This document shows, piece after piece, positions 1-64,000 of a stretch of 64,000 nt of DNA. A program made the position numbers and the translations under genes. This stretch comes from Bizionia sp. (GTDB lineage Bacteria > Bacteroidota > Bacteroidia > Flavobacteriales > Flavobacteriaceae): positions 1 through 64,000 of the forward strand of contig JAHDHI010000018.1 of NCBI GenBank assembly GCA_020631395.1, in the 5' to 3' direction. A model generated the notes under the pieces. That model was not told where the DNA came from. It saw only the letters and a program-made list of their open reading frames with translations, and made no database searches. How positions within the stretch are numbered: position 1 is the first letter of the stretch; each line of letters begins with the position of its first letter.

Positions 1-263
1 GGTATAAAAACAACTAGAATCAAGCTCAGGTAAGGAGTTGTATAAATAGCTCATTGACCAAAATAGAACTCACCCTTCCGAGTCTGGTGAAGTAGGGATG
101 CTTACTGTTACAGATAGACCTGCTTTGTATACAAGGTCAATATCCATAACATTAACCCTGTGTACAAATATGCTTAAGGACTTTAGTGACTTCCCAAGGA
201 AATAGCATAAAAAAAAAGTCGTTAGATAATTCCATTCTACCAACAAAAGAGGGATTATCACTT
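1..263. other. Intergenic or gene-poor stretch
   Basis: No convincing gene was found here. A 63-codon open frame on the minus strand (70-261) has no recognisable motif or good start context and is probably chance. No tRNA-like fold was seen. The far side of this region lies outside the window, so it may hold an upstream or downstream region of a neighbour that cannot be seen. Confidence 0.5.
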
Positions 264-299
264 AAAAGTGCTTATTTAACAAATCAAATCAGCACTTTT
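264..299 (-). terminator. Probable terminator of rimO
   Basis: Arms AAAAGTGCT (264-272) and AGCACTTTT (291-299) enclose an 18-nt loop. The stem overlaps the rimO stop codon. It is followed on the minus strand by a short T-rich stretch, so it is a modest terminator candidate. Confidence 0.4.
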
Positions 300-1605
300 A
301 GTTTTTTACAACCTCTGCATATAAATCAAAATCTGCTGCTTCCGTTATTTTTACAGTTGCAAATTCCCCTGTCTTCAAATAAGTTGTAGATGCATCGATC
401 AATACCTCGTTATCCACATCTGGAGAATCGAATTCCGTACGGCCTACAAAATAATCACCTTCTTTTCTGTCGATTACGACTTTAAACTCCTGTCCTATTT
501 TTTCTTGATTGAGTTCCCACGAAATCTGAGATTGAATTTCCATTATTTCATTGGCCCGTTCTTGTTTTACTTCATCTGGGACATCGTCTTCCAAATTAAA
601 TGCATGGGTATTTTCCTCATGAGAATATGTGAAGCATCCCAAACGCTCAAAGCGCATCTCTCTTACCCATTCTTTGAGGATTTGGTAATCTTCTTCCGTC
701 TCTCCAGGATAACCAACGATAAGTGTCGTACGAATGGTCATGTTGGGCACGGACTTTCTAAACTCTTGCAACAATTTCGTCGTTTTCTCTTTTGTGGTTC
801 CACGACGCATGCTTTTTAATATGGAATCGCTAATGTGTTGTAGTGGTATGTCCAAATAATTGCAAATCTTTGGTTCACGATTCATTATATCCAATACGTC
901 CATCGGAAAACCGGTAGGAAATGCATAATGTAAACGAATCCATTCTATCCCTTCCACTTTCACTAAATTCCCCAATAGCTCGGCAAGGTTTCTCTTCTTG
1001 TATAGATCCAATCCGTAGTATGTTAAATCTTGTGCAATGAGAATCAATTCTTTCACCCCGTTTGCTGCTAGTTTTTCAGCTTCGATCACCAATTCTTCGA
1101 TTGGGGTACTTTTATGTTTTCCTCTCATCAAAGGAATCGCACAAAAACTACATGGCCTGTCACAACCTTCGGCAATTTTTAAATAGGCATAGTTTTTTGG
1201 AGTTGTCGTAAGACGTTCCCCTATTAGCTCATGCTTGTAATCTGCACCCAAGGCTTTTAACAAACCTGGCAACTCAGTAGTTCCAAAATATTGATCGACA
1301 TTGGGTATTTCCTTTTCCAAATCCGGTTTGTAGCGTTCACTTAGACACCCTGTGACAAAGACTTTGTCCACTTCCCCTTCTTCTTTCTTTTGCATATACT
1401 CAAGGATGGTGTTTACACTCTCTTCCTTTGCATTGTTGATGAAGCCACATGTATTTATCACGACAACGTTCCCTTCTTCTTCATGCACAACGTCCTTCCC
1501 ACTGGCCTTCAGTTGTCCCATCAACACTTCACTATCGTAAACATTTTTACTACAGCCAAGCGTTATTACATTGATTTTGTTCTTTTTAAGTGACTTTGTA
1601 CGCAT
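298..1605 (-). CDS. rimO: Ribosomal protein S12 methylthiotransferase RimO
   Basis: A 435-aa radical SAM methylthiotransferase of the usual RimO length. The N-terminal MTTase domain shows three cluster cysteines (about C18 in GCSKN, C53 in NTCGF, C87 in TGCLSERY). The radical SAM motif CDRPCSFC (C148, C152, C155) follows, and the last ~65 residues fit a TRAM domain. In the known family the enzyme adds a methylthio group to the conserved aspartate of ribosomal protein S12, using SAM, two 4Fe-4S clusters and a sulfur source. The start at 1605 lies 18 nt after a CAAAGATA box (TATCTTTG on the coding strand), so the gene probably has its own promoter although the amidase gene lies only about 40 nt upstream. 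Confidence 0.95.
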   Translation of the reverse strand: MRTKSLKKNKINVITLGCSKNVYDSEVLMGQLKASGKDVVHEEEGNVVVINTCGFINNAKEESVNTILEYMQKKEEGEVDKVFVTGCLSERYKPDLEKEIPNVDQYFGTTELPGLLKALGADYKHELIGERLTTTPKNYAYLKIAEGCDRPCSFCAIPLMRGKHKSTPIEELVIEAEKLAANGVKELILIAQDLTYYGLDLYKKRNLAELLGNLVKVEGIEWIRLHYAFPTGFPMDVLDIMNREPKICNYLDIPLQHISDSILKSMRRGTTKEKTTKLLQEFRKSVPNMTIRTTLIVGYPGETEEDYQILKEWVREMRFERLGCFTYSHEENTHAFNLEDDVPDEVKQERANEIMEIQSQISWELNQEKIGQEFKVVIDRKEGDYFVGRTEFDSPDVDNEVLIDASTTYLKTGEFATVKITEAADFDLYAEVVKN

Positions 1606-1622
1606 ATCTAAATTTTGGACTG

Positions 1623-1630
1623 CAAAGATA
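1623..1630 (-). promoter_or_regulatory. Bacteroidota -7 box for rimO
   Basis: Coding-strand TATCTTTG matches the Bacteroidota -7 consensus TAnnTTTG and sits 18 nt before the rimO ATG. A -33 TTTG at the right spacing is not clear. Confidence 0.55.
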
Positions 1631-1646
1631 CAATGTAAAACACAAT

Positions 1647-3275
1647 CTATTGATAATTTGCTGGAGGAATTCGCTTTTTGGAAACTTGCTCATACTTTAT
1701 GGCCATTTCCAATAGCATTCTCTCTGACAAAGGCTTGGATATGATTGTCAGCCCTTTTGGTTCTCCATCTTTTGCATAGCCCATAGGTACAGTAATGGCA
1801 GGATACTCTGCAACAGCGGCATAGGCAGCATGATAGTTGTTTATGGACAATATACCATCCAATTCATATTTATCCATAGACACATTGAAAAACTGTCTCC
1901 CATTCTCTTTAAGGGTCTTTTTTATGGATTCCAACTTTTCTTCTGTACTTTCATCTGCGACGATTCCTTCAAATAGTGCTTGCCCATAGGGCATTGCATT
2001 CAAAGAATCCTTCTTGTTGAATACCATTACATCTTTAACATTCTTTACCTGTATTGTATCATTTGCATGATTCTCCAAATAAGCTGGTAAATCTTTTTTC
2101 ATATCCAGATTTAACAATCTAATGAAGTCCGGAAGATCGACATCCAAATCTTCGATTTCGACTATAACTGCTCCTTCTTCTTTTAAATCTTTGAGAGCAT
2201 TGAGGTATAAGGTATCTTCTTTTAGACTCTTGAACGCACCCAAGCGTTTACCTTTTAACCCCTTTTCATAACTATTCTTGAAGTAGTATCCATTTATTAG
2301 TTTAGTGTCGACGGACTTTTTATCATTCACGTCATATCCGAACAAAGCATCCATTAAGATAATGTTGTCCCTTACATTTTTAGTCATTGGACCAGCCGTA
2401 TCCAAAGTTTCTGAAATTGGAATGATACCACTTCTACTCAATAGCCCTATTGTGGGTTTCAGCCCCACTACCGAGTTCTGACTTGCTGGTGACAATATGG
2501 AACCTGCTGTTTCGCTCCCCACTGCTGCCACACAAAAATTCGCAGCCACGGCGGCCCCACTTCCCGAGCTTGAGCCTCCTGTATCGATGATGCGTCTTCC
2601 ATAAGGATTTAACGTTTGTCCACCTATAGCACTATAACCACTTGGACATTCCCCACAAAAGAAATAGGCCCATTCGCTTAAATTGGCTTTTCCCAATATC
2701 AAGGCTCCATTTACTTTCAATCTTTCAACGATGAAAGCGTCTTTTGTCATATTTTCTCTTAGAGCTACCGCTCCTGCAGTCGTAGCCATGCCTTCTGCAT
2801 TTATATTGTCCTTTAAAAGTATCGGCATTCCATAAATAGGATGTCGAAGACCTTTGTCTTTCAATCTGATGTCACAAGCTCTTGCATTTGCTACAACTCT
2901 AGAATTTATCGATATCACAGAATTCAAGGACATTTCATTCTCCCTGTCGAATTTTCTGATTCTAAAAAGATAGAATTTCACCAATGTTTCGTATGTCAAT
3001 TTTCCTTCAGCTACATATTTTTGCAACGTTGGTATGTCTTGCTCTAATATTACTGGTTTCAATGCATTGTATTTTGCCTCTGTAAAATCTGAAAGTTCAT
3101 TTTCTAGATTTCCCCAAATCTCCTTGTTGGTTATGAATTTTGAATCCAACACTTTGAAATCTATAATGTCCTTGCTCTCAATTGCTTTGAAGTCTGAAGT
3201 TTGCACTTCTTGCTCCTTAGATTCTTTACAAGACAATGCCATTGTTAAAATCAATAATAGAAATGTATTTCTCAT
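1647..3275 (-). CDS. Amidase signature family lipoprotein
   Basis: The start at 3275 gives 542 aa beginning MRNTFLLLILTMALSCKES, a lipoprotein signal with Cys16. A longer frame starting at 3371 would run through the 3330-3361 hairpin and is unlikely. The amidase signature is complete: catalytic Lys about 155 (ILLKDN), Gly/Ser loop GGSSSGSG with the cis-Ser about 235, and nucleophile Ser about 259 (ETAGSI). Such Ser-cisSer-Lys enzymes hydrolyse amides to acid and ammonia; the substrate cannot be told from sequence. A lipid anchor suggests it works in the envelope. It ends ~40 nt before rimO on the same strand. Confidence 0.87.
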   Translation of the reverse strand: MRNTFLLLILTMALSCKESKEQEVQTSDFKAIESKDIIDFKVLDSKFITNKEIWGNLENELSDFTEAKYNALKPVILEQDIPTLQKYVAEGKLTYETLVKFYLFRIRKFDRENEMSLNSVISINSRVVANARACDIRLKDKGLRHPIYGMPILLKDNINAEGMATTAGAVALRENMTKDAFIVERLKVNGALILGKANLSEWAYFFCGECPSGYSAIGGQTLNPYGRRIIDTGGSSSGSGAAVAANFCVAAVGSETAGSILSPASQNSVVGLKPTIGLLSRSGIIPISETLDTAGPMTKNVRDNIILMDALFGYDVNDKKSVDTKLINGYYFKNSYEKGLKGKRLGAFKSLKEDTLYLNALKDLKEEGAVIVEIEDLDVDLPDFIRLLNLDMKKDLPAYLENHANDTIQVKNVKDVMVFNKKDSLNAMPYGQALFEGIVADESTEEKLESIKKTLKENGRQFFNVSMDKYELDGILSINNYHAAYAAVAEYPAITVPMGYAKDGEPKGLTIISKPLSERMLLEMAIKYEQVSKKRIPPANYQ

Positions 3276-3329
3276 TCGTTCATTTTTTTTTAAATGTACA
3301 AAATAGAAGTTTCCCTTTGTAATAAAACA

Positions 3330-3361
3330 AAAGGCAGGCTGAAAAAAATCAGCCTGCCTTT
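3330..3361 (-). terminator. Strong terminator after the 1254-aa BNR gene
   Basis: Perfect 12-bp arms AAAGGCAGGCTG (3330-3341) and CAGCCTGCCTTT (3350-3361) with an A-rich 8-nt loop. T-rich tracts follow on both strands. It separates the BNR-protein gene from the amidase gene and argues against a start for the amidase upstream of it. Confidence 0.85.
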
Positions 3362-3384
3362 TTCTTGTCATCTGTTACGACAAT

Positions 3385-6300
3385 TTAGTATTTGATAACT
3401 TGTCTAATGGTTTTACGAGACTCATCTTCAATTATCAAGAAATAAGCTCCTACTGACAGTTCCTTTAAATTTATGTTTATTTGATTTGGAGAAATGTGAA
3501 TAGGTTTAAATCTATCATACAAGAGACGCCCTTGCATATCCACTATTCTCATCTTCACCTCACTTAATGTCGTACTACTCTTAATAGTCAACAAACCACT
3601 TGTTGGATTCGGGTACGCCACAAAGTCTTCAAATGTATTTGAATCCACAGACAACGTTGACTTTACGTTTATGGTAAAACTTATCGTCTCTGGGCCAGTT
3701 CCATCGCAATCATTGGTAAACGTTGCTTGTACAGTCCAATCGCCATCTACATTCGTATCTCCATCCACAACATTCAAAAAGCTAACTGTTTCCGTAGTAT
3801 AGGTAGTTCCATTTGGAGCTGTCCACAACCATGTACCATTAAAAGCTGTTGACGGCAATCTCAAATCTATGGATGCGCCTTCATCTACATTCAATGTTGC
3901 TCCATCGGAAAAAGCATTGTACCCAGCTGCATCTATGTTTATTTCCGTAGCATTCGTCAAATCCGGATTGGTTGCACTTACAGTCACCGTTACTGGAGTT
4001 CTGTTAGATTCACAGCGTCCTCCCGAAGTGGTGATGTTCCAATCGTAAAAGAAATAGTAATAATCTGGTGCATCTGCTGAATTCCCTGTTATGGAAACTT
4101 CTCCTGATGGGGATGCTATTGGATAGGTAACCCCATTTCCGGTAGGTGTTCTTCTCATATCCACCAAAGCTCCTGTTATACCTATTTCCAATCCATTTCC
4201 TTTTGGAACATCCAAATTCAAATTGACCGTTGACACACCAGATGGGATGTTCACTGTGGTCGTAGCAACTATGTTACCCAATGCATCTGTTACGGAAATC
4301 GTTCTATTGCCTGTACTCATCGCATTCATTTGCACGGATTCCAAAGTAAAATCCTGATTTGCATCAAAGTACAACGATTGATTGAAGGAATAATCTGCTG
4401 CTGTGCTTATATCTACAGTATTGACTTGTTCTGACACTATCACTGCCGATGTCCCTGCTACGTAATACGTTGTGCTTGCTGTTAAAGCTGGTGTCGTAAA
4501 TGATGACCCAGTTGCTATTTCCGTTCCTCCAGTTGCTGTTTCATACCATCTATAATCAATACTCCCAGAAGCATTCAAAGTCGTTGAATCATTGGTACAA
4601 ATTGCATCGTCATTAGATGTTGGTTGAATGGAATCCTCTCCAGTTATGGTGAATGTATATTGGGCATCCCCACATCCCCCAGCCGTGGATATTGTGACTA
4701 TGTAATCACCGAACTCCGCTCCCGAAATATTATCTATGGTTGCAATTTGTCCTGTATAGGCATATCCGTTGGGTCCAGACCACACATACGTAGGGCTTGC
4801 TCCTGTAGTCACCGTGGACCTCAACGCTATGTTTTGTCCCACACATACATCTATGGCTGCTCCTTCTTGGTATCCAGCTGCATCCAAATTAATTTCTTGG
4901 TTTGCAGTAGTAGTTATGCAAGTTGGCAATGAAGATCTCCAAACGCCTCTTCCATAAGTAGCTGCCGTCAAGGAATTATCTGCAACGTTCACTTCTAAAT
5001 CTGTAACTATCGTCGTTGGCAAACCATTGGAAAACAATTCCCAACTGCCACCATCCACAATTCTATATACCCCTATGCTCGTTGCCAAATATACTGGGTT
5101 TTGACTGTGTCCATCTTGGTGTACTATGTCGTTGAAAAACAAATAAGAATTCGAAACTGGTAAATTTCCAGTAATGTTGTTGAAAGTAGTCCCTCCGTCA
5201 AGAGATTTGAATACACCTCCACTAGTAGTTACCCATATTATGTTTTCATTGGTCGTATGAATTCCTATTCCTTTTATGTTTCCTCCAAAAGTAAAAATGT
5301 CAGTAACACTATTTCCTGAATCCGTACTTTTCTTCAAAACTTCATCCACTGCAATAAACATGTGTGTTTCGTTAGAAGGGGCTACCTCTATTAAATCGGC
5401 CGAAGCTCCAAGGTTAGCCAAGGTATTCCAACCGTTTTCATTGCTATTCAACCTATAGATCCTATTATAACCTGCAAAGATTTGCCCTGAAGAATTCGCT
5501 ATCAAGGGAGTTACCCAGTTTCCTGATGCTCCACCTGGTGCATTGACAGATCCAGATCCCGAACTTCCAGAGTTTGAAGATTTGTAAAGCGCACCTCCAC
5601 TTTGGATGAACCCATAATACTTATTGTCGTTTATAGGGTTTATGCAAGTATCCATTCCATCTGCTCCGTAATAATTCAACCAATTCCCATTGCCATTGTT
5701 GTAGGCATGTCCTCCATTGTCTTGTAATCCTCCGACCATTTTATTTACGTTTGTTGGTGATACTGCCACCTTGTAGAATTGACTGGCTTGAATTCCATCT
5801 GTCTTGCTTGTAAAGCTACCACCAGCATTTGTTGACGAATAAATTCCTCCATCCGAACATACGTATATGGCTCCGTTGAAAGATCTTATTTGATGAATGT
5901 CCGCATGTGTATAGGTTGCACTCGAAGGAGAACTCCAGTTGTTAAGTTTTGAAAAAGAGGATCCTCCGTTACTGGATTTCCATACATTTAGACAACCTAC
6001 ATATACATCATTTGCATTTGTGGTGGAAACCCCCAATGCCAAGTCAAACCACGATTGGGTGGATTCCAACACGTCGGTCGATGTATTCCTTGCTGAAAAG
6101 GATGTACCACTATTCGTTGATCTGTATACTCCTTGGAATGTATTACTCGAAGTCGCGCTCAACAAATACACGTAATCCACATCTGCAGGCGTTACATCTA
6201 TAACAAACCTTGAGCCTCCCGTAGGTACTCCATTGGTTATTTGACTGAATGTATCTCCCGCATTTGTCGATTTGTAAAACTGATTGGGTGTTACAGCATA

Positions 6301-7149
6301 GACGGTATTGGGGTTTCCTGGTTTCAACTTTATGTCTTTGATGTTTCCTCCCAAAGTCATATTCCAAGTCGCTCCAGAGTCTGTGGATTTATAAACACCT
6401 CCATTGGTTGCCACCCACAACATACTTGAATTGGATGGATTGATATAAATATCATTCATGGACGATGGGGTGTTGCTTGGATTCAAACCTGTTTGTACCC
6501 AAGTCGTTCCGCCATCCGTAGACTTGAAGACCCCAGCACTGGAAGTATCTCCTCCGTCGTCGTCTCCTGTTGCTATGTAAACAATATTTGAGTTAGAGTA
6601 ATCTATGGCTATGCCAGAAACTCCTATTTGCGGCAAATCATCTGTTAAAGGTGTCCAAGTGCTCCCTGCATCAGAAGATTTCCACAATCCCCCTGCTGGA
6701 GCTCCAACGTACCAAGTGTTCGAATTGTTTGGATCTATGGCTATGACATTTATCCTTGCTTGTCCACTGGACCAAGACCCCGTATTGGAATGGGTATAAG
6801 GCCCTATGGGCAACCAATTGCTTTGATCTGTAAATCTTGCCAAAGATGAATTTTGTCTTGTCTGTTTCCACAAATCCCATTTGTCTTTTTCAGTCGGAAG
6901 CTCTCCCTCCCCGTTAACTTCTTTTTCCCAAATATACTCAAACCGCTTGAAAGGTTTATATCCAGAGCCTTTAACGGTTTCATCTCTTGTACTCCAGTAC
7001 ACGTTGAAAGCCTGTTGCACTTCCTTGAAAGTTGGGTTGGCACTACTAGAGTTTTGTTTTGCTTGTTGTACCCATGGGGCTGACTCATTAAATTGAGCAT
7101 TTGCTGTGCCAAAAACGATGAGAAGGCACAAAAGTATTCTAGTCTTCAT
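3385..7149 (-). CDS. BNR/sortilin-like repeat protein with T9SS sorting domain (1254 aa)
   Basis: A large secreted protein. A signal peptide (MKTRILLCLLIVFGTANA) precedes a beta-propeller region with many Asp-box motifs: SSDAGSTW, STDGGTTW, STDSGATW, SSNGGSSF, SLDGGTTF. This is the VPS10/sortilin-like and exo-sialidase-like repeat type. After about residue 770 come Ig-like or PKD-like modules. The last ~80 residues (from AYPNPTSG) form a T9SS type A sorting domain, which would send the protein across the outer membrane. No catalytic residues are evident, so enzyme activity cannot be claimed. The N-terminal motif GYKPFKRFEY recurs as GYKPYKRWEY in the 990-aa protein at 20842-23814; they are paralogs. 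Confidence 0.88.
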   Translation of the reverse strand: MKTRILLCLLIVFGTANAQFNESAPWVQQAKQNSSSANPTFKEVQQAFNVYWSTRDETVKGSGYKPFKRFEYIWEKEVNGEGELPTEKDKWDLWKQTRQNSSLARFTDQSNWLPIGPYTHSNTGSWSSGQARINVIAIDPNNSNTWYVGAPAGGLWKSSDAGSTWTPLTDDLPQIGVSGIAIDYSNSNIVYIATGDDDGGDTSSAGVFKSTDGGTTWVQTGLNPSNTPSSMNDIYINPSNSSMLWVATNGGVYKSTDSGATWNMTLGGNIKDIKLKPGNPNTVYAVTPNQFYKSTNAGDTFSQITNGVPTGGSRFVIDVTPADVDYVYLLSATSSNTFQGVYRSTNSGTSFSARNTSTDVLESTQSWFDLALGVSTTNANDVYVGCLNVWKSSNGGSSFSKLNNWSSPSSATYTHADIHQIRSFNGAIYVCSDGGIYSSTNAGGSFTSKTDGIQASQFYKVAVSPTNVNKMVGGLQDNGGHAYNNGNGNWLNYYGADGMDTCINPINDNKYYGFIQSGGALYKSSNSGSSGSGSVNAPGGASGNWVTPLIANSSGQIFAGYNRIYRLNSNENGWNTLANLGASADLIEVAPSNETHMFIAVDEVLKKSTDSGNSVTDIFTFGGNIKGIGIHTTNENIIWVTTSGGVFKSLDGGTTFNNITGNLPVSNSYLFFNDIVHQDGHSQNPVYLATSIGVYRIVDGGSWELFSNGLPTTIVTDLEVNVADNSLTAATYGRGVWRSSLPTCITTTANQEINLDAAGYQEGAAIDVCVGQNIALRSTVTTGASPTYVWSGPNGYAYTGQIATIDNISGAEFGDYIVTISTAGGCGDAQYTFTITGEDSIQPTSNDDAICTNDSTTLNASGSIDYRWYETATGGTEIATGSSFTTPALTASTTYYVAGTSAVIVSEQVNTVDISTAADYSFNQSLYFDANQDFTLESVQMNAMSTGNRTISVTDALGNIVATTTVNIPSGVSTVNLNLDVPKGNGLEIGITGALVDMRRTPTGNGVTYPIASPSGEVSITGNSADAPDYYYFFYDWNITTSGGRCESNRTPVTVTVSATNPDLTNATEINIDAAGYNAFSDGATLNVDEGASIDLRLPSTAFNGTWLWTAPNGTTYTTETVSFLNVVDGDTNVDGDWTVQATFTNDCDGTGPETISFTINVKSTLSVDSNTFEDFVAYPNPTSGLLTIKSSTTLSEVKMRIVDMQGRLLYDRFKPIHISPNQININLKELSVGAYFLIIEDESRKTIRQVIKY

Positions 7150-7374
7150 AATTATTAAATTAAGGGTTTTTTATATAATTAATGAATTGAGGCTTCCGAA
7201 TTTACAAAAAACTAATTAAAGTTTAACAATTACTTCATCTATAAAAAAATCCCCACTTATAAATCATAGGCTACAAATAGTTTTTTTCCATAGTGCTTTT
7301 ACGCAGTTTCGAGTTCTTTGTTCAACCTTTTACATTATTTCTTGTCAAAGAATAAACTCAAAGAAATGCCATCA

Positions 7375-8460
7375 ATGCTTAAACGCTCCTTATTTTTATC
7401 ATTCCTAATTTATCTGACACTTTGTTGCACATCCAATGAGGTTGTCGACTACATTGAACCACTAACGACTTCTGCCTACTTCCCGCCAATAGTTTCCAAT
7501 GAATGGGAAACCATTTCCACAGAGGATTTAGAATGGACCGTTTCCAATTTACAAGTGTTGCAAGATTTTTTAAATGAAAAGGGGACAAAGGCATTCATTG
7601 TCCTAAAAGATGGTAAAATAGTCATCGAATGGTATGGTAACGGAGCTGATGAAAACACCAATTTACCATGGAATTCCTCAGGAAAGACATTGTCTGCCTT
7701 CATAATTGGCATTGCACAACAGGACGGTTTTTTGGACATAGACAACCCATCTCGGGATTATTTGGGAAATGGTTGATCCAGTCTTACTGATGATCAAGAA
7801 TCCAACATTACCGTAAAGCATCATATGGCAATGACTACTGGATTGGATTATACGGCTACGGATCTTAATTGCTACGATAGCGATTGTTTGTACCATTTAA
7901 ACACTCCTGATAGTTTTTGGTATTATCACAATGTAGCATACACATTGACTCAAAGCATCGTTGAAGGAGCTACAGAGACAAGTTTCGGCACTTATTTCTA
8001 TGAGAGGTTGAAGTATCGGGTTGGCATGCAAGGGACTTGGATCAATCTTGGTTACAACAGGGTATATTTCAGCAATGCAAGAAGTATGGCTCGTTTTGGT
8101 CTCTTGAATTTAATCAAGGGCATATGGGGCGACAATCTTATTTTAAATGATTTGAATTATTTTTCTGAAATGACCAATGCTTCTCAAGATATAAACAAGG
8201 CCTATGGCTATCTATGGTGGTTAAATGGAAAAGAGAGTTTCAGAGGGTCTGGAAGTGCATTCGAGTTTTCTGGAAAATTAATACCTAACGCCCCAGATGA
8301 TTTATTTGCCGGTCTTGGCAAAAACGACCAAAAGTTTTATGTCGTTCCTAGTAAAAATTTGGTGGTTGTACGGTTGGGCAACAATGCTGGAGAAACCGTG
8401 TTGGGTCCCAGTAGATTTGACAATGAGCTATGGGAACATATTAATTTGGTTGCAAACTAA
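7375..8460 (+). pseudogene. Serine hydrolase (class C beta-lactamase family) broken by in-frame TGA
   Basis: Two open pieces (7318-7776 and 7825-8460) lie in the same frame and are split only by TGA at 7774-7776. Reading through gives one ~361-aa protein from 7375. It has a lipoprotein start (MLKRSLFLSFLIYLTLCC), the SxxK motif SSGK, the YxN motif YHN and a C-terminal ending typical of the beta-lactamase/6-aminohexanoate-dimer hydrolase family. The stop sits in GNG-stop-SSLTDDQE, where family members usually carry Trp, so TGG to TGA is the simplest lesion. Other genes here use TGA as a real stop, so a changed code is unlikely. A start at 7318 or 7366 is also possible. Sequencing error cannot be excluded. 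Confidence 0.82.
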
Positions 8461-8885
8461 TTACGTTCCTCAAAAGGAATTACAGTCCCTTTTTCCAAAT
8501 AGTCTTTCAACCCCTTTAAAAGCATTGCCCAACAAAACGAACTGTGCCTATAGTGATGATTGTTTTCTTGCCAATTCTTATGCTCAAATTCCATGAGCGT
8601 TCCTTTTTCGACTTCTTTTAAACGAAAACCGAAAATAGTGGCATCCCAATCCGCATCGGATTGTGTCATCTTCAAATAAAAAGACTCATTGCCTTTTACT
8701 TCTGAGACCTTGCAATACCAATTGTATGCATTGGTAAAGTTCAAATTATATTCTGCATTCAACTTTGGCTCTCCAGAAGATTTCAAAGTCCACCAATTGT
8801 CTAGGTGCTTGGGTAGAGTCACTGCTTCGAAAACAGCTTGTTTAGATGCCTCTATCGTAAAACTATGGTGTATGTGATATGCCAT
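8457..8885 (-). CDS. SRPBCC (START/AHSA1-like) domain protein
   Basis: 142 aa. The N-terminus HHSFTIEASKQAVFEAVT and the WWT segment near residue 32 are typical of the SRPBCC helix-grip fold (AHSA1/activator of Hsp90-like family), which binds hydrophobic ligands in a deep cavity. No catalytic function is implied. Its last codons overlap the end of the convergent serine hydrolase gene by 4 nt. Its start lies inside the end of the upstream membrane-protein gene (23-nt overlap), so the two are probably co-transcribed. Confidence 0.75.
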   Translation of the reverse strand: MAYHIHHSFTIEASKQAVFEAVTLPKHLDNWWTLKSSGEPKLNAEYNLNFTNAYNWYCKVSEVKGNESFYLKMTQSDADWDATIFGFRLKEVEKGTLMEFEHKNWQENNHHYRHSSFCWAMLLKGLKDYLEKGTVIPFEERN

Positions 8886-9213
8886 AAGGGTTAAAGGTGT
8901 TTATAAATTCATGAATTTCACCATAAAACAGGTAATGGAGCATTAAAATACTAAAAATTGCGATTACTTCATACACTTTGTACTTCCCAAGCTTTATATT
9001 TAGATAACTCAAAATAGCCAACACCAAGAATATTGGCGCCAATATGAATATGGAAAACCGAAGATAATCGATTAGGTGTCTTGGAATCAATGGACTGGAC
9101 GCATCGATGTCCAATGTAAAGTATGAAACAGCCAGAAAGGTAAATTGAATGCTGGAAATCGCAAAGGACAAGGCATTAATCACTCTTAAAGTGCTTTGCT
9201 TCATTTGTGCCAC
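8863..9213 (-). CDS. Small three- or four-helix membrane protein, unknown
   Basis: 116 aa with hydrophobic helices at about residues 12-32, 49-70 and 80-98. The family is not recognised. A start three codons further in (MKQST) is equally possible. It overlaps the SRPBCC gene by 23 nt and follows ftsY by about 40 nt on the same strand, so it may ride on the ftsY transcript. No catalytic or metal-binding motif is visible. Confidence 0.6.
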   Translation of the reverse strand: MAQMKQSTLRVINALSFAISSIQFTFLAVSYFTLDIDASSPLIPRHLIDYLRFSIFILAPIFLVLAILSYLNIKLGKYKVYEVIAIFSILMLHYLFYGEIHEFINTFNPYGISHTP

Positions 9214-9252
9214 ATTGATTTTAAACGATTTTCGAAGAGGACCTAGGGAGTT

Positions 9253-10227
9253 CTATTTGAAAAATGAATCCACGAACTCATATTTGTTAAAGACTTGCAA
9301 ATCTTCTATGCCTTCTCCTACTCCTATGTATTTTACTGGAATTTGAAATTGATCGCTTATTCCTATAACAACTCCTCCTTTTGCAGTCCCATCGAGTTTT
9401 GTCACTGCCAACGAGGTTACTTCCGTTGCTGCTGTGAACTGTTTGGCTTGCTCGAAGGCATTCTGCCCAGTTGAGCCATCCAATACCAACAAAACGTCGT
9501 GTGGCGCATCACCTATGACTTTTTGCATCACGCGCTTTACCTTTGTCAACTCGTTCATCAAATTGATTTTGTTGTGCAAACGACCTGCCGTATCTATTAT
9601 TATGACATCTGCGTCTTGGGACACTCCAGACTCCAAGGCATCGAAAGCCACACTCGCTGGATCACTTCCCATTTCTTGACGTATCATCGGGACGTCCACC
9701 CTATCTGCCCAAACTTGCAATTGATCTATTGCCGCCGCTCTAAACGTATCTGCTGCTCCCAAAACCACTTTTAGGCCTTGTTTTTTGAATTGATGTGCCA
9801 ATTTTCCGATTGTAGTCGTCTTACCAACTCCATTGACGCCTACCACCATCAATACGTATGGCGTCTTTGTTCCATCGGCTTGTTTTGGCAATTGTGGCAC
9901 TACATAGTCGGTTTCTTCTCCCGAGTTGGTCTCGGATAGCAAACCTGCTATTTCTTCTCGAAGTATCTTGTTTAGTTCATCTGTTCCCAAATATTTGTCT
10001 TTGGCAACGCGTGCTTCTATTCTTTCTATGACCTTTAGTGTCGTATTCACCCCTACATCGCTGGAAACCAAAACTTCCTCGAGGTTGTCCAAGACATCGT
10101 CATCTACTTTGGATTTCCCTGCAACAGCCTTGCTTAATTTCCCTAAGAAGCTAGTACTTGTTTTTTCCAACCCCTTGTCCAAGGTTTCTTTTTTCTCTGA
10201 TGAAAATATCTTTTTAAAAAAGCTCAT
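9253..10227 (-). CDS. ftsY: Signal recognition particle receptor FtsY
   Basis: The start at 10227 gives 324 aa (MSFFKKIFSSEKKETL); an extra 17 codons upstream in the open frame look non-coding. The NG domain is complete: G1 loop GVNGVGKTTTIGKL, the DTFRAAA motif, DTAGR, and TKLDGTAKGG near the C-terminus. As the SRP receptor it docks ribosome-nascent chain complexes at the membrane and undergoes reciprocal GTP hydrolysis with Ffh. The acidic A domain is short, as is common in Bacteroidota. Its place after rpmB-rpmG-DUF4295 is the conserved arrangement in this phylum. Confidence 0.96.
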   Translation of the reverse strand: MSFFKKIFSSEKKETLDKGLEKTSTSFLGKLSKAVAGKSKVDDDVLDNLEEVLVSSDVGVNTTLKVIERIEARVAKDKYLGTDELNKILREEIAGLLSETNSGEETDYVVPQLPKQADGTKTPYVLMVVGVNGVGKTTTIGKLAHQFKKQGLKVVLGAADTFRAAAIDQLQVWADRVDVPMIRQEMGSDPASVAFDALESGVSQDADVIIIDTAGRLHNKINLMNELTKVKRVMQKVIGDAPHDVLLVLDGSTGQNAFEQAKQFTAATEVTSLAVTKLDGTAKGGVVIGISDQFQIPVKYIGVGEGIEDLQVFNKYEFVDSFFK

Positions 10228-10632
10228 TTGTCTTTTATCGTTTTTTTTGCCGATGTCCCATTCTCTAGAACAATACATCCAATTACTAAATGCGCGTTAT
10301 GAATCGAACAACTTGCTTGCTATTTTTTAATTGTCCATTGTCTTTCATTGCCTACAATCGTCAAAAAAAGTTTTCAATTAAAAAACGAGTTATCAAAGTC
10401 TATTCTTTCAAGGTAACGCCCAATTCAACAACAACAATAGTCAAGCCTAAATGGGAAAACTGAAAAATTGTCATATTGGGGTATAAAGAAAGAGAAAAAA
10501 TTTAAAATAAACTTTACCCTCATGTAAAAAGATTTACACTTCCCATTAAAAACGCAATTTAGGATTAGCATAAAAACAAAAAGCCGCTTTTTAAATAAAA
10601 GCAGCTTTGTAATATTTTATAGTAGTACTAAC
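10228..10632. other. 405-bp intergenic gap between ftsY and the DUF4295 gene
   Basis: AT-rich, with no open frame that looks coding. It holds a terminator-like hairpin at 10580-10608 next to the DUF4295 gene. The rest may carry the ftsY promoter, but no clear TAnnTTTG box was identified. The gap is long for genes that are often co-transcribed in this phylum. Confidence 0.5.
10580..10608 (-). terminator. Terminator after the rpmB-rpmG-DUF4295 operon
   Basis: Arms AAAGCCGCT (10580-10588) and AGCAGCTTT (10600-10608) with one mismatch and an 11-nt loop. A TTTTTGTTTTTAT tract follows on the minus strand. It suggests ftsY is transcribed separately or by read-through. Confidence 0.65.
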
Positions 10633-10785
10633 CTATTTCTTATTCAAGAAATCGTTTACTAAGTCTGGAGACATAATTGATTCAACAAACATGTAGGCTC
10701 CTGTCTTTGGAGATTTCACCATTTTTATCGCTTTAGATAAACGTTTTGATCCTGTTTGTAACGATGCTACTGATTTCTTTGCCAT
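10633..10785 (-). CDS. DUF4295 small basic protein
   Basis: A 50-aa protein, MAKKSVASLQTGSKRLSKAI..., ending VNDFLNKK. It matches the short, lysine-rich DUF4295 family found between rpmG and ftsY in Bacteroidota. It is likely ribosome-associated by position and composition, but this is inference. It is spaced about 40 nt after rpmG. There is no signal peptide or membrane segment. Confidence 0.85.
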   Translation of the reverse strand: MAKKSVASLQTGSKRLSKAIKMVKSPKTGAYMFVESIMSPDLVNDFLNKK

Positions 10786-10828
10786 AATTCTATATATTTG
10801 ATATTTTCAAAAAAGTGAAAATCTCTAA

Positions 10829-11011
10829 TTATTTAATTTCTTTGTGAACAGTCATTTTCTTTAAGATTGGATTAAATTTCTTTATTTCCATTCTGTCCGG
10901 AGTATTCTTTTTGTTTTTTGTCGTAATATAACGAGAAGTTCCTGGTTTACCAGTTGCTTTGTGCTCTGTACACTCCAATATTACTTGTATTCTATTTCCT
11001 TTCTTTGCCAT
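10829..11011 (-). CDS. rpmG: 50S ribosomal protein bL33
   Basis: 60 aa with the bL33 pattern: [12 protein letters not shown], then [23 protein letters not shown]. The zinc-binding CxxC pairs of some bL33 forms are absent, so this is the C-minus type. It is co-directional with rpmB (28 nt upstream) and DUF4295, forming a small ribosomal operon. Confidence 0.95.
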
Positions 11012-11039
11012 TTCTTTATTTCTTTAAGCTTTTTGGCTA

Positions 11040-11276
11040 TTATTTTAAAAATCCTTTAGACTTAGCATCCTTAAGTGCTGCAGCGATTCCAATCTTGTTG
11101 ATTGTTTTAAGAGCAGATGTAGACACTTTTAAAGTTATCCATTTGTCTTCTTCAGCAATAAAGAAACGTTTTTTTATTAAGTTCACGTTGAATTTACGCT
11201 TCGTTCTATTCTTTGCGTGAGATACGTTGTTTCCAACCATTGCTACTTTCCCTGTAAGTTCACAAACTCTTGACAT
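11040..11276 (-). CDS. rpmB: 50S ribosomal protein bL28
   Basis: 78 aa of the usual bL28 length. The N-terminus MSRVCELTGKVAMVGNNVSHAKNRTKR is typical, followed by the basic central stretch and WITLKVST. It is the first gene of the rpmB-rpmG-DUF4295 operon, with a good promoter at 11313-11342. Confidence 0.96.
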   Translation of the reverse strand: MSRVCELTGKVAMVGNNVSHAKNRTKRKFNVNLIKKRFFIAEEDKWITLKVSTSALKTINKIGIAAALKDAKSKGFLK

Positions 11277-11312
11277 TAGTTCTACTTTAAAATGTTATTA
11301 AAAATCGAGGTG

Positions 11313-11342
11313 CAAATATATAAAATCTTTAAGTTATGACAA
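11313..11342 (-). promoter_or_regulatory. Promoter of the rpmB operon
   Basis: On the minus strand, TTG (11340-11342), a 19-nt spacer and TATATTTG (11320-11313) fit the Bacteroidota -33/-7 promoter. It lies 36 nt before the rpmB ATG. Confidence 0.7.
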
Positions 11343-11353
11343 TCAATTTTTTA

Positions 11354-12604
11354 TCAATTTTTAAAAATTTCTTTTTGAAGCGCTTCCAAAACCTTGTTTA
11401 CAGCCTTATTCACAACCTTAACCCTATGATTTCCAAGACTCAACTCATATGAGACAACTTCGTTTTTTGTTGCTATGGCTATAAAAACGGTTCCTACTTC
11501 TGCCTTCGAATCTCCTTTTTCTGGACCAGCATTTCCAGTGGTGGCTACTCCGAAGTCTGATTTATATAGCATTCTTACGTTTTTTGCCATTGCTTCCACG
11601 ACTTCTGCACTTACTACCGAATGCTTTTCTATCAACCTTTTCGATACTCCCAAAACATCTATTTTCGATTGTGTGGCATAGACCACCAATCCACCATTGA
11701 AAAATGCCGATGCTCCAGGCTTGGCCGTGAATGTTTCAGCCAATTTGCCTCCTGTGCAACTTTCGGCCGTTGCCAAGGTTTGCTTTCGTTTGGTCAATTC
11801 TGCTCCTATTATGGTTTCCAAGGATGCTTCTTCATCTTCATATCCCACAAAGACATCTTGTATCAATGGAAGTACGTTTTCTATTTGGCGTGCCACTTCT
11901 GCCCTTATTTCCTCTTCATCTAATCCTTTGGCAGACAATCTCAATCTTACTTTCCCCAAATTAGGTAGATATGCCAGTTTTATGAAATCCGGTAAATTGT
12001 CTTCCCAATCGCCAATCCTTTCAGCCAAGATGCTCTCTCCCATGCCATAGGTCAAAAGGGTCTTATGCAATATGAATGGTCTCTCGTATTTCTCCTTCAA
12101 ACGAGGAAGCACTTGGTCTTCCATGAGTTTTTTCATTTCGAAGGGCACTCCCGGCATGGACACAAATACTTTTTCATCTTTTTCCATCCATATGCCTGGC
12201 GCACTTCCTACCGTATTCATCAATGCTTTCGCCTTGCTGGGTATTAGTGCCTGATCTTTATTTACTTGTTGCAATGGCTTCTTTATGTAGGTTTCCCAAA
12301 GCCATTCTATGTTTTTCAAGACGGCTTCATCTCTAACCAATGTATCATTGAAATACTCTGCAATGGTATGTTTTGTTATATCGTCCTTGGTTGGGCCCAA
12401 TCCTCCTGTCACAAGAATGATGTCCGCATTCGCTTCGGCTTCGACCAAAGCTTTTAGAATATGCTCCCTTTCATCTTGTATTGACGTTATTTGATATACG
12501 GAAATACCAATGGCATTGAGCGCCTTTCCAATAAAGGCGGAATTCGTATCTACTATTTGACCGATGAGAATCTCATCTCCAATAGTAATTATTTCTGCTT
12601 GCAT
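11354..12604 (-). CDS. cinA: CinA family nicotinamide-nucleotide amidohydrolase
   Basis: 416 aa, the standard two-domain CinA. Residues ~1-170 form a MoaB/MogA-like (MoCF) domain with GDEIL and VTGGLGPTKDD. Residues ~255-416 form the CinA C-terminal amidase domain with TAESCTGG and GNAGPEKGD. The C-terminal domain deamidates nicotinamide mononucleotide in NAD salvage; the N-terminal domain is linked to ADP-ribose pyrophosphatase activity in some members. It follows the Hpt gene by 2 nt and is the last gene of an operon running from the exonuclease. Confidence 0.94.
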   Translation of the reverse strand: MQAEIITIGDEILIGQIVDTNSAFIGKALNAIGISVYQITSIQDEREHILKALVEAEANADIILVTGGLGPTKDDITKHTIAEYFNDTLVRDEAVLKNIEWLWETYIKKPLQQVNKDQALIPSKAKALMNTVGSAPGIWMEKDEKVFVSMPGVPFEMKKLMEDQVLPRLKEKYERPFILHKTLLTYGMGESILAERIGDWEDNLPDFIKLAYLPNLGKVRLRLSAKGLDEEEIRAEVARQIENVLPLIQDVFVGYEDEEASLETIIGAELTKRKQTLATAESCTGGKLAETFTAKPGASAFFNGGLVVYATQSKIDVLGVSKRLIEKHSVVSAEVVEAMAKNVRMLYKSDFGVATTGNAGPEKGDSKAEVGTVFIAIATKNEVVSYELSLGNHRVKVVNKAVNKVLEALQKEIFKN

Positions 12605-12606
12605 TG

Positions 12607-12948
12607 TTATAGATTGAAATCAGACTTTATTTCTTTCGAAGCTTGTTCTATTGCAGTGAGTACCTTTTCCAATTGAATTGACACGTCCTCTCCCTTCTTT
12701 TCGAACTTTCCCCAATCTTGAACTTCGATCAACAAATCCAAAACCCCCAATTCGAACACGTCGACTGTTGGTTTCATCTTATGGGCTGTCTGGTAGGTTT
12801 GCAGGTAGTTGGTATCCTCTACCGCTTGTTTCAATGTTATGGCATCTGCCGGCACTTCTTCCAAAAAGGTTTCTGCCAAAGCCAAGATAAAGTCCTTGTC
12901 GTTGTCAGCCAATTCTTTTAATCTGTGTAGTTTATAGTGTTGTTCCAT
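12607..12948 (-). CDS. Hpt-domain phosphotransfer protein
   Basis: A stand-alone histidine phosphotransfer domain of 113 aa. The phospho-acceptor is likely His56 in the helix TYQTAHKMKP. The length and all-helical pattern fit a four-helix-bundle Hpt. Such proteins relay phosphate between hybrid kinases and response regulators, but no two-component kinase or regulator lies in this window, so its partner is unknown. Its ATG shares one base with the FAH-gene stop (TAATG), showing translational coupling. Confidence 0.82.
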   Translation of the reverse strand: MEQHYKLHRLKELADNDKDFILALAETFLEEVPADAITLKQAVEDTNYLQTYQTAHKMKPTVDVFELGVLDLLIEVQDWGKFEKKGEDVSIQLEKVLTAIEQASKEIKSDFNL

Positions 12949-13559
12949 TATTTTACCGTAATCGAAAACAATGCTTTGTCTTCGATGAATCCTTTTAATT
13001 TATCGTTAGCAACTACCTTGCCAACTCCGGCAGGTGTCCCCGTAAATATAACATCTCCAATCTTTAAAGTAAAATATTTTGACACATATTCTATTATTTC
13101 ATCTATTTTCCAGAGCATGTGACTTGTATTTCCTTGTTGTACGATCACATCGTTTTTATGTATGGAAAAATCAATGTTGTCTACATCTTCAAAGTTGTCT
13201 TTTGCCAACCACTCTCCAATTACGGCAGATCCATCAAAGGCTTTTGCCTTTTCCCAAGGCAACCCCTTTTCCTTTAGTTCCCTTTGCAAATCTCTTGCAG
13301 TAAAGTCTATTCCCAGTCCTATTTCATTGTAGTACTTATCTGCAAATTTGCGATCTATGTACTTTCCCACTCTATTGATTTTTACCAATAGTTCTACCTC
13401 ATGATGGACATCGTTAGAGAATTCCGGTATGAAAAAAGGTTGTTTTTTCAACAAGATGGCTGTGTCTGGCTTTAAAAATATAACTGGATCCGTTGGTTTT
13501 TCATTTTCCAACTCTTCTATGTGCTCCGTGTAATTTCTTCCTATGCAAATTAACTTCAT
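12948..13559 (-). CDS. Fumarylacetoacetate hydrolase family protein
   Basis: 203 aa. The FAH fold is recognised from KLICIGRNY, the metal-binding EVELLVKINRVGK (acidic ligand), GIDFTARDLQ and the C-terminal VIFTGTPAGVG. Members act as acylpyruvate hydrolases, oxaloacetate decarboxylases or isomerases using a divalent metal. This short form resembles acylpyruvase/oxaloacetate tautomerase types; the precise substrate is uncertain. It overlaps the downstream Hpt start by one base. Confidence 0.88.
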   Translation of the reverse strand: MKLICIGRNYTEHIEELENEKPTDPVIFLKPDTAILLKKQPFFIPEFSNDVHHEVELLVKINRVGKYIDRKFADKYYNEIGLGIDFTARDLQRELKEKGLPWEKAKAFDGSAVIGEWLAKDNFEDVDNIDFSIHKNDVIVQQGNTSHMLWKIDEIIEYVSKYFTLKIGDVIFTGTPAGVGKVVANDKLKGFIEDKALFSITVK

Positions 13560-13584
13560 ACTTAGCCTATTGCTTTTGAATTGA

Positions 13585-13938
13585 TTAGTATTGGGATGTA
13601 AATGGTCTGTGACTGTCTGGGGTGTTCAAATCTATTCTTTTGTTCATGCAATTCTTTCTCAATGTCCGTATTTTCGATTTTCCTTTTGGCAACTCACCGA
13701 GATCCTTGATCATTGCATCCAGATGTTCCGGCTTCAAATAATAGTTCCAAAGTACATTGTTCCCATACGCATCGATGCCAACCACATCCTTGTTTTGCAT
13801 TGCCTTTTCAAACTTTTTCCAGTCGGAATCATATACCATCTTGTCTTTCTTTTTACTCTTGTAGACATAATAGTAATAACCGAATGCAAAAAGAATGGCA
13901 AACAGGAAAGTGCAAAGGATTATGTTTATGTTGCTCAT
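13585..13938 (-). CDS. Single-pass membrane protein, unknown
   Basis: 117 aa. One N-terminal transmembrane helix (residues ~4-26) is followed by KSKKKDK and a soluble C-terminal domain with the WKKFEKAMQNKD segment and a Trp/Tyr-rich middle. The family is not recognised. It lies 10 nt downstream of the exonuclease gene and 25 nt upstream of the FAH gene on the same strand, so it is part of that operon. Confidence 0.65.
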   Translation of the reverse strand: MSNINIILCTFLFAILFAFGYYYYVYKSKKKDKMVYDSDWKKFEKAMQNKDVVGIDAYGNNVLWNYYLKPEHLDAMIKDLGELPKGKSKIRTLRKNCMNKRIDLNTPDSHRPFTSQY

Positions 13939-13948
13939 TGTGGCATCA

Positions 13949-14722
13949 TTATATCTTGTTATTGAAGGCTCTTAGCTTTATGGCCGTCAAAACCTTTTTG
14001 GTGTACAAAGGGAAATCGGCATTTAATAGCCACCCAAAATAACCTGGTTCCTTTTCCAAAACGTCCACGACACGTTTCCCCTTATGTTTTCCAAAAGAGA
14101 AGCATTCTTCCTCTTCCTTGTTGTAATTTATGAAGCCTGCAAAATCTGCAAACTTTTTATGTGAGCTGAATTCTGCCAAAAACTTCGTGTTGTTTTCCAC
14201 CTCGTCATAACGTTCTATTTGTGCCTTCAACACCTCATAGGTAGCATTTGTGTCTGCTTCTGCCGAGTGTGCATTTTCCAAATCCTTGTCACAATAGAAC
14301 TTGTATGCTGCTCCCAACGTTCTTTTCTCCATTTTATGAAAAATGGTTTGTACATCTATGGCGACTCTATTTTTCATGTCAAAATCCATATCTGCACGCA
14401 ACATTTCCTCTGCCAGCAACGGTATGTCGAAACGATTGGAATTAAATCCTGCCAAATCCGAATCCTTTATCAATGCATTGATCTCCCTTGCCAATTCTTT
14501 AAACGTCGGCTCGTTGGCCACCTTCTCGTCTGTTACGCCATGAATTAATGATACTTCTGGAGGTATTGGCATTTCTGGATTTACCAACCATGTCTTACTT
14601 TCTTTGTTCCCATTGGGATACACCTTTAAAATGGATATTTCTACGACTCTGTCTTTGGAGATATTGACACCCGTGGTTTCTAAATCGAAGAAGCAAACTG
14701 GTTTTTTTAGGTTTAATTCCAT
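13949..14722 (-). CDS. DnaQ-like 3'-5' exonuclease
   Basis: 257 aa. Exo I is FFDLETTG (Asp and Glu metal ligands), Exo II is near residue 95 (LAGFNSNRFDIPLL), and Exo IIIepsilon is around HSAEADTNATYEV. This is the DEDDh family. After the nuclease domain, a C-terminal part with FSFGKHKGKRV and PGYFGWLL matches the extension seen in PolC/DnaQ-like exonucleases of Bacteroidota. Likely role: proofreading or repair nuclease acting on single-stranded 3' ends. It is the first gene of the operon ending in cinA, with a -7 box at 14752-14759. Confidence 0.9.
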   Translation of the reverse strand: MELNLKKPVCFFDLETTGVNISKDRVVEISILKVYPNGNKESKTWLVNPEMPIPPEVSLIHGVTDEKVANEPTFKELAREINALIKDSDLAGFNSNRFDIPLLAEEMLRADMDFDMKNRVAIDVQTIFHKMEKRTLGAAYKFYCDKDLENAHSAEADTNATYEVLKAQIERYDEVENNTKFLAEFSSHKKFADFAGFINYNKEEEECFSFGKHKGKRVVDVLEKEPGYFGWLLNADFPLYTKKVLTAIKLRAFNNKI

Positions 14723-14751
14723 ATAAATTGTTGATTGTGGTATGAGTTATG

Positions 14752-14759
14752 CAAATATA
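14752..14759 (-). promoter_or_regulatory. -7 box for the exonuclease-cinA operon
   Basis: Coding-strand TATATTTG fits TAnnTTTG and lies about 30 nt before the exonuclease ATG. No clear -33 TTG at the expected spacing. Confidence 0.5.
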
Positions 14760-14831
14760 ATTTTATTATGTTATTTTTACTTTTAAATGGTACATTTAAA
14801 AAAATCACAATGATCATATAAACTTTTTCAA

Positions 14832-15470
14832 ATGAAATCGGCATCCTTATTAATACTTGCATTGTTGCTAACCACAAGCGTCTTTTCCCAAAACGAACAT
14901 GAATATGTAAAATTGAAAGAAGAAAAAAAAGGAAAGCGTCTAAGCTTGTATGCAGAGAACACCGATACCATTTCCTATGACATCTTCTTGAAAGTGGAAA
15001 CCAAGGATTATAGACGTAGCAGCAATCGCCCCATTCTTAGGACTGTAGCTCCGAAATCCAAGATAAAATTAATGACGTTGATTCAATTGGCCAATACGCA
15101 AGGTAAATACAATTCCGTATTCATTGTCAACGAAGTGGCCTATGCATTGGAAATAGACAAGGATTTCGAAGCTTTGAACGTTAAACTGGACAAAGCCATA
15201 AAAGACAAGAAGGTGACATTGTACACCAAAGACGATTGTTTGATTTGCCCAGATGCAAAACAGATCTTGACCAACAACAAAATTGCCTATACTGAATATA
15301 ACATCGACAAGGATAGCATCAATTATTTGAAAATCGTCAAGGAATTTCAAAAAAACAAAAGCAATGGGAACAAAAATAGAATCCCCTTGTTAAAGATTGA
15401 AAACAAGATCTACAACAACATTGAAACGGTTGACGACTTCATCGTTGCCCTACAAGAGGCCTTCAAATAA
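14832..15470 (+). CDS. Secreted protein with C-terminal glutaredoxin-like domain
   Basis: 212 aa. A signal peptide (MKSASLLILALLLTTSVFSQ) is followed by a ~95-residue beta-rich domain of unknown type. Residues ~130-212 form a glutaredoxin-fold domain: VTLYTKDDCLICPDA holds a CxxC pair (CLIC), and RIPLLKI supplies the expected proline loop. Because of the signal peptide it would act in the periplasm, where glutaredoxin domains are uncommon since glutathione is scarce. It could instead reduce or isomerise disulfides like a thioredoxin-family protein. It is transcribed divergently from the exonuclease gene. No partner gene is adjacent. Confidence 0.75.
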   Translation: MKSASLLILALLLTTSVFSQNEHEYVKLKEEKKGKRLSLYAENTDTISYDIFLKVETKDYRRSSNRPILRTVAPKSKIKLMTLIQLANTQGKYNSVFIVNEVAYALEIDKDFEALNVKLDKAIKDKKVTLYTKDDCLICPDAKQILTNNKIAYTEYNIDKDSINYLKIVKEFQKNKSNGNKNRIPLLKIENKIYNNIETVDDFIVALQEAFK

Positions 15471-15690
15471 TTCAAACTCAACATAGTCCATACTCATAGA
15501 AAATACAATATGATCTCATTGGGGAAATATTCTGAATCAATGAAAGCTGTAGAAACAGATAAGGTAAGGGCTTAAACAAACACTCTGTGCCCAAAGCATT
15601 TGAAGCACAATTCATGTCACAGGTGATAAAACACAGTCTTGAAGTTGCTCTTAAACATGTTCAAAACCCCTATTTGTGCTTGACAAAGCA

Positions 15691-15717
15691 AAATAAATAC
15701 CCGAACTTCGTTAAATC
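15691..15717. repeat. Copy 1 of a CGAACTTCGTT short repeat
   Basis: The core AAATAnnCGAACTTCGTT is also present at 16721-16740 and (less exact) at 32815-32834. The core CGAACTTCG is itself a small palindrome. All three copies are intergenic. Confidence 0.4.
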
Positions 15718-15745
15718 GTTTAAAAACCTCATTAACCCAAAATTC

Positions 15746-16636
15746 ATGAACACAAGATCCTTACTATTCCTTTTCGTCTTAGTTTTCATCTACGCATGTG
15801 GAACTGGTGAAAAAAAACAAACTGAAGAACAAGTGGAAGCTAGCACGACAGTTTCTTCCGAATTGAGCCTTGAAGATAAAATAACAGAGATAAGAACTCA
15901 CTTCAAAGACATCGAATCCAATCTCGCCTCCTATGAAAAAAGAAGTGCTTTTGTAGATGAAGGCCAATGGTCTCCAAAGGAAATAGCAGGTTTTTATCAT
16001 GGAAAATTCCCTGTAAAAGTCTCTACTACCGATTTATTTGGACATGGTTCCACAAACACCTCTTATTACCTTAAAGGCGAAAAACTCTTTTTCGTCTTCG
16101 AGACCAGCACACTGGAAGCTTCGGTCAACGGTCCATTTACCAATACGGAGACAAGGACGTACATAAGAGATGGAAAACTGATAAAAGCCTTAAAAAAAGA
16201 GAAAACCTTCAAAGACATCGAAGACAATGACATGTCCGCCATAAAAAACGTCGACATCACCAAGACATTGGACAACCCTCAAAAAATAGTTGACGCTTAC
16301 ACTACTCTATACAAAAAAAGCATTGACCAGTTGAAAGAGACCTATGGCCGCTTCAAGGATGGGCGTTGGATTAGCGAGGAAGATCCAAATTCAATAATTG
16401 AAATAGAAGGCAACAAATGGATAATGTCATACAAAGGGCAGGAAACGACGTCAAACAGCATCTATGATTTCACCGTTGGAAAAAAAACTCACTCGGATAG
16501 GGATCTTTTGACTTTGACGAACGAATCGGACACATTGGAATACTCCATCTTAGGATATGATGGAAAAACATTGAGTCTATCATACTTGCCCAGAGGCAAT
16601 ACACTTGTCTATAAAAAAGAAGACGGACAGCCTTGA
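15746..16636 (+). CDS. Lipoprotein of unknown function
   Basis: Starting at 15746 gives 296 aa with a lipoprotein signal MNTRSLLFLFVLVFIYACG. The 53 codons before it in the open frame look non-coding. The mature part opens with a Lys/Glu-rich linker, then a helical segment and a beta-rich region with repeated charged stretches. The family is not recognised. It may sit at the outer membrane inner leaflet or on the surface. Nearest neighbours (the glutaredoxin protein and the GNAT cassette) give no functional hint. Confidence 0.65.
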   Translation: MNTRSLLFLFVLVFIYACGTGEKKQTEEQVEASTTVSSELSLEDKITEIRTHFKDIESNLASYEKRSAFVDEGQWSPKEIAGFYHGKFPVKVSTTDLFGHGSTNTSYYLKGEKLFFVFETSTLEASVNGPFTNTETRTYIRDGKLIKALKKEKTFKDIEDNDMSAIKNVDITKTLDNPQKIVDAYTTLYKKSIDQLKETYGRFKDGRWISEEDPNSIIEIEGNKWIMSYKGQETTSNSIYDFTVGKKTHSDRDLLTLTNESDTLEYSILGYDGKTLSLSYLPRGNTLVYKKEDGQP

Positions 16637-16720
16637 TGACTTTTCATAAAAGGAACTTTGACACTGTTGTTTTAAAGCTCATAAGGATTTCATTTAGCTG
16701 AACATTTGATTTTAAAGAAC

Positions 16721-16742
16721 AAATAGTCGAACTTCGTTTAAC
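16721..16742. repeat. Copy 2 of a CGAACTTCGTT short repeat
   Basis: Reads AAATAGTCGAACTTCGTTTA. It lies just upstream of the GNAT cassette boundary and shares the core with 15701-15712 and 32824-32834. Confidence 0.4.
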
Positions 16743-16829
16743 TGCTGGTATAAACATTAAAACGATTTCATATCATCTTTAACGTTGTGGTGCATATAAC
16801 CGAGACGTAGAAAAAAATCAACAAAATAA

Positions 16830-17360
16830 ATGGAATTAACCATAAGAAAAGAAAAATCAGAAGATTATAAAACAGTCTTTAACCTAATAGAAAAAGCATT
16901 CGAAAACGAACAAATGAGTGACCACAAGGAACAGTTTTTAGTAGAGAGATTGAGAAAATCAAATTCTTTTGTTCCCGAACTATCAATGATTGCAGAAATT
17001 GACAAAAAAATTGTTGGACATATTCTGTTGACAAAACTTAAGATTAAAAACAAATCGAACGAATTTGATTCATTGGCTTTGGCACCTGTCTCTGTCTTAC
17101 CTGAATTTCAAGGAAAAGGAATTGGCGGAAAATTGATAGTCGAATCCCATAAAAAAGCTAAAGAATTAGGACATAAATCAATCGTTCTACTTGGACACGA
17201 AAATTACTATCCAAGATTCGGTTATGAACAAGCGGATAAATATGGAATAGAATTGCCGTTTGAAGTTCCGAAAGAGAATTGTATGGTAATTCAATTGATT
17301 GAAAACGGACTGAATGGAGTAAATGGAATGGTTGAATACCCGAAAGAATTTAATGAATAA
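16830..17360 (+). CDS. GNAT family N-acetyltransferase
   Basis: 176 aa. The acetyl-CoA-binding motif A is clear in LPEFQGKGIGGKLI (residues ~92-105). Motif B falls in GHKSIVLLGHENYYPRFGY, a segment typical of the YhbS-like GNAT group. The substrate is unknown (small molecule or peptide amine). The gene is AT-richer than its neighbours and sits alone between an upstream GTTGTGG junction and a long downstream palindrome. GNAT genes are common passengers of mobile cassettes, which supports acquisition by transfer. Confidence 0.9.
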   Translation: MELTIRKEKSEDYKTVFNLIEKAFENEQMSDHKEQFLVERLRKSNSFVPELSMIAEIDKKIVGHILLTKLKIKNKSNEFDSLALAPVSVLPEFQGKGIGGKLIVESHKKAKELGHKSIVLLGHENYYPRFGYEQADKYGIELPFEVPKENCMVIQLIENGLNGVNGMVEYPKEFNE

Positions 17361-17382
17361 TAAATACGACACCACAACAAAG

Positions 17383-17499
17383 ACGTGTATAATTTATTGT
17401 TAGTTCTAGCCTACTTACGAAAATCCTCGCGGACTTTCTATTCGGTTTGTATTTGCTAACTTTAGTGCTTAAACCACGCAACAAACCATATAAACACGT
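17383..17499. repeat. Long imperfect palindrome (attC-like site)
   Basis: Ends ACGTGTATAAT (left) and ATATAAACACGT (right) pair with a few bulges. The inner arms AAAATCC and GGACTTT close on TCGC. The bulged, imperfect pairing with a short terminal core resembles folded single-strand attC sites rather than a terminator. Confidence 0.55.
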
Positions 17500-17524
17500 T
17501 AAACGAACCTTCTATAAAAACAAA

Positions 17525-17550
17525 AAAGCACAGTCTAAAAACTGTGCTTT
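17525..17550 (-). terminator. Terminator of the E2 gene
   Basis: Perfect arms AAAGCACAGT (17525-17534) and ACTGTGCTTT (17541-17550), loop CTAAAA. A TTTTTTG tract follows on the minus strand. Confidence 0.8.
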
Positions 17551-17586
17551 CCATATTATCGAGAGCCCTGCCTCCGCTGGAATTCG

Positions 17587-18897
17587 TTATATCTCCCTAT
17601 TGCTATCCCAAGCTTCCAAGTAATCCTTTACAGCCTTTACGAATTGTCCTCCAAGTGCTCCGTTTACAACTCTATGGTCATAAGAATGGGACATGAACAT
17701 CTTGTAACGGATGCCTATGAAATCGCCTTCTGGAGTCTCTATCACAGCTGGCACCTTGCGTATTGCTCCCAATGCCAAGATTCCCACTTGTGGTTGGTTT
17801 ATTATAGGTGTTCCCATAATGCTACCAAAAGTACCGACATTGGTTACCGTATAGGTTCCGCCTTGGATGTCGTCCGGCTTCAATTTGTTTTGGCGTGCTC
17901 TACCTGCCAAGTCGTTGACTTGTTTTGTCATCCCGACCAAATTCAATTGATCGGCATTCTTTATGACTGGTACTATTAGGTTGCCATCTGGCAAGGCTGC
18001 AGCCATACCTAAATTTATGTTTTTCTTTTTAATGATCGTATTTCCTTGCAAGGAGATGTTCATCATTGGGAAATCGCGCAATGCCTTTGCCACTGCCTCC
18101 ATGAATATTGGTGTAAACGTCAGGTTTTCGCCTTCTCGCTTTGCAAAACCGTCTTTCACCTTCTTTCTCCAGTTCCAAATCTTGGTAACGTCCGCTTCTA
18201 TGAAGCTCTGTACGTGAGCACTTGTCTGTACGGATTCCACCATGTGGTGTGCAATCAACTTGCCCATTCTGGTCATCTCGATGATTTCATCCTCACCGCT
18301 GGCCACTACTGGCGCAGTTTCTACTTTTGCTGGTGCTGAACTTGCTGGCTTTGAAGCTGCAACAGGAGCTTTCGAAGCCGCTGCTGGTTGACTACCTCTA
18401 TTTTTAAGATACGACAACATGTCCGCCTTGGTAACCCTCCCATCTTTTCCTGTTCCTGGAACCGTATCCAATTCCGCTTGGGCTATTCCTTCCTGCTTCG
18501 CCATGTTTTTGACCAATGGCGAATAAAAACGATCTCCGTTGGAACTTATTGGAGCTACGGTTTCTTGCGCCACCGTCACAGCCTTGGCTACTTCTGCAAC
18601 CGCTGCTACTGGTGCAGCTTCGGCTTTTGGCGCTTCAGCAGAGGCACTTCCTTCTCCTTCCGTCTCTATGATCGCTATTGTCTGTCCGACTTGCACGACA
18701 TCGTCCACATCGAAGAGTTTTTCAACCAAAACACCGTCTACTTCACTTGGTACTTCACTATCCACTTTGTCTGTTGCAATCTCCAAGACTGCCTCATCCG
18801 CTTCAATTGTTTCTCCAACTTCTTTTAGCCAAGAGGTAATCGTTGCTTCTGCAACACTCTCTCCCATTTTCGGTAATTTTAGTTCAAATTTTGCCAT
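17587..18897 (-). CDS. 2-oxo acid dehydrogenase E2 (dihydrolipoamide acyltransferase)
   Basis: 436 aa with the full E2 layout. A lipoyl domain (residues ~1-77, lipoyl-Lys in TDKVDSE) is followed by an Ala/Pro linker, the E3-binding domain (~125-165, SPLVKNMAKQEGI, GKDGRVTKADML), a second Ala/Pro linker and the catalytic domain ending in SYDHRVVNGALGG (catalytic His; HRxxxG motif). It transfers an acyl group from lipoyl-Lys to CoA in the core of a large complex. Whether the complex uses branched-chain 2-oxo acids, pyruvate or 2-oxoglutarate cannot be settled, because E1 and E3 are not adjacent. It is monocistronic by its promoter (18935) and terminator. Confidence 0.93.
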   Translation of the reverse strand: MAKFELKLPKMGESVAEATITSWLKEVGETIEADEAVLEIATDKVDSEVPSEVDGVLVEKLFDVDDVVQVGQTIAIIETEGEGSASAEAPKAEAAPVAAVAEVAKAVTVAQETVAPISSNGDRFYSPLVKNMAKQEGIAQAELDTVPGTGKDGRVTKADMLSYLKNRGSQPAAASKAPVAASKPASSAPAKVETAPVVASGEDEIIEMTRMGKLIAHHMVESVQTSAHVQSFIEADVTKIWNWRKKVKDGFAKREGENLTFTPIFMEAVAKALRDFPMMNISLQGNTIIKKKNINLGMAAALPDGNLIVPVIKNADQLNLVGMTKQVNDLAGRARQNKLKPDDIQGGTYTVTNVGTFGSIMGTPIINQPQVGILALGAIRKVPAVIETPEGDFIGIRYKMFMSHSYDHRVVNGALGGQFVKAVKDYLEAWDSNREI

Positions 18898-18934
18898 ATT
18901 AATAATCTAAAGCTGTTTTTTATATTTCAGATTG

Positions 18935-18942
18935 CAAAATTA
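18935..18942 (-). promoter_or_regulatory. -7 box for the E2 gene
   Basis: Coding-strand TAATTTTG fits TAnnTTTG, 37 nt before the ATG. Confidence 0.5.
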
Positions 18943-19011
18943 ACAAAAAATAGCTTATTTTATTAACTATTCTATATGATTTTAAATCTGTATGTTTTAA
19001 TAAAATGATTC

Positions 19012-20109
19012 TTAAAAGGTTATCACTTCTCCCCTGCTTTTGGAAGAATGACTTCCAATGATAAAATTAGTGTTTTTTGGAAGTATTTTAAATGTGATTC
19101 CCTTATTTTTTTCCATGCTTGACGCTTTGTCGATAATTGCCTTGAAACTAACCACATTGGCATCGAAGACAACTTGGGTATTTGCTTGTATATCTTCTTC
19201 TACCGAAATCAATTGCATTGGCTTTGACAATTTCAATGTCAGCACCTTGTTTTCCTCATTGGAGACAAACGCATAGTTTTCTACGTTCAATGCCGTTTCA
19301 TATGATGTTTTTTTGAGAAATCTCGCCGATTGTATCCCCAACCAAACCAAACAATCAAAAAGGTAATTGCCTTTAAAATGCTTTTTATAGAAAATTTGCA
19401 TTGCTCCATAAAAGCGCTTAGCGTATGTTTTGTCCTTTAATGTACTTTCTCCCTTATAGTGAATTACTTCTGCTTCTCCATAATAATAGCTATCATAACC
19501 AGCTTTTACGATCTTGTATGACAAATCTATGTCTTCTCCATACATGAAGTAATCTTCATCCAATCCTCCTACTTCATTGTATACTTTTTTTTTCACCAAC
19601 ATGAATGCTCCTACGAAAATGTCTGCTTTTCCTATTTGGTCCTCCTCAATGTGGTTGGCATAATAGTGTTGCGAACGTCCCAACATTTTTTTCATGGCTA
19701 TTTTTGGAGTTGGTATGTTCCGTTTGCTTTCTGGCAAATACTCACCATTTCCGTCAATGAGCTTGCAACCTACAATACCTATCTTGTCTTGATTTTTGGC
19801 AAATTCCAATACTTTTTCAAAGGTGTCTTCTGCTACTACCGTATCGGGATTCAATATGCATAGATATTCTCCTTTGGCTTCTTTCACGCCTATGTTGTTT
19901 CCTTTTGAAAAGCCAGAGTTTTCCTTGTTTTCGATGAGTTTGACGTTAGGAAACTCTTGTTTCACCATCTTACAACTTCCATCTTTGGAATTGTTGTCCA
20001 CAACGATGACTTCTGCGTCCAAATTCTCAATGGCAGCTTCAACGCTCTGCAAGCACAACTCCAAGAAGTAGCGCACATTGTAATTTAATATGATGACTGA
20101 AAGTTTCAA
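19012..20109 (-). CDS. Family 2 glycosyltransferase
   Basis: 365 aa. The N-terminal GT-A fold begins LSVIILNYNVRYFLELCLQSV, with VVDNNSKDGS, the SGFSKGNNIG segment, and LNPDT in the DxD position. FMYGEDIDLSYK (about residue 192) is the acceptor-side motif of rhamnosyltransferase-like GT2 enzymes. The last ~100 residues are a beta-rich tail without a clear match. It likely adds a sugar to an envelope glycan at the cytoplasmic face. It starts 18 nt after recR on the same strand. Confidence 0.9.
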   Translation of the reverse strand: MKLSVIILNYNVRYFLELCLQSVEAAIENLDAEVIVVDNNSKDGSCKMVKQEFPNVKLIENKENSGFSKGNNIGVKEAKGEYLCILNPDTVVAEDTFEKVLEFAKNQDKIGIVGCKLIDGNGEYLPESKRNIPTPKIAMKKMLGRSQHYYANHIEEDQIGKADIFVGAFMLVKKKVYNEVGGLDEDYFMYGEDIDLSYKIVKAGYDSYYYGEAEVIHYKGESTLKDKTYAKRFYGAMQIFYKKHFKGNYLFDCLVWLGIQSARFLKKTSYETALNVENYAFVSNEENKVLTLKLSKPMQLISVEEDIQANTQVVFDANVVSFKAIIDKASSMEKNKGITFKILPKNTNFIIGSHSSKSRGEVITF

Positions 20110-20127
20110 ATATTGAACATTTGTAGG

Positions 20128-20745
20128 TTATGATTTCAATGAAGCCTCAAAGGGAATACGGTTTAAAATGCTTCTTCCAAGCGTTATTTCGTCTGCATAT
20201 TCCAATTCGTCTCCAACTGAGATGCCTCTTGCTATCGTGGAAGTCTCCACATCCAAACCTTGTATTTGCTTGTAGATGTAAAAGTTCGTCGTATCCCCTT
20301 CCATCGTCGGACTCAATGCGAAGATGAGTTCTTTCACTTGTCCTTCCTTCACCTTTTCCACGAGGCTGGATATGTTTAAATCGTGAGGCCCAATGCCATC
20401 TATTGGTGATATCTTACCGCCCAAAACATGATACAGGCCTTTGTGCGATGCCGTATTTTCTATGGCCATCACATCCCTGACATCTTCAACCACGCATATA
20501 ACGTCATCTTGTCTCATGGGATTGGAGCAAATCTCACATAATTCCACATCACTGAGATTGTAACAAGACTTGCAGAATTTCAAATCGCTACGCATGCTTT
20601 GCAATGCTTGGGACAAGGCTTCTGTTTGTTCTTTTGGTTGTCTCAACAAGTGCAATACCAATCGTAACGCCGTACGTTTACCTATCCCTGGCAGTTGCGA
20701 GACCTCATTCACTGCATTTGCAAGAAGTTTTGATGAAAATTCCAT
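20128..20745 (-). CDS. recR: Recombination mediator RecR
   Basis: 205 aa, standard RecR length. The N-terminal helix-hairpin-helix is in [14 protein letters not shown]. The zinc finger is [16 protein letters not shown] (four Cys). The Toprim domain begins [15 protein letters not shown], and the C-terminal Walker-B-like part follows. RecR works with RecO (and RecF) to load RecA on SSB-coated gaps. The GT2 gene follows closely and is probably co-transcribed. Confidence 0.96.
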
Positions 20746-20787
20746 AGCTGCGAAATTACAATATTTTACTCACTATCGGTATTAAAA

Positions 20788-20816
20788 AAGCCCAATAACT
20801 AGATAGCATTGGGCTT
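20788..20816 (-). terminator. Terminator of the 990-aa BNR gene
   Basis: Arms AAGCCCAAT (20788-20796) and ATTGGGCTT (20808-20816), loop 11 nt. Followed on the minus strand by TTTTTAAT. Confidence 0.8.
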
Positions 20817-20841
20817 AATTTATCAAATTTTCAAAGACTAA

Positions 20842-23814
20842 TTACTCAATCATCAACTTTTTGGTAATTAACCCGTTTACAGTATTAACGTTAACAAAAT
20901 ACAGCCCAGATGCATAATTGGACGTATTGATCTTAAAGGTGTTTGTCAAATCTTGACCTTTGGTGAAATATACGAGTTTCCCCAAGGCGTTGTATATTCT
21001 GATGGAAACATCCTCATTTTTATCCCATGATAGGCTTACGGTGTCTGTCGCTGGATTTGGGAACAATGTCATCGTATTAAATGCCGCATGCTCATCTACG
21101 CTCAACCCTATTTCATAAAGATCCGATTTCCACAATCCACGGCCATATGTCCCTGCATATATCTTGTTGTTGGCAGTGTTTATTTCCAACTCGCTGACTT
21201 GCACATTTGGCAAGTTGTTGCTAAATGGCAACCAGTTTGCTTGAGCATCAACCGTATCCACATAATATACACCATAGTTCATCCCCACATATAAACCTTC
21301 TTGCAAATGGTTCGTCCAAACCAAAGCCAAAGCATTGAAATCCGGAAGGTTTTTCAAATAACTTGTCCAATTAGATCCTCCATCTGTACTTACATAGACT
21401 TTTTGATCTCCTGTAGTTGCAATTGCCACCTTGTTGGCATCCGTCGGGTGAATGGCTATGGAGTTTATACTTCCTGAAAACCCATTCAATGCTACCCAAT
21501 TCGTAGCTCCTCCGTTGGCTGTCTTGTACAAATTGGAACCTCTAGCCGCAAACATGACGTTGTTGTTTGAAGGTGCTATCTTAAGGTGATTTAAATTCCC
21601 TGAAAAGTTTTGGGATATCGAAGTCCATGAATTACCTCCATTGATGGATTTGTATACCTCATCGTACCCACTGTATATGGTATTCTGTACTATTGGATCC
21701 TGTTCGAAAGGAGTGATCCAGTTTCCTTCCTTGTTTTCTGGGCTAGCCAAACCAAAAGAACCCAAACCTTGATTCGTGGACTTGTACAACGATCCGAATT
21801 GAACCGTTCCATATATGATGTCGTTGTTGTTTTTATCCACAAAGGTCTCCATACCATCTGCTCCCAACCAATCATTCCAATTGCCTGAGTCATTATAAAC
21901 GGATGTTCCGTTATCTTGCGAACCTCCAGAAACTACTTCTGGATCAGTTTGGCTCACTCCAATCTTATAGAATTGTCTAATTCCTAGACCAGCCGTTATG
22001 TCCGTGTAGTAGTTGCTGTTGACGACAAGTGGATTTTCGGCAACAAAGATACCTCCGTCACTTCCCACGTATATTTTTCCGTTCACATATTCCATTATGT
22101 CTATGTCTGCATGACAATATCCAATGTTTTGGCTTGCTGCATTTGAAGGAACCCATTGTGAGGTGATGTTGAAACTTGTTCCTCCATTTGTGGATCTCCA
22201 TGACAAGATTCCTGCAATGTGCACATCATTGGCATCGTTGGGGTTCACCACAATGTCCATATCCCTTGGAGCTTGTCCTCTATCATCACTGGCAGTGGAG
22301 CTGTATCCAAAATAATTGTTTGTCCCATGATCCAACTTCACGAATGTGTCTCCACTATCCGTAGATTTGTAAAATGCTCCAAATATTCCATTGGACGCTT
22401 CCAAGATATAGACCACATCGGAATTGTCGGCAGATACTCCCATCATTTTTGGTCCACTCGACAAAGCGGAATCCGATTCGAAACCGTTTTCAAAAAGCGT
22501 GCCCAATGTGGCATCTTCCACACTTACATCATCAAGCGTCACTCCTCTTCCGTAGTTGGACTTCCCTTCCAAAGCAACATAGTATTCTGCAGATGCATTT
22601 GGCAAGTTTATCGTAATGTCTTGCCAAGAGGTTGTTGCCGTCGTATAATTGGCCAATTCCGTCCAAGCTCCAGCTGCAGATGTCTTGTAAACCACCTTCA
22701 ACTCATCTATGTCCCCACCCCATGCTGCATTTGTATAGGAAAATTTAAGTTGAGGGTTCGAAGCTCCAGTCAAATTCATTGCAGGCAAAACCAATCGAGT
22801 TTCAGGGTGACTGTAGTTATTTATGTAATACAAGCCCAATCCTGTTCCTGTCTTTGGTGTTACCGAATTGTTTTGGTTAGAACCAGCCGAAGTCCAGTTC
22901 GTGTTTCCTGAAATATATTCTTGAGTATAGACATCCAATGCGTCCTCTGTTGCAAATGTTGCACCTCCATCCGTAGATTTGAAGAAATTGTTACCCGTGG
23001 CGTAAATGGTATTTGTATTTCCTGGTTTGAATTCCACATCATAACCATTGGTAGCCAAAGGATGAATCAATGCCCAATTTACACCTGCATTCGTGGATTT
23101 GTATATCCCTCCTCCTTGTACGCTGCAATACATTTTATTGGCATTTGTCGGGTCTATCAAGATTTTATTGACATTTCCGTCTCCCGTATCGGACAGCAAG
23201 GTCCATGTATTGCCAGAATCCGTAGAACTAAAAATATTCCCTTGAGAGGATCCCCAAAAATAATTGGTGTTATCCAACGGGTTTATGGTTAGGGAAGCCA
23301 CTATCAAATTGGACATATTATCTGTCAATACGGTCCAATCCGCTCCTCCGTTCGTTGTTTTCCATACACCTCCAGAAGCTCCCCCTACGATGATGTGATT
23401 CGTATTTGCGGCTTCGATGCCTATGGATGTTATTCTACCAACTCCAGGATTCCAACCACTAGTTGCATTCCATGAAGTAGGGCCCATTTCTTCCCATGTC
23501 CCTTCTGTGGTCCTTGCCAAGACATTGGTGCTCTCATTTCTGGCCTTGTTGTACTTCTCCAATTCGTTGTAATAGAAATCGGCAGACTTCAAATAACCGT
23601 TTTCATCCATATTTCTCAAGGCATTGTATTCCCATCTCTTGTATGGCTTGTATCCTTTTCCTCGTTCTGTCCCTACTTTGGAGAAGTGGGCTTCTGCCTT
23701 GGCTTGTATTTCTTGAACCGTGTAGGTTCCTTTAATCATCATCTCCTTGTATTCTTGAGACCACGAAGTCATCACGAAGGAGATCGCTAAAAGTAAACTG
23801 ATATAATATTTCAT
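20842..23814 (-). CDS. BNR/sortilin-like repeat protein with T9SS sorting domain (990 aa)
   Basis: Signal peptide MKYYISLLLAISFVMTSWSQ. The propeller region carries Asp-box motifs TTNGGADW, STDSGNTW, STNAGVNW, STDGGATF, STDSGDTF and STDGGSNW. A ~150-residue MAM/jelly-roll-like insertion (around residues 300-450, with GRGVTLDDVSVED) breaks the propeller. The C-terminus from TLFPNPATDTVSLSW to TKKLMIE is a T9SS type A sorting domain. It is a paralog of the 1254-aa protein at 3385-7149 but lacks its Ig-like tail. Surface or secreted; function unknown. Its 5' leader contains the 8-bp tandem repeat at 23836-23891. Confidence 0.88.
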   Translation of the reverse strand: MKYYISLLLAISFVMTSWSQEYKEMMIKGTYTVQEIQAKAEAHFSKVGTERGKGYKPYKRWEYNALRNMDENGYLKSADFYYNELEKYNKARNESTNVLARTTEGTWEEMGPTSWNATSGWNPGVGRITSIGIEAANTNHIIVGGASGGVWKTTNGGADWTVLTDNMSNLIVASLTINPLDNTNYFWGSSQGNIFSSTDSGNTWTLLSDTGDGNVNKILIDPTNANKMYCSVQGGGIYKSTNAGVNWALIHPLATNGYDVEFKPGNTNTIYATGNNFFKSTDGGATFATEDALDVYTQEYISGNTNWTSAGSNQNNSVTPKTGTGLGLYYINNYSHPETRLVLPAMNLTGASNPQLKFSYTNAAWGGDIDELKVVYKTSAAGAWTELANYTTATTSWQDITINLPNASAEYYVALEGKSNYGRGVTLDDVSVEDATLGTLFENGFESDSALSSGPKMMGVSADNSDVVYILEASNGIFGAFYKSTDSGDTFVKLDHGTNNYFGYSSTASDDRGQAPRDMDIVVNPNDANDVHIAGILSWRSTNGGTSFNITSQWVPSNAASQNIGYCHADIDIMEYVNGKIYVGSDGGIFVAENPLVVNSNYYTDITAGLGIRQFYKIGVSQTDPEVVSGGSQDNGTSVYNDSGNWNDWLGADGMETFVDKNNNDIIYGTVQFGSLYKSTNQGLGSFGLASPENKEGNWITPFEQDPIVQNTIYSGYDEVYKSINGGNSWTSISQNFSGNLNHLKIAPSNNNVMFAARGSNLYKTANGGATNWVALNGFSGSINSIAIHPTDANKVAIATTGDQKVYVSTDGGSNWTSYLKNLPDFNALALVWTNHLQEGLYVGMNYGVYYVDTVDAQANWLPFSNNLPNVQVSELEINTANNKIYAGTYGRGLWKSDLYEIGLSVDEHAAFNTMTLFPNPATDTVSLSWDKNEDVSIRIYNALGKLVYFTKGQDLTNTFKINTSNYASGLYFVNVNTVNGLITKKLMIE

Positions 23815-23835
23815 ATTTTAATTGGGTGTAAGGGG

Positions 23836-23891
23836 TTAAAGGGTTAAAGGGTTAAAGGGTTAAAGGGTTAAAGGGTTAAAGGGTTAAAGGG
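23836..23891. repeat. Seven tandem copies of TTAAAGGG in the leader of the BNR gene
   Basis: Seven perfect 8-bp units (TTAAAGGG on the plus strand, CCCTTTAA on the minus) end 22 nt upstream of the ATG at 23814. The array is preceded by GGGG and ends in TAA. Eight-base units can slip during replication. Since the array is noncoding, a copy change would alter leader length rather than reading frame. Confidence 0.9.
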
Positions 23892-24111
23892 TAATTTAAT
23901 CTAATTCTTTTGTATTCAATAATTATCTTCTACTTATTAATTATTAAGTAGATAAAAACAGTTTAGAATGAATTCACCCTACTTTTTATTTTAAATTATA
24001 TTCAAAAACCCACATTTAGACAGAAATACACCCTTATGATGTGTTTCATTATAAAAAAAGAGGGTTAAAATTGCAAAAGTACTATTTTAGCATTGAAAAA
24101 TAAAACATTAG
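23892..24111. other. Divergent intergenic region, BNR gene and symporter
   Basis: About 220 bp of AT-rich DNA between the tandem repeat and the symporter start. It should hold the promoters of both divergent genes. No perfect TAnnTTTG box was identified on either strand. Confidence 0.45.
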
Positions 24112-25554
24112 ATGAATTCCACATATATAATACTTTTAATAGCTTCTTATTTTGCCGTACTTGTTCTAATTTCCTTTTTAACAGGCAAAAAGGCAGGAAA
24201 CGATGCTTTTTTCAAAGGTAACAAGCAATCCCCATGGTATGTGGTTGCCTTTGGTATGGTTGGAGCATCACTTTCTGGTGTGACCTTCATTTCTGTTCCT
24301 GGTTGGATCGAAGCTTCACAATTCAGCTACATGCAAGTGGTCTTTGGTTACATCATTGGCTATTTGGTTATAGGCACGGTATTGTTACCACTGTACTATA
24401 AATTGAATTTAACATCCATATACACATACTTGGAGGATCGCTTTGGCAATTACGCCTATAAGACCGGTGCCTCTTTCTTCCTGATATCAAGAGTTGTAGG
24501 AGCCAGTTTCAGGTTGTATCTGGTAGCAAATGTGCTGCAGCTTATTTTATTTGACGACCTAGGAATTTCCTTTTGGCAAACTGTTACCATAACCGTGTTG
24601 CTTATTTGGCTTTACACCTTTAAATCAGGTATAAAGACCATTGTTTGGACAGATACGCTGCAAACTTTGTTCATGCTTATTGCCGTAGGGGTAGCCATTT
24701 ACTTCGTAAGTGATGAGTTGAACCTTTCTGGTGGTAACATCTTGGGCTACGTGCTTGATAGCGATCTATCCAAGACGTTCTTTTTCGACGATTTCAAATC
24801 TGGGAATTATTTCTGGAAACAATTTATCTCTGGTGCTTTCATAGCCATCGTAATGACTGGTTTGGATCAAGACATGATGCAAAAGAACCTTACATGCAAG
24901 ACATTGAAAGATGCACAAAAAAACATGTTTTGGTTTACAATCGTATTGACCGTAGTCAATTTCATTTTTTTGAGTTTGGGATTGCTTTTAACCGTCTATG
25001 CACAACAAAATGGGATAGATGCACATAAAGACGACTTATTCCCCATAATAGCAAAAAACAATTTGGGAATTGGCGTATTCGTCGTTTTCTTGTTAGGTTT
25101 AATCGCTGCTGCATACAGTAGTGCCGACAGTGCTTTGACATCCTTGACGACCTCTTTTAGCATTGACATTCTGGATATTGAGAAAAAACACGACAAAGAG
25201 AAGCAGATAGCCATCAGGAAACAGATTCACATTCTAATTTCCCTGGTTTTGATTCTAGTGATCGTTGCCTTCAAATACATCATAAAAGATGAAAGTGTGA
25301 TTAAGAAGCTTTTTGTATTTGCAGGATATACCTATGGCCCTTTGTTAGGTTTGTATGCATTTGGGTTATTCACAAAATGGAATGTAAGAGACAAATTTGT
25401 ACCCATTGTAGCCATCCTATCTCCTATTCTATCCTATGTAATTAGTTTGAATAGCTTAAAATGGTTTGGTTTCGAATTTGGCTTTTTTATCTTAATCTTG
25501 AATGGCCTTCTAACCTTCTTGGGGCTAATATTGATTCGCAGACAACAAAACTAA
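24112..25554 (+). CDS. Sodium:solute symporter (SSS family)
   Basis: 480 aa with about 13 hydrophobic helices. The SSS features are present: an early GKKAGNDAFFKGNKQSPW loop, GMVGASLSGVTFISVPGW, and AAAYSSADSALTSLTTSFSIDI around residues 338-360, which contains the Ser/Ala Na+-site region. Family members co-import sugars, amino acids, sialic acid or other solutes with Na+; the substrate is open. Its neighbour across a divergent promoter is the T9SS BNR protein. The 3' end overlaps the convergent CoA-binding gene by 30 nt. Confidence 0.9.
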   Translation: MNSTYIILLIASYFAVLVLISFLTGKKAGNDAFFKGNKQSPWYVVAFGMVGASLSGVTFISVPGWIEASQFSYMQVVFGYIIGYLVIGTVLLPLYYKLNLTSIYTYLEDRFGNYAYKTGASFFLISRVVGASFRLYLVANVLQLILFDDLGISFWQTVTITVLLIWLYTFKSGIKTIVWTDTLQTLFMLIAVGVAIYFVSDELNLSGGNILGYVLDSDLSKTFFFDDFKSGNYFWKQFISGAFIAIVMTGLDQDMMQKNLTCKTLKDAQKNMFWFTIVLTVVNFIFLSLGLLLTVYAQQNGIDAHKDDLFPIIAKNNLGIGVFVVFLLGLIAAAYSSADSALTSLTTSFSIDILDIEKKHDKEKQIAIRKQIHILISLVLILVIVAFKYIIKDESVIKKLFVFAGYTYGPLLGLYAFGLFTKWNVRDKFVPIVAILSPILSYVISLNSLKWFGFEFGFFILILNGLLTFLGLILIRRQQN

Positions 25555-25887
25555 GGTACAAGCAACTTCTATCTCAATGCCGTTTTCCTCCAAGATTGCA
25601 TAGAACTCAGGGTTTTCCGTACCTGGATTGAAAATGACACGCTTAGGTTTCAATGAAACGATATGATCGTAATAATCTTCTTGCCGCTTCGGGTTTAAAT
25701 ATAGAGTTACCGTATCTATGTTCTCATACGCCTTCAAATCCGTATCGACAACGACAGATGCTTCCTCTCCTTCAACCAAACCATAGGCAACGGTCTCTTG
25801 ATTGCAATCAACCAATTTCCGCAATGCTCTGTTAGAGTAACGATTAGGTTTTAAAGAAGCTCCAAACACAAGGGTTTTCTTGCTCAT
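25525..25887 (-). CDS. CoA-binding domain protein
   Basis: 120 aa, a single Rossmann-like CoA-binding domain. KKTLVFGASLKPNRYSNRAL carries the nucleotide-binding loop, and VTLYLNPKRQEDYYDHI and RVIFNPGTENPEF match the YccU-like family. No catalytic residues are known for this stand-alone form. The gene ends 30 nt inside the convergent symporter gene and has its own -7 box at 25933-25940. Confidence 0.88.
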   Translation of the reverse strand: MSKKTLVFGASLKPNRYSNRALRKLVDCNQETVAYGLVEGEEASVVVDTDLKAYENIDTVTLYLNPKRQEDYYDHIVSLKPKRVIFNPGTENPEFYAILEENGIEIEVACTLVLLSANQY

Positions 25888-25932
25888 AATTGTTAAAATA
25901 TGTTAAGTATTGTTAAAACGAGTAACGTAATT

Positions 25933-25940
25933 CAAAAATA
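25933..25940 (-). promoter_or_regulatory. -7 box for the CoA-binding gene
   Basis: Coding-strand TATTTTTG fits TAnnTTTG, 45 nt before the ATG. Confidence 0.4.
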
Positions 25941-26013
25941 AACGTCTTTACTGTATTACCAAATTATAAATCAATCAAATCATTCAAAATCAATCAAAAT
26001 CCAATTCAAGCAA

Positions 26014-28485
26014 ATGAAAAAACTAATTACACTATACTTACTTATGCTAACGTTTGCTCTACAAGCTCAAACTTCAGTAAGAAAAGAGATTCTAAAACCA
26101 GGTACCGTCACAGGTAGGGTTTTAGACGCAACATTGAACGAACCCTTACCATATGTAAGCATAGTCATAAAAAATGCCAAAGGAGAAATTCTAACTGGCG
26201 GTATTACAGACGACAACGGAAAATTTAAAATTGAATCCATTCCAGAAGGGAACAATGAAGTAAGCATCCAATATGTAGGATATAAAACCGTTACCAGATC
26301 CATAACCATTGACAAAAACAATTACAAGATAGATCTAGGCATCATTAAAATTGAAGAAGAAGCCACTGGATTGGATGAAGTTACCGTGGTAGCCGAAACT
26401 TCGACCATACAACAAAAAGTAGACAGAAAGGTAATTACCATAGGGAAAGACCTTGCAGCGAGTGGTACGGCTTCAGAACTCATGGTGGGGATTCCATCCG
26501 TGAGCATAGACCAACAAACTGGGGACATTAGTCTCCGTGGCAATCAAAACGTTCGCGTCATGGTAGATGGTAAACTATCCAACATCCCTACGGCACAACT
26601 ATTGAAACAGATTCCTTCTACTGCGATCAAATCCATCGAATTGATCACCAATCCTTCTGCCAAGTACAATCCAGAAGGTATGAGCGGAATAATTAACATC
26701 GTTTTGCATAAAAACACATTGATAGGTTTCAATGGTAACCTGAGCGTAGGATTGAGCCATGAAAAAGAAGCCAAGTTCAACAGTGCTTTGGGTTTGAACT
26801 ATCGCAATGGAAAATTCAACCTATATGGCAATTACAGCAACAACATTTCAAAAAATCAAAACAGAGGAAACATCTTGAGGCCTGAAAACAATTCTGAACA
26901 ATTTTTCAAATTCTTGGATGGTAGAAAATCTCACCTGTACAAAGTTGGGTTGGATTTTTATTTGAATGATAAAAACACTATTTCGTTTTTTACCAATCAA
27001 AACGTATCGGACAATAAAAACAACGGTTCCACCAAAGCCATCTTTTACGATGACAGTTCGTTCAACCAAAGTCAAACATTCATCTCCAAAGATGACAACA
27101 ATTCTTCGCAATACAATTTCGACTACAAGTTGGATTTTGCCAAGGAAGGTCACAACATAGAGTTGGAAGCGGATTACAACACATACGAAAGTGATAATCC
27201 TTTGGATTATGCGTTTCAATTGGGAAACAACAATGATTTTATAGACATCAACAAAACAGAAAGGGAAAGTACCACCATAAACTTGGATTACGTCAACCCA
27301 CTGTCTGAAACCACCAAGTTGGAAGTGGGTCTACAAGCTAGGCTATTCAATACGGACATCGCTTATTCTTCCACTGGAGAATCTTTAGATGCCAATGGCA
27401 ACCTAAGGCAAACTCCTAGTACGGATTTCGATTACACGAGAGATATTTATTCCGCTTATGCCAGTTTCAGTAAAAAATTCGAAAAATGGACATACCAAAT
27501 CGGAGCCAGATTGGAAAGTGTGAATGTCGATGCCAACGCATTCCAAACAGAGGTGGCAACAAGTGAAACTTCTCTAATCGCTTTTGACAACGATTATCTT
27601 GAAATATACCCATCTGCCTTCTTCACCTATACGGCATCAGAAAAGAACTCTTACCAGTTGAGCTATAGCCGTAGAGTGGACAGACCAGGCATTGGTCAGG
27701 TAAACCCCATCAGAGAATGGAGTACTCCATTGATTTCTTCTTTTGGAAACATCAACCTCGAGCCACAATTCACAAACTCCCTGGAAGTCAATTACACAAG
27801 ACAATTGAAAAAAGGTAGTGTTACCGCTGGCGTATTCTACCGTTTGATATCCAACGAGATCAACAGAGCTCTTTTCATAGATAGGACAGATGTGAATTCT
27901 GGACGAATAATTTTAACTCATGACAACTTCGATGACACTTCTGCCTATGGTTTTGAATTGTCGAGCAACTACAGACCTACGAGTTGGTGGAGCATCAACG
28001 GAAGTTTCGATTTATACACGCAAACGCAAAAAGGTATTTCGGAAAGATTGACTGCACCTATTGAAACAGCTACCATCAACGACATACAAACCGATGTTAG
28101 CGAAGTGGACAATGTTGCTTGGAACTTTAGAATGTTCAACAACTTCAAAGCTACCAAAACTCTTAGTTTTACTGCATTTGGTTTTTACAGAGGGAAAAAC
28201 AAGACATTGCAATTTGACATCGAACCCATGTATTTCATAAACTTGGGAGCTCGCGTGAGTTTTGCCCAAGGCAAAGGTTCTTTCAGCCTAAATTACAATG
28301 ACATACTGGATTCCATGGAATTTGCCTTTAATGGTAGAAGACCTTTTGTACAGGTGGGAGGATTCAACTGGGAAAGCAATACGATACAAGGTAGTCTAAC
28401 TTATCGCTTTGGAGGCGGAAAGTACAGAGCAAAATCTCGTAAAGACAGAGACAAGAATGAAAAATCGGGAGGAGGCTTCCTATAA
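26014..28485 (+). CDS. Outer membrane beta-barrel receptor (TonB-dependent-type)
   Basis: 823 aa. Signal peptide MKKLITLYLLMLTFALQAQ. A carboxypeptidase-D regulatory-like domain (~30-115, GRVLDATLNEPLPYVSIVI) is followed by a plug domain (~140-235, including NVRVMVDGKL and NPSAKYNPEGMSGIINI). The rest is a long beta-barrel of the OMP_b-brl_3 type, ending in a basic tail (KSRKDRDKNEK). It belongs to the TonB-receptor-like outer membrane family of Bacteroidota. The substrate is unknown; no SusD partner is adjacent, so a polysaccharide locus is not supported. The 5' leader has repeated ATCAATCAAA words of unclear meaning. Confidence 0.88.
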   Translation: MKKLITLYLLMLTFALQAQTSVRKEILKPGTVTGRVLDATLNEPLPYVSIVIKNAKGEILTGGITDDNGKFKIESIPEGNNEVSIQYVGYKTVTRSITIDKNNYKIDLGIIKIEEEATGLDEVTVVAETSTIQQKVDRKVITIGKDLAASGTASELMVGIPSVSIDQQTGDISLRGNQNVRVMVDGKLSNIPTAQLLKQIPSTAIKSIELITNPSAKYNPEGMSGIINIVLHKNTLIGFNGNLSVGLSHEKEAKFNSALGLNYRNGKFNLYGNYSNNISKNQNRGNILRPENNSEQFFKFLDGRKSHLYKVGLDFYLNDKNTISFFTNQNVSDNKNNGSTKAIFYDDSSFNQSQTFISKDDNNSSQYNFDYKLDFAKEGHNIELEADYNTYESDNPLDYAFQLGNNNDFIDINKTERESTTINLDYVNPLSETTKLEVGLQARLFNTDIAYSSTGESLDANGNLRQTPSTDFDYTRDIYSAYASFSKKFEKWTYQIGARLESVNVDANAFQTEVATSETSLIAFDNDYLEIYPSAFFTYTASEKNSYQLSYSRRVDRPGIGQVNPIREWSTPLISSFGNINLEPQFTNSLEVNYTRQLKKGSVTAGVFYRLISNEINRALFIDRTDVNSGRIILTHDNFDDTSAYGFELSSNYRPTSWWSINGSFDLYTQTQKGISERLTAPIETATINDIQTDVSEVDNVAWNFRMFNNFKATKTLSFTAFGFYRGKNKTLQFDIEPMYFINLGARVSFAQGKGSFSLNYNDILDSMEFAFNGRRPFVQVGGFNWESNTIQGSLTYRFGGGKYRAKSRKDRDKNEKSGGGFL

Positions 28486-28558
28486 CAGTCCATAAAACCA
28501 TATTTAATGACCTGCGTAATAGTTGATGGTTAGTGTTAATGTCAGGTTGTTAAATAAG

Positions 28559-28588
28559 AAAGCCCAAGGTAGATATGCTTTGGGCTTT
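28559..28588 (+). terminator. Terminator of the outer membrane receptor gene
   Basis: Arms AAAGCCCAA (28559-28567) and TTGGGCTTT (28580-28588), followed by TACTTT. Confidence 0.75.
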
Positions 28589-28791
28589 TACTTTAAACGA
28601 AATTTAACACTCTATAACATTAGACCATTTCAACTGTTAATAATTTGCTAATTATCGACAATCAATGCAACAAAACATAAAAAGCATCGTCTTATCTATA
28701 ACACACGACTACACGGTACGATATATTTTATTTGAATTAGTCTTCCTAAAAAAGCATTCGTAAACATTAGTATAGTTTATTGGTTAGTAAC

Positions 28792-28825
28792 AAAAAAGTC
28801 CGAAACTCGAGTTTCGGACTTTTTT
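28792..28825 (-). terminator. Terminator of fabH
   Basis: Perfect 15-bp arms AAAAAAGTCCGAAAC and GTTTCGGACTTTTTT around TCGA. A and T tracts lie on both sides, so it can work in both directions. Confidence 0.85.
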
Positions 28826-28844
28826 AATTCCTTTATATTTCACA

Positions 28845-29852
28845 TCACCATTTCATAATGACACTGCCCCAAGTAAATCCACTGCCAAAAGCAGCCAATA
28901 TCACAGTGTCCCCGGATTTGATTTTCCCTTCTTCCCAAGCTTCTGTTAAAGCAATGGGAATGGACGCAGCGGTCGTATTGCCATATTTTTGAATGTTGTT
29001 GAATACCTGATGGTCTTCCAATTTAAACTTTCGTTGTATGAATTGAGATATACGCAAGTTAGCTTGATGAGGAATGAGCATGTCTATGTCCGTGACTTCC
29101 AAACTATTTTTATGAAGCCCTTCCATGATAACTTCACTGAAACGTACCACTGCATTTTTAAAAACGAATTGTCCGTTCATATGAGGAAAGTAACTTTCAT
29201 CGTCTGCATTGCCTTCCTCAATGATATCTGTAACCCAGCGGGTTCCCATTCCCGGTGCTTCCACGACCAACTCTTTGGCATGCTCCCCTTGCGAATGCAA
29301 ATGCGTAGACAAAATACCTTTGGATCCATCTTCCTCTCGAGTTAAAACGGCTGCTCCTGCCCCGTCCCCAAAAATTACGGAAACGCCTCTTCCACGTGTG
29401 GTCTTGTCCAATCCGTGTGAGTGCAACTCGGAACCAATGACCAAAACATTTTTGTACATTCCCGTCTTTATGAATTGGTCTGCCACGGAAATGGCATATA
29501 CGAAACCAGAACATTGGTTGCGCACATCCAATGCACCTACCGTTTTAATGTCCAAAGCCTCTTGCACTTGTACTCCTGGCCCAGGAAAATACATATCTGG
29601 ACTTAAAGTGGCAAAGATGATGAAATCGATCTCATCCTTGTCTATTCCAGAACGTTCAATTGCAACTTTGGCAGCCTTTACCCCCATAGTTGCAGTCGTA
29701 TCCCCCGAATCTTTTACCCAGCGTCTTTCTTTTATTCCAGTACGCTCTTGAATCCATTCATCGTTTGTATCCATCATAGTGGATAGCTCGTCATTTGTAA
29801 CTATGTGTTCTGGCACAAAATGCCCCAGTCCTATTATTTTTGAATTGTACAT
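28845..29852 (-). CDS. fabH: Beta-ketoacyl-ACP synthase III (FabH-like)
   Basis: 335 aa with the full FabH triad: Cys114 in RNQCSGFVYA, His in IPHQANLRI (~262) and Asn in YGNTTAASIP (~293). FGSGFTWG near the end is also typical. FabH condenses acyl-CoA (often acetyl or branched) with malonyl-ACP to start fatty acid synthesis. The gene stands alone and is not in the plsX-rpmF-fabH cluster, so it may be a second KASIII with another primer preference; this cannot be settled here. Confidence 0.9.
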   Translation of the reverse strand: MYNSKIIGLGHFVPEHIVTNDELSTMMDTNDEWIQERTGIKERRWVKDSGDTTATMGVKAAKVAIERSGIDKDEIDFIIFATLSPDMYFPGPGVQVQEALDIKTVGALDVRNQCSGFVYAISVADQFIKTGMYKNVLVIGSELHSHGLDKTTRGRGVSVIFGDGAGAAVLTREEDGSKGILSTHLHSQGEHAKELVVEAPGMGTRWVTDIIEEGNADDESYFPHMNGQFVFKNAVVRFSEVIMEGLHKNSLEVTDIDMLIPHQANLRISQFIQRKFKLEDHQVFNNIQKYGNTTAASIPIALTEAWEEGKIKSGDTVILAAFGSGFTWGSVIMKW

Positions 29853-30106
29853 TGGAAAAAATATTTTTAATTTCTACACTGGCAGAAATCATATTGTCAT
29901 TAATCATTCTGTTTCGTTTCTTCTAATAGAGATGAAACAGTGATGCAATTTAAGTATTTCAGTCATAATCGTTTCAAGAATAGGTAGTATTTTTTATATG
30001 GTTACAAAAAGTTGCTTTCTATTTATAATGTCAGTTTGTCATATTTCATCAATTGGCATTTTTGTTGTCCTTAATCTTAAAGTAAATTTTAACAAACAAC
30101 AAACTG

Positions 30107-30126
30107 ATTCCCGATTAGACGGGAAT
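30107..30126. repeat. ATTCCCG/CGGGAAT hairpin (dispersed type)
   Basis: Arms ATTCCCG (30107-30113) and CGGGAAT (30120-30126) with a 6-nt loop, followed by GACA. A related hairpin (GTCATTCC/GGAATGAC) is at 49886-49911. It overlaps the extra upstream codons of the htpG frame, which supports the later htpG start. Confidence 0.5.
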
Positions 30127-30148
30127 GACAAATAAATTATTGAAAATT

Positions 30149-32059
30149 ATGGCAAAAGGTAGTATTAACGTATCCGTTGAAAACATTTTCCCACTAATCA
30201 AAAAGTTTCTGTATAGTGATCACGAAATCTTTTTACGTGAGTTGATAAGCAATGCGACAGATGCAACTTTAAAATTGAAACACCTTACCAACATAGGTGA
30301 ATCCAATGTAGAGTATGGCAATCCACAAATCGAGATTAAAATAGACAAGGAAGGCAAAAAACTTCACATCATCGATCAAGGTTTAGGTATGACTTCGGAA
30401 GAGGTTGAAAAATACATCAACCAAGTAGCATTCTCTGGAGCTGAAGAGTTTTTGGACAAATACAAGGATTCTGCTAAGGATTCAGGAATCATTGGTCATT
30501 TTGGATTAGGTTTCTATTCGGCATTCATGGTTGCTGAAAAAGTAGAGATCATCACAAAATCGCATAAAGATGAGCCTGCTGCACATTGGACGTGTGATGG
30601 ATCTCCTGAATTTACATTGGAACCACATGACAAAACGAATAGAGGTTCCGAAATTATTTTACACATCGCAGAAGATTCGACTGAATTTCTTGAAGAATCA
30701 AGAATCAATGCATTATTGACAAAATACAACAAGTTCATGCCTGTACCGATTAAATTCGGAACAAAGGAAATTAACGATCCCGAGCATACACCGGAAACCA
30801 CCAAAGATGCAGACGGAAAGGAAACGACTGAACCTCAACGCAAAATTACAGTAGACTCCATTGTCAACAACCCGAACCCTGCTTGGACGAAACAACCAAC
30901 TGAATTGGAGGATGAAGACTACAAGGGGTTCTATCGTGAGTTGTACCCATCTCAATTCGAAGATCCGTTATTTCACATACATTTAAATGTAGATTATCCT
31001 TTTAATCTTACGGGAATTCTATATTTCCCTAAAATGTCTCAGGATATGAGCATGCAGAAGGATAAGATTCAATTATATCAAAACCAAGTTTTCGTAACGG
31101 ACAATGTGGAAGGTATCGTACCAGAATTCCTCACCATGCTTCGTGGTGTTATCGATTCTCCAGACATTCCTTTGAACGTATCTCGTTCTTATTTGCAAGC
31201 AGACGGTGCGGTAAAAAAGATTTCGTCTTACATTACTCGTAAAGTTGCCGATAAGCTGAAATCTTTGTTCAACAACAATCGTGAAGATTTTGAAGCGAAA
31301 TGGAATGACATCAAAATTGTCATTGAATACGGAATGCTTTCCGAGGAGAAGTTCTTTGAAAAAGCAGATGCTTTTGCCTTGTACCCAACGGTAGAAGACA
31401 AATATTATACATATGAAGAGCTTTTCAATAAAATTAAGGCAAATCAAACAGACAAGGATGACAAACTCGTAATCCTTTACGCTTCAAACAAAGATGAACA
31501 ACATAGTTACATTGAAGCTGCAAAGGCTAAAGATTACGAAGTCTTGTTGTTGGATTCTCCAATAGTATCCCATTTGATCCAAAAATTGGAAAGCACAAAA
31601 GAAAACATCACATTCGTACGGGTGGATTCTGATCATGTCGACAACTTGATCAAGAAAGACGACACGACCATTTCCAAATTGAACGAAGAGCAAACCAAAG
31701 CTTTAGATGAGTTGTTGAAAGAGGTTATCCCTTCTGAAAAATTCTCCGTACAACTGGAAGCCATGGATAGCAGTGCTTCTCCATTCATGATTACACAACC
31801 AGAATTCATGAGACGTATGAAAGAGATGCAAGCTACTGGTGGTGGCGGAATGAACATGTTTGGCAATATGCCGGAAATGTACAACTTGGTTGTCAACACA
31901 AACTCTGAGTTGGTTAGTGAAATCATAAATACTAAGACAAAAAAGAAACAAGAACGTTTAATTACCCAAAGTTTGGACTTGGCTCGTTTGTCCCAAGGTC
32001 TATTGAAAGGAGAGGAATTAACAAACTTCATTAAACGCAGCTACGAGATGATAAAGTAA
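30149..32059 (+). CDS. htpG: Molecular chaperone HtpG (Hsp90)
   Basis: 636 aa from the start at 30149 (MAKGSINVSVEN); an upstream ATG at 30125 lies in a hairpin and is unlikely. The GHKL ATPase motifs are clear: ISNATDATLK (Asn-box), DQGLGM and GHFGLGFYS. The middle and dimerisation domains follow, with RGVIDSPDIPLNVSR (~310). It is the ATP-dependent dimeric Hsp90 chaperone. The C-terminal dimerisation part is full length. Terminator at 32119-32146. Confidence 0.97.
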   Translation: MAKGSINVSVENIFPLIKKFLYSDHEIFLRELISNATDATLKLKHLTNIGESNVEYGNPQIEIKIDKEGKKLHIIDQGLGMTSEEVEKYINQVAFSGAEEFLDKYKDSAKDSGIIGHFGLGFYSAFMVAEKVEIITKSHKDEPAAHWTCDGSPEFTLEPHDKTNRGSEIILHIAEDSTEFLEESRINALLTKYNKFMPVPIKFGTKEINDPEHTPETTKDADGKETTEPQRKITVDSIVNNPNPAWTKQPTELEDEDYKGFYRELYPSQFEDPLFHIHLNVDYPFNLTGILYFPKMSQDMSMQKDKIQLYQNQVFVTDNVEGIVPEFLTMLRGVIDSPDIPLNVSRSYLQADGAVKKISSYITRKVADKLKSLFNNNREDFEAKWNDIKIVIEYGMLSEEKFFEKADAFALYPTVEDKYYTYEELFNKIKANQTDKDDKLVILYASNKDEQHSYIEAAKAKDYEVLLLDSPIVSHLIQKLESTKENITFVRVDSDHVDNLIKKDDTTISKLNEEQTKALDELLKEVIPSEKFSVQLEAMDSSASPFMITQPEFMRRMKEMQATGGGGMNMFGNMPEMYNLVVNTNSELVSEIINTKTKKKQERLITQSLDLARLSQGLLKGEELTNFIKRSYEMIK

Positions 32060-32118
32060 AAGTCACCCCACGCAAATGGGAATCTCATAAAATAGAAGTT
32101 CTAAACTTCATAAGCACT

Positions 32119-32146
32119 AAACCACTTTGCGAAAGCAAGGTGGTTT
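32119..32146 (+). terminator. Terminator of htpG
   Basis: Arms AAACCACTTTGC and GCAAGGTGGTTT (one mismatch), loop GAAA, then TTGC. Confidence 0.7.
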
Positions 32147-32213
32147 TTGCATTAAATAAATTTAACTCATCAAAATGTAACAAACCTTAAACAAAAGCTA
32201 CCAATCTGGTATC

Positions 32214-32675
32214 ATGAAAAAGATACAAGCCATAATTTTAGTGTTTTCTACTATAATAGCAATCATTACCATTATAGATTTCAGCTTTACTGGGCAAACC
32301 ATTACCGAACCTGCTTTAAGCTCTAAAGCAAAACTTGAACGTTATCATAACGCCAGTGGAAATTCGCATACATCACATAGCATACATACTAAAAATTATG
32401 ATTTTTACGCTTCAGAAGAGTTTCAACATGAAATTAAAGACAATGATGCCTTACAATTAAAAACCTCACTTGTATTTAACGAAGTAAATAGTACCACGAT
32501 TATTAAATCTAATATTAAAGAAACGTATTCGCTTCGAATATACTCAGGTCTAATCTTACCTCTAATTTTATTAATAGTTATTGGATTTCGCTATCAATTT
32601 GAAGATAGATATGCTATTTTCACCTATGTTCTAATACTATTAAACGTCGCTAATTTTATTTACCTATGTAATTAA
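32214..32675 (+). CDS. Small membrane protein, unknown
   Basis: 153 aa. One N-terminal hydrophobic helix (~5-24), a ~75-residue soluble loop rich in His, Ser and Asn (HNASGNSHTSHSIHTKNY), then two C-terminal helices (~110-128 and ~135-150). The family is not recognised. It is AT-richer in codon use than htpG. It lies ~210 nt upstream of the ATP-grasp operon on the same strand and could be part of the same acquired segment. Confidence 0.55.
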   Translation: MKKIQAIILVFSTIIAIITIIDFSFTGQTITEPALSSKAKLERYHNASGNSHTSHSIHTKNYDFYASEEFQHEIKDNDALQLKTSLVFNEVNSTTIIKSNIKETYSLRIYSGLILPLILLIVIGFRYQFEDRYAIFTYVLILLNVANFIYLCN

Positions 32676-32885
32676 TACAGTATAGAGCCTTGATTTTACT
32701 CTTAAAATCCACTTTATAAAAACTAAATTATATTTTATCATCTATATAAAATAGACTCCAAAACTCATTTTATATAAAATCACTTTATGTATATATTTTT
32801 TTATAAAACTTAAGAAAAAATATCCGAACTTCGTTTATGCACAATTGCAATTGCAAATTTGTTTAAACAAATAGTTTATTAAATA
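32676..32885. other. 210-bp AT-rich gap before the ATP-grasp gene
   Basis: Very AT-rich, with runs such as TATATATTTTTTTATAAA. It holds a third copy of the CGAACTTCGTT motif at about 32824-32834. No gene was found. The AT-rich character may mark the promoter region of the operon. Confidence 0.45.
32815..32834. repeat. Copy 3 of a CGAACTTCGTT short repeat
   Basis: Reads AAAAAATATCCGAACTTCGT, followed by TTATG. It shares CCGAACTTCGTT with 15701-15712; the copy at 16728-16738 shares CGAACTTCGTT. Confidence 0.4.
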
Positions 32886-34313
32886 ATGAAAAAGCATATT
32901 GAGATTATTGAACCCGATAATTTTGAACCAGAGAATCATTTTTACCCTAAAGCATTGAATTCTCAATTACACTCAATGATAAGTCATTTTTTCAATCTAG
33001 GTCAAGAGCGTATCATAGAACGCTACTCACATTTAAATCCACAAGTAGATAAAGACGTTTTAAAATTGGTTTTAAACTATCAATGCAAGCATTTTCATTG
33101 GGGAGGGTCTGACCTATTTTATGTGACTACGGAAAAAGGAAATAGAAAAATGGTGATTTTAGAAACCAATTCTTGCCCATCTGGACAGAAGTCCATGCCT
33201 CCACGATCTGATTCTGATGAATATAGAGGATACAAATTCCTTATAGAGAATTCTTTTCTACCTGCATTGAAACGTAGACGATTGCCAAAAGGGGCTTTAG
33301 CTGTTATTTACGATAAAAATTATTTGGAAACTTCCGGGTACGCAGCTACGATAGCCGATTTAACAGGTGAAAAAGTCTATTTAATCCCACATTTCAACGA
33401 GGAGGAAAGACATACAACTTTTGAAAATGGGGTAATGACAATTGAATTGACAGACAAAACAAAGGTTCCTATTCGTGCAGCTTTTAGATACGTTACACAA
33501 AAACCTTGGAATCGCATCCCTCCTACAAGTAAGACATTTATCTACAACTCTACTTTAGTGTGCTTGGCAGGCGGTAGAAATAAGCTATTGGCCAATAAAG
33601 CCTATGAACTTTACAATTCAGAATTAGCAGAGTCTGGGTTGAAAATCAATGTCCCAGAAACCATAAAAGATGTTAATAAGAATGAAATCCCCCTATGGAT
33701 TAAAAAATTTGGAGGCAAAGCAGTCATTAAGAATCCATACTCCAATGCAGGTCAAGGTGTTTTCACCATTACAACGGAAAAAGAACTAGATGCTTTTATG
33801 GCTGGCAGCTACGATTACGACCAGTTTATCGTGCAAAGCTTAATTGGTCACTATAATTGGAGTTCTATGAGCGAACATGGTAAATTCTTTCATATTGGAA
33901 CTGTTCCCAATAGAAAAGGAAATATTTTTATTGCAGATTTAAGAGTTATGGTATATTCTTCACCTAAAGGTTTTTCCCCTTGTGCCATCTATGCGAGGCG
34001 TGCAAGAAAACCTTTGGAAACTGAAACACCTGAAGATAGCTGGACAGTGTTGGGCACCAATTTATCCATAAAAACGGCGGAAAACCAATGGGATTCTGAC
34101 ACCTCCAGATTGATGTTAATGGATAGAAAGGATTTCAACATGCTTGGATTAGGCTTAGATGATCTAATCGAAGCCTATATTCAAACCATTTTAACCATTG
34201 TGGCCATAGATAAAATGGCTCAAAATCTAATGAATCAAAAAGGTCAATTTAGAATGAAGCTTTTTGAATCTCTAGATAACGACAAGGCATTGTTAAATGA
34301 AATAATGAAGTAG
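32886..34313 (+). CDS. ATP-grasp superfamily ligase-like protein, unknown substrate
   Basis: 475 aa. An N-terminal ~200-residue region includes ILETNSCPSGQKSMP. The ATP-grasp signals follow: GGKAVIKNPYSNAGQGVF (~278-295, the glycine-rich ATP loop and lysine), an acidic DLRVMVY (~347) and LGTNLSIK (~393), in the places where metal and ATP ligands lie in this fold. Only ~100 residues resemble known ligases closely, so the substrate is open. It is immediately followed (5 nt) by an AstE-like hydrolase, arguing for a make-and-break pair on an amide or peptide. No signal peptide; cytoplasmic. Codon use is AT-rich relative to neighbours, suggesting transfer. Confidence 0.7.
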   Translation: MKKHIEIIEPDNFEPENHFYPKALNSQLHSMISHFFNLGQERIIERYSHLNPQVDKDVLKLVLNYQCKHFHWGGSDLFYVTTEKGNRKMVILETNSCPSGQKSMPPRSDSDEYRGYKFLIENSFLPALKRRRLPKGALAVIYDKNYLETSGYAATIADLTGEKVYLIPHFNEEERHTTFENGVMTIELTDKTKVPIRAAFRYVTQKPWNRIPPTSKTFIYNSTLVCLAGGRNKLLANKAYELYNSELAESGLKINVPETIKDVNKNEIPLWIKKFGGKAVIKNPYSNAGQGVFTITTEKELDAFMAGSYDYDQFIVQSLIGHYNWSSMSEHGKFFHIGTVPNRKGNIFIADLRVMVYSSPKGFSPCAIYARRARKPLETETPEDSWTVLGTNLSIKTAENQWDSDTSRLMLMDRKDFNMLGLGLDDLIEAYIQTILTIVAIDKMAQNLMNQKGQFRMKLFESLDNDKALLNEIMK

Positions 34314-34318
34314 ATATC

Positions 34319-35341
34319 ATGAATAAAGTTTTAATTATTAAATCTAAGGAAAAATTAAACATTTCATCTTTGAAGCGTGGAGTAATACACAAACTATTCA
34401 TTCAAATTTCAGAAAATTCACTCGGTATTCCTTGGCGTGTTCCTTTAATTATAATTAGAGGTCAAGAGAAAGGCCCAACAATTGGATTGACAGCAGCTTT
34501 GCACGGTGATGAGTTAAATGGGATCTCCACCATTTTTAAACTAATGGAAGACATTGCCCCTTCTGAATTAAAAGGTAATATTGTACTTGTCCCAATAAGC
34601 AACACCCCCGGGTATTTAGCCAATCAACGGTACTTTTTGGATAATGTTGATTTAAATAGGATTATGCCTGGAAAAACAGAAGGTGCTTCCAGCCATATTT
34701 ACGCACATCATTTCGTGAATAAGATAATTAAAAAATTTGACTACCTGTTAGACCTACATACTGCAAGCCATGGGAGAATAAATAGTCTCTATGTTCGTTC
34801 GGATATGGACAATGAACAAACCAGAGAATTAGCGTATCTCCAAAAAACACAGATTATCGTTAATAAATATGATGAACAAGGCACACTGAGAGCTTGGGCA
34901 AACTCAAACGGCATTCCATCCATAACCATCGAAATAGGGAACCCCAATGTTTTTCAACACTCATTGATAGACACTACTCTAAAAGGCATTATAAACACAT
35001 TGGTACATCTTGAAATGATAGAAGGCAAAGTAAAGGATTTAATCACTAAAAATGTTACAGTCTGTAATAGTTCCTACTGGATTTACTCTAAGAGCGGAGG
35101 TATCGTGGATGTATTGCCAAAACTTACCGACCGTATTGAAAAAGGGCAAATCATCGCAAAAATATATAATGTTTTTGGAGAAGTAAGAGATGTAATTATT
35201 GCTGAAAAAGAAGGTATCGTCATTGGTAAAAACATTAGGCCAAACTGTGAGGCTGGCACTCGAATATTACATTTGGGGGTCGATATAAAAAAACCCTTAC
35301 CTGAAACAATTCCGGGTCATAAAGATTTTACCCCCATATAA
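34319..35341 (+). CDS. AstE/aspartoacylase-like M14 metallohydrolase
   Basis: 340 aa. Zinc ligands of the M14-type fold are visible: HGDE (His62, Glu65), His147 in DLHTAS and the catalytic Glu205 in ITIEIGN. DLNRIMPG (~111-118) matches the substrate-carboxylate-binding NR pair of aspartoacylase/AstE. The C-terminal ~100 residues form a beta-rich domain with VIGKNIRPNCEAG. Family enzymes cut N-acyl or succinyl amides and similar amide bonds. It starts 5 nt after the ATP-grasp gene, so the two are translated together. Which bond it cuts is unknown. Confidence 0.8.
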   Translation: MNKVLIIKSKEKLNISSLKRGVIHKLFIQISENSLGIPWRVPLIIIRGQEKGPTIGLTAALHGDELNGISTIFKLMEDIAPSELKGNIVLVPISNTPGYLANQRYFLDNVDLNRIMPGKTEGASSHIYAHHFVNKIIKKFDYLLDLHTASHGRINSLYVRSDMDNEQTRELAYLQKTQIIVNKYDEQGTLRAWANSNGIPSITIEIGNPNVFQHSLIDTTLKGIINTLVHLEMIEGKVKDLITKNVTVCNSSYWIYSKSGGIVDVLPKLTDRIEKGQIIAKIYNVFGEVRDVIIAEKEGIVIGKNIRPNCEAGTRILHLGVDIKKPLPETIPGHKDFTPI

Positions 35342-35587
35342 AAAGTCACACCATATTATCTTGTATGTTAATATAGACAAGCATTACACCCTTTAAGCCA
35401 TTCTTTTTCAGCGAGGTACTTTCCCATTTGAAATTTAATCAAAAAAACTACCAAAACACATAGTCCAAAAAAGCAAATTTCACGTATAATTGACAATGTT
35501 TCATTTAGACATAGAAGAATGACAAAACATCCTTCAAATTTCATATTTTTAACCCCTTATACAAAACCCCTTAAAAGTTAACATTTT

Positions 35588-37177
35588 ATGATTCTTAAAA
35601 AATCAAAACGCAAGAAAACCTTGATGTTTCTCTTATTATGCATTGCAGTCAATCAATTTTCCAACTCTCAAATAGATGATCGTGTCGTTTTAGGCTACTT
35701 CCCTTCATGGTCGGAAAGTTGGACATCTGCAAACCAAAACTCCAAGTTGAGAGAAATCCCCGACTTTGTCAATTACGTATTCCTTTCGTTTGCAAAGCCA
35801 AACCTGTCCTATACTGCTGGCACATACGACATTTCCCAAACTGGGATCCAAACCCCTTACGACGGTTGCACCTTGAAAGAAAGTGTAGCCGCATTGAAAA
35901 ACAAAGGCATCAACGTAATCCTATCCATAGGAGGAGAAACCTATTGGGGAACAAGTGATGCCTACAACATAAACTACCAACAGATAAAGGACTTGGTAGA
36001 TGACATGGGCTTTGTTGGCATAGATTGGGACTTCGAGCCCAATGGCTCCTTTACCAACATAGGAAGTCCAGAAAATGTTCAACACTTCATAGATTTCTTC
36101 AACAATTCCAGAGCTTTGATGCCTAAAAGCGAAGGGTACATCTTGGCTTGCGCACCAAGTGGCGTAGGCGCTCTTGGAGGGTCTACAAATGATGACCCTG
36201 CTTCCCCATTTGCCTATGCAAACAGGAACACCCTAACTGGAGAAGACGACACCAACCTCTACAATGCGACAGTACCGACCAACGGCATCAATCTGTTTGG
36301 CTTTTCTGCTACGGGGCATATGATTCCCGTTTTGAACAACGTCGGTTCAAAAATCGATTTAATCGCCTTTCAAGGCTACAATGCGGGAGCCAGCACCAAC
36401 CGCTCGATAATGTATGATGCCTTTGCGTATTATGCAGAACAATACGACATAAGCATTGCTGCTGGAGTACACTTCCCTAACGAACCTTGGGGTCCTTATT
36501 ACGAGTACACACATGAAAATGTGGCTTCCTTGTCCAATCACATAGAAGAACATGCCTACAGAAACGACGACAATGATGGCATAATGATATGGCAGGTATT
36601 GATGGAAGGCACTGACAGCTCAGCCTACTCCTACCTAAATGTAGCTAGCGCCGTATTGAACGGGGTTTCCGAAGTTACAGCGATACAGAACGCAAACAAC
36701 TTTTCCATGTCTCCCTATTCAGGAGGGGTTACGGAAGGATGCAACCCTACGGGAGGAGGCGAGCTCTATTGTGGTGTTGGAGAATACGATGCAGCAAGTT
36801 CCTACCCTACAGCCAACACCCAAGTGTATCATGAATGCAAGATTTGGAAAAACCAATGGCATGCCAATCCAAATGAAATTCCAGGAGACAACAGCGTTTG
36901 GACATTTGTTTCGGATTGCAATGAAGGTGATGGTTGCACATTGTCCGTAACGGAAAGTACCTTGGACAAGATCATCTTGTACCCCAACCCATCGAGCGAC
37001 TACATCGAAATCTCAAACCTTGATGAAGCAAGAGAGTATAAGATATACAATCTATCTGGCCAATATGTTTCCGGCGGAACCATTGAAAGAGGTCAAAAGA
37101 TAGATGTTCGTGGATTAAACGAAGGTGTCTATTTCATTCAACTGGAAAACAATACTGCTAAGTTCATAAAAGACTAA
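35588..37177 (+). CDS. GH18 chitinase with CBM5/12-like and T9SS domains
   Basis: 529 aa. A signal peptide follows a basic start (MILKKSKRKKTLMFLLLCIAVNQFSNSQ). The GH18 barrel starts VVLGYFPSW and has the catalytic strand GFVGIDWDFEPNG at ~138-150, with Glu as acid/base. The first Asp of the usual DxxDxDxE is replaced by Val. Residues ~395-450 are a chitin-binding type module (YCGVGEYDAASSYPTAN, IWKNQWHANPNEIPGD). The last ~70 residues (YPNPSSDYIEI to FIKD) are a T9SS type A sorting domain. It would be secreted by T9SS to cut chitin. Its close neighbour 37436-38308 shares the binding and sorting modules. Confidence 0.92.
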   Translation: MILKKSKRKKTLMFLLLCIAVNQFSNSQIDDRVVLGYFPSWSESWTSANQNSKLREIPDFVNYVFLSFAKPNLSYTAGTYDISQTGIQTPYDGCTLKESVAALKNKGINVILSIGGETYWGTSDAYNINYQQIKDLVDDMGFVGIDWDFEPNGSFTNIGSPENVQHFIDFFNNSRALMPKSEGYILACAPSGVGALGGSTNDDPASPFAYANRNTLTGEDDTNLYNATVPTNGINLFGFSATGHMIPVLNNVGSKIDLIAFQGYNAGASTNRSIMYDAFAYYAEQYDISIAAGVHFPNEPWGPYYEYTHENVASLSNHIEEHAYRNDDNDGIMIWQVLMEGTDSSAYSYLNVASAVLNGVSEVTAIQNANNFSMSPYSGGVTEGCNPTGGGELYCGVGEYDAASSYPTANTQVYHECKIWKNQWHANPNEIPGDNSVWTFVSDCNEGDGCTLSVTESTLDKIILYPNPSSDYIEISNLDEAREYKIYNLSGQYVSGGTIERGQKIDVRGLNEGVYFIQLENNTAKFIKD

Positions 37178-37192
37178 AGTAGGCACAACCTC

Positions 37193-37223
37193 AAAGAGAC
37201 TGTTTCTTATGAACAGTCTCTTT
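37193..37223 (+). terminator. Terminator of the chitinase gene
   Basis: Perfect arms AAAGAGACTGTT and AACAGTCTCTTT, loop 7 nt, then TTC. Confidence 0.85.
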
Positions 37224-37435
37224 TTCTTATTATAAAACGACAAAACATTCAATAATACACAAAAACCTTCTTTAAAGCAATTTAACACAGAAAACCATAA
37301 AACAACTCAAATTAAACCAAACATATTATCGATTAAAAACAACATTTTAACGTAAAAGTTATTTTTCACTCGGAAGATTTTATAATTTAATCTAAATTAG
37401 AAACTAATTATAAACCCCTTTAAAATTAAACTTTT

Positions 37436-38308
37436 ATGATGCCCTCAAAAAAACCGAAAAACAAAAAAAATGTCTTATCCATTTTTCTTATCATTGTTTT
37501 TATCCAAATCTACTATCCACTTGCAAACAAGCCAGCATTTACAGAACTAACCCCTTTCTGGTCAGCCAATTGCACTCCTTCGGATGAAGTTCCCTTTTTC
37601 ATGACAAATGGAATGTTAGAAGCCACTGCAATGCAAAAAACAATTGATTATTATCCATTTCCACATTCTAAGGAAATCAAAGACGATTCCCCTTACATAG
37701 GTAACGAAGCCACTCTATATTGCAATGTAGAAGAATATGTTTCGACCAATTCCTACCCCAATGCCAATACAGAGGTCTATTATGATTGTAAGATCTGGAA
37801 AAATCAATGGTACGCAAACCCCAATGAGGTTCCTGGAGACAACAATGTCTGGGCAATGGTCTCGGATTGTACCGAAGGTCCAGGATGCACTTCTTCCTTT
37901 TGCGACATAAGCGAATACGAAGCCGCATATTCCTACCCCAACTCGAATACAAAAGTATACTATGAATGCATGATCTGGAAAAATCAATGGTATGCCAACC
38001 CGAATGAGATTCCTGGGGAAAACAATGTTTGGTTATATGTATCGGACTGCGATGAAGGTAATGGGTGTTTGTTGTCCGTGCCAGAAAATGAAACGAATAC
38101 AATGTCGGTTTATCCCAATCCATCTAGTGATTTCATTGAAATTTCCAAAATCGAAGTTAAAAAAGATTACGAAATATATGGCTTAAATGGACAATTCATA
38201 TTTGACGGCATAATAGGACGCAATGAAAAAATAGACATCAGAAACCTAAACAGCGGGGTCTACTTCATCCATTTCAAAGACTTCTCCATAAAGTTCATAA
38301 AGGAATAA
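37436..38308 (+). CDS. T9SS-secreted protein with two chitin-binding modules and no catalytic domain
   Basis: 290 aa. A basic start and hydrophobic segment (~12-30) are followed by a ~65-residue unknown region. Two CBM5/12-like modules lie at ~96-151 and ~156-211. Each has C..xEY, YPNxNT, IWKNQWYANPNE, NNVW and VSDC, matching the module of the upstream chitinase. A T9SS type A sorting domain ends the protein (~214-290, YPNPSSDFIEI). No glycosidase residues were seen. It could anchor cells to chitin, hold chitinase at the substrate or act as a chitin-sensing surface protein; this is inference. It probably arose by duplication of the chitinase gene followed by loss of the catalytic domain and doubling of the binding module. 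Confidence 0.82.
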   Translation: MMPSKKPKNKKNVLSIFLIIVFIQIYYPLANKPAFTELTPFWSANCTPSDEVPFFMTNGMLEATAMQKTIDYYPFPHSKEIKDDSPYIGNEATLYCNVEEYVSTNSYPNANTEVYYDCKIWKNQWYANPNEVPGDNNVWAMVSDCTEGPGCTSSFCDISEYEAAYSYPNSNTKVYYECMIWKNQWYANPNEIPGENNVWLYVSDCDEGNGCLLSVPENETNTMSVYPNPSSDFIEISKIEVKKDYEIYGLNGQFIFDGIIGRNEKIDIRNLNSGVYFIHFKDFSIKFIKE

Positions 38309-38337
38309 GTTTTCAAATACCACCAATACTACTACTT

Positions 38338-38365
38338 AAAGTCACATTGTCTTCAATGTGGCTTT
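38338..38365 (+). terminator. Terminator of the chitin-binding protein gene
   Basis: Arms AAAGTCACATTG and CAATGTGGCTTT (one G-T type mismatch), loop TCTT, then a T run. Confidence 0.7.
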
Positions 38366-38397
38366 TTTTATATTCAAAAAAAATATAAACATTTTAC

Positions 38398-38427
38398 TTG
38401 TATGCATTTTAATAAAATGTATATTTG
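38398..38427 (+). promoter_or_regulatory. Promoter of the PadR operon
   Basis: TTG (38398-38400), a 19-nt spacer and TATATTTG (38420-38427) fit the Bacteroidota promoter. The -7 box ends only 5 nt before the chosen ATG at 38432, so the transcript may be leaderless. Confidence 0.65.
38402..38422. promoter_or_regulatory. Palindromic operator overlapping the PadR promoter
   Basis: Arms ATGCATTTTA (38402-38411) and TAAAATGTAT (38413-38422) around a single A; 9 of 10 positions pair. It fills the spacer between the -33 and -7 boxes, so a bound PadR dimer would block RNA polymerase. Autorepression is the likely use. Confidence 0.6.
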
Positions 38428-38431
38428 CCCT

Positions 38432-38770
38432 ATGTATAGTAAAGAATTAACAAAAGGTACGCTACAACCCATCATTTTAAAGCTATTGAGCGACAATGGT
38501 AAAATGTATGGTTATGAAATAACGCAAAAGGTAAAGGAGTTGACCAAAGGAAAAATAGATATTTCAGAAGGAGCACTCTATCCCATATTGCACAAGTTGG
38601 AGCATCAGAATGTATTGGAGACAGAAAAAACCTATATAGGCAAGCGTGTTAGGAAATATTACACGGTAACAAGATCCGGGAAAAAAATCATTACGAAAAA
38701 AACGGATGAGATAATAGACTTCATTGAAACGCTTTCCATAATATTCAACCCAAAATCTTTAGCAAAATGA
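38432..38770 (+). CDS. PadR family transcriptional regulator
   Basis: 112 aa from 38432 (MYSKELTKGTLQPIILKLL), the usual PadR s2-type length. The winged helix includes GKMYGYEITQKV, EGALYPILHKLE and the wing GKRVRKYYTVT. PadR proteins usually repress a neighbouring membrane or efflux gene and respond to small ligands. The next gene overlaps by 4 nt (ATGA), and a palindrome sits in its promoter, so it likely controls its own operon. Confidence 0.9.
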   Translation: MYSKELTKGTLQPIILKLLSDNGKMYGYEITQKVKELTKGKIDISEGALYPILHKLEHQNVLETEKTYIGKRVRKYYTVTRSGKKIITKKTDEIIDFIETLSIIFNPKSLAK

Positions 38771-39198
38771 GTTTGACAGAACAACAAATCGATTTTATTT
38801 CAAACAGCTTAACCCATAACGGGATAAACTCCAAAGAATTGAAGGAAGACATCTTGGATCATATTTGTACAGCCATTGAAACTGAACGTTCAGAAGATTT
38901 TGAGTCTACCTATAAAAAGGTCATACAACAATTTGGTGGCTATCAAAATATGAAACAAATACAAAGAGACACCAACTATACCATACATTGTAAAAAAATG
39001 TTAAAAGCAAGAAGAGCGCTTTACGTATCCCTCTATGCAATGGCAAGCATCTTGATAATAGGCACTCTTTTCAAGATAATGCATTGGCCATTTGCAAGCT
39101 ACATATTGAGAACTGGCATTATTGCCTTGGCACTGCTCTGCCTACCTCTTTTCATCTATGAAAAATACATGAAGTCTATTTTAAAACATCACTCGTAA
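38767..39198 (+). CDS. HAAS/DUF1700-like membrane protein
   Basis: 143 aa. The N-terminal ~75 residues are helical (ELKEDILDHICTAIETE), typical of the HAAS-type domain found next to PadR genes. Two membrane helices follow (~83-100 and ~110-130). The turn between them contains FKIMHWPFA, also seen in the small membrane protein that follows and in GldL-type proteins. It is probably an envelope protein whose expression is set by the PadR regulator. Translational coupling with PadR (ATGA). Confidence 0.75.
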   Translation: MSLTEQQIDFISNSLTHNGINSKELKEDILDHICTAIETERSEDFESTYKKVIQQFGGYQNMKQIQRDTNYTIHCKKMLKARRALYVSLYAMASILIIGTLFKIMHWPFASYILRTGIIALALLCLPLFIYEKYMKSILKHHS

Positions 39199-39222
39199 TT
39201 TCTAACACCTAATACCAAAACA

Positions 39223-39402
39223 ATGAAAAATGCAGTTTACCCATTAGGCTTTTTAGCCTTTTTCACGTTGAGCACAGGTACTTTGTTCGAATTCTTCCAT
39301 TGGCCATATTCGGGCAAGTTATTAATCCTTGGATTTCTCCTTTTAAACTTTGGTTTCCTACCATCATTTTTTTACAAATTATACAAAAGTCAAAAAACAT
39401 AG
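39223..39402 (+). CDS. 59-aa membrane protein with FHWP motif
   Basis: MKNAVYPLGFLAFFTLSTG..., with two hydrophobic helices separated by FEFFHWPYSG, the same turn as in the upstream HAAS-like protein. It starts 24 nt after that gene and ends before a terminator, so it is the third gene of the PadR operon. The family is not recognised. Confidence 0.7.
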   Translation: MKNAVYPLGFLAFFTLSTGTLFEFFHWPYSGKLLILGFLLLNFGFLPSFFYKLYKSQKT

Positions 39403-39428
39403 TTGGGAACTTCTTCAAATAGAAATAT

Positions 39429-39452
39429 AACCACATTGCCCTCAATGTGGTT
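39429..39452 (+). terminator. Terminator of the PadR operon
   Basis: Arms AACCACATTG and CAATGTGGTT, loop CCCT, then a T tract. Confidence 0.8.
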
Positions 39453-39557
39453 TTTTGCTTACTTGGGAAATGATCAAGACTTGAATACTATTCAAAACCA
39501 ATTCAAAAAAAACAAATACTATTTTTCACCCCTGACATGTTACGACACAATCCCACC

Positions 39558-39565
39558 TAATTTTG
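39558..39565 (+). promoter_or_regulatory. -7 box for the VOC gene
   Basis: TAATTTTG fits TAnnTTTG, 30 nt before the ATG. Confidence 0.5.
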
Positions 39566-39595
39566 CATTACGTTTAACAATAAAAATCAATTATA

Positions 39596-39973
39596 ATGAC
39601 AAATGCAGTAAACTGGTTTGAAATTCCAGTAAAAAACTATGACAGGGCAAAAAAGTTCTATACTACCGTATTGGCCTCTGAAATCACAGATCACCCAATG
39701 CCTGAAGAAAACATTAAATATGGTGTTTTTCCGCATGACATCGAAAAAAATGGAATCGGAGGTGCCATCGTTGAAGGTGAAGGACAAAACCCTACCAAGG
39801 ATGGTTGCATCATCTATCTAAATGGCGGGGATGATCTAAGTGAGCCTCTTGACAAGGTGGAATATTCTGGTGGTAAGGTAACAATGCCCAAGACCAGCAT
39901 TGGGGATTGGGGCTTCATCGCCCAGTTCATAGATACGGAAGGCAACAGGATCGCATTGCACTCCATGTCTTGA
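39596..39973 (+). CDS. VOC (glyoxalase/bleomycin resistance-like) family protein
   Basis: 125 aa, one VOC domain. NAVNWFEIPVKNYDRAKKFY opens the first betaalphabetabetabeta unit, and GFIAQFIDTEGNRIAL is the typical last strand with a metal-site Glu. The family includes glyoxalases, dioxygenases and resistance proteins; this short form has no assigned activity. It sits 54 nt upstream of a WYL regulator on the same strand. Confidence 0.85.
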   Translation: MTNAVNWFEIPVKNYDRAKKFYTTVLASEITDHPMPEENIKYGVFPHDIEKNGIGGAIVEGEGQNPTKDGCIIYLNGGDDLSEPLDKVEYSGGKVTMPKTSIGDWGFIAQFIDTEGNRIALHSMS

Positions 39974-40011
39974 ATCCAATCCAAGAAAGGTAGTGAGTTC
40001 CACGGGGTTCA

Positions 40012-40019
40012 CTATCTTT
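40012..40019 (+). promoter_or_regulatory. -7 box for the WYL regulator gene
   Basis: TATCTTTG ends only 8 nt before the ATG at 40027, so the transcript would be leaderless or nearly so. Confidence 0.5.
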
Positions 40020-40026
40020 GTTGCTC

Positions 40027-40719
40027 ATGTCTCAACTATCAAGGCTCATATCCATTTTAACGCTGTTGAAATCCAAACGTATATTGACAGCAACAGAACT
40101 TTCAAAAAAGTTCAATGTGAGCGTGCGCACCATATACAGAGACATCAGGAAACTGGAAGAAGCTGGCGTTCCCGTTGTCACCATCGAAGGAAGAGGATAT
40201 TCCCTAATGGAAGGCTACACGGTAGCACCTGTCCAATTCACGGAAAAAGAAGCCAATGCCTTGATTACGGCACAAAATCTTGTTAACCAAACCAACGACA
40301 TTTCCTTTTCCAAAGACTTCAATGATGCGTTCACCAAGATCAAATCCGTATTTAGGACATCCATACAGGAAAAGAGTGAAAGACTGAACAACCAAATCCA
40401 CGTTTTCAATTCCGATTACGAAAACATAACTAGCAATGCCCTTTCGGAAATACAACTTGCCATAACCAATTTCAACTACACGGAAATCAAATATCAAAAG
40501 GTGAATGACACGAACGTCACTTTCAGAAAAATTGAGCCTTATGCCTTGTATGCCACCAAGAACAAATGGATTTTGATTGCGTGGTGTTATCTTAGAAATG
40601 AATACCGTGCCTTCAGAATAGACAGAATTCAGCATTTTAAGATCCTCCAAGAAAAATTCGAGGATAGGAAATTCAACCTTCAAACCTATTTTCAGTCCTG
40701 TCCATACGATGACAAATAG
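40027..40719 (+). CDS. WYL-domain transcriptional regulator (YafY-like)
   Basis: 230 aa from the ATG at 40027 (MSQLSRLISILTLLKSK). The HTH_11 N-terminus contains LTATELSKKFNVSVRTIYRDIRKLEEAGVP, and the C-terminal WYL-like domain runs from EIQLAITNFNYTEIKYQ to the end with PYALYATKNKWILIAWC. These regulators sense ligands through the WYL domain; phage-defence and DNA-damage links are known in some, but nothing here supports that. The VOC gene upstream may be its target. Confidence 0.87.
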   Translation: MSQLSRLISILTLLKSKRILTATELSKKFNVSVRTIYRDIRKLEEAGVPVVTIEGRGYSLMEGYTVAPVQFTEKEANALITAQNLVNQTNDISFSKDFNDAFTKIKSVFRTSIQEKSERLNNQIHVFNSDYENITSNALSEIQLAITNFNYTEIKYQKVNDTNVTFRKIEPYALYATKNKWILIAWCYLRNEYRAFRIDRIQHFKILQEKFEDRKFNLQTYFQSCPYDDK

Positions 40720-40811
40720 ATGTTAACACTTTCTTAAAGCCCACCATAATATTGACTGTATAACAAAAAACCATTAACTTTCGTAGCAATTAACATAGAA
40801 TACGACAGCTT

Positions 40812-42644
40812 ATGATAACATACTTAAAATCAGCAATTGGAACAGTATTCCTAGCTGCATTGATTACAACGGTTTCTGCACAAGAAAAAACAAAGACCGT
40901 TCCTGTTTTTGAAAACGGAGAAGCCCAAATAGTCGAAGCCTTTGACAAATCCAGTGATTGGATTAGACATGATCTTTGGGTTGAAACGACATTCGACTCG
41001 GATGACGATGGAAAACCAGACAGAATGCACGTTGCCGTAACAAGGCCAGCACAAACAGATACCGAAGGATTGAAACTCCCGGTTGTTTACGTATCAAGTC
41101 CTTATTTCGCAGGAGTAGCTCCAGATGTACCGGGCTCGATGTGGGATGTAAAACAAGAACTAGGCGGTACGGCCAAAGAGCGAGTACACCCAGAAGTAAA
41201 ACGTTTGGGAAAAAGACCGATCATATCCAATTCACATATCAGAACCTGGGTGCCAAGAGGTTACATCGTAGTACACTCTTCTTCACCAGGAACAGGTTTG
41301 TCGGACGGAGCACCAACCATTGGTGGACAGAATGAATCCTTGGCTCCAAAGGCAGTGATAGATTGGCTATGCGGTAGAGCCAAAGGTTATACCGAGCGTG
41401 ATGGAAACGAACCTGTGACGGCATTTTGGTCTACTGGAAAAGTAGGGATGACAGGAACGTCATACAATGGCACCCTGCCATTGGCGGCAGCCACGACTGG
41501 AGTAGAAGGATTGGAAGCGATTATCCCCATTGCTCCCAACACGTCATACTATCACTATTACAGATCCAACGGATTGGTACGTTCTCCTGGAGGTTATCTA
41601 GGTGAGGACATCGACGTATTGTATGATTTCGTACATAGTGGTGACGAATCGAAACGTGCGAACAACAACAAGAGAATCCGTGATACCGAAATGAAAAATG
41701 GCATGGACAGACAAACTGGAGATCTCAACGACTTCTGGGCCAAACGTGATTATTTGAATCAAATGGCACCTATGAAAGCAGCCTTGTTGATGTCCCATGG
41801 CTTTAACGACTGGAATGTCATGCCAGAACACAGCAACCGCATCTACCAACAAGCCAAAAAGCAAGGAATCCCTTCTCAAATATACTACCACCAACATGGA
41901 CACGGAGGCCCACCTCCAATGACAATGATGAATCGTTGGTTTACTCGCTATTTGCATGGCGTGGAAAACAATGTGGAATCGGATGCTCGCGCATGGATAG
42001 TAAGGGAGAATGACAATTTCAAAGAGCCAACGTCCTATAAGGATTATCCAAACCCAGATGCCAGCGACGTTACTTTGTACTTAAAGGCTAGCGGATTGAA
42101 ATCGGGAACTTTGAGCAGTGGTAAGACAAAAAAACAAGGCAAGGAAACATTGGTGGACGACTATGCTTTTTCCGGAAAGGATTTGGCTAAGGCTGAAACG
42201 TCAAAACATAGATTGCTGTACACGACACCGACATTGACCAAGGATTTGTACTTATCTGGAACTACTCGAGTATCCATAACATTGGCAAGTAGCAAACCCG
42301 CTGCAAACCTATCGGTTTGGATGGTCTCTTTACCTTGGGAAGGTGAGAAAATAAACGACAACATCATAACTCGTGGTTGGGCAGATCCACAAAATCACAA
42401 GTCCTTGACGGAAAGTGAACCTTTGAAGCCTGGCAAATTCTACACCGTGAATTTTGATTTGATGCCAGACGACCAAATAATTCCCAAAGGCCAGAAAATT
42501 GGATTTATGGTATTTTCCAGCGACCAAGACTTTACATTGCACCCAAAGGCAGGTACGGAATTAACTTTGGATTTAGACAAAACGACCATTGCCCTACCAG
42601 TTGTAGGAGGAAAAGAAGCTTATGAGGCAGCTACGAAACAATAG
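40812..42644 (+). CDS. Xaa-Pro dipeptidyl-peptidase family (S15/CocE-NonD) exopeptidase
   Basis: 610 aa. Signal peptide MITYLKSAIGTVFLAALITTVSAQ. The alpha/beta-hydrolase core has Ser in GTSYNG (~218), the acid in SHGFNDWNV and His in HQHGHGG. The C-terminal ~180 residues form the jelly-roll domain typical of PepX/CocE. It likely releases X-Pro dipeptides from oligopeptides in the periplasm, useful for protein scavenging. It is followed by a terminator and stands alone. Confidence 0.88.
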   Translation: MITYLKSAIGTVFLAALITTVSAQEKTKTVPVFENGEAQIVEAFDKSSDWIRHDLWVETTFDSDDDGKPDRMHVAVTRPAQTDTEGLKLPVVYVSSPYFAGVAPDVPGSMWDVKQELGGTAKERVHPEVKRLGKRPIISNSHIRTWVPRGYIVVHSSSPGTGLSDGAPTIGGQNESLAPKAVIDWLCGRAKGYTERDGNEPVTAFWSTGKVGMTGTSYNGTLPLAAATTGVEGLEAIIPIAPNTSYYHYYRSNGLVRSPGGYLGEDIDVLYDFVHSGDESKRANNNKRIRDTEMKNGMDRQTGDLNDFWAKRDYLNQMAPMKAALLMSHGFNDWNVMPEHSNRIYQQAKKQGIPSQIYYHQHGHGGPPPMTMMNRWFTRYLHGVENNVESDARAWIVRENDNFKEPTSYKDYPNPDASDVTLYLKASGLKSGTLSSGKTKKQGKETLVDDYAFSGKDLAKAETSKHRLLYTTPTLTKDLYLSGTTRVSITLASSKPAANLSVWMVSLPWEGEKINDNIITRGWADPQNHKSLTESEPLKPGKFYTVNFDLMPDDQIIPKGQKIGFMVFSSDQDFTLHPKAGTELTLDLDKTTIALPVVGGKEAYEAATKQ

Positions 42645-42668
42645 ATTGCCATTCTTGGGACAAACACA

Positions 42669-42694
42669 AAACCACTTCTTTGCCAAAGTGGTTT
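42669..42694 (+). terminator. Terminator of the S15 peptidase gene
   Basis: Arms AAACCACTT (42669-42677) and AAGTGGTTT (42686-42694), loop 8 nt, then a T run. Confidence 0.8.
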
Positions 42695-42732
42695 TTTTGT
42701 GCGATATTTTCGATAAGACCTATAGGCGCCAC

Positions 42733-42903
42733 TCAACTCCATAAAACACCTTCCAAATGGAATTGCACCACATCTTGATCTGAACTTCTCTGCAACCCCG
42801 ATTGGTTGAAAGGTCCAAACGTAGGAATCATTGAAATATCATTCACATTGCCAATCCCACTTAGCTTAAAAATACCCGTTAACAGGTATTGAAATGAGAT
42901 TGG
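42733..42903 (-). pseudogene. Decayed C-terminal fragment of an unidentified gene
   Basis: A 56-codon open stretch bounded by TGA codons in the same frame (42904-42906 and the terminal 42733-42735). It reads PISFQYLLTGIFKLSG, then IPTFGPFNQSGLQRSSDQ and FHLEGVLWS. The sequence looks protein-like, with alternating hydrophobic and small residues, rather than random AT-rich translation, but it has no proper start. It may be the end of an old beta-rich protein gene. No intact relative is in the window. Confidence 0.45.
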
Positions 42904-42919
42904 TCAAAGATTACTTTTG
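42889..42919 (+). promoter_or_regulatory. Promoter of the unknown gene pair
   Basis: TTG (42889-42891), 20-nt spacer and TACTTTTG (42912-42919) fit the Bacteroidota promoter, 30 nt before the ATG at 42950. It overlaps the upstream gene remnant. Confidence 0.55.
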
Positions 42920-42949
42920 GAATAGTATTAATCATTAAAACTTTATATT

Positions 42950-43183
42950 ATGCCAGACGTAACAAAAGAAAAGATCAAAAGAGTATTAGCCAAGCACGGA
43001 ATCAACAACCTTGAAGACTTGGTAACATCCTTGGCAAACGATTCAGAAGAGTCGCCAATTGGAACATTGGCTAAACCTGATGAGGGACAAAACGGAAAGA
43101 GCTGGGTCATAAAACTCATTCGAATAGACAAGACCCTTGACAAGTTGAATGCTCAAGACTTACCAGAAGCTTTGGGGGAATAG
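42950..43183 (+). CDS. Small protein of unknown function, first of a coupled pair
   Basis: 77 aa, MPDVTKEKIKRVLAKHGINN, with a long central SLANDSEESPIG loop and an amphipathic C-terminal helix. No signal peptide or membrane segment. The family is not recognised. Its TAG stop is directly followed by the ATG of the next gene (zero spacing), so translation is coupled. A function shared with that gene is inferred. Confidence 0.6.
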   Translation: MPDVTKEKIKRVLAKHGINNLEDLVTSLANDSEESPIGTLAKPDEGQNGKSWVIKLIRIDKTLDKLNAQDLPEALGE

Positions 43184-44014
43184 ATGAAACCTGTCAACTG
43201 GATATTCGATTTCATCTCCAAAGACATTTTAGCGAGTAAATCCATAAGCAAGGATTTACTCGCTAAAGCTTCTGGGGAATTCTCTTTGCTTTGTTTCATA
43301 TTGAACGAGGAAAGTCGACTTCCTAAAAAATATTTAAAACTGTTGAAAATAATAGACAATAAAAACATCTTGCCGGAATACCATGGTATTTTCACCAAAT
43401 ATTGCCTTGAAAACACCATAGATTTTCAAAGCATAAGGAAATCCGACGCCAAAGGACTGGAAATAGACTACATCAAATCCATCTTTTACAATGAAAATCA
43501 CAATTGGTTCGGCAAATTCTTATTTTATTTAAAGGACATTGAATCCAAGGGCATAGGTACTGCAAACACCTATTACCTCACACACATCATTTTTTACAGC
43601 ACTCATTTCGGATCCAATGACTATTGGAATGAACAGTTGAAAATGAAAACACTCTGCCTGGAAGTACTATCGTTATGCATCGACAAATACAATGTGCAGA
43701 AAAATTGGGATCTTTTACGAGAATTGTATCTATGCCAACTTTATATGGACAACAACCTTATCGACCATGTCAAGCAAGTCTTTGATCGAGAAAACAGATC
43801 CATAAAATCGAAACAGGGATGGTATCTTTCCGACGGTAACCGCTTGAATCATTACGAAACTCATTATTCCAGTTTGACATCCGAAGAAAAATACAGCTTG
43901 TACCATACCACGATCATTTCATTGATTCTAGAAATCACCATTGAGAAAATGATAGACGACAACATGCTTGCCCATATTCCTTGCTCTTTTTCCCTTAAGA
44001 GCCACTATAAGTGA
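43184..44014 (+). CDS. Protein of unknown function, second of a coupled pair
   Basis: 276 aa, MKPVNWIFDFISKDILASKS. Mostly helical by residue pattern; a central part has YLKDIESKGIGTANTYYL and many aromatic residues. No membrane helix, signal or catalytic motif was recognised. The first 28 codons carry a perfect 16-bp inverted repeat (43228-43267), encoding ILASKSI/KDLLAKAS. It begins at the base after the upstream stop codon. Length and lack of motif argue against a simple toxin. Confidence 0.6.
   Translation: MKPVNWIFDFISKDILASKSISKDLLAKASGEFSLLCFILNEESRLPKKYLKLLKIIDNKNILPEYHGIFTKYCLENTIDFQSIRKSDAKGLEIDYIKSIFYNENHNWFGKFLFYLKDIESKGIGTANTYYLTHIIFYSTHFGSNDYWNEQLKMKTLCLEVLSLCIDKYNVQKNWDLLRELYLCQLYMDNNLIDHVKQVFDRENRSIKSKQGWYLSDGNRLNHYETHYSSLTSEEKYSLYHTTIISLILEITIEKMIDDNMLAHIPCSFSLKSHYK
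43228..43267. repeat. Perfect 16-bp inverted repeat inside a coding region
   Basis: Arms TTTAGCGAGTAAATCC (43228-43243) and GGATTTACTCGCTAAA (43252-43267) with 8-nt loop ATAAGCAA, inside codons 15-28 of the 276-aa gene. No U-run follows and it lies just after the start, so it is not an ordinary terminator. It could act as an mRNA structure or a protein-binding site. Confidence 0.9.
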
Positions 44015-44162
44015 CGAAATCACCCCCTTTCCATTGCTAGGATTAGATTGAATGCCAAAACATGAAAGCATGGCCCAAAAAAACAGCTATGGTTTATGTA
44101 TATTTACCTTTAACTTCATTTTCATAAAATGGAACCTCGCTAACTATAAGATATATGGCATT

Positions 44163-45692
44163 ATGAAAAAATGTTTTTTTTTAACTCCGTTGTTGCTGCT
44201 GTTATTCAATTGTCAATCCAATAAAAAAGAAAAGGAAACTCCTCCCAACATCATTTATTTCCTAGCAGACGACTTGGGGTATGGAGAAGTTGGTGCTTAC
44301 GGACAACAAAAAATTCTCACCCCGAACATAGATGCCTTGGCAAAAAACGGAATGCAATTTACACAGCACTATTCCGGCGCACCCGTATGTGCTCCAGCCC
44401 GTTATGTGTTTTTGACAGGACAACACACTGGTCACGCCTACATTAGAGGAAATGACGAATGGAGGGAACGTGGGGATGTATGGAATTATCAAAAAGCATC
44501 ACAAGACCCATCTTTGGAAGGCCAACGCCCCATACCAGACAGCACCGTAACCTTAGGAGAACAACTACAAAAAGGAGGCTACAAGACGGGGATCTTTGGC
44601 AAATGGGGATTGGGTGCTCCAGAAAGCGAAGGCACTCCAAATCTTCAAGGGTTCGATTATTTCTATGGCTACAATTGCCAAAGACAGGCACACAACCTCT
44701 ACCCTTCGCACCTTTGGGAAAACACGACAAAGGACACGCTTAACAATGCCTTGATAGCTCCAAGTACAAAACTGGACTCGTTGGCAGACATATATGATGA
44801 AGCCAGTTATGCAAAGTTCACACAACGAGATTATGCTCCGAAAAAGATACACGACAAGGCCTTGACCTTCATCAAAGACAACAAGGACAATCCATTTTTC
44901 ATGTATTATGCTTCTCCTCTACCTCATTTGCCATTGCAGGCTCCAAAAGAGTATGTGGACAAGTACCGCAAGATTCTAGGAGATGAAGAACCCTACGTTG
45001 GAGACCATGCCTATTTTCCAAACAGATACCCAAGAGCAACTTACGCTGCAATGATAAGCTACTTGGACGATCAATTGGGTGAGTTGGTGTCTACCTTGAA
45101 AGATTTGGGAATCTATGAAAACACCGTTATCATATTTTCTAGCGACAATGGTCCAACCTATTTGGGAGGTGTCGATTTCGACTACTTTGAAAGCTCCAAG
45201 CCTTTTCAAAATGGATATGGAAAAACCAAGGGATTCGTATATGAAGGAGGCATAAGGGTACCGCTCATTGTCAGTTGGCCAAACCACATCAAGCCAGGAA
45301 CCACAAACAAACATATTTCGGCATTTTACGATATGATGCCAACAATATGCGAACTATCGGGAGTAGAAGCTCCCAAAGGCATAGACGGCATTAGTTTCAA
45401 GCCTACTTTGCTAGATCAAAAACAAAGGCAGCACGACTATCTATATTGGGAGTTTCCCAGTTACAAAGGACAACAAGCCATAAGAATGGGCAAATGGAAA
45501 GGCATAAGGAAAAACATCTTCGAGGGCAATCTAAAATTGGAACTATACGATTTGGAAAACGATGTTTCGGAAAGCAACGACATAGCTCATCTACACCCAG
45601 ACATCATAGAAAAAATGGAGGCCATCATGATAAAGGAACATCAGTCCTCATCAAACGACAATTTCAAATTCAAACAATTGGGAGATGAATGA
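44163..45692 (+). CDS. FGly-dependent sulfatase lipoprotein (arylsulfatase family)
   Basis: 509 aa from 44163 (MKKCFFLTPLLLLLFNC, lipobox Cys); the 37 codons before it look non-coding. The sulfatase metal site is in LADDLGYGEVG, and the formylglycine core is VCAPAR (CxPxR), with TGQHTGH downstream. IFSSDNGPTYLGG and the late IRMGKWKGIRK fit the family S1 fold. It desulfates a carbohydrate or aryl sulfate once a sulfatase maturase converts the Cys; that maturase gene is not in the window. In marine flavobacteria such enzymes often act on algal sulfated glycans. Confidence 0.92.
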   Translation: MKKCFFLTPLLLLLFNCQSNKKEKETPPNIIYFLADDLGYGEVGAYGQQKILTPNIDALAKNGMQFTQHYSGAPVCAPARYVFLTGQHTGHAYIRGNDEWRERGDVWNYQKASQDPSLEGQRPIPDSTVTLGEQLQKGGYKTGIFGKWGLGAPESEGTPNLQGFDYFYGYNCQRQAHNLYPSHLWENTTKDTLNNALIAPSTKLDSLADIYDEASYAKFTQRDYAPKKIHDKALTFIKDNKDNPFFMYYASPLPHLPLQAPKEYVDKYRKILGDEEPYVGDHAYFPNRYPRATYAAMISYLDDQLGELVSTLKDLGIYENTVIIFSSDNGPTYLGGVDFDYFESSKPFQNGYGKTKGFVYEGGIRVPLIVSWPNHIKPGTTNKHISAFYDMMPTICELSGVEAPKGIDGISFKPTLLDQKQRQHDYLYWEFPSYKGQQAIRMGKWKGIRKNIFEGNLKLELYDLENDVSESNDIAHLHPDIIEKMEAIMIKEHQSSSNDNFKFKQLGDE

Positions 45693-45880
45693 CCTGTAAA
45701 TGACCTGTAGTTGTTTTAGCATCAATAGATATTTAGATGAGCTTTGCTACCGTTTAAATAGATCTACTAGCAAAGTGAACATCTTCAACAATCTTATTGT
45801 AAGAATGGTGCATTCTGATAAAATTTATCAAAACAAAATTATATGCTCGTAACTAATGACCTCTAATTATTAAAATCCCA

Positions 45881-46783
45881 CTAATAAACAGCATTAATAA
45901 TATTTATGTCTTTTGTTGTCATATAACTACGATTGGGAATTATAGTACTTCCGTCTACTCTCCTCATAGATCTCCAACCGTTATCTTTAGCTTCTTGAGT
46001 TCTAAAGAAGTTTGAACCGTACATCATTATAGAATTAGTATCGAGTACATCTGAAATCTCATAACCATCAGCATCTGACACCTTGAAATAATTGGACTTT
46101 TTATTCGTCAATATATTATTAAATAATACATCAACATAGGCATCTCTATTCCAATGGTTTTGTTCGTGAATAATTCCAGCCACGTGCAAAAATTCGTGAA
46201 TCGCCGTACCTTGAGAACAGTTCAAAGATATGTTCATTTTTTGTCCAGGGAATTTTTTGTTTTTATATCCTACTTCCGCCGAGCAGCCTTTTGATTCACT
46301 ATAACCTACCCATACATACCCTTCATTATCATTATTCCATTTACGTACATTTAAATCGGTATTATTAGTAATGTAATTAGCAGCGTTATCTACCTTGTTC
46401 TTGGTAGCCTGTGGCATATTATTAGAATATCTATATAGGATGGTTTTATTGGGCCATTTAATCTTTCGTCTATCCCATACTCCTTTACCTGCTAATTCCG
46501 ATTCAAAATTCTCTTTAGACAAGATCATATCACCCAAGGCGTAATTTCCGTCACCAAAATCTACAACTTCAACCCGAGTACCATACAAGGTTTTAAATAC
46601 TCTGGGAAATCCTTGATACGTTGCTTGTTCAGCCTCTAAAGTCAATCTTAATTCATCACTGATAGCCGCTTCCTTTTCAGCTTCAGGTGCAGATTCTTCC
46701 AATTCACAAGAGGCTACGAATACCAATAAAGGAATAACCATTAGAAGTCTTTTAAATTTTAAACTAATTTTTAATGTTTTCAT
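45881..46783 (-). CDS. Astacin-like (M12) metallopeptidase lipoprotein
   Basis: 300 aa. Lipoprotein signal ending near Cys26 (VASCELEES). The zinc motif is HEFLHVAGIIHE (His196, His200, His206; Glu197 catalytic), and the Met-turn is SIMMYGS (~253) with the Tyr ligand. This is the astacin (M12A) pattern HExxHxxGxxH. An N-terminal ~90-residue region may be a propeptide. Lipid-anchored on the envelope, it likely degrades external proteins. Codon use is AT-rich. Stand-alone gene. Confidence 0.9.
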   Translation of the reverse strand: MKTLKISLKFKRLLMVIPLLVFVASCELEESAPEAEKEAAISDELRLTLEAEQATYQGFPRVFKTLYGTRVEVVDFGDGNYALGDMILSKENFESELAGKGVWDRRKIKWPNKTILYRYSNNMPQATKNKVDNAANYITNNTDLNVRKWNNDNEGYVWVGYSESKGCSAEVGYKNKKFPGQKMNISLNCSQGTAIHEFLHVAGIIHEQNHWNRDAYVDVLFNNILTNKKSNYFKVSDADGYEISDVLDTNSIMMYGSNFFRTQEAKDNGWRSMRRVDGSTIIPNRSYMTTKDINIINAVY

Positions 46784-47064
46784 ACTAAAAAATTTAATAT
46801 TAAGTTGTTGAATTTAACAAAAAAATCACATTATCCCTATTAACTTCAAGTATTAAATACAATATCAAGCATTTAGGCGAGTACGGAGAAAAGCGACAAA
46901 GAAAAACGAGATTAAACCTCAATACACAGAACAGCCTTAATCCTCTCTTTTGTTCCTTCTAATTTATATACCCATTTTTATTCCCATACAACACCAACAA
47001 TTAAACTCTAGTTTATAACATATTAAATAGCGCAATGTGTTTACATCAATCCCTTCAACATCCC

Positions 47065-48771
47065 TTACTCTTTCTCATCAAAAGGACTATAAGGTCGCTC
47101 TGTGATGACAGGCCTTTTGCCAAAGTTAAAACTTAGCATGCCATCACCGTTGCCTTTCCAGCTCATATGACAACTTATGCAGCCTTGTTGGTTGAAACTA
47201 GCAGAATCTATAGGGCCATAAGGAGGCGTCTTTTGCCAAAACCAACGCACCGTACCGTCTTTGTCTTTAGCCTTGTACATAATGGTTAATTCTACCAGGT
47301 CGCTAAAACGAGGGACATTGGGAGGCGTCGTTCGGTAATTTTCCTTTAGGACAATACTTCCTACTGGCAAAGAGGAAATCGTTGTTGGGTTGTTTTCATA
47401 AGCCTCCAAAGCAATGTCGTTAACGTAAATTTTAATGGTCTTTCCATGTGGGTTCTCACCAGGAGTCGCTTTGCTGAAGACATTCCATTTGTCGTCTGGC
47501 CAAGTACCCCATTTTTTATAGGGATTGGCACGCATCACATATTTCAATACGTCTGGCCCATTGGGTTCCGGCAATTTGGCAACTGGATTGGTTGCTCTAC
47601 CCATTACCCAACTAAAATCGGAGTAAATGGTAGGATTGGAAGAGCGTGCAAAGGCATGACAACCAATGCAACTACTCGCCGTTTGATTGAAGGTCTCCAT
47701 GCTGCTATTCGCCAAATTTTGCAATATCGGGCTTCCTACCCTGGTTTTGTCCGTTGGCCATTGCACACCAATAAGCTTGTAATGTTCCCAAACGGATTTT
47801 TGCTCGTGCAAATCCTCTTGGTACTCTTTATTTGCCATTTTTACCCAATCTGGAATGAGGTTTTGCCGTGTTACCTGTGTCATAGTTTGCTCTGGGCAAT
47901 CACATTGTCTACTGTTGTTTTCACAATAGCCTATGGCTTTGTCTGAATCGTAAAAAGAAGGCACGATACCTGCTTTCTTTGTCGCTTCTGTTTCCACATT
48001 GTCATTTTGCTCGAAAGTCATCCAAACGAAATTGGGGTTGGAAGGTGTCTTATACACAATGTGAAGACCTACCAATCCAACCAATTGTTCCGAACAGTCT
48101 TCTATCTTGCTTTTTACCACATCAGGAATGCAGCCGTCATTTTTAATGTCCTTGCCATCTGGAATGTACACGATGGCTTTGGAGGTGTAATAACGTCCAA
48201 TGTCATCTCTTTCTGGATCCAAGATTCGCCAAGAGGCTTTTAATTCCATGCTTCCGACAGGGAAATCGATTTGGCTTCCCGCTTGCTTTACGGCATTGTA
48301 AAACTGATTTTCCAAGACATACTGAAACATTGGTTTGTTCATATACACTTCGTAATGCACCAGATTGGAATTTTTATCAATGAGCACACCACCAACAGCC
48401 TGGTCTGTTTCGGTAATCATCGGGCTTATCTTGGAAGTGATTCTTAAAATCTTATTGCTACCGGAAATGGTATCGCAAACTGTCAGATTAGCCGGAGTTG
48501 GTTCTCCCCAAGCAGTAGGACTTTCTGCATTGGGTAAAAAGATGTCATAGGCTTCTTTGTAGTTTTCCCAATGTGTACCTGCCCCATCGTCTACAAGCGC
48601 ATTGATGGCCAAAAAGGTATCCCAAGCAAACTTGGCTGCCTCTTTGGGAGTCGCACCAGAACGCAAATCTTCTGGAAGACCTCCGTCTTTTACGACATCT
48701 TCAAGCTCGGACTTACCATCACAACTGGTCATTAAACAAAATAATACGAATAGGCAAAAGGAAGCTTTCAT
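47065..48771 (-). CDS. Two-CxxCH lipoprotein (c-type cytochrome-like)
   Basis: 568 aa from 48771 (MKASFCLFVLFCLMTSCDG lipoprotein start); the longer open frame to 48816 is unlikely. It has two haem-c motifs, CIGCH (~residue 368) and CISCH (~531), about 160 residues apart. Each is preceded by a beta-rich domain, and CDCPEQTM lies upstream of the first. It may transfer electrons in the periplasm or be a haem-bound enzyme. No oxidase or reductase gene is adjacent. The exact family is not recognised. Confidence 0.72.
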   Translation of the reverse strand: MKASFCLFVLFCLMTSCDGKSELEDVVKDGGLPEDLRSGATPKEAAKFAWDTFLAINALVDDGAGTHWENYKEAYDIFLPNAESPTAWGEPTPANLTVCDTISGSNKILRITSKISPMITETDQAVGGVLIDKNSNLVHYEVYMNKPMFQYVLENQFYNAVKQAGSQIDFPVGSMELKASWRILDPERDDIGRYYTSKAIVYIPDGKDIKNDGCIPDVVKSKIEDCSEQLVGLVGLHIVYKTPSNPNFVWMTFEQNDNVETEATKKAGIVPSFYDSDKAIGYCENNSRQCDCPEQTMTQVTRQNLIPDWVKMANKEYQEDLHEQKSVWEHYKLIGVQWPTDKTRVGSPILQNLANSSMETFNQTASSCIGCHAFARSSNPTIYSDFSWVMGRATNPVAKLPEPNGPDVLKYVMRANPYKKWGTWPDDKWNVFSKATPGENPHGKTIKIYVNDIALEAYENNPTTISSLPVGSIVLKENYRTTPPNVPRFSDLVELTIMYKAKDKDGTVRWFWQKTPPYGPIDSASFNQQGCISCHMSWKGNGDGMLSFNFGKRPVITERPYSPFDEKE

Positions 48772-48879
48772 GGCGATTATTGTTTTATTGGTACAAGGTA
48801 GCATAAGTAAAAACAATGCATACCCGTAATTACACCTGTATTTTTTTGAAGAAAAACTATGTATTGCACCGTTTTTTTA

Positions 48880-48912
48880 TTGCTGAAACACAGTACAATT
48901 AAACTATATTTG
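48880..48912 (+). promoter_or_regulatory. Promoter of the dihydrouridine synthase gene
   Basis: TTG (48880-48882), a 22-nt spacer and TATATTTG (48905-48912), 19 nt before the ATG. Confidence 0.65.
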
Positions 48913-48931
48913 CAGCATTATAAATCAATTT

Positions 48932-49879
48932 ATGTCGTTTACACTGCTGTCTTCACCATTGCAAGGCTTTACCGATTTTCGTTTTCGCAATGCGTTTCAC
49001 AAATATTTTGGAGGCATAGACACATTTTATTCTCCATACATAAGACTCAATGGGAAGTTGATCGTAAAAGGGTCTTACGAACGAGACATACTACCGGAAA
49101 ACAACACGACATTGGAGGTTATCCCGCAAGTGATAACCAACGATGTGGAAGAATTCTTGTTTGTCGCAAAGTACGTACGACAGTTTGGCTACAGAGAACT
49201 CAATTGGAACCTTGGTTGTCCCTATCCAATGGTTACCAAACGTGGTATGGGCTCAGGTTTGATTGCAGATCCTGCAAAAATTGACCACGTATTGAAACGT
49301 GCTCACACGGAAACTGACATCATCGTGTCCATGAAAATGCGAATGGGCTATGAAAACAGTGCTGAGATTTTAGATGCTTTGCCCGTTTTGGATCAATACC
49401 CTTTGAAGAACATAGCCATTCATGCTCGCATAGGGAAACAACTCTATAAAGGTGGTGTGGATTTAGACGCATTTCAACGTTGCGTGGATAACACCAAACA
49501 CAAGTTGTATTACAATGGGGACATTAAAACGGTAACGCAATTCAAAGCCATTCAAGAACGTTTTCCAAGCATAGACCATTTTATGATAGGTCGCGGTTTG
49601 ATAGCTGATCCTTTTTTACCAAGTATGATAAAAAGTGATACGTTGGACTACCCAAAAGACAGATTCGAAACATTTGCTGCATTTCATGAGGAAATATATC
49701 AACAATATGATGCTGCCCTATCTGGGCCCACACCAATAAAGATGAAAATGTTGGGTTTTTGGGAGTATTTTTCGCAATCGTTTACGAACCCTCAAAAGAC
49801 CTACAAGAAAATCAAAAAGGCGACAAACTCGCAAAAGTACCAACAAGCAGTAGCCGAGATATTGAAGGGAGAACAATAG
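48932..49879 (+). CDS. tRNA-dihydrouridine synthase (Dus family)
   Basis: 315 aa, the standard Dus length. The FMN-binding TIM barrel starts LLSSPLQGFTDFRFR. The catalytic Cys is about 96 in NWNLGCPYPMVTKRGMGSGL, and YNGDIKT is the FMN-phosphate region. DHFMIGRGLIADPF follows. Dus enzymes reduce uridines in tRNA D-loops with NADPH and FMN. It resembles the DusC-like group. It is followed by a hairpin and the radical SAM gene. Confidence 0.92.
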   Translation: MSFTLLSSPLQGFTDFRFRNAFHKYFGGIDTFYSPYIRLNGKLIVKGSYERDILPENNTTLEVIPQVITNDVEEFLFVAKYVRQFGYRELNWNLGCPYPMVTKRGMGSGLIADPAKIDHVLKRAHTETDIIVSMKMRMGYENSAEILDALPVLDQYPLKNIAIHARIGKQLYKGGVDLDAFQRCVDNTKHKLYYNGDIKTVTQFKAIQERFPSIDHFMIGRGLIADPFLPSMIKSDTLDYPKDRFETFAAFHEEIYQQYDAALSGPTPIKMKMLGFWEYFSQSFTNPQKTYKKIKKATNSQKYQQAVAEILKGEQ

Positions 49880-49885
49880 TTTTTT

Positions 49886-49911
49886 GTCATTCCTGCATGT
49901 GTTGGAATGAC
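49886..49911. repeat. GTCATTCC/GGAATGAC hairpin (dispersed type)
   Basis: Arms GTCATTCC (49886-49893) and GGAATGAC (49904-49911), loop TGCATGTGTT. Related to the hairpin at 30107-30126. It sits just after the Dus gene and could also help terminate transcription. Confidence 0.6.
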
Positions 49912-49935
49912 GGTCGAACTTTTCAACTATCTTTG
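49902..49935 (+). promoter_or_regulatory. Promoter inside the longer radical SAM frame
   Basis: TTG (49902-49904), 23-nt spacer and TATCTTTG (49928-49935). It lies downstream of the first ATG (49907), which supports a later start at 49958. Confidence 0.5.
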
Positions 49936-49957
49936 CATCAAAATCATTACGTCAGCA

Positions 49958-52156
49958 TTGAAAGATCTTTTACTCATTACGCCTCCATTCACTCAATTGA
50001 ATACGCCTTACCCTGCAACTGCATACATTAAAGGCTTTTTGAATACGAAAGGCATTTCTGCATTTCAAATGGATTTGGGCATAGAGGTCATTTTGGAGCT
50101 TTTCAGCAAAAAGACATTTGAGAAGCTATTCGACTTGGCCATTGAAAACGATTCCATAGTTTCAGAAAATTGTCAACGCATCTATGTCTTAAAGGATGAT
50201 TACTTGCAACCTTTGGATGCAGTTATTCGTTTTCTACAAGGTAAAAATCAAACTTTGGCCAGACAAATCTGTACAGACAATTTTCTCCCAAAAGCATCCA
50301 GATTCGAACAATTGGATGATATGAATTGGGCCTTTGGTGAAATGGGAATGCAAGACAAGGCCAAACATTTTGCAACCTTGTATCTCGAAGATCTATCGGA
50401 TTTCATCATCGAATGCATCGATCCAAATTTCGGTTTTAGCCGCTATGCAGAACGCTTGGGGCAAAGTGCCAACTCATTCGACGAATTGTATGATAGCTTA
50501 CAAGAAAACACCACGTTCATTGACGACATAACCCTACGAATTCTTGAGGATCGCTTAAAGACAGTACAACCAAAATTGGTTTGCATCTCCGTTCCTTTTC
50601 CTGGCAATCTATATTCTGCCTTTCGATGTGCACAACATATAAAGGCAAACCATCCAACCATTTCGATATCCATGGGTGGTGGGTTTCCAAATACGGAATT
50701 GAGATCGGTCACAGATACCCGCGTTTTTGAGTTTTTCGATTACATTACTTTGGATGATGGCGAATTGCCCATCGAACTACTTTGCAAAGCCGTTTGCGAT
50801 GCTGACGCAGACCAAAGCAAACGGACTTACAAGCGTACCTTTCTATTGGAAAACGAAACGGTAACCTACAAGAACGACACAACAAAACCCGATTACAAGC
50901 AACACGCGGTAGGAACTCCCGATTATTCCGATTTGTTGTTGGAAGATTACATTTCGGTCATAGAAATTGCCAATCCCATGCATAGTCTGTGGAGCGATGG
51001 CCGTTGGAACAAATTGACAATGGCACACGGTTGCTATTGGGGGAAGTGCACCTTTTGCGACATCTCCTTGGATTACATAAAAACATACGAGCCCATCGCC
51101 GCCAAACTATTGGTGGACAGAATGGAGGAACTGGTAGAACAAACCAACGAAACAGGATTCCATTTCGTAGACGAGGCAGCCCCACCGGCATTGATGAAAG
51201 CGCTGGCCTTGGAAATTTTAAAGCGAAGATTGACCGTTACATGGTGGACCAACATCAGGTTCGAAAAAAACTTTACAAAGGACCTTTGCTTGTTATTGAA
51301 AGCATCCGGATGTATTGCCGTTTCAGGCGGTTTGGAAGTGGCCTCGGATCGTTTGTTGAAGTTAATAGACAAAGGCGTTACCGTAGAACAAGTAGCACGG
51401 GTAACCCGAAACTTTACCGAAGCCAACATCATGGTACATTCCTACTTGATGTATGGCTACCCAACACAAACAATACAAGAAACCGTGGACAGCTTGGAAA
51501 TGGTAAGGCAACTGTTTGAAGTTGGCATCCTACAATCCGGTTTTTGGCACCAATTCGCATTGACGACGCATAGTCCAGTAGGACAAAATCCATCGGACTA
51601 TGGTGTTCTGCCAAATTACAAGACCATCACATTTGCCAACAACGATGTTGATTTCACTGACAGTACGGGAATAGATCATGGCAAATTCAGTTTCGGTTTG
51701 AAAAAATCCTTGTTCAATTTCATGCATGGCATTGGGTTCGACCTACCTTTGGATGAATGGTTCGACTTTAAAATCCCCCAAACGACGATACACCCCAATT
51801 TCATATACGACAGTTTGGAAACCGAAATCAATTTCAACATAAAACCCACTGCAAAAATAACATGGTTGGGTCGCTTGCCTCTAGTCGCTGAATTTTCAAA
51901 AACAAAAAGAGGTGAAACCAAGAACTTTCTGGAAATGACATTTCACGATAAAATTGAAACGTTTCAAATTATCACCGAAAAAGAAAAGGGAGAATGGTTT
52001 TTGGACACTCTGGAATTGCTTTCTCCCAATAACGAAAAACAACTTTCCTTTTCCCAATTAAAAGTAGATTTCGAAACGCATTTCGAAGATTTTGAACTAT
52101 TTTGGTTTTCGAAACCCATTTTTACGCTTCGCGATTACGGATTGTTGGTTTTGTAA
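49958..52156 (+). CDS. B12-binding-type radical SAM protein
   Basis: 732 aa from the TTG at 49958 (reading MKDLLLITPPFTQLNTPYP); an ATG at 49907 exists, but a promoter (-7 box 49928-49935) lies after it. The N-terminal part is the family's usual opening (LLLITPPFTQLNTPYPATAY), then a Rossmann-like region (LVCISVPFPGNLY, SISMGGGFPNTE) typical of cobalamin-binding radical SAM enzymes. No DxHxxG base-off motif was seen. The 4Fe-4S motif is CYWGKCTFCDISLDYI. It carries out an unknown SAM-radical reaction. The SET-domain gene follows 22 nt later. Confidence 0.82.
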   Translation: MKDLLLITPPFTQLNTPYPATAYIKGFLNTKGISAFQMDLGIEVILELFSKKTFEKLFDLAIENDSIVSENCQRIYVLKDDYLQPLDAVIRFLQGKNQTLARQICTDNFLPKASRFEQLDDMNWAFGEMGMQDKAKHFATLYLEDLSDFIIECIDPNFGFSRYAERLGQSANSFDELYDSLQENTTFIDDITLRILEDRLKTVQPKLVCISVPFPGNLYSAFRCAQHIKANHPTISISMGGGFPNTELRSVTDTRVFEFFDYITLDDGELPIELLCKAVCDADADQSKRTYKRTFLLENETVTYKNDTTKPDYKQHAVGTPDYSDLLLEDYISVIEIANPMHSLWSDGRWNKLTMAHGCYWGKCTFCDISLDYIKTYEPIAAKLLVDRMEELVEQTNETGFHFVDEAAPPALMKALALEILKRRLTVTWWTNIRFEKNFTKDLCLLLKASGCIAVSGGLEVASDRLLKLIDKGVTVEQVARVTRNFTEANIMVHSYLMYGYPTQTIQETVDSLEMVRQLFEVGILQSGFWHQFALTTHSPVGQNPSDYGVLPNYKTITFANNDVDFTDSTGIDHGKFSFGLKKSLFNFMHGIGFDLPLDEWFDFKIPQTTIHPNFIYDSLETEINFNIKPTAKITWLGRLPLVAEFSKTKRGETKNFLEMTFHDKIETFQIITEKEKGEWFLDTLELLSPNNEKQLSFSQLKVDFETHFEDFELFWFSKPIFTLRDYGLLVL

Positions 52157-52177
52157 TTTCATCTATGAAAAAAGAAT

Positions 52178-52591
52178 ATGTCTAACACCATCGACACTCC
52201 CGAATCCGATTACTTGTATATCGAGATTTCCCAATTACCCAATGCAGGTAACGGTTTGTTTACAGCCATAGACATTTACAGAAGTGAAATAATTTCTCTG
52301 TTCAAAGGTGAAGTTCTATCGGATGCAGTAGCCAAGACAAGGGCAGAAAAAGGAGAAGATCAATACTTCATCAATTTGTTGAATGGCAGCATCATGGATT
52401 CCAAGCACGTTGACTGTTTTGCAAAATATGCCAATGACACCAACGGTTTTAACAACTCTCCATTTAAAAACAATGCTCAAATAACTTTAAACGAAGATGA
52501 CGAAGTATGCATTGTTGCCACTCGCAAAATAAAAGCTGGGTCAGAATTTTTTTGTGGTTATGGCAAACGCTATTGGAAGAAACATCGTTAA
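52178..52591 (+). CDS. SET-domain protein methyltransferase-like
   Basis: 137 aa, the size of a lone SET domain. NAGNGLFTAIDI is the SAM-side strand, FAKYANDTNGFNNSPF takes the place of the NH motif in SET domains, and FCGYGKRYWKK matches the C-terminal GY(G)xxY motif. SET enzymes methylate lysines, chiefly in eukaryotes but also in some bacteria on ribosomal or other proteins. It lies 22 nt after the radical SAM gene and is probably co-transcribed. Target unknown. Confidence 0.78.
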   Translation: MSNTIDTPESDYLYIEISQLPNAGNGLFTAIDIYRSEIISLFKGEVLSDAVAKTRAEKGEDQYFINLLNGSIMDSKHVDCFAKYANDTNGFNNSPFKNNAQITLNEDDEVCIVATRKIKAGSEFFCGYGKRYWKKHR

Positions 52592-52593
52592 AC

Positions 52594-52947
52594 TCAACGA
52601 CTCTTCTTGGTAAACAGATACATCCAAATCATTCTGGAATATCTTAAATTCACAAACCCCATCAACAGAATTACCATCGCGACAATCAAAACCAGCAGAA
52701 TGGAAGACTTCACAAAGTTGAATGCAATTAAAAATACGACAATGGCTTCTGCAACTGCCATTGCATAACTTACAAACATAGCTCCAAAGAAGAAACCAGT
52801 CTCCATCTCGAATTTATGTTGACAGCTTGGACAATTTTCATTCATGATCGGCATCCGTCCCAAAAGGACAAAACCCTTGGAACTAAACACCTTTCCTTTT
52901 TCACATTTTGGACATTTACAGTTCAACAAGCTAATTATACGTGCCAT
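52594..52947 (-). CDS. DUF983 family membrane protein
   Basis: 117 aa. A CxxC pair (CKCPKCEKGKVF) and a second CPSC give a small zinc-binding head. Then two or three helices follow (GAMFVSYAMAVAEAIVVFLIAF and the next). This is the DUF983 pattern. It ends 2 nt after the SET gene in convergent orientation, and its -7 box is at 52970-52977, divergent from the AraC gene. Confidence 0.88.
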   Translation of the reverse strand: MARIISLLNCKCPKCEKGKVFSSKGFVLLGRMPIMNENCPSCQHKFEMETGFFFGAMFVSYAMAVAEAIVVFLIAFNFVKSSILLVLIVAMVILLMGFVNLRYSRMIWMYLFTKKSR

Positions 52948-52969
52948 TTCTTATTTCTTATATTTCATA

Positions 52970-52977
52970 CAAATTTA
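52970..52977 (-). promoter_or_regulatory. -7 box for the DUF983 gene
   Basis: Coding-strand TAAATTTG fits TAnnTTTG, 23 nt before the ATG. Confidence 0.5.
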
Positions 52978-53015
52978 CCCCAAAGCAAATGAATATGTAT
53001 TATCCAATAATTGCA

Positions 53016-53023
53016 TAAATTTG
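53016..53023 (+). promoter_or_regulatory. -7 box for the AraC gene
   Basis: TAAATTTG fits TAnnTTTG, 31 nt before the ATG at 53054. It is divergent from the DUF983 -7 box, so the two promoters are close together. Confidence 0.5.
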
Positions 53024-53053
53024 TACAATTAGGACATTTTCAAATTTCCAACG

Positions 53054-53935
53054 ATGAAAAAACTTCCAATTTTAAATTTAGATCAATTTCAACCAGCGCA
53101 TAAGACAGAATCGTTTTATGCCAATACATTTTCTGAACATTTAAAAAAGAATCATCACTCGATTACAATACCTCACAAGCATAATTTCTATGTTACAGTC
53201 CTATTCACAAAAGGGAAAGGGTTTCATGTGATAGATTTCACCACATACGCCATCAAGCCAAACAGCATCTTTTTACTTAAGCCTGGACAGACACATCATT
53301 GGGAATTTACCGAAGCTCCAGAAGGATATGTGTTTTTCCATAGTCAATCGTTTTATGAAACAACCTATACCAATCGAACTTTAAACCATTTTCCTTTTTT
53401 CTATTCCAGTCAAAACTCACCTTGTTATTACTTGGAAGTCAAAGCTGGTCTCTTTTTCGAAAACTTGTTTAAAACCATTTTCAATGATTTTTCTTCCAAC
53501 AAGCTCATGAAACAACAAAAACTGTGCAGTTTGATAGACTTGATTTACATTGAACTCACTCAATTGACTACGGAACAAAACAAGAACACGATGGTAAAAT
53601 CTAAAAACTATGCCATCAAGATTCACGAATTGGAACAACTGATCGAGGAAAACTACATCACCGAAAAATCACCAAAAGCCTATGCAAAAATGATGAACAT
53701 GTCTCCAAAGCACCTTAATCGCATCTGCAAGGAAACATTGGATAAAACAACCTCTTCCTTGATTGCCGAGCGTCTGGTTCTTGAAGCTAAACGTCTATTG
53801 ATCTATTCCAAAAGCAATTTCTCAGAAATAGCTTGGGCTCTGGGTTATAAGGACTACGCCTATTTTTCGAGAGTATTCAAAAACAATTGTGGCTACACTC
53901 CATCTACGTTTCAAAAAATGCAATTGAAAGCATAG
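53054..53935 (+). CDS. AraC family transcriptional regulator
   Basis: 293 aa. An N-terminal cupin-like sensing domain (HSITIPHKHNFYVTVLFTKGKG) is followed by a C-terminal double HTH. The first helix-turn-helix is SPKAYAKMMNMSPKHLNRIC, and the second is FSEIAWALGYKDYAYFSRVF, ending CGYTPSTFQK. The usual two-domain AraC/XylS layout. The ligand is unknown. Its 3' end overlaps an upstream extension of the DEAD-box frame that is not used. Confidence 0.92.
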   Translation: MKKLPILNLDQFQPAHKTESFYANTFSEHLKKNHHSITIPHKHNFYVTVLFTKGKGFHVIDFTTYAIKPNSIFLLKPGQTHHWEFTEAPEGYVFFHSQSFYETTYTNRTLNHFPFFYSSQNSPCYYLEVKAGLFFENLFKTIFNDFSSNKLMKQQKLCSLIDLIYIELTQLTTEQNKNTMVKSKNYAIKIHELEQLIEENYITEKSPKAYAKMMNMSPKHLNRICKETLDKTTSSLIAERLVLEAKRLLIYSKSNFSEIAWALGYKDYAYFSRVFKNNCGYTPSTFQKMQLKA

Positions 53936-54005
53936 ATAAACATGCTTTGAACAATTCCCAATGTACAATCCTGCATTGGGAAACAAAAGGCAATGCATTT
54001 TCAGC

Positions 54006-54013
54006 TATCTTTG
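54006..54013 (+). promoter_or_regulatory. -7 box for the DEAD-box helicase gene
   Basis: TATCTTTG fits TAnnTTTG, 17 nt before the ATG at 54031. Confidence 0.55.
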
Positions 54014-54030
54014 CCACAAATCAGAAACAT

Positions 54031-55272
54031 ATGTCATTTAAAGATTTAAAACTAAACAGACCTATTTTAAGAGCCATCGCAGAAAAAGGATATGACTCCC
54101 CTACTTTGGTGCAAGAAAAAACGATTCCGTTGGTTTTAAACAAGAAAGATGTTATCGTTTCCGCACAGACAGGAACAGGAAAGACGGCTGCTTTCGCATT
54201 GCCGATCCTACAATCGCTGTACGACAAGCAAGAAGCCCCAAAAAAAGGCAAAAAAATTCGTGCATTGATAGTAAGTCCGACACGGGAGTTGGCCATACAA
54301 ATAGAGAACAACTTTCAAAGCTACAGCACGCATACGAAATTGATAACTGCCGTTATATTTGGAGGAGCTTCCATCGAACCTCAAAAAGAGGCTTTGAAGA
54401 ATGGGGTTGACATCATGATAGCCACACCTGGACGTTTGCTCGATTTGCACAAACAAGATGTCGTTAACTTGGATTATGTGGAAACACTGGTTCTCGATGA
54501 AGCCGACCTGATGTTGGACATGGGGTTCATAGACGACGTTAAAAAAATAGAGCGCTTGTGCCCAAAGGAGAAACAAACCTTGTTGTTTTCCGCAACGATA
54601 CCGTACAAGGTCGAACAATTGGCGAATACCATCTTGAAATCACCTCAACGGATTGAAGTCGCTCAAAATTCTTCGACCTCAAAGAACGTGAACCAACTGT
54701 TGTACTTCGTACCCAAACCGCAAAAAATAGAATTGTGCTTGCATTTGCTACGTAATACCGTCAATGGACACATCATCATCTTTAGACGCACAAAGTATGG
54801 TGTGGACAAATTGGAAAAGTCATTGCTTAAAAATGGATACAAGGTAGGAAGCATACATGGGGACAAAAGCCAAACCGACAGGCAATTGGCATTGAACAGC
54901 TTCAAGAAAAAAGAAATCAACATCCTAGTTGCCACGGATGTGGCTGCAAGAGGGATTGACATAGACAGTTTGGATGCCGTGATAAATTTCGACTTACCAA
55001 GTGCGCCAGAAACCTACGTGCATAGAATTGGAAGAACTGCAAGAGCAGGAAATACAGGCTCTGCATATTCCTTGTGTTCTGCTGACGAAAGAGATTATGT
55101 TTCCAACATCCAAAAATTGATTCACTTGCAACTGGATGTTATCGAAGATCATCCATACCCATTGGACCCAAAAGCAAAAAAAGAAGTGCATACTTCCAAG
55201 AAAAAGGGAAGCAAACATAAGAAAGGACGCAAAAGCGAGGCTTCCAAAAAGAAAAAGAAACGCTGGTATTAA
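54031..55272 (+). CDS. DEAD-box ATP-dependent RNA helicase (RhlE-like)
   Basis: 413 aa from 54031 (MSFKDLKLNRPILRAIAEKG); the 48 upstream codons overlap the AraC gene and are not coding. All helicase motifs are present: Q motif near residue 22, AQTGTGKTAAF (I), PTRELAIQ (Ia), TPGR (Ib), VLDEADLML (II), SATIP (III), VATDVAARGIDI (V) and HRIGRTARAG (VI). The basic tail (KKGSKHKKGRKSEASKKKKKRWY) is typical of RNA-binding helicases. It likely acts in rRNA folding, cold adaptation or RNA decay. Confidence 0.94.
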   Translation: MSFKDLKLNRPILRAIAEKGYDSPTLVQEKTIPLVLNKKDVIVSAQTGTGKTAAFALPILQSLYDKQEAPKKGKKIRALIVSPTRELAIQIENNFQSYSTHTKLITAVIFGGASIEPQKEALKNGVDIMIATPGRLLDLHKQDVVNLDYVETLVLDEADLMLDMGFIDDVKKIERLCPKEKQTLLFSATIPYKVEQLANTILKSPQRIEVAQNSSTSKNVNQLLYFVPKPQKIELCLHLLRNTVNGHIIIFRRTKYGVDKLEKSLLKNGYKVGSIHGDKSQTDRQLALNSFKKKEINILVATDVAARGIDIDSLDAVINFDLPSAPETYVHRIGRTARAGNTGSAYSLCSADERDYVSNIQKLIHLQLDVIEDHPYPLDPKAKKEVHTSKKKGSKHKKGRKSEASKKKKKRWY

Positions 55273-55394
55273 TCTATTGCAGCGAATTAAGAAAATAACC
55301 TAAACACCTATATTTCAAAAAGTTTAACGAGTAAACAACCTCCGTTAAAAACGGAGGCTTTGATTTTCAGATTAGCCCCAAAGGGGCATTAGGC

Positions 55395-55799
55395 TCATTC
55401 ATGATGTTCTTGATATTTCACATATCGTTTTATCATATCCTCATTTAAACCTATGGTACTTACAAAGTAACCTCTAGACCAAAAGTGATTGCCCCAATAC
55501 GGTTTCTGCCTTAAACTGGAATACGTCTTGAATAGTTTGATTGCCATCTTTCCCTTTAGAATGCCGATGAATTCTGATACAGAAACCTTCGGAGGGATTG
55601 AACAAACCAAATGGATGTGATCTTTTTGTACATTCATTTCTTGAATAATGACATCCTTCCAAGTACTGATGACCTGAAGGTTATGCTCGACCAAAGTCTT
55701 TACCATACCCTCTAGAACACGGAAACGACATTTGGGAGTGAAAACAATGTGATAGTCACATTGGTAGTACACATGCGTTAATTTTCTATATTTACTCAT
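55395..55799 (-). CDS. tnpA: IS200-type Y1 (HUH) transposase TnpA
   Basis: 134 aa, close to the IS200 norm. The HUH motif is HIHLV (~residues 61-65), and the catalytic Tyr is likely in RYVKYQEHH near the C-terminus. The opening KLTHVYYQCDYHIVFTPKCRFRV is typical of TnpA. It cuts and rejoins single-stranded DNA at hairpins. The reading frame appears intact, so the element may still move. Confidence 0.93.
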   Translation of the reverse strand: MSKYRKLTHVYYQCDYHIVFTPKCRFRVLEGMVKTLVEHNLQVISTWKDVIIQEMNVQKDHIHLVCSIPPKVSVSEFIGILKGKMAIKLFKTYSSLRQKPYWGNHFWSRGYFVSTIGLNEDMIKRYVKYQEHHE

Positions 55800-55852
55800 C
55801 TTAAAAAGTTTTAGATGGTAAACCTAAAAAATGGCAGAGCCTTTAAAACATG

Positions 55853-55873
55853 ACCACCGTCAAAGACGGTGGT
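55853..55873. repeat. Subterminal hairpin of the IS200 element
   Basis: Perfect arms ACCACCGTC and GACGGTGGT around AAA, followed by TTTTTT. A possible transposase recognition hairpin, and also a terminator-like shape. Confidence 0.7.
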
Positions 55874-55947
55874 TTTTTAGACTTAAATAAAAATCAAACA
55901 GGACTTCATTTTCATTTTAAATAATATCCCTATTTTTGAAATAAAAG

Positions 55948-57565
55948 ATGAAAAAGCTACTACTGGGTTTTTTACATGTAATCACATTTCCCTCAATTGT
56001 CTTTAACAGTTTCGGACAAACTCCAACCGTAGGCTTACGTTTTCACGATGATTTGGTTACTGAGGGTTACACACTTTTCACTCCAGAAAAAAACACAAAT
56101 GTTTATTTGATAAATGATTGTGGTGAAAAGGTCAATGAATGGAACTTTACGGATCGGCCGAGTTTGACGGCATACATTTTGGAAAATGGCAATATTTTAC
56201 GTGCAGGAAAATCTGTGGTAGAGATTAGGGATTGGGATGACAATGTCATTTGGTCGTACGCAGTGGTAGATCAACACCATGACACCGAACCTCTTCCCAA
56301 CGGCAACATACTTTGCCTACTTTGGGATAGGTATTCGGATGCTGAAATGATAGCAATGGGCAGAAACCCTGCCACAGTAGGGGAGGAAATGCTTTTGGAC
56401 AAAATCATAGAGATACAACCAGTAGGAACCAATGACGCCAATGTTGTCTGGGAGTGGAAATTCTCGGATCACTTCATTCAAGATTTCGACAACACGAAAC
56501 TCAATTTTGGAATTGTAGCAGATCACCCAGAACTCTTGGATCTCAATTTTGTAGATGCCAATGTTCCAAACCAAGATATAGATTACACGCATGCCAATGG
56601 TTTAGATTACAATGCGGCATTGGACCAAATTATAATATCCGTAAGGCATTTGAATGAGATTTACATCATAGATCATAGTACCACAACTGCCGAAGCAGTA
56701 GGTCACTCGGGAGGAGATTCCAATTTAAGTGGCGATTTCTTGTGGCGTTGGGGCAATCCACAAGTGTATGGACAAGGCAATGGTACCAATTAAAAGTTGT
56801 TTTTGCAACACGATTCCAAATGGATAGAATCCGGATATTTGGATGGAGACAAGATTTCTGTTTTCAACAACGGTGGTGTCGATGGTACATTTACCTCCAG
56901 CTCTGCCCACATAATAACACTAGAAATAATAAATGGGGCGTATACCAAAGAAAACAACATGTTCAAACTGTAGATTATGAATGGACTTGGGATGGTTCCA
57001 TATTGGGCACAACAATGTTTGAATGGAAAAAATCCGGGGAGCACGGGCTTCCCAACGGAAATTTCATAATTGCCGAAAATCACTTTGGCCAAGTCTCGGA
57101 AGTAAGCAAAAACAGTACCGTTCTATGGACTTATAAAAATCCTACAGGTACCGGGGCTCTACAGTTTATGATCAGTTTGAAACCGCAGGAACGGACAATT
57201 CCTTTTTCAGAGCAGAAAAATACCCCAGCAATTTTATTGGTTTTACGGGAAAAGATTTAACTTCTCAAGGTATTATTGAAAATGAAAATGCCGTTTCCGA
57301 TGTATGCATCATGAATGCTTTGAGTGTCGAATCGTTTGATTTTTCAAATTTGATCATTACAAACTCTGTAAAGGAAGGTCTCATAACATTTAATGGAAAT
57401 CCTGAATTGGATGCCATTAGAATATTGGACATCAATGGAAAAATACTCTTTGAGCAAAACAACTTCTCTGAAAAATCTCTGCAATTTAATTTAAAGCCAG
57501 CTGTGTATTTTTTCATTCTAGAAAGAGAAAATTTAAAGGAATGCAGAAAGATTGTAGTAAAATAA
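55948..57565 (+). pseudogene. Arylsulfotransferase (ASST) family T9SS protein, broken
   Basis: The first frame (55948-56793) encodes an N-terminal part with a signal peptide, HHDTEPLPNGN and SVRHLNEIYIIDHSTT of the arylsulfotransferase family. A TAA at 56791-56793 replaces a CAA codon in NGTN-stop-KLFLQHD. After it the same frame runs on to FKL-stop, then a shift near 56945-56970 leads to VDYEWTWDGSILG. A second shift near 57145-57175 leads to STVYDQFETAGTDNSFF and on to the T9SS-like C-terminal part (57311-57565, ending KIVVK). So one nonsense change and two frameshifts are needed. ASST proteins transfer sulfate between aryl donors and acceptors. Non-functional as read, unless sequencing errors explain it. 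Confidence 0.8.
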
Positions 57566-57580
57566 ACTTTAACTAAGACT

Positions 57581-57994
57581 TTACATTTCCAATCGTTTGT
57601 TAAAATAATGCTTGAGTAGCGGTATCTGAACAAGCATTACGAACCCCAAGAGTACAATCGTGTAAACAACCGTTTTCGGGATTACGATGCTAGACAACCC
57701 ATCTACAATCCTATTGCTGGATATAACGTCAAGGTTTACTTTATTGAGCCAGCTCGTAGTTTCCGCAGTACCGCCAAATATTGAAAAACCAACAAGTCCA
57801 ACGACAGCCAATAGAATGACAATCCAAAATCTCCTCGATATCAATGGCTTGTATTTTGTGACTTCATTGGAAGAAATCGCATCTAGCTGTGACATTACCT
57901 GAGAAGTAAAGTCAAAAGAAGGAGATTCCAAAGCAACGTCTTTCATCATTTTCTTCGTTAATTCTTCTATGTTTTTATCTACATTCTCTTTCAT
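57581..57994 (-). CDS. Membrane partner of the sigma factor (possible anti-sigma)
   Basis: 137 aa. An N-terminal ~50-residue soluble part (KENVDKNIEELTKKMMKDVALESPSF) precedes two membrane helices (~57-75 and ~110-128). It begins ~37 nt after the sigma factor gene on the same strand, the usual place for an anti-sigma factor. No zinc-type anti-sigma motif (HxxxCxxC) was seen, so the role is inference from position. Confidence 0.6.
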   Translation of the reverse strand: MKENVDKNIEELTKKMMKDVALESPSFDFTSQVMSQLDAISSNEVTKYKPLISRRFWIVILLAVVGLVGFSIFGGTAETTSWLNKVNLDVISSNRIVDGLSSIVIPKTVVYTIVLLGFVMLVQIPLLKHYFNKRLEM

Positions 57995-58031
57995 CGGTTC
58001 CTAATTTACTTTTCATATTTCTAAAATACGA

Positions 58032-58625
58032 TTATTTTTCATGACTCATTTCATAACTTTCAATCACTTCCGGATCCAATCGAGTTCTTAAAATGGTCGT
58101 TAACTTTTTTCTACTTCTAAACAATTTCACCTTTACATTGTTTGGTTTTAAATTGACCACTTTTGCAATCTCTTCCAAAGACTGTTCTTCAAAATAATAC
58201 AAAGTCAATAAAAAACCATCTTCACTAGGCAACAAACTTATGCAATCTCGTATGGTTTCTTTTCTTTCTGCTGTTTCCAAAGCTTCCAATGCATTGTCAA
58301 AAGTTTTTACTTGATGCGCTGTGTATTCATCTATTGCAACCGTATTTTGAGTTCTTTTCAATTTCTTCAGCTTATCTAAACACGTATTGTAAGTTACTTT
58401 ATATATCCAAGTAGAAAACTTGGAGTCTCCTTTGAATTTGGACAACTTCTTATACACCTTTATAAAGGTGTCTTGAGAAACCTCTTCTGCTTCTTCTCTA
58501 TTTTTAATCATTCTCAAAGCCAAGGTAAAGATCAAGTCTTTGTAACGATCCACTAAAACAGCAAATGCGTTGGTGTCTCCTTCTAATACTTTGGTGATAT
58601 AATATTGGTCGTTTTTGATGGTCAT
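58032..58625 (-). CDS. ECF-like sigma-70 family factor
   Basis: 197 aa from 58625 (MTIKNDQYYITKVL); a longer frame reaches 58700. Region 2 is clear in FAVLVDRYKDLIFTLALRMI, EEAEEVSQDTFIKVY and STWIYKVTYNTCLDKL. Region 4 holds LTLYYFEEQSLEEIAKVV and NNVKVKLFRSRKKL. It is an ECF-type sigma factor that would bind RNA polymerase and recognise a distinct promoter. The gene after it encodes a membrane protein that may control it. The signal and target genes are unknown. Confidence 0.88.
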   Translation of the reverse strand: MTIKNDQYYITKVLEGDTNAFAVLVDRYKDLIFTLALRMIKNREEAEEVSQDTFIKVYKKLSKFKGDSKFSTWIYKVTYNTCLDKLKKLKRTQNTVAIDEYTAHQVKTFDNALEALETAERKETIRDCISLLPSEDGFLLTLYYFEEQSLEEIAKVVNLKPNNVKVKLFRSRKKLTTILRTRLDPEVIESYEMSHEK

Positions 58626-58763
58626 TTGCTCTTTTGACGACACTAACGATCCTTTGGTTACAACTCTACTAAAAAAATATTTTGAAAAAGGTGTAACCAT
58701 AATTTAAAAGTAATCGTCTTAAGCTAAGAACACATTAAAAATAATCAATTAAAACGAACAATT

Positions 58764-59108
58764 ATGGGATCAGAATTAATTATCATACCAATAATCTTTG
58801 GTGCAATCTTCGGAGTATTTTATCTATACTTCTCAACTAGGAACAAAGAACGCTTGGCACTCATAGAAAAAGGTGCCGATGCCAGCATTTTCATTAAAGG
58901 CAAAACACACACTGCACCGATATGGAAAGTACTCATTCTAAACCTTGCTTTGTTGTTGATGGGAATAGGTATCGGAATATTCATAGCTTCCATTTTACAT
59001 TATAACCTAGGAGTTGAAGAGGAAGTCGCCTTCCCTGGAACCATATTCCTAATGGCTGGTGTTGGTCTATTTGCCGGTTTCACCATGACAAAGAAGTTGG
59101 ATCAGTAA
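58764..59108 (+). CDS. DUF6249-type small membrane protein
   Basis: 114 aa. Three hydrophobic helices: ~6-23, ~52-72 and ~90-106, with IEKGADASIF after the first. This matches DUF6249 as seen beside sigma factors in Bacteroidota. It is divergent from the sigma factor gene and lies ~60 nt from the longest sigma frame; it may be a sigma target. Terminator at 59131-59162. Confidence 0.78.
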   Translation: MGSELIIIPIIFGAIFGVFYLYFSTRNKERLALIEKGADASIFIKGKTHTAPIWKVLILNLALLLMGIGIGIFIASILHYNLGVEEEVAFPGTIFLMAGVGLFAGFTMTKKLDQ

Positions 59109-59130
59109 AAACTCATAGCACATAGCACTT

Positions 59131-59162
59131 AAAAAAGACACTTTATATAAAGTGTCTTTTTT
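59131..59162 (+). terminator. Terminator of the DUF6249 gene
   Basis: Arms AAAAAAGACACTTTA and TAAAGTGTCTTTTTT with a 2-nt centre, followed by more T. Confidence 0.85.
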
Positions 59163-59329
59163 TTTTTGCAGTAAACTGATCATAAACGGCGCAACCACTT
59201 ATTGATTGTTCAATAGTTATCAGAAAAACATACAACTAATACAATATATTCCATCTTACATTGAATATTATCCATATCTTAGCCGTCATTTTTAACAAAA
59301 CCCTTAACTAATAAATTCAAAACTGTATA

Positions 59330-61471
59330 ATGAAAAAAAAATGTACCCTTTACCTTTTGCTACTGTTAGCAATGGTATGTCTGCCATCTAACACACATGG
59401 TCAAGATATAAATCGTGGCCCCTATCTACAACAAGGTGGCCCAAATAGCATTATTGTTAAATGGAGAACTTCAGATCTAGAAAACTCTAGTGTAGCTTAT
59501 GGATTAACAACAGAAAATCTTTCTCTAACAGCTAACGATGACTATGTAACACGAAATCACGAAGTACAAATCTCAGGATTGGATGCAAATACCAAATATT
59601 ATTATCGTGTTGGTTCTCAAACATTTCTATACGAACCAAAAAACAATCAAGAAAGTCAGTTTTTCAACACTGCTCCAAATTTCGGAGAAGATAAAGCCTT
59701 TAGGACTTGGATCTTGGGAGACCCCGGTACTCAAGACTTTAGACAAAGACAAGTACGAGATGGATTTCTAAATTTCTCGAACTCAACTTCTCCAGATTTA
59801 ATGTTATTGCTTGGTGACAATGCCTACTCCTATGGTACGGACGAAGAGTACCAGGCCGCTTTGTTTGAAAACATGTACGAAGACATTCTAATTAATACCC
59901 ATCTTTGGTCCAGTACAGGAAACCATGACATCCTATACGGAAATGAAGACATTTTCTATGGCATTTTCTCACAGCCCACCAATGGCGAATTGGGAGGTAC
60001 GCCATCTAACACTGAGGGGTACTACTCCTTCAACTATTCCAATGTTCATTTTGTGACCATTGAAACTTCCGATGAAGATATGAGTGCGAATGGGAATATG
60101 GCCAATTGGCTTGCAGATGATTTGTCCAACAACACCCAAGATTGGATCATCGTCTACTTCCACCACCCAATGTACAGTGGAGGACATGATTCTGACGAAG
60201 AAAACGACCTGATTGAGCTTCGTGAAAACTTTGCTCCAATACTTGAACAGTATGGAGCGGATTTGGTATTGTACGGTCATAGTCACCGATATGAGAGAAC
60301 TGGGTTGATAAAAGGTCATTTTGGGCTTTCAAATACTTGGGATCCGTCCACTATGGCCATCGATGATGGATTGGGACAAGAAGACAATGGTGGTGTTTAT
60401 GACAAAACCTTATCCCCATACGGCACAGTATATGTAACAACCGGGAATGCAGGAAAAGGATTGGGAGACGATGGAGCAAAGCCAGTTCACAAGGTTACGT
60501 ATGGAGAAATAGGATCCGGCGTATTGGACATTGATGGAGAAAGGTTGGATTACAAACAACTGGATGGAGATGGCAATGTCATAGATTATTTCACAATTAT
60601 TGGAGGAGCTACAATTACTGACCCAGACCCAGATCCAACGACTACCATAAGCGTCTCCATCAATGACAGCGACGACGATGTTGAGGAAAGTGATAACGGA
60701 AGCATCAATTACAATAGCAGTGATTTGGAGTTAGCTTACGATTATTACAACTTACAAGTGATAGGATTGCGATTCAAAACAATAGAACTACCACAAAATG
60801 CAATCATAAACAGTGCTTACATACAATTCACTGCAAATGAAAGCAACAATGTTGACTCTGAATTGGAAATAGCACTTCACGACAGTTCCAACTCACCTGC
60901 TTTTTCTTCCTCGAACAATGTTTCCGATAGAATTACGTTTGCATACAAGGAAACTTGGAATCCATCGGAATGGTCAAGTGATCAAAATACCGATGCACAG
61001 AAAACACCGGACTTGAAGAATATGGTACAAAGTTTAGTTAACAAAAGCGATTGGGCATCGGGTAACGACGTTAGTTTCATTATTAGGGGAACTGGCATAA
61101 GCAGTACCGACAATGATGCAAAAAGGGTTGCTCATTCCTATGATGGAAATCCTAATAAAGCAGCAAAACTGATTATTGATTATACCGAACAAACTTTATC
61201 TACGGAACCTATTGACAACAACAATGGCTTTGCCATAAAAATTAATCCAAATCCGACAAGATCTAATACTGGCATCAAGGTATCCGTCACAAATGGCAAT
61301 GCAAAAAACCTCACATACGACATAATGGACATGAAAGGTAGCATCGTAAAAAAGGGCAAATTGAGAGACAATGCCCTTATAAGGTTGAAAGGCTTGCAAA
61401 GCGGAGTTTACCTCATCAATGTTAAAAACAGGGAATCAGAATCAATAACCAAACGATTCATTATAGAATAG
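59330..61471 (+). CDS. Metallophosphoesterase (purple acid phosphatase-like) with T9SS sorting domain
   Basis: 713 aa. Signal peptide (MKKKCTLYLLLLLAMVCLPSNTHGQ). A fibronectin-like N-terminal domain (~25-110, SIIVKWRTS) is followed by the phosphoesterase domain with GDPGTQDF, LLLGDNAYSYG, TGNHD, YFHHP and LYGHSHRYE, which hold the di-metal ligands. A ~180-residue DNRLRE-like beta domain (NAIINSAYIQFTANES) comes next, then the T9SS type A sorting domain (KINPNPTRSNTG to TKRFIIE). It likely releases phosphate outside the cell. Confidence 0.9.
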   Translation: MKKKCTLYLLLLLAMVCLPSNTHGQDINRGPYLQQGGPNSIIVKWRTSDLENSSVAYGLTTENLSLTANDDYVTRNHEVQISGLDANTKYYYRVGSQTFLYEPKNNQESQFFNTAPNFGEDKAFRTWILGDPGTQDFRQRQVRDGFLNFSNSTSPDLMLLLGDNAYSYGTDEEYQAALFENMYEDILINTHLWSSTGNHDILYGNEDIFYGIFSQPTNGELGGTPSNTEGYYSFNYSNVHFVTIETSDEDMSANGNMANWLADDLSNNTQDWIIVYFHHPMYSGGHDSDEENDLIELRENFAPILEQYGADLVLYGHSHRYERTGLIKGHFGLSNTWDPSTMAIDDGLGQEDNGGVYDKTLSPYGTVYVTTGNAGKGLGDDGAKPVHKVTYGEIGSGVLDIDGERLDYKQLDGDGNVIDYFTIIGGATITDPDPDPTTTISVSINDSDDDVEESDNGSINYNSSDLELAYDYYNLQVIGLRFKTIELPQNAIINSAYIQFTANESNNVDSELEIALHDSSNSPAFSSSNNVSDRITFAYKETWNPSEWSSDQNTDAQKTPDLKNMVQSLVNKSDWASGNDVSFIIRGTGISSTDNDAKRVAHSYDGNPNKAAKLIIDYTEQTLSTEPIDNNNGFAIKINPNPTRSNTGIKVSVTNGNAKNLTYDIMDMKGSIVKKGKLRDNALIRLKGLQSGVYLINVKNRESESITKRFIIE

Positions 61472-61500
61472 CACCAAAAACATTTTACATAGCAAACTCA

Positions 61501-61529
61501 AAAACGCCTCTAAAGACTAGAGGCGTTTT
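61501..61529 (+). terminator. Terminator of the metallophosphoesterase gene
   Basis: Perfect arms AAAACGCCTCTA and TAGAGGCGTTTT, loop AAGAC, then T. Confidence 0.85.
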
Positions 61530-61537
61530 TTATTTCT

Positions 61538-61545
61538 TAACTTTG
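61538..61545 (+). promoter_or_regulatory. -7 box for the 61599 gene
   Basis: TAACTTTG fits TAnnTTTG, 53 nt before the ATG. Confidence 0.4.
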
Positions 61546-61598
61546 TACTGAAAAAGAAATAGTTTCGTTTTTATAATTGCCATCAAAGATTTCCAACA

Positions 61599-62585
61599 AT
61601 GATTAAAAGACAAATATTATTTTCATTACTTACGGCATTGACTTTCTTTGCCAAAGCCCAAACAAGCATTTTGGATGCAGAGACCAACAATCCCGTATCG
61701 TATGCCACAATCTCATTTGGAAATGGCAATGGCATCTTTGCAGACGATGACGGCAAGTTTACCTTTACGAAGAAACTATACAACGACATAGATACGTTGT
61801 ACATATCCTCATTGGGATTCAAGGACTTGAAAATAGCGACAAACAACCTAACCAACACCATCCATTTGGAATCTGAGATAGATATGTTGCAAGAGGTAAT
61901 CGTAAAGACGAAACCTAAAGGTAAATTTAAAATTAAACAGATAAAACCGACCATTCATGAAGATTATTACAAGTGCTGGTTGCCAACCATAGAATCTGAA
62001 ATTGCCGTATTCTTCCCAAATGAAAGCCCAAAGACCAAAAGATTGACAACCGTATACCTTCCGATAAAGGTCGAAGTCAAAGCGTGGCGAAAACGCAAAC
62101 AGGAAAAAGCCGAAAAGAGACCATTCTCCACATTGTTCAGAGTCAATTTCTATGAAAACAAAGATGGTTTCCCAGGGGATGTATTAACTTACGAAAAGGT
62201 TGTTTTCTTGGCTACGGAAGCCAATGAAAAAGTTTATGAATTGGACATTTCCAAATACGACATCTACATTCCTAAATCAGGCATATTCGTATCCCTACAA
62301 GTATTGGGGTATGCAGACAAGAAAGGTAAATTGCTACCCAACAAGAAATACCAAGAAGTAAAAACAAAACGAGGTATCGTAAAGGTATCGACCACCTTTA
62401 GGCCTCTACTTCCTTTTACAGATCAAATTACAGCGAAGAGGACCTATGTTAAACGCATATTCCTCAATGGCAACAAATGGGTACTATACGACAAGGGAAA
62501 CATACAGAAATCCAACCTTCTCAAAGCAGGCTTGAACAACTACGGAATAGGCTTGAAAATGGAAGTCTACAAAAACGACGAGTAA
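61599..62585 (+). CDS. Carboxypeptidase-regulatory-like domain protein
   Basis: 328 aa. A signal peptide (MIKRQILFSLLTALTFFAKAQ) precedes a CarboxypepD_reg-like domain (~22-95, ILDAETNNPVSYATI, then GIFADDDGKFTF). The rest (~100-328) is a mixed domain with RPFSTLFRVNFYENKDGFPG and no catalytic motif. Such proteins are envelope components in Bacteroidota, often unlinked to TonB receptors. It lies 3 nt before the DNA alkylation repair gene. Confidence 0.72.
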   Translation: MIKRQILFSLLTALTFFAKAQTSILDAETNNPVSYATISFGNGNGIFADDDGKFTFTKKLYNDIDTLYISSLGFKDLKIATNNLTNTIHLESEIDMLQEVIVKTKPKGKFKIKQIKPTIHEDYYKCWLPTIESEIAVFFPNESPKTKRLTTVYLPIKVEVKAWRKRKQEKAEKRPFSTLFRVNFYENKDGFPGDVLTYEKVVFLATEANEKVYELDISKYDIYIPKSGIFVSLQVLGYADKKGKLLPNKKYQEVKTKRGIVKVSTTFRPLLPFTDQITAKRTYVKRIFLNGNKWVLYDKGNIQKSNLLKAGLNNYGIGLKMEVYKNDE

Positions 62586-62588
62586 TCC

Positions 62589-63287
62589 ATGACCTTACAA
62601 TGTGTCTTAGATAAACTACACAAGTTGGCCGAACCGGAAAAAGCACGCTTCAAACGAGAAAAGTTTGGAGTCATGGCAAACAATGCATTGGGCATCTATC
62701 ACAAAGACCTTAAAATACTTGCCAAGGAAGTTGGCAGGGACAATGATTTGGCCATAGCCTTGTTTGAGACCAACATCTATGAAGGAAGACTGTTGTGCAG
62801 TAAAGTCTACGCCCCCAAAGCGCTTACAGACGAACTGCTTGAAAAGTGGGTTTCCACCTTCGAGAATTGGGAAATAACAGATTCCTTTTCCATGGGATTG
62901 GTCGCCAAAAGTGATTTTGCCATTCCAAAAATTTCAGATTGGACAAAGAGAGACCCCGAATTCGAAAAAAGAGCAGGTTTTGCAACAATGGCAGCATATT
63001 GCATGGCTAATAAATTTGCAGACAACTCGGTATATGAAAATTTCATCCCCATCATCGAAGCCAATGCAAATGATGATAGGATCTACGTAAAAAAAGCAGT
63101 GAATTGGGCATTGCGTAGCATTGGCAAACGCAATGTGGATTTGAACACAATAGCCATAGCTTCGGCAAAACGCATCGCCACATACGAAAGCAAAGCTGCA
63201 AGATGGATTGCCAAAGATGCCTTGAAAGAGTTACAAAGTGAGAAAATAAACATATTAGACTACCCTAGAGCCACATACAGACCATAG
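62589..63287 (+). CDS. DNA alkylation repair (AlkD-like HEAT) protein
   Basis: 232 aa. Helical HEAT-like repeats: FGVMANNALGIYHKDLKILAKEVG and later VKKAVNWALRSIGKRN are typical of the AlkC/AlkD-like family, which removes alkylated bases. The conserved WALR segment is present. It follows the upstream gene by 3 nt. No SOS-type operator was seen. Confidence 0.88.
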   Translation: MTLQCVLDKLHKLAEPEKARFKREKFGVMANNALGIYHKDLKILAKEVGRDNDLAIALFETNIYEGRLLCSKVYAPKALTDELLEKWVSTFENWEITDSFSMGLVAKSDFAIPKISDWTKRDPEFEKRAGFATMAAYCMANKFADNSVYENFIPIIEANANDDRIYVKKAVNWALRSIGKRNVDLNTIAIASAKRIATYESKAARWIAKDALKELQSEKINILDYPRATYRP

Positions 63288-63435
63288 ACATTCCAGTCAA
63301 GATCAGTTATCTTTACTCAAAACAAAAACGCTTCGAGAAAGGCATTTTCATTGTGTTAAAAAAATGCAATCTTTGCTTTAAATAAAAAGTACATTACTAT
63401 TTGCGAGTTAAAAATTTTACACTATTTTTAATACT

Positions 63436-64000
63436 ATGACCGAAGTTGAAATTGAAAATGAAAACGCAGCCATAGCCAAAGCCTACAAACAGCTTTTGAA
63501 GGTAAGTTACACGACACTTACCAAAGAAGACAAAAAACTGATACGAAAGGCTTTCGACGTTGCCGTGGATGCACATAAGGAACAACGCAGAAAAAGTGGT
63601 GAGGCATACATTTTTCACCCTATTGCAGTTGCAACCATCGTTGCTTCGGAAATAGGGTTGGATGCCACGTCCATCGCAGCAGCTTTGCTACATGATGTCG
63701 TAGAGGACAACGAGGATTACTCTATTAGGGACATCGAACGCCTTTTTGGAGAAACCGTTGCCCGAATCGTAGATGGTTTGACAAAGATATCCTCCTTGAA
63801 AAAAGATACGGATGTCTCATTGCAAGCAGAGAATTTTCGTAAGATGTTACTAACGTTGAATGACGATGTTCGCGTTATCATCATCAAAATTGCCGATCGC
63901 CTTCATAACATGCAGACAATGGATTCCATGCGGTCGGACAAGCAAGTGAAAATTGCTAGTGAAACCCTTTACATCTACGCCCCTCTGGCTCATAGAATAG
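63436..64000 (+). CDS. RelA/SpoT family (p)ppGpp synthetase/hydrolase, cut by window end
   Basis: The first 188 codons from the ATG at 63436 are in the window; the rest continues past 64000. The HD hydrolase domain is clear: HPIAVATIVA, ALLHDVVEDN (HD plus ED) and KIADRLHNMQTM. The synthetase, TGS and ACT domains would lie beyond the end. Likely a bifunctional Rel that makes and degrades the alarmone. It is not adjacent to an obvious stringent-response partner. Confidence 0.93.
   Translation, partial: MTEVEIENENAAIAKAYKQLLKVSYTTLTKEDKKLIRKAFDVAVDAHKEQRRKSGEAYIFHPIAVATIVASEIGLDATSIAAALLHDVVEDNEDYSIRDIERLFGETVARIVDGLTKISSLKKDTDVSLQAENFRKMLLTLNDDVRVIIIKIADRLHNMQTMDSMRSDKQVKIASETLYIYAPLAHRI

Follow-up and report, generated by a model that had tools for sequence, protein, structure and literature searches.

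A predicted ATP-grasp ligase paired with an AstE-type hydrolase in Bizionia sp. and its possible link to polyamine metabolism

Ligases coupled to an amidase are a known theme, exemplified by GspS/A and YgiC/YjfC. In GspS/A of Escherichia coli, the amidase half cleaves glutathionylspermidine. GspS and the eukaryotic-type glutathione synthetases (GSS) form a circularly permuted class of ATP-grasp enzymes. YgiC and YjfC are cited as peptide-spermidine ligases in one paper (PMC12568646).

We analysed a pair of genes in a 64,000-nucleotide stretch of Bizionia sp. (contig JAHDHI010000018.1, positions 1 to 64,000; hereafter the window) and compared it with these and other described systems. It resembles GspS/A and YgiC/YjfC in structural class (Z 12.5-13.8), in the coupling of a ligase to an amidase that would undo its bond, and in polyamine context. 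However, the amidase of GspS/A is a cysteine enzyme fused to the ligase, whereas here it is an AstE-type zinc enzyme encoded by a separate gene, and the window ligase belongs to a different sequence family from GspS, YgiC and YjfC. The PF08886-type GshA (3k1t), an ATP-grasp dipeptide ligase of a two-ligase pathway, is the best full-length structural match; yet the window ligase is only 10% identical to it, no member of its family matches the Pfam model of GshA, and it has its own motifs and an AstE hydrolase partner. Prokaryotic GshB (PF02955) shares its domain family with a second ligase of related operons, but the latter scores under the equivalog cut-off and is absent beside the window pair. 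The partner has the catalytic domain and the Zn and Glu residues of DoeB and other AstE/AspA hydrolases; nevertheless it is far under the DoeB cut-off and its family varies at the substrate arginine. Another ATP-grasp enzyme, the E-64 ligase Cp1B (9cjn, Foldseek E 1.9e-7), belongs to a pathway that yields a product with an amine such as agmatine, but it is fungal, and it leaves attachment of the amine to a separate adenylating enzyme. In the open-licence papers searched, we found no description of the ligase family, its AstE partner or their neighbourhood, and homospermidine and ATP-grasp were not found together.

Our tentative proposal, to which we give a probability of roughly 0.42, is that the ligase joins an amine of the polyamine pathway in an amide bond and that AstE is the reverse enzyme.

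Sequence and predicted structure of the ligase

Both reading frames lie where a preliminary description of the locus had placed them, on the same strand and separated by 5 bp (Table 1). The ATP loop, D-L-R and asparagine motifs that it had picked out are present, and K282, the N287-x-G-Q290 loop, Q317, D351-L-R353, R371 and T391-N392-x-S394 are invariant in 66/66 homologues. So are E93, N95, S96, P98, S99, G100 and K102 of the N-terminal half, where the motif reads ETNSCPSGQKSMP in the window and ENNSCPSGQKSMP in most relatives. The invariant motifs of the family can be written E-x-NSxPSGxKSMP and RYxTxxPW; no conserved E-x-N was found near the C-terminus in the 66-homologue alignment.

Table 1. 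Features of the pair and its surroundings in the window.
Feature	Position	Strand	Basis or remark
ATP-grasp ligase, predicted GSS/GspS/GshA structural class, 475 aa	32886..34313	+	without Pfam/NCBIfam family
Ligase codons 93-105 (ETNSCPSGQKSMP), E93-x-N95-S96, putative displaced Mg-binding strand	33162..33200	+	conservation in 66 homologues
Ligase codons 281-291 (IKNPYSNAGQG), ATP loop	33726..33758	+	invariant residues in homologues
Ligase codons 351-353, D-L-R Mg/phosphate motif	33936..33944	+	conservation in homologues
AstE/AspA-type zinc amidohydrolase, 340 aa; nearest curated relatives DoeB-like deacetylases	34319..35341	+	PF24827, 4.8e-35
Small membrane protein, 153 aa, outside the system	32214..32675	+	75% identity copy in same-genus genome G618 (L135) without the pair
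Segment missing from same-genus genome G781 (64 bp in place): pair plus genus-resident membrane-protein gene	32129..35481		genome comparison

None of the 66 homologues, scanned singly against Pfam and NCBIfam, reached the cut-off of a curated family that would name it. The window ligase reaches no Pfam or NCBIfam cut-off either; its residues 212-316 weakly resemble glutathione synthase, and it scores 16.3 bits with the curated RimK model (cut-off 143.4). The GSP_synth family gave no profile match at E<=1 to the window ligase or the 66 members, and searches of solved structures with the ligase sequence, single or as a profile, returned nothing meaningful.

The AlphaFold model built from a 66-sequence alignment has a pLDDT of 93.1 and a pTM of 0.93 (an earlier model from 12 sequences had a pLDDT of 78), and 3k1t is the top VIA-align match of both models. 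It aligns to residues 45-449 of the model with Z 17.8 (327 aligned residues, rmsd 4.1), about 4 Z units above the next rows (~14), which include homoglutathione synthetase 3kal (14.0), YjfC (13.8), human GSS (13.4), GspS (13.3) and YgiC (13.2). In the structural search, residues 11-449 were aligned to 3k1t, 3kal, 2hgs, 2io9 and 7uk6, whereas for the canonical ATP-grasp enzymes ArgX, Ddl and RimK the match does not begin until around residue 118-137. The top Foldseek matches were 3n6x (GspS-like), yeast GSS and Cp1B (E 6e-9 to 2e-7). The predicted fold is that of the gamma-glutamylcysteine synthetase/glutathione synthetase/glutathionylspermidine synthetase structural class. Because the whole chain matches structures of this class, the N-terminal half that had earlier gone unrecognised is the class's own and not a new fold. 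Given the full-length match and the invariance of the E93-x-N95 motif, we infer that the ligase is circularly permuted, with this strand of the Mg site moved to the front.

The fold class leaves the substrate unfixed, which weighs against our proposal since GshA and GSS take amino acids and no polyamines. The lead of about 4 Z units held by 3k1t, a putative gamma-glutamylcysteine synthetase, would suit another product, a glutathione-like dipeptide (gamma-glutamyl-X, X perhaps being cysteine) that a GshB-like ligase, where there is one, extends and AstE degrades. We regard this as rather unlikely: at E<=1 not one of the 66 members hit PF08886, and none of them matches the curated GshA model either. 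A search for PF08886 in the window's genome was uninformative, as it gave no match there and none in the control genomes.

Hydrolase partner, distribution and origin of the pair

The partner scores 121.3 bits with PF24827 (cut-off 25), which places it in the AstE/AspA family, and has matches in the PDB (3cdx, 6twl). The preliminary description had seen a metallohydrolase with HGDE (H62, E65), DLHTAS (H147) and a catalytic glutamate (E205), and this assignment is borne out by the PF24827 match and by conservation in 82 homologues (H62 in 80; E65, H147 and E205 in all). The substrate pair of aspartoacylase that it had also named exists in the window as N113-R114, but only its first half holds for the family: N113 is found in 82/82 homologues, whereas residue 114 varies (41 H, 40 R, 1 A), and the partner does not qualify as an aspartoacylase on this pair. 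Since position 114 varies in this way, an aspartoacylase-like carboxylate clamp is no family feature of the partner.

The ligase was found in 9 of the 395 sampled genomes of the window's phylum, in 9/397 genomes of its own family and in 118 of the 199 sampled genomes of another set, family f5 of the window's class. It also occurs in 39/291 genomes of the phylum of locus L012, which we infer to differ from the window's, as it was read from a separate genome set (hereafter the second phylum). A gene order survey found AstE near the ligase in 57 of 68 loci; in the second phylum it lies directly downstream in 25/31, and two of the six exceptions are at contig ends. The pairing is conserved across two phyla. 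The earlier idea of a pair of unlisted type that makes and breaks an amide bond could have failed on co-conservation; it is instead supported by it.

Of the 31 second-phylum loci, 17 have a LysR-type regulator gene as the immediate upstream neighbour of the pair; at L012:7018-7995 it overlaps the ligase start, and a mechanosensitive-channel gene comes after the pair. These neighbours would agree with a pair that makes and removes a small-peptide or acyl-amino-acid osmolyte, as in N-acetylglutaminylglutamine amide (NAGGN) or ectoine metabolism, and so would the nearest curated model of the partner, DoeB, a deacetylase of ectoine catabolism (7.3e-29; 100.8 bits, equivalog cut-off 402.7). Yet NhaR, the best curated match of the single regulator scanned (3.1e-39), stays below its cut-off, genes for ectoine or NAGGN were not seen near the pair, and the polyamine linkage described below would be left unexplained. 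We consider an osmolyte improbable.

The window copy is most likely the product of horizontal transfer, because it is nested in the clade of another phylum and the site is empty in a genome of the same genus. In a quick tree of 98 ligase sequences (LG+G4), the window copy groups with L010, L067 and L011 inside the clade of the second phylum (33-row set, SH-aLRT 99) and is well separated from most of the remaining Bacteroidota copies. In the genome with the empty site (G781), the flanks align and 64 bp stand in place of the missing segment. Acquisition of the pair had been proposed before, and these results bear it out. The upstream membrane protein does not share this history: its co-acquisition was rejected because G618 keeps the gene without the pair. 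Base composition was likewise rejected as evidence of acquisition. The flanks are AT-rich, as had been noted, with spacers of GC 0.20 and 0.29 against 0.385 for the whole window, but the genes of the pair are ordinary (0.361 and 0.357; htpG 0.376). Plasmid carriage was rejected as well, as PLSDB gave no match.

Other features were observed around these copies. Two proteins are encoded just 3' of the window pair (35588-38308): one is GH18 chitinase-like and has a secretion tail, and the other is shorter and has C-terminal repeats in common with it. An apparently full isc iron-sulphur operon is near the pair at L011:306-5533.

Second ligases and polyamine genes at related loci

A second ligase, with a GSH-S_ATP domain (1e-25 to 3e-27), is present in about 43 of the 68 loci (44 were counted, one being a RimK), usually between the first ligase and AstE. 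Its score with the glutathione synthase equivalog is 136.5 bits (cut-off 272), and near its C-terminus it carries S-E-I-N-T, like the E-x-N of canonical ATP-grasp enzymes. In many operons its gene overlaps the stop of the first ligase gene as in a gshA-gshB operon, an arrangement that speaks for the glutathione-like dipeptide introduced above. That product is harder to reconcile with the window and second-phylum pairs, none of which has an adjoining second ligase; the window's genome has a GshB-like candidate elsewhere (C68, about 110 bits with the second-ligase profile).

Genes of polyamine metabolism are frequent within ~8 kb of the ligase: among the 68 loci, we counted a short arginine decarboxylase in 28, an agmatinase in 24 and a deoxyhypusine-synthase-like (DHS-like) protein in 24. 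Since the DHS-like SpeY converts putrescine to homospermidine (PMC9992855), SpeA, SpeB and the DHS-like protein can be read as a route to homospermidine; hss-gss clusters were proposed to yield glutathionylhomospermidine (PMC9992855). The gene orders are permuted, divergent or interleaved. At L073 speB and DHS flank the ligase and the gene ends overlap, L104 and L106 have the order ligase-speA-speB-DHS-second ligase-AstE, and L102 and L116 are similar. On the ligase tree, the state of polyamine linkage shows 14 or more changes. If polyamine genes adjoined a dipeptide pathway because both systems serve stress protection, this repeated insertion into polyamine operons would be left unexplained.

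Among the f5 genomes, 49 have ligase and DHS, 69 only the ligase, 14 only DHS and 67 neither, a co-occurrence above expectation (Fisher p 3.3e-4, uncorrected for relatedness); the two genes are at most 10 kb apart in 32 of the 49 genomes with both. As 69 of the 118 ligase-bearing genomes lack a DHS-like gene at the threshold used, homospermidine is not an obligatory substrate, and agmatine or putrescine would still be compatible with them. No other observation argues as strongly for a functional tie as L010: its ligase is 90% identical to that of the window, and its pair directly precedes a speA-speB-DHS cluster of the same orientation. The second-phylum relatives of this pair lack such linkage, so the association is an independent re-association. 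Two further observations count against our proposal of a polyamine-pathway amine: the pair has no polyamine-gene linkage in the 31 second-phylum loci, and the speA-speB-DHS cluster of the window's genome is on a different contig.

In 22 loci, a small acidic protein is encoded close to the ligase or the DHS-like gene. It could be the target of a ligase that modifies proteins or peptides in a RimK-like manner, with AstE as the trimming enzyme. Enzymes such as ArgX and LysX act on a carrier protein and match the ligase model at Z about 14 in VIA-align, weak RimK-family profile matches occur in 44/66 ligase members (best E 6.7e-05), and a pair of RimK and AstE type exists at L012:2332-4230. Against this, the full-length structural matches are small-molecule ligases, and neither the window nor the second phylum has the small acidic protein next to the pair; that of the window's genome adjoins the DHS-like gene on the other contig. 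This is the least supported of the alternatives and we hold it to be very improbable.

The small acidic protein (~80-150 aa) has no Pfam match above cut-off (L023:6410-6619, L010:14200-14448, L083:14595-14882). In the other pair of L012 (+ strand), RimK is above the S6-glutamate ligase cut-off and is directly followed by an AstE relative with 29% identity to the window AstE; a comparable pair is in L158. Some loci have a ligase without AstE. At L020:8072-10260, L074 and L075, deep-branching ligases lie beside a TauE/SafE permease and a response regulator and may have another function. At L070:7894-10284 and L071, the ligase is followed by EamA-type transporter genes, perhaps for product export, and at L105:5469-10542 and L108 it lies between a chorismate-binding enzyme/class-IV aminotransferase and formate-tetrahydrofolate ligase.

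Proposed function and its meaning

The linkage to polyamine genes, together with a second, glutathione-synthetase-like ligase, allows a concrete substrate hypothesis for the proposal that the pair makes and breaks an amide of a polyamine-pathway amine. The ligase would activate an amino acid or small peptide by phosphorylating its carboxylate, following acyl-phosphate chemistry, and condense the activated carboxylate with an amine, most likely a polyamine or precursor such as agmatine, putrescine or homospermidine. The zinc enzyme AstE would then hydrolyse the same amide and free the amine, a role that would be analogous to that of the amidase half of E. coli GspS/A. A fuller version, which we find doubtful, is a conjugate pathway of Bacteroidota common to the second phylum: two glutathione-type ligases would attach a growing peptide to agmatine, putrescine or homospermidine, and AstE would recycle the product, in functional parallel to glutathionylspermidine.

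The neighbourhoods of the relatives yield a substrate hypothesis that was beyond the reach of the window alone. They bring forward a ligase family without a Pfam or NCBIfam entry whose pairing with a hydrolase is conserved and whose class of substrate can be tested. Were the proposal confirmed, bacterial physiology would gain a new polyamine conjugate or glutathione-like metabolite.
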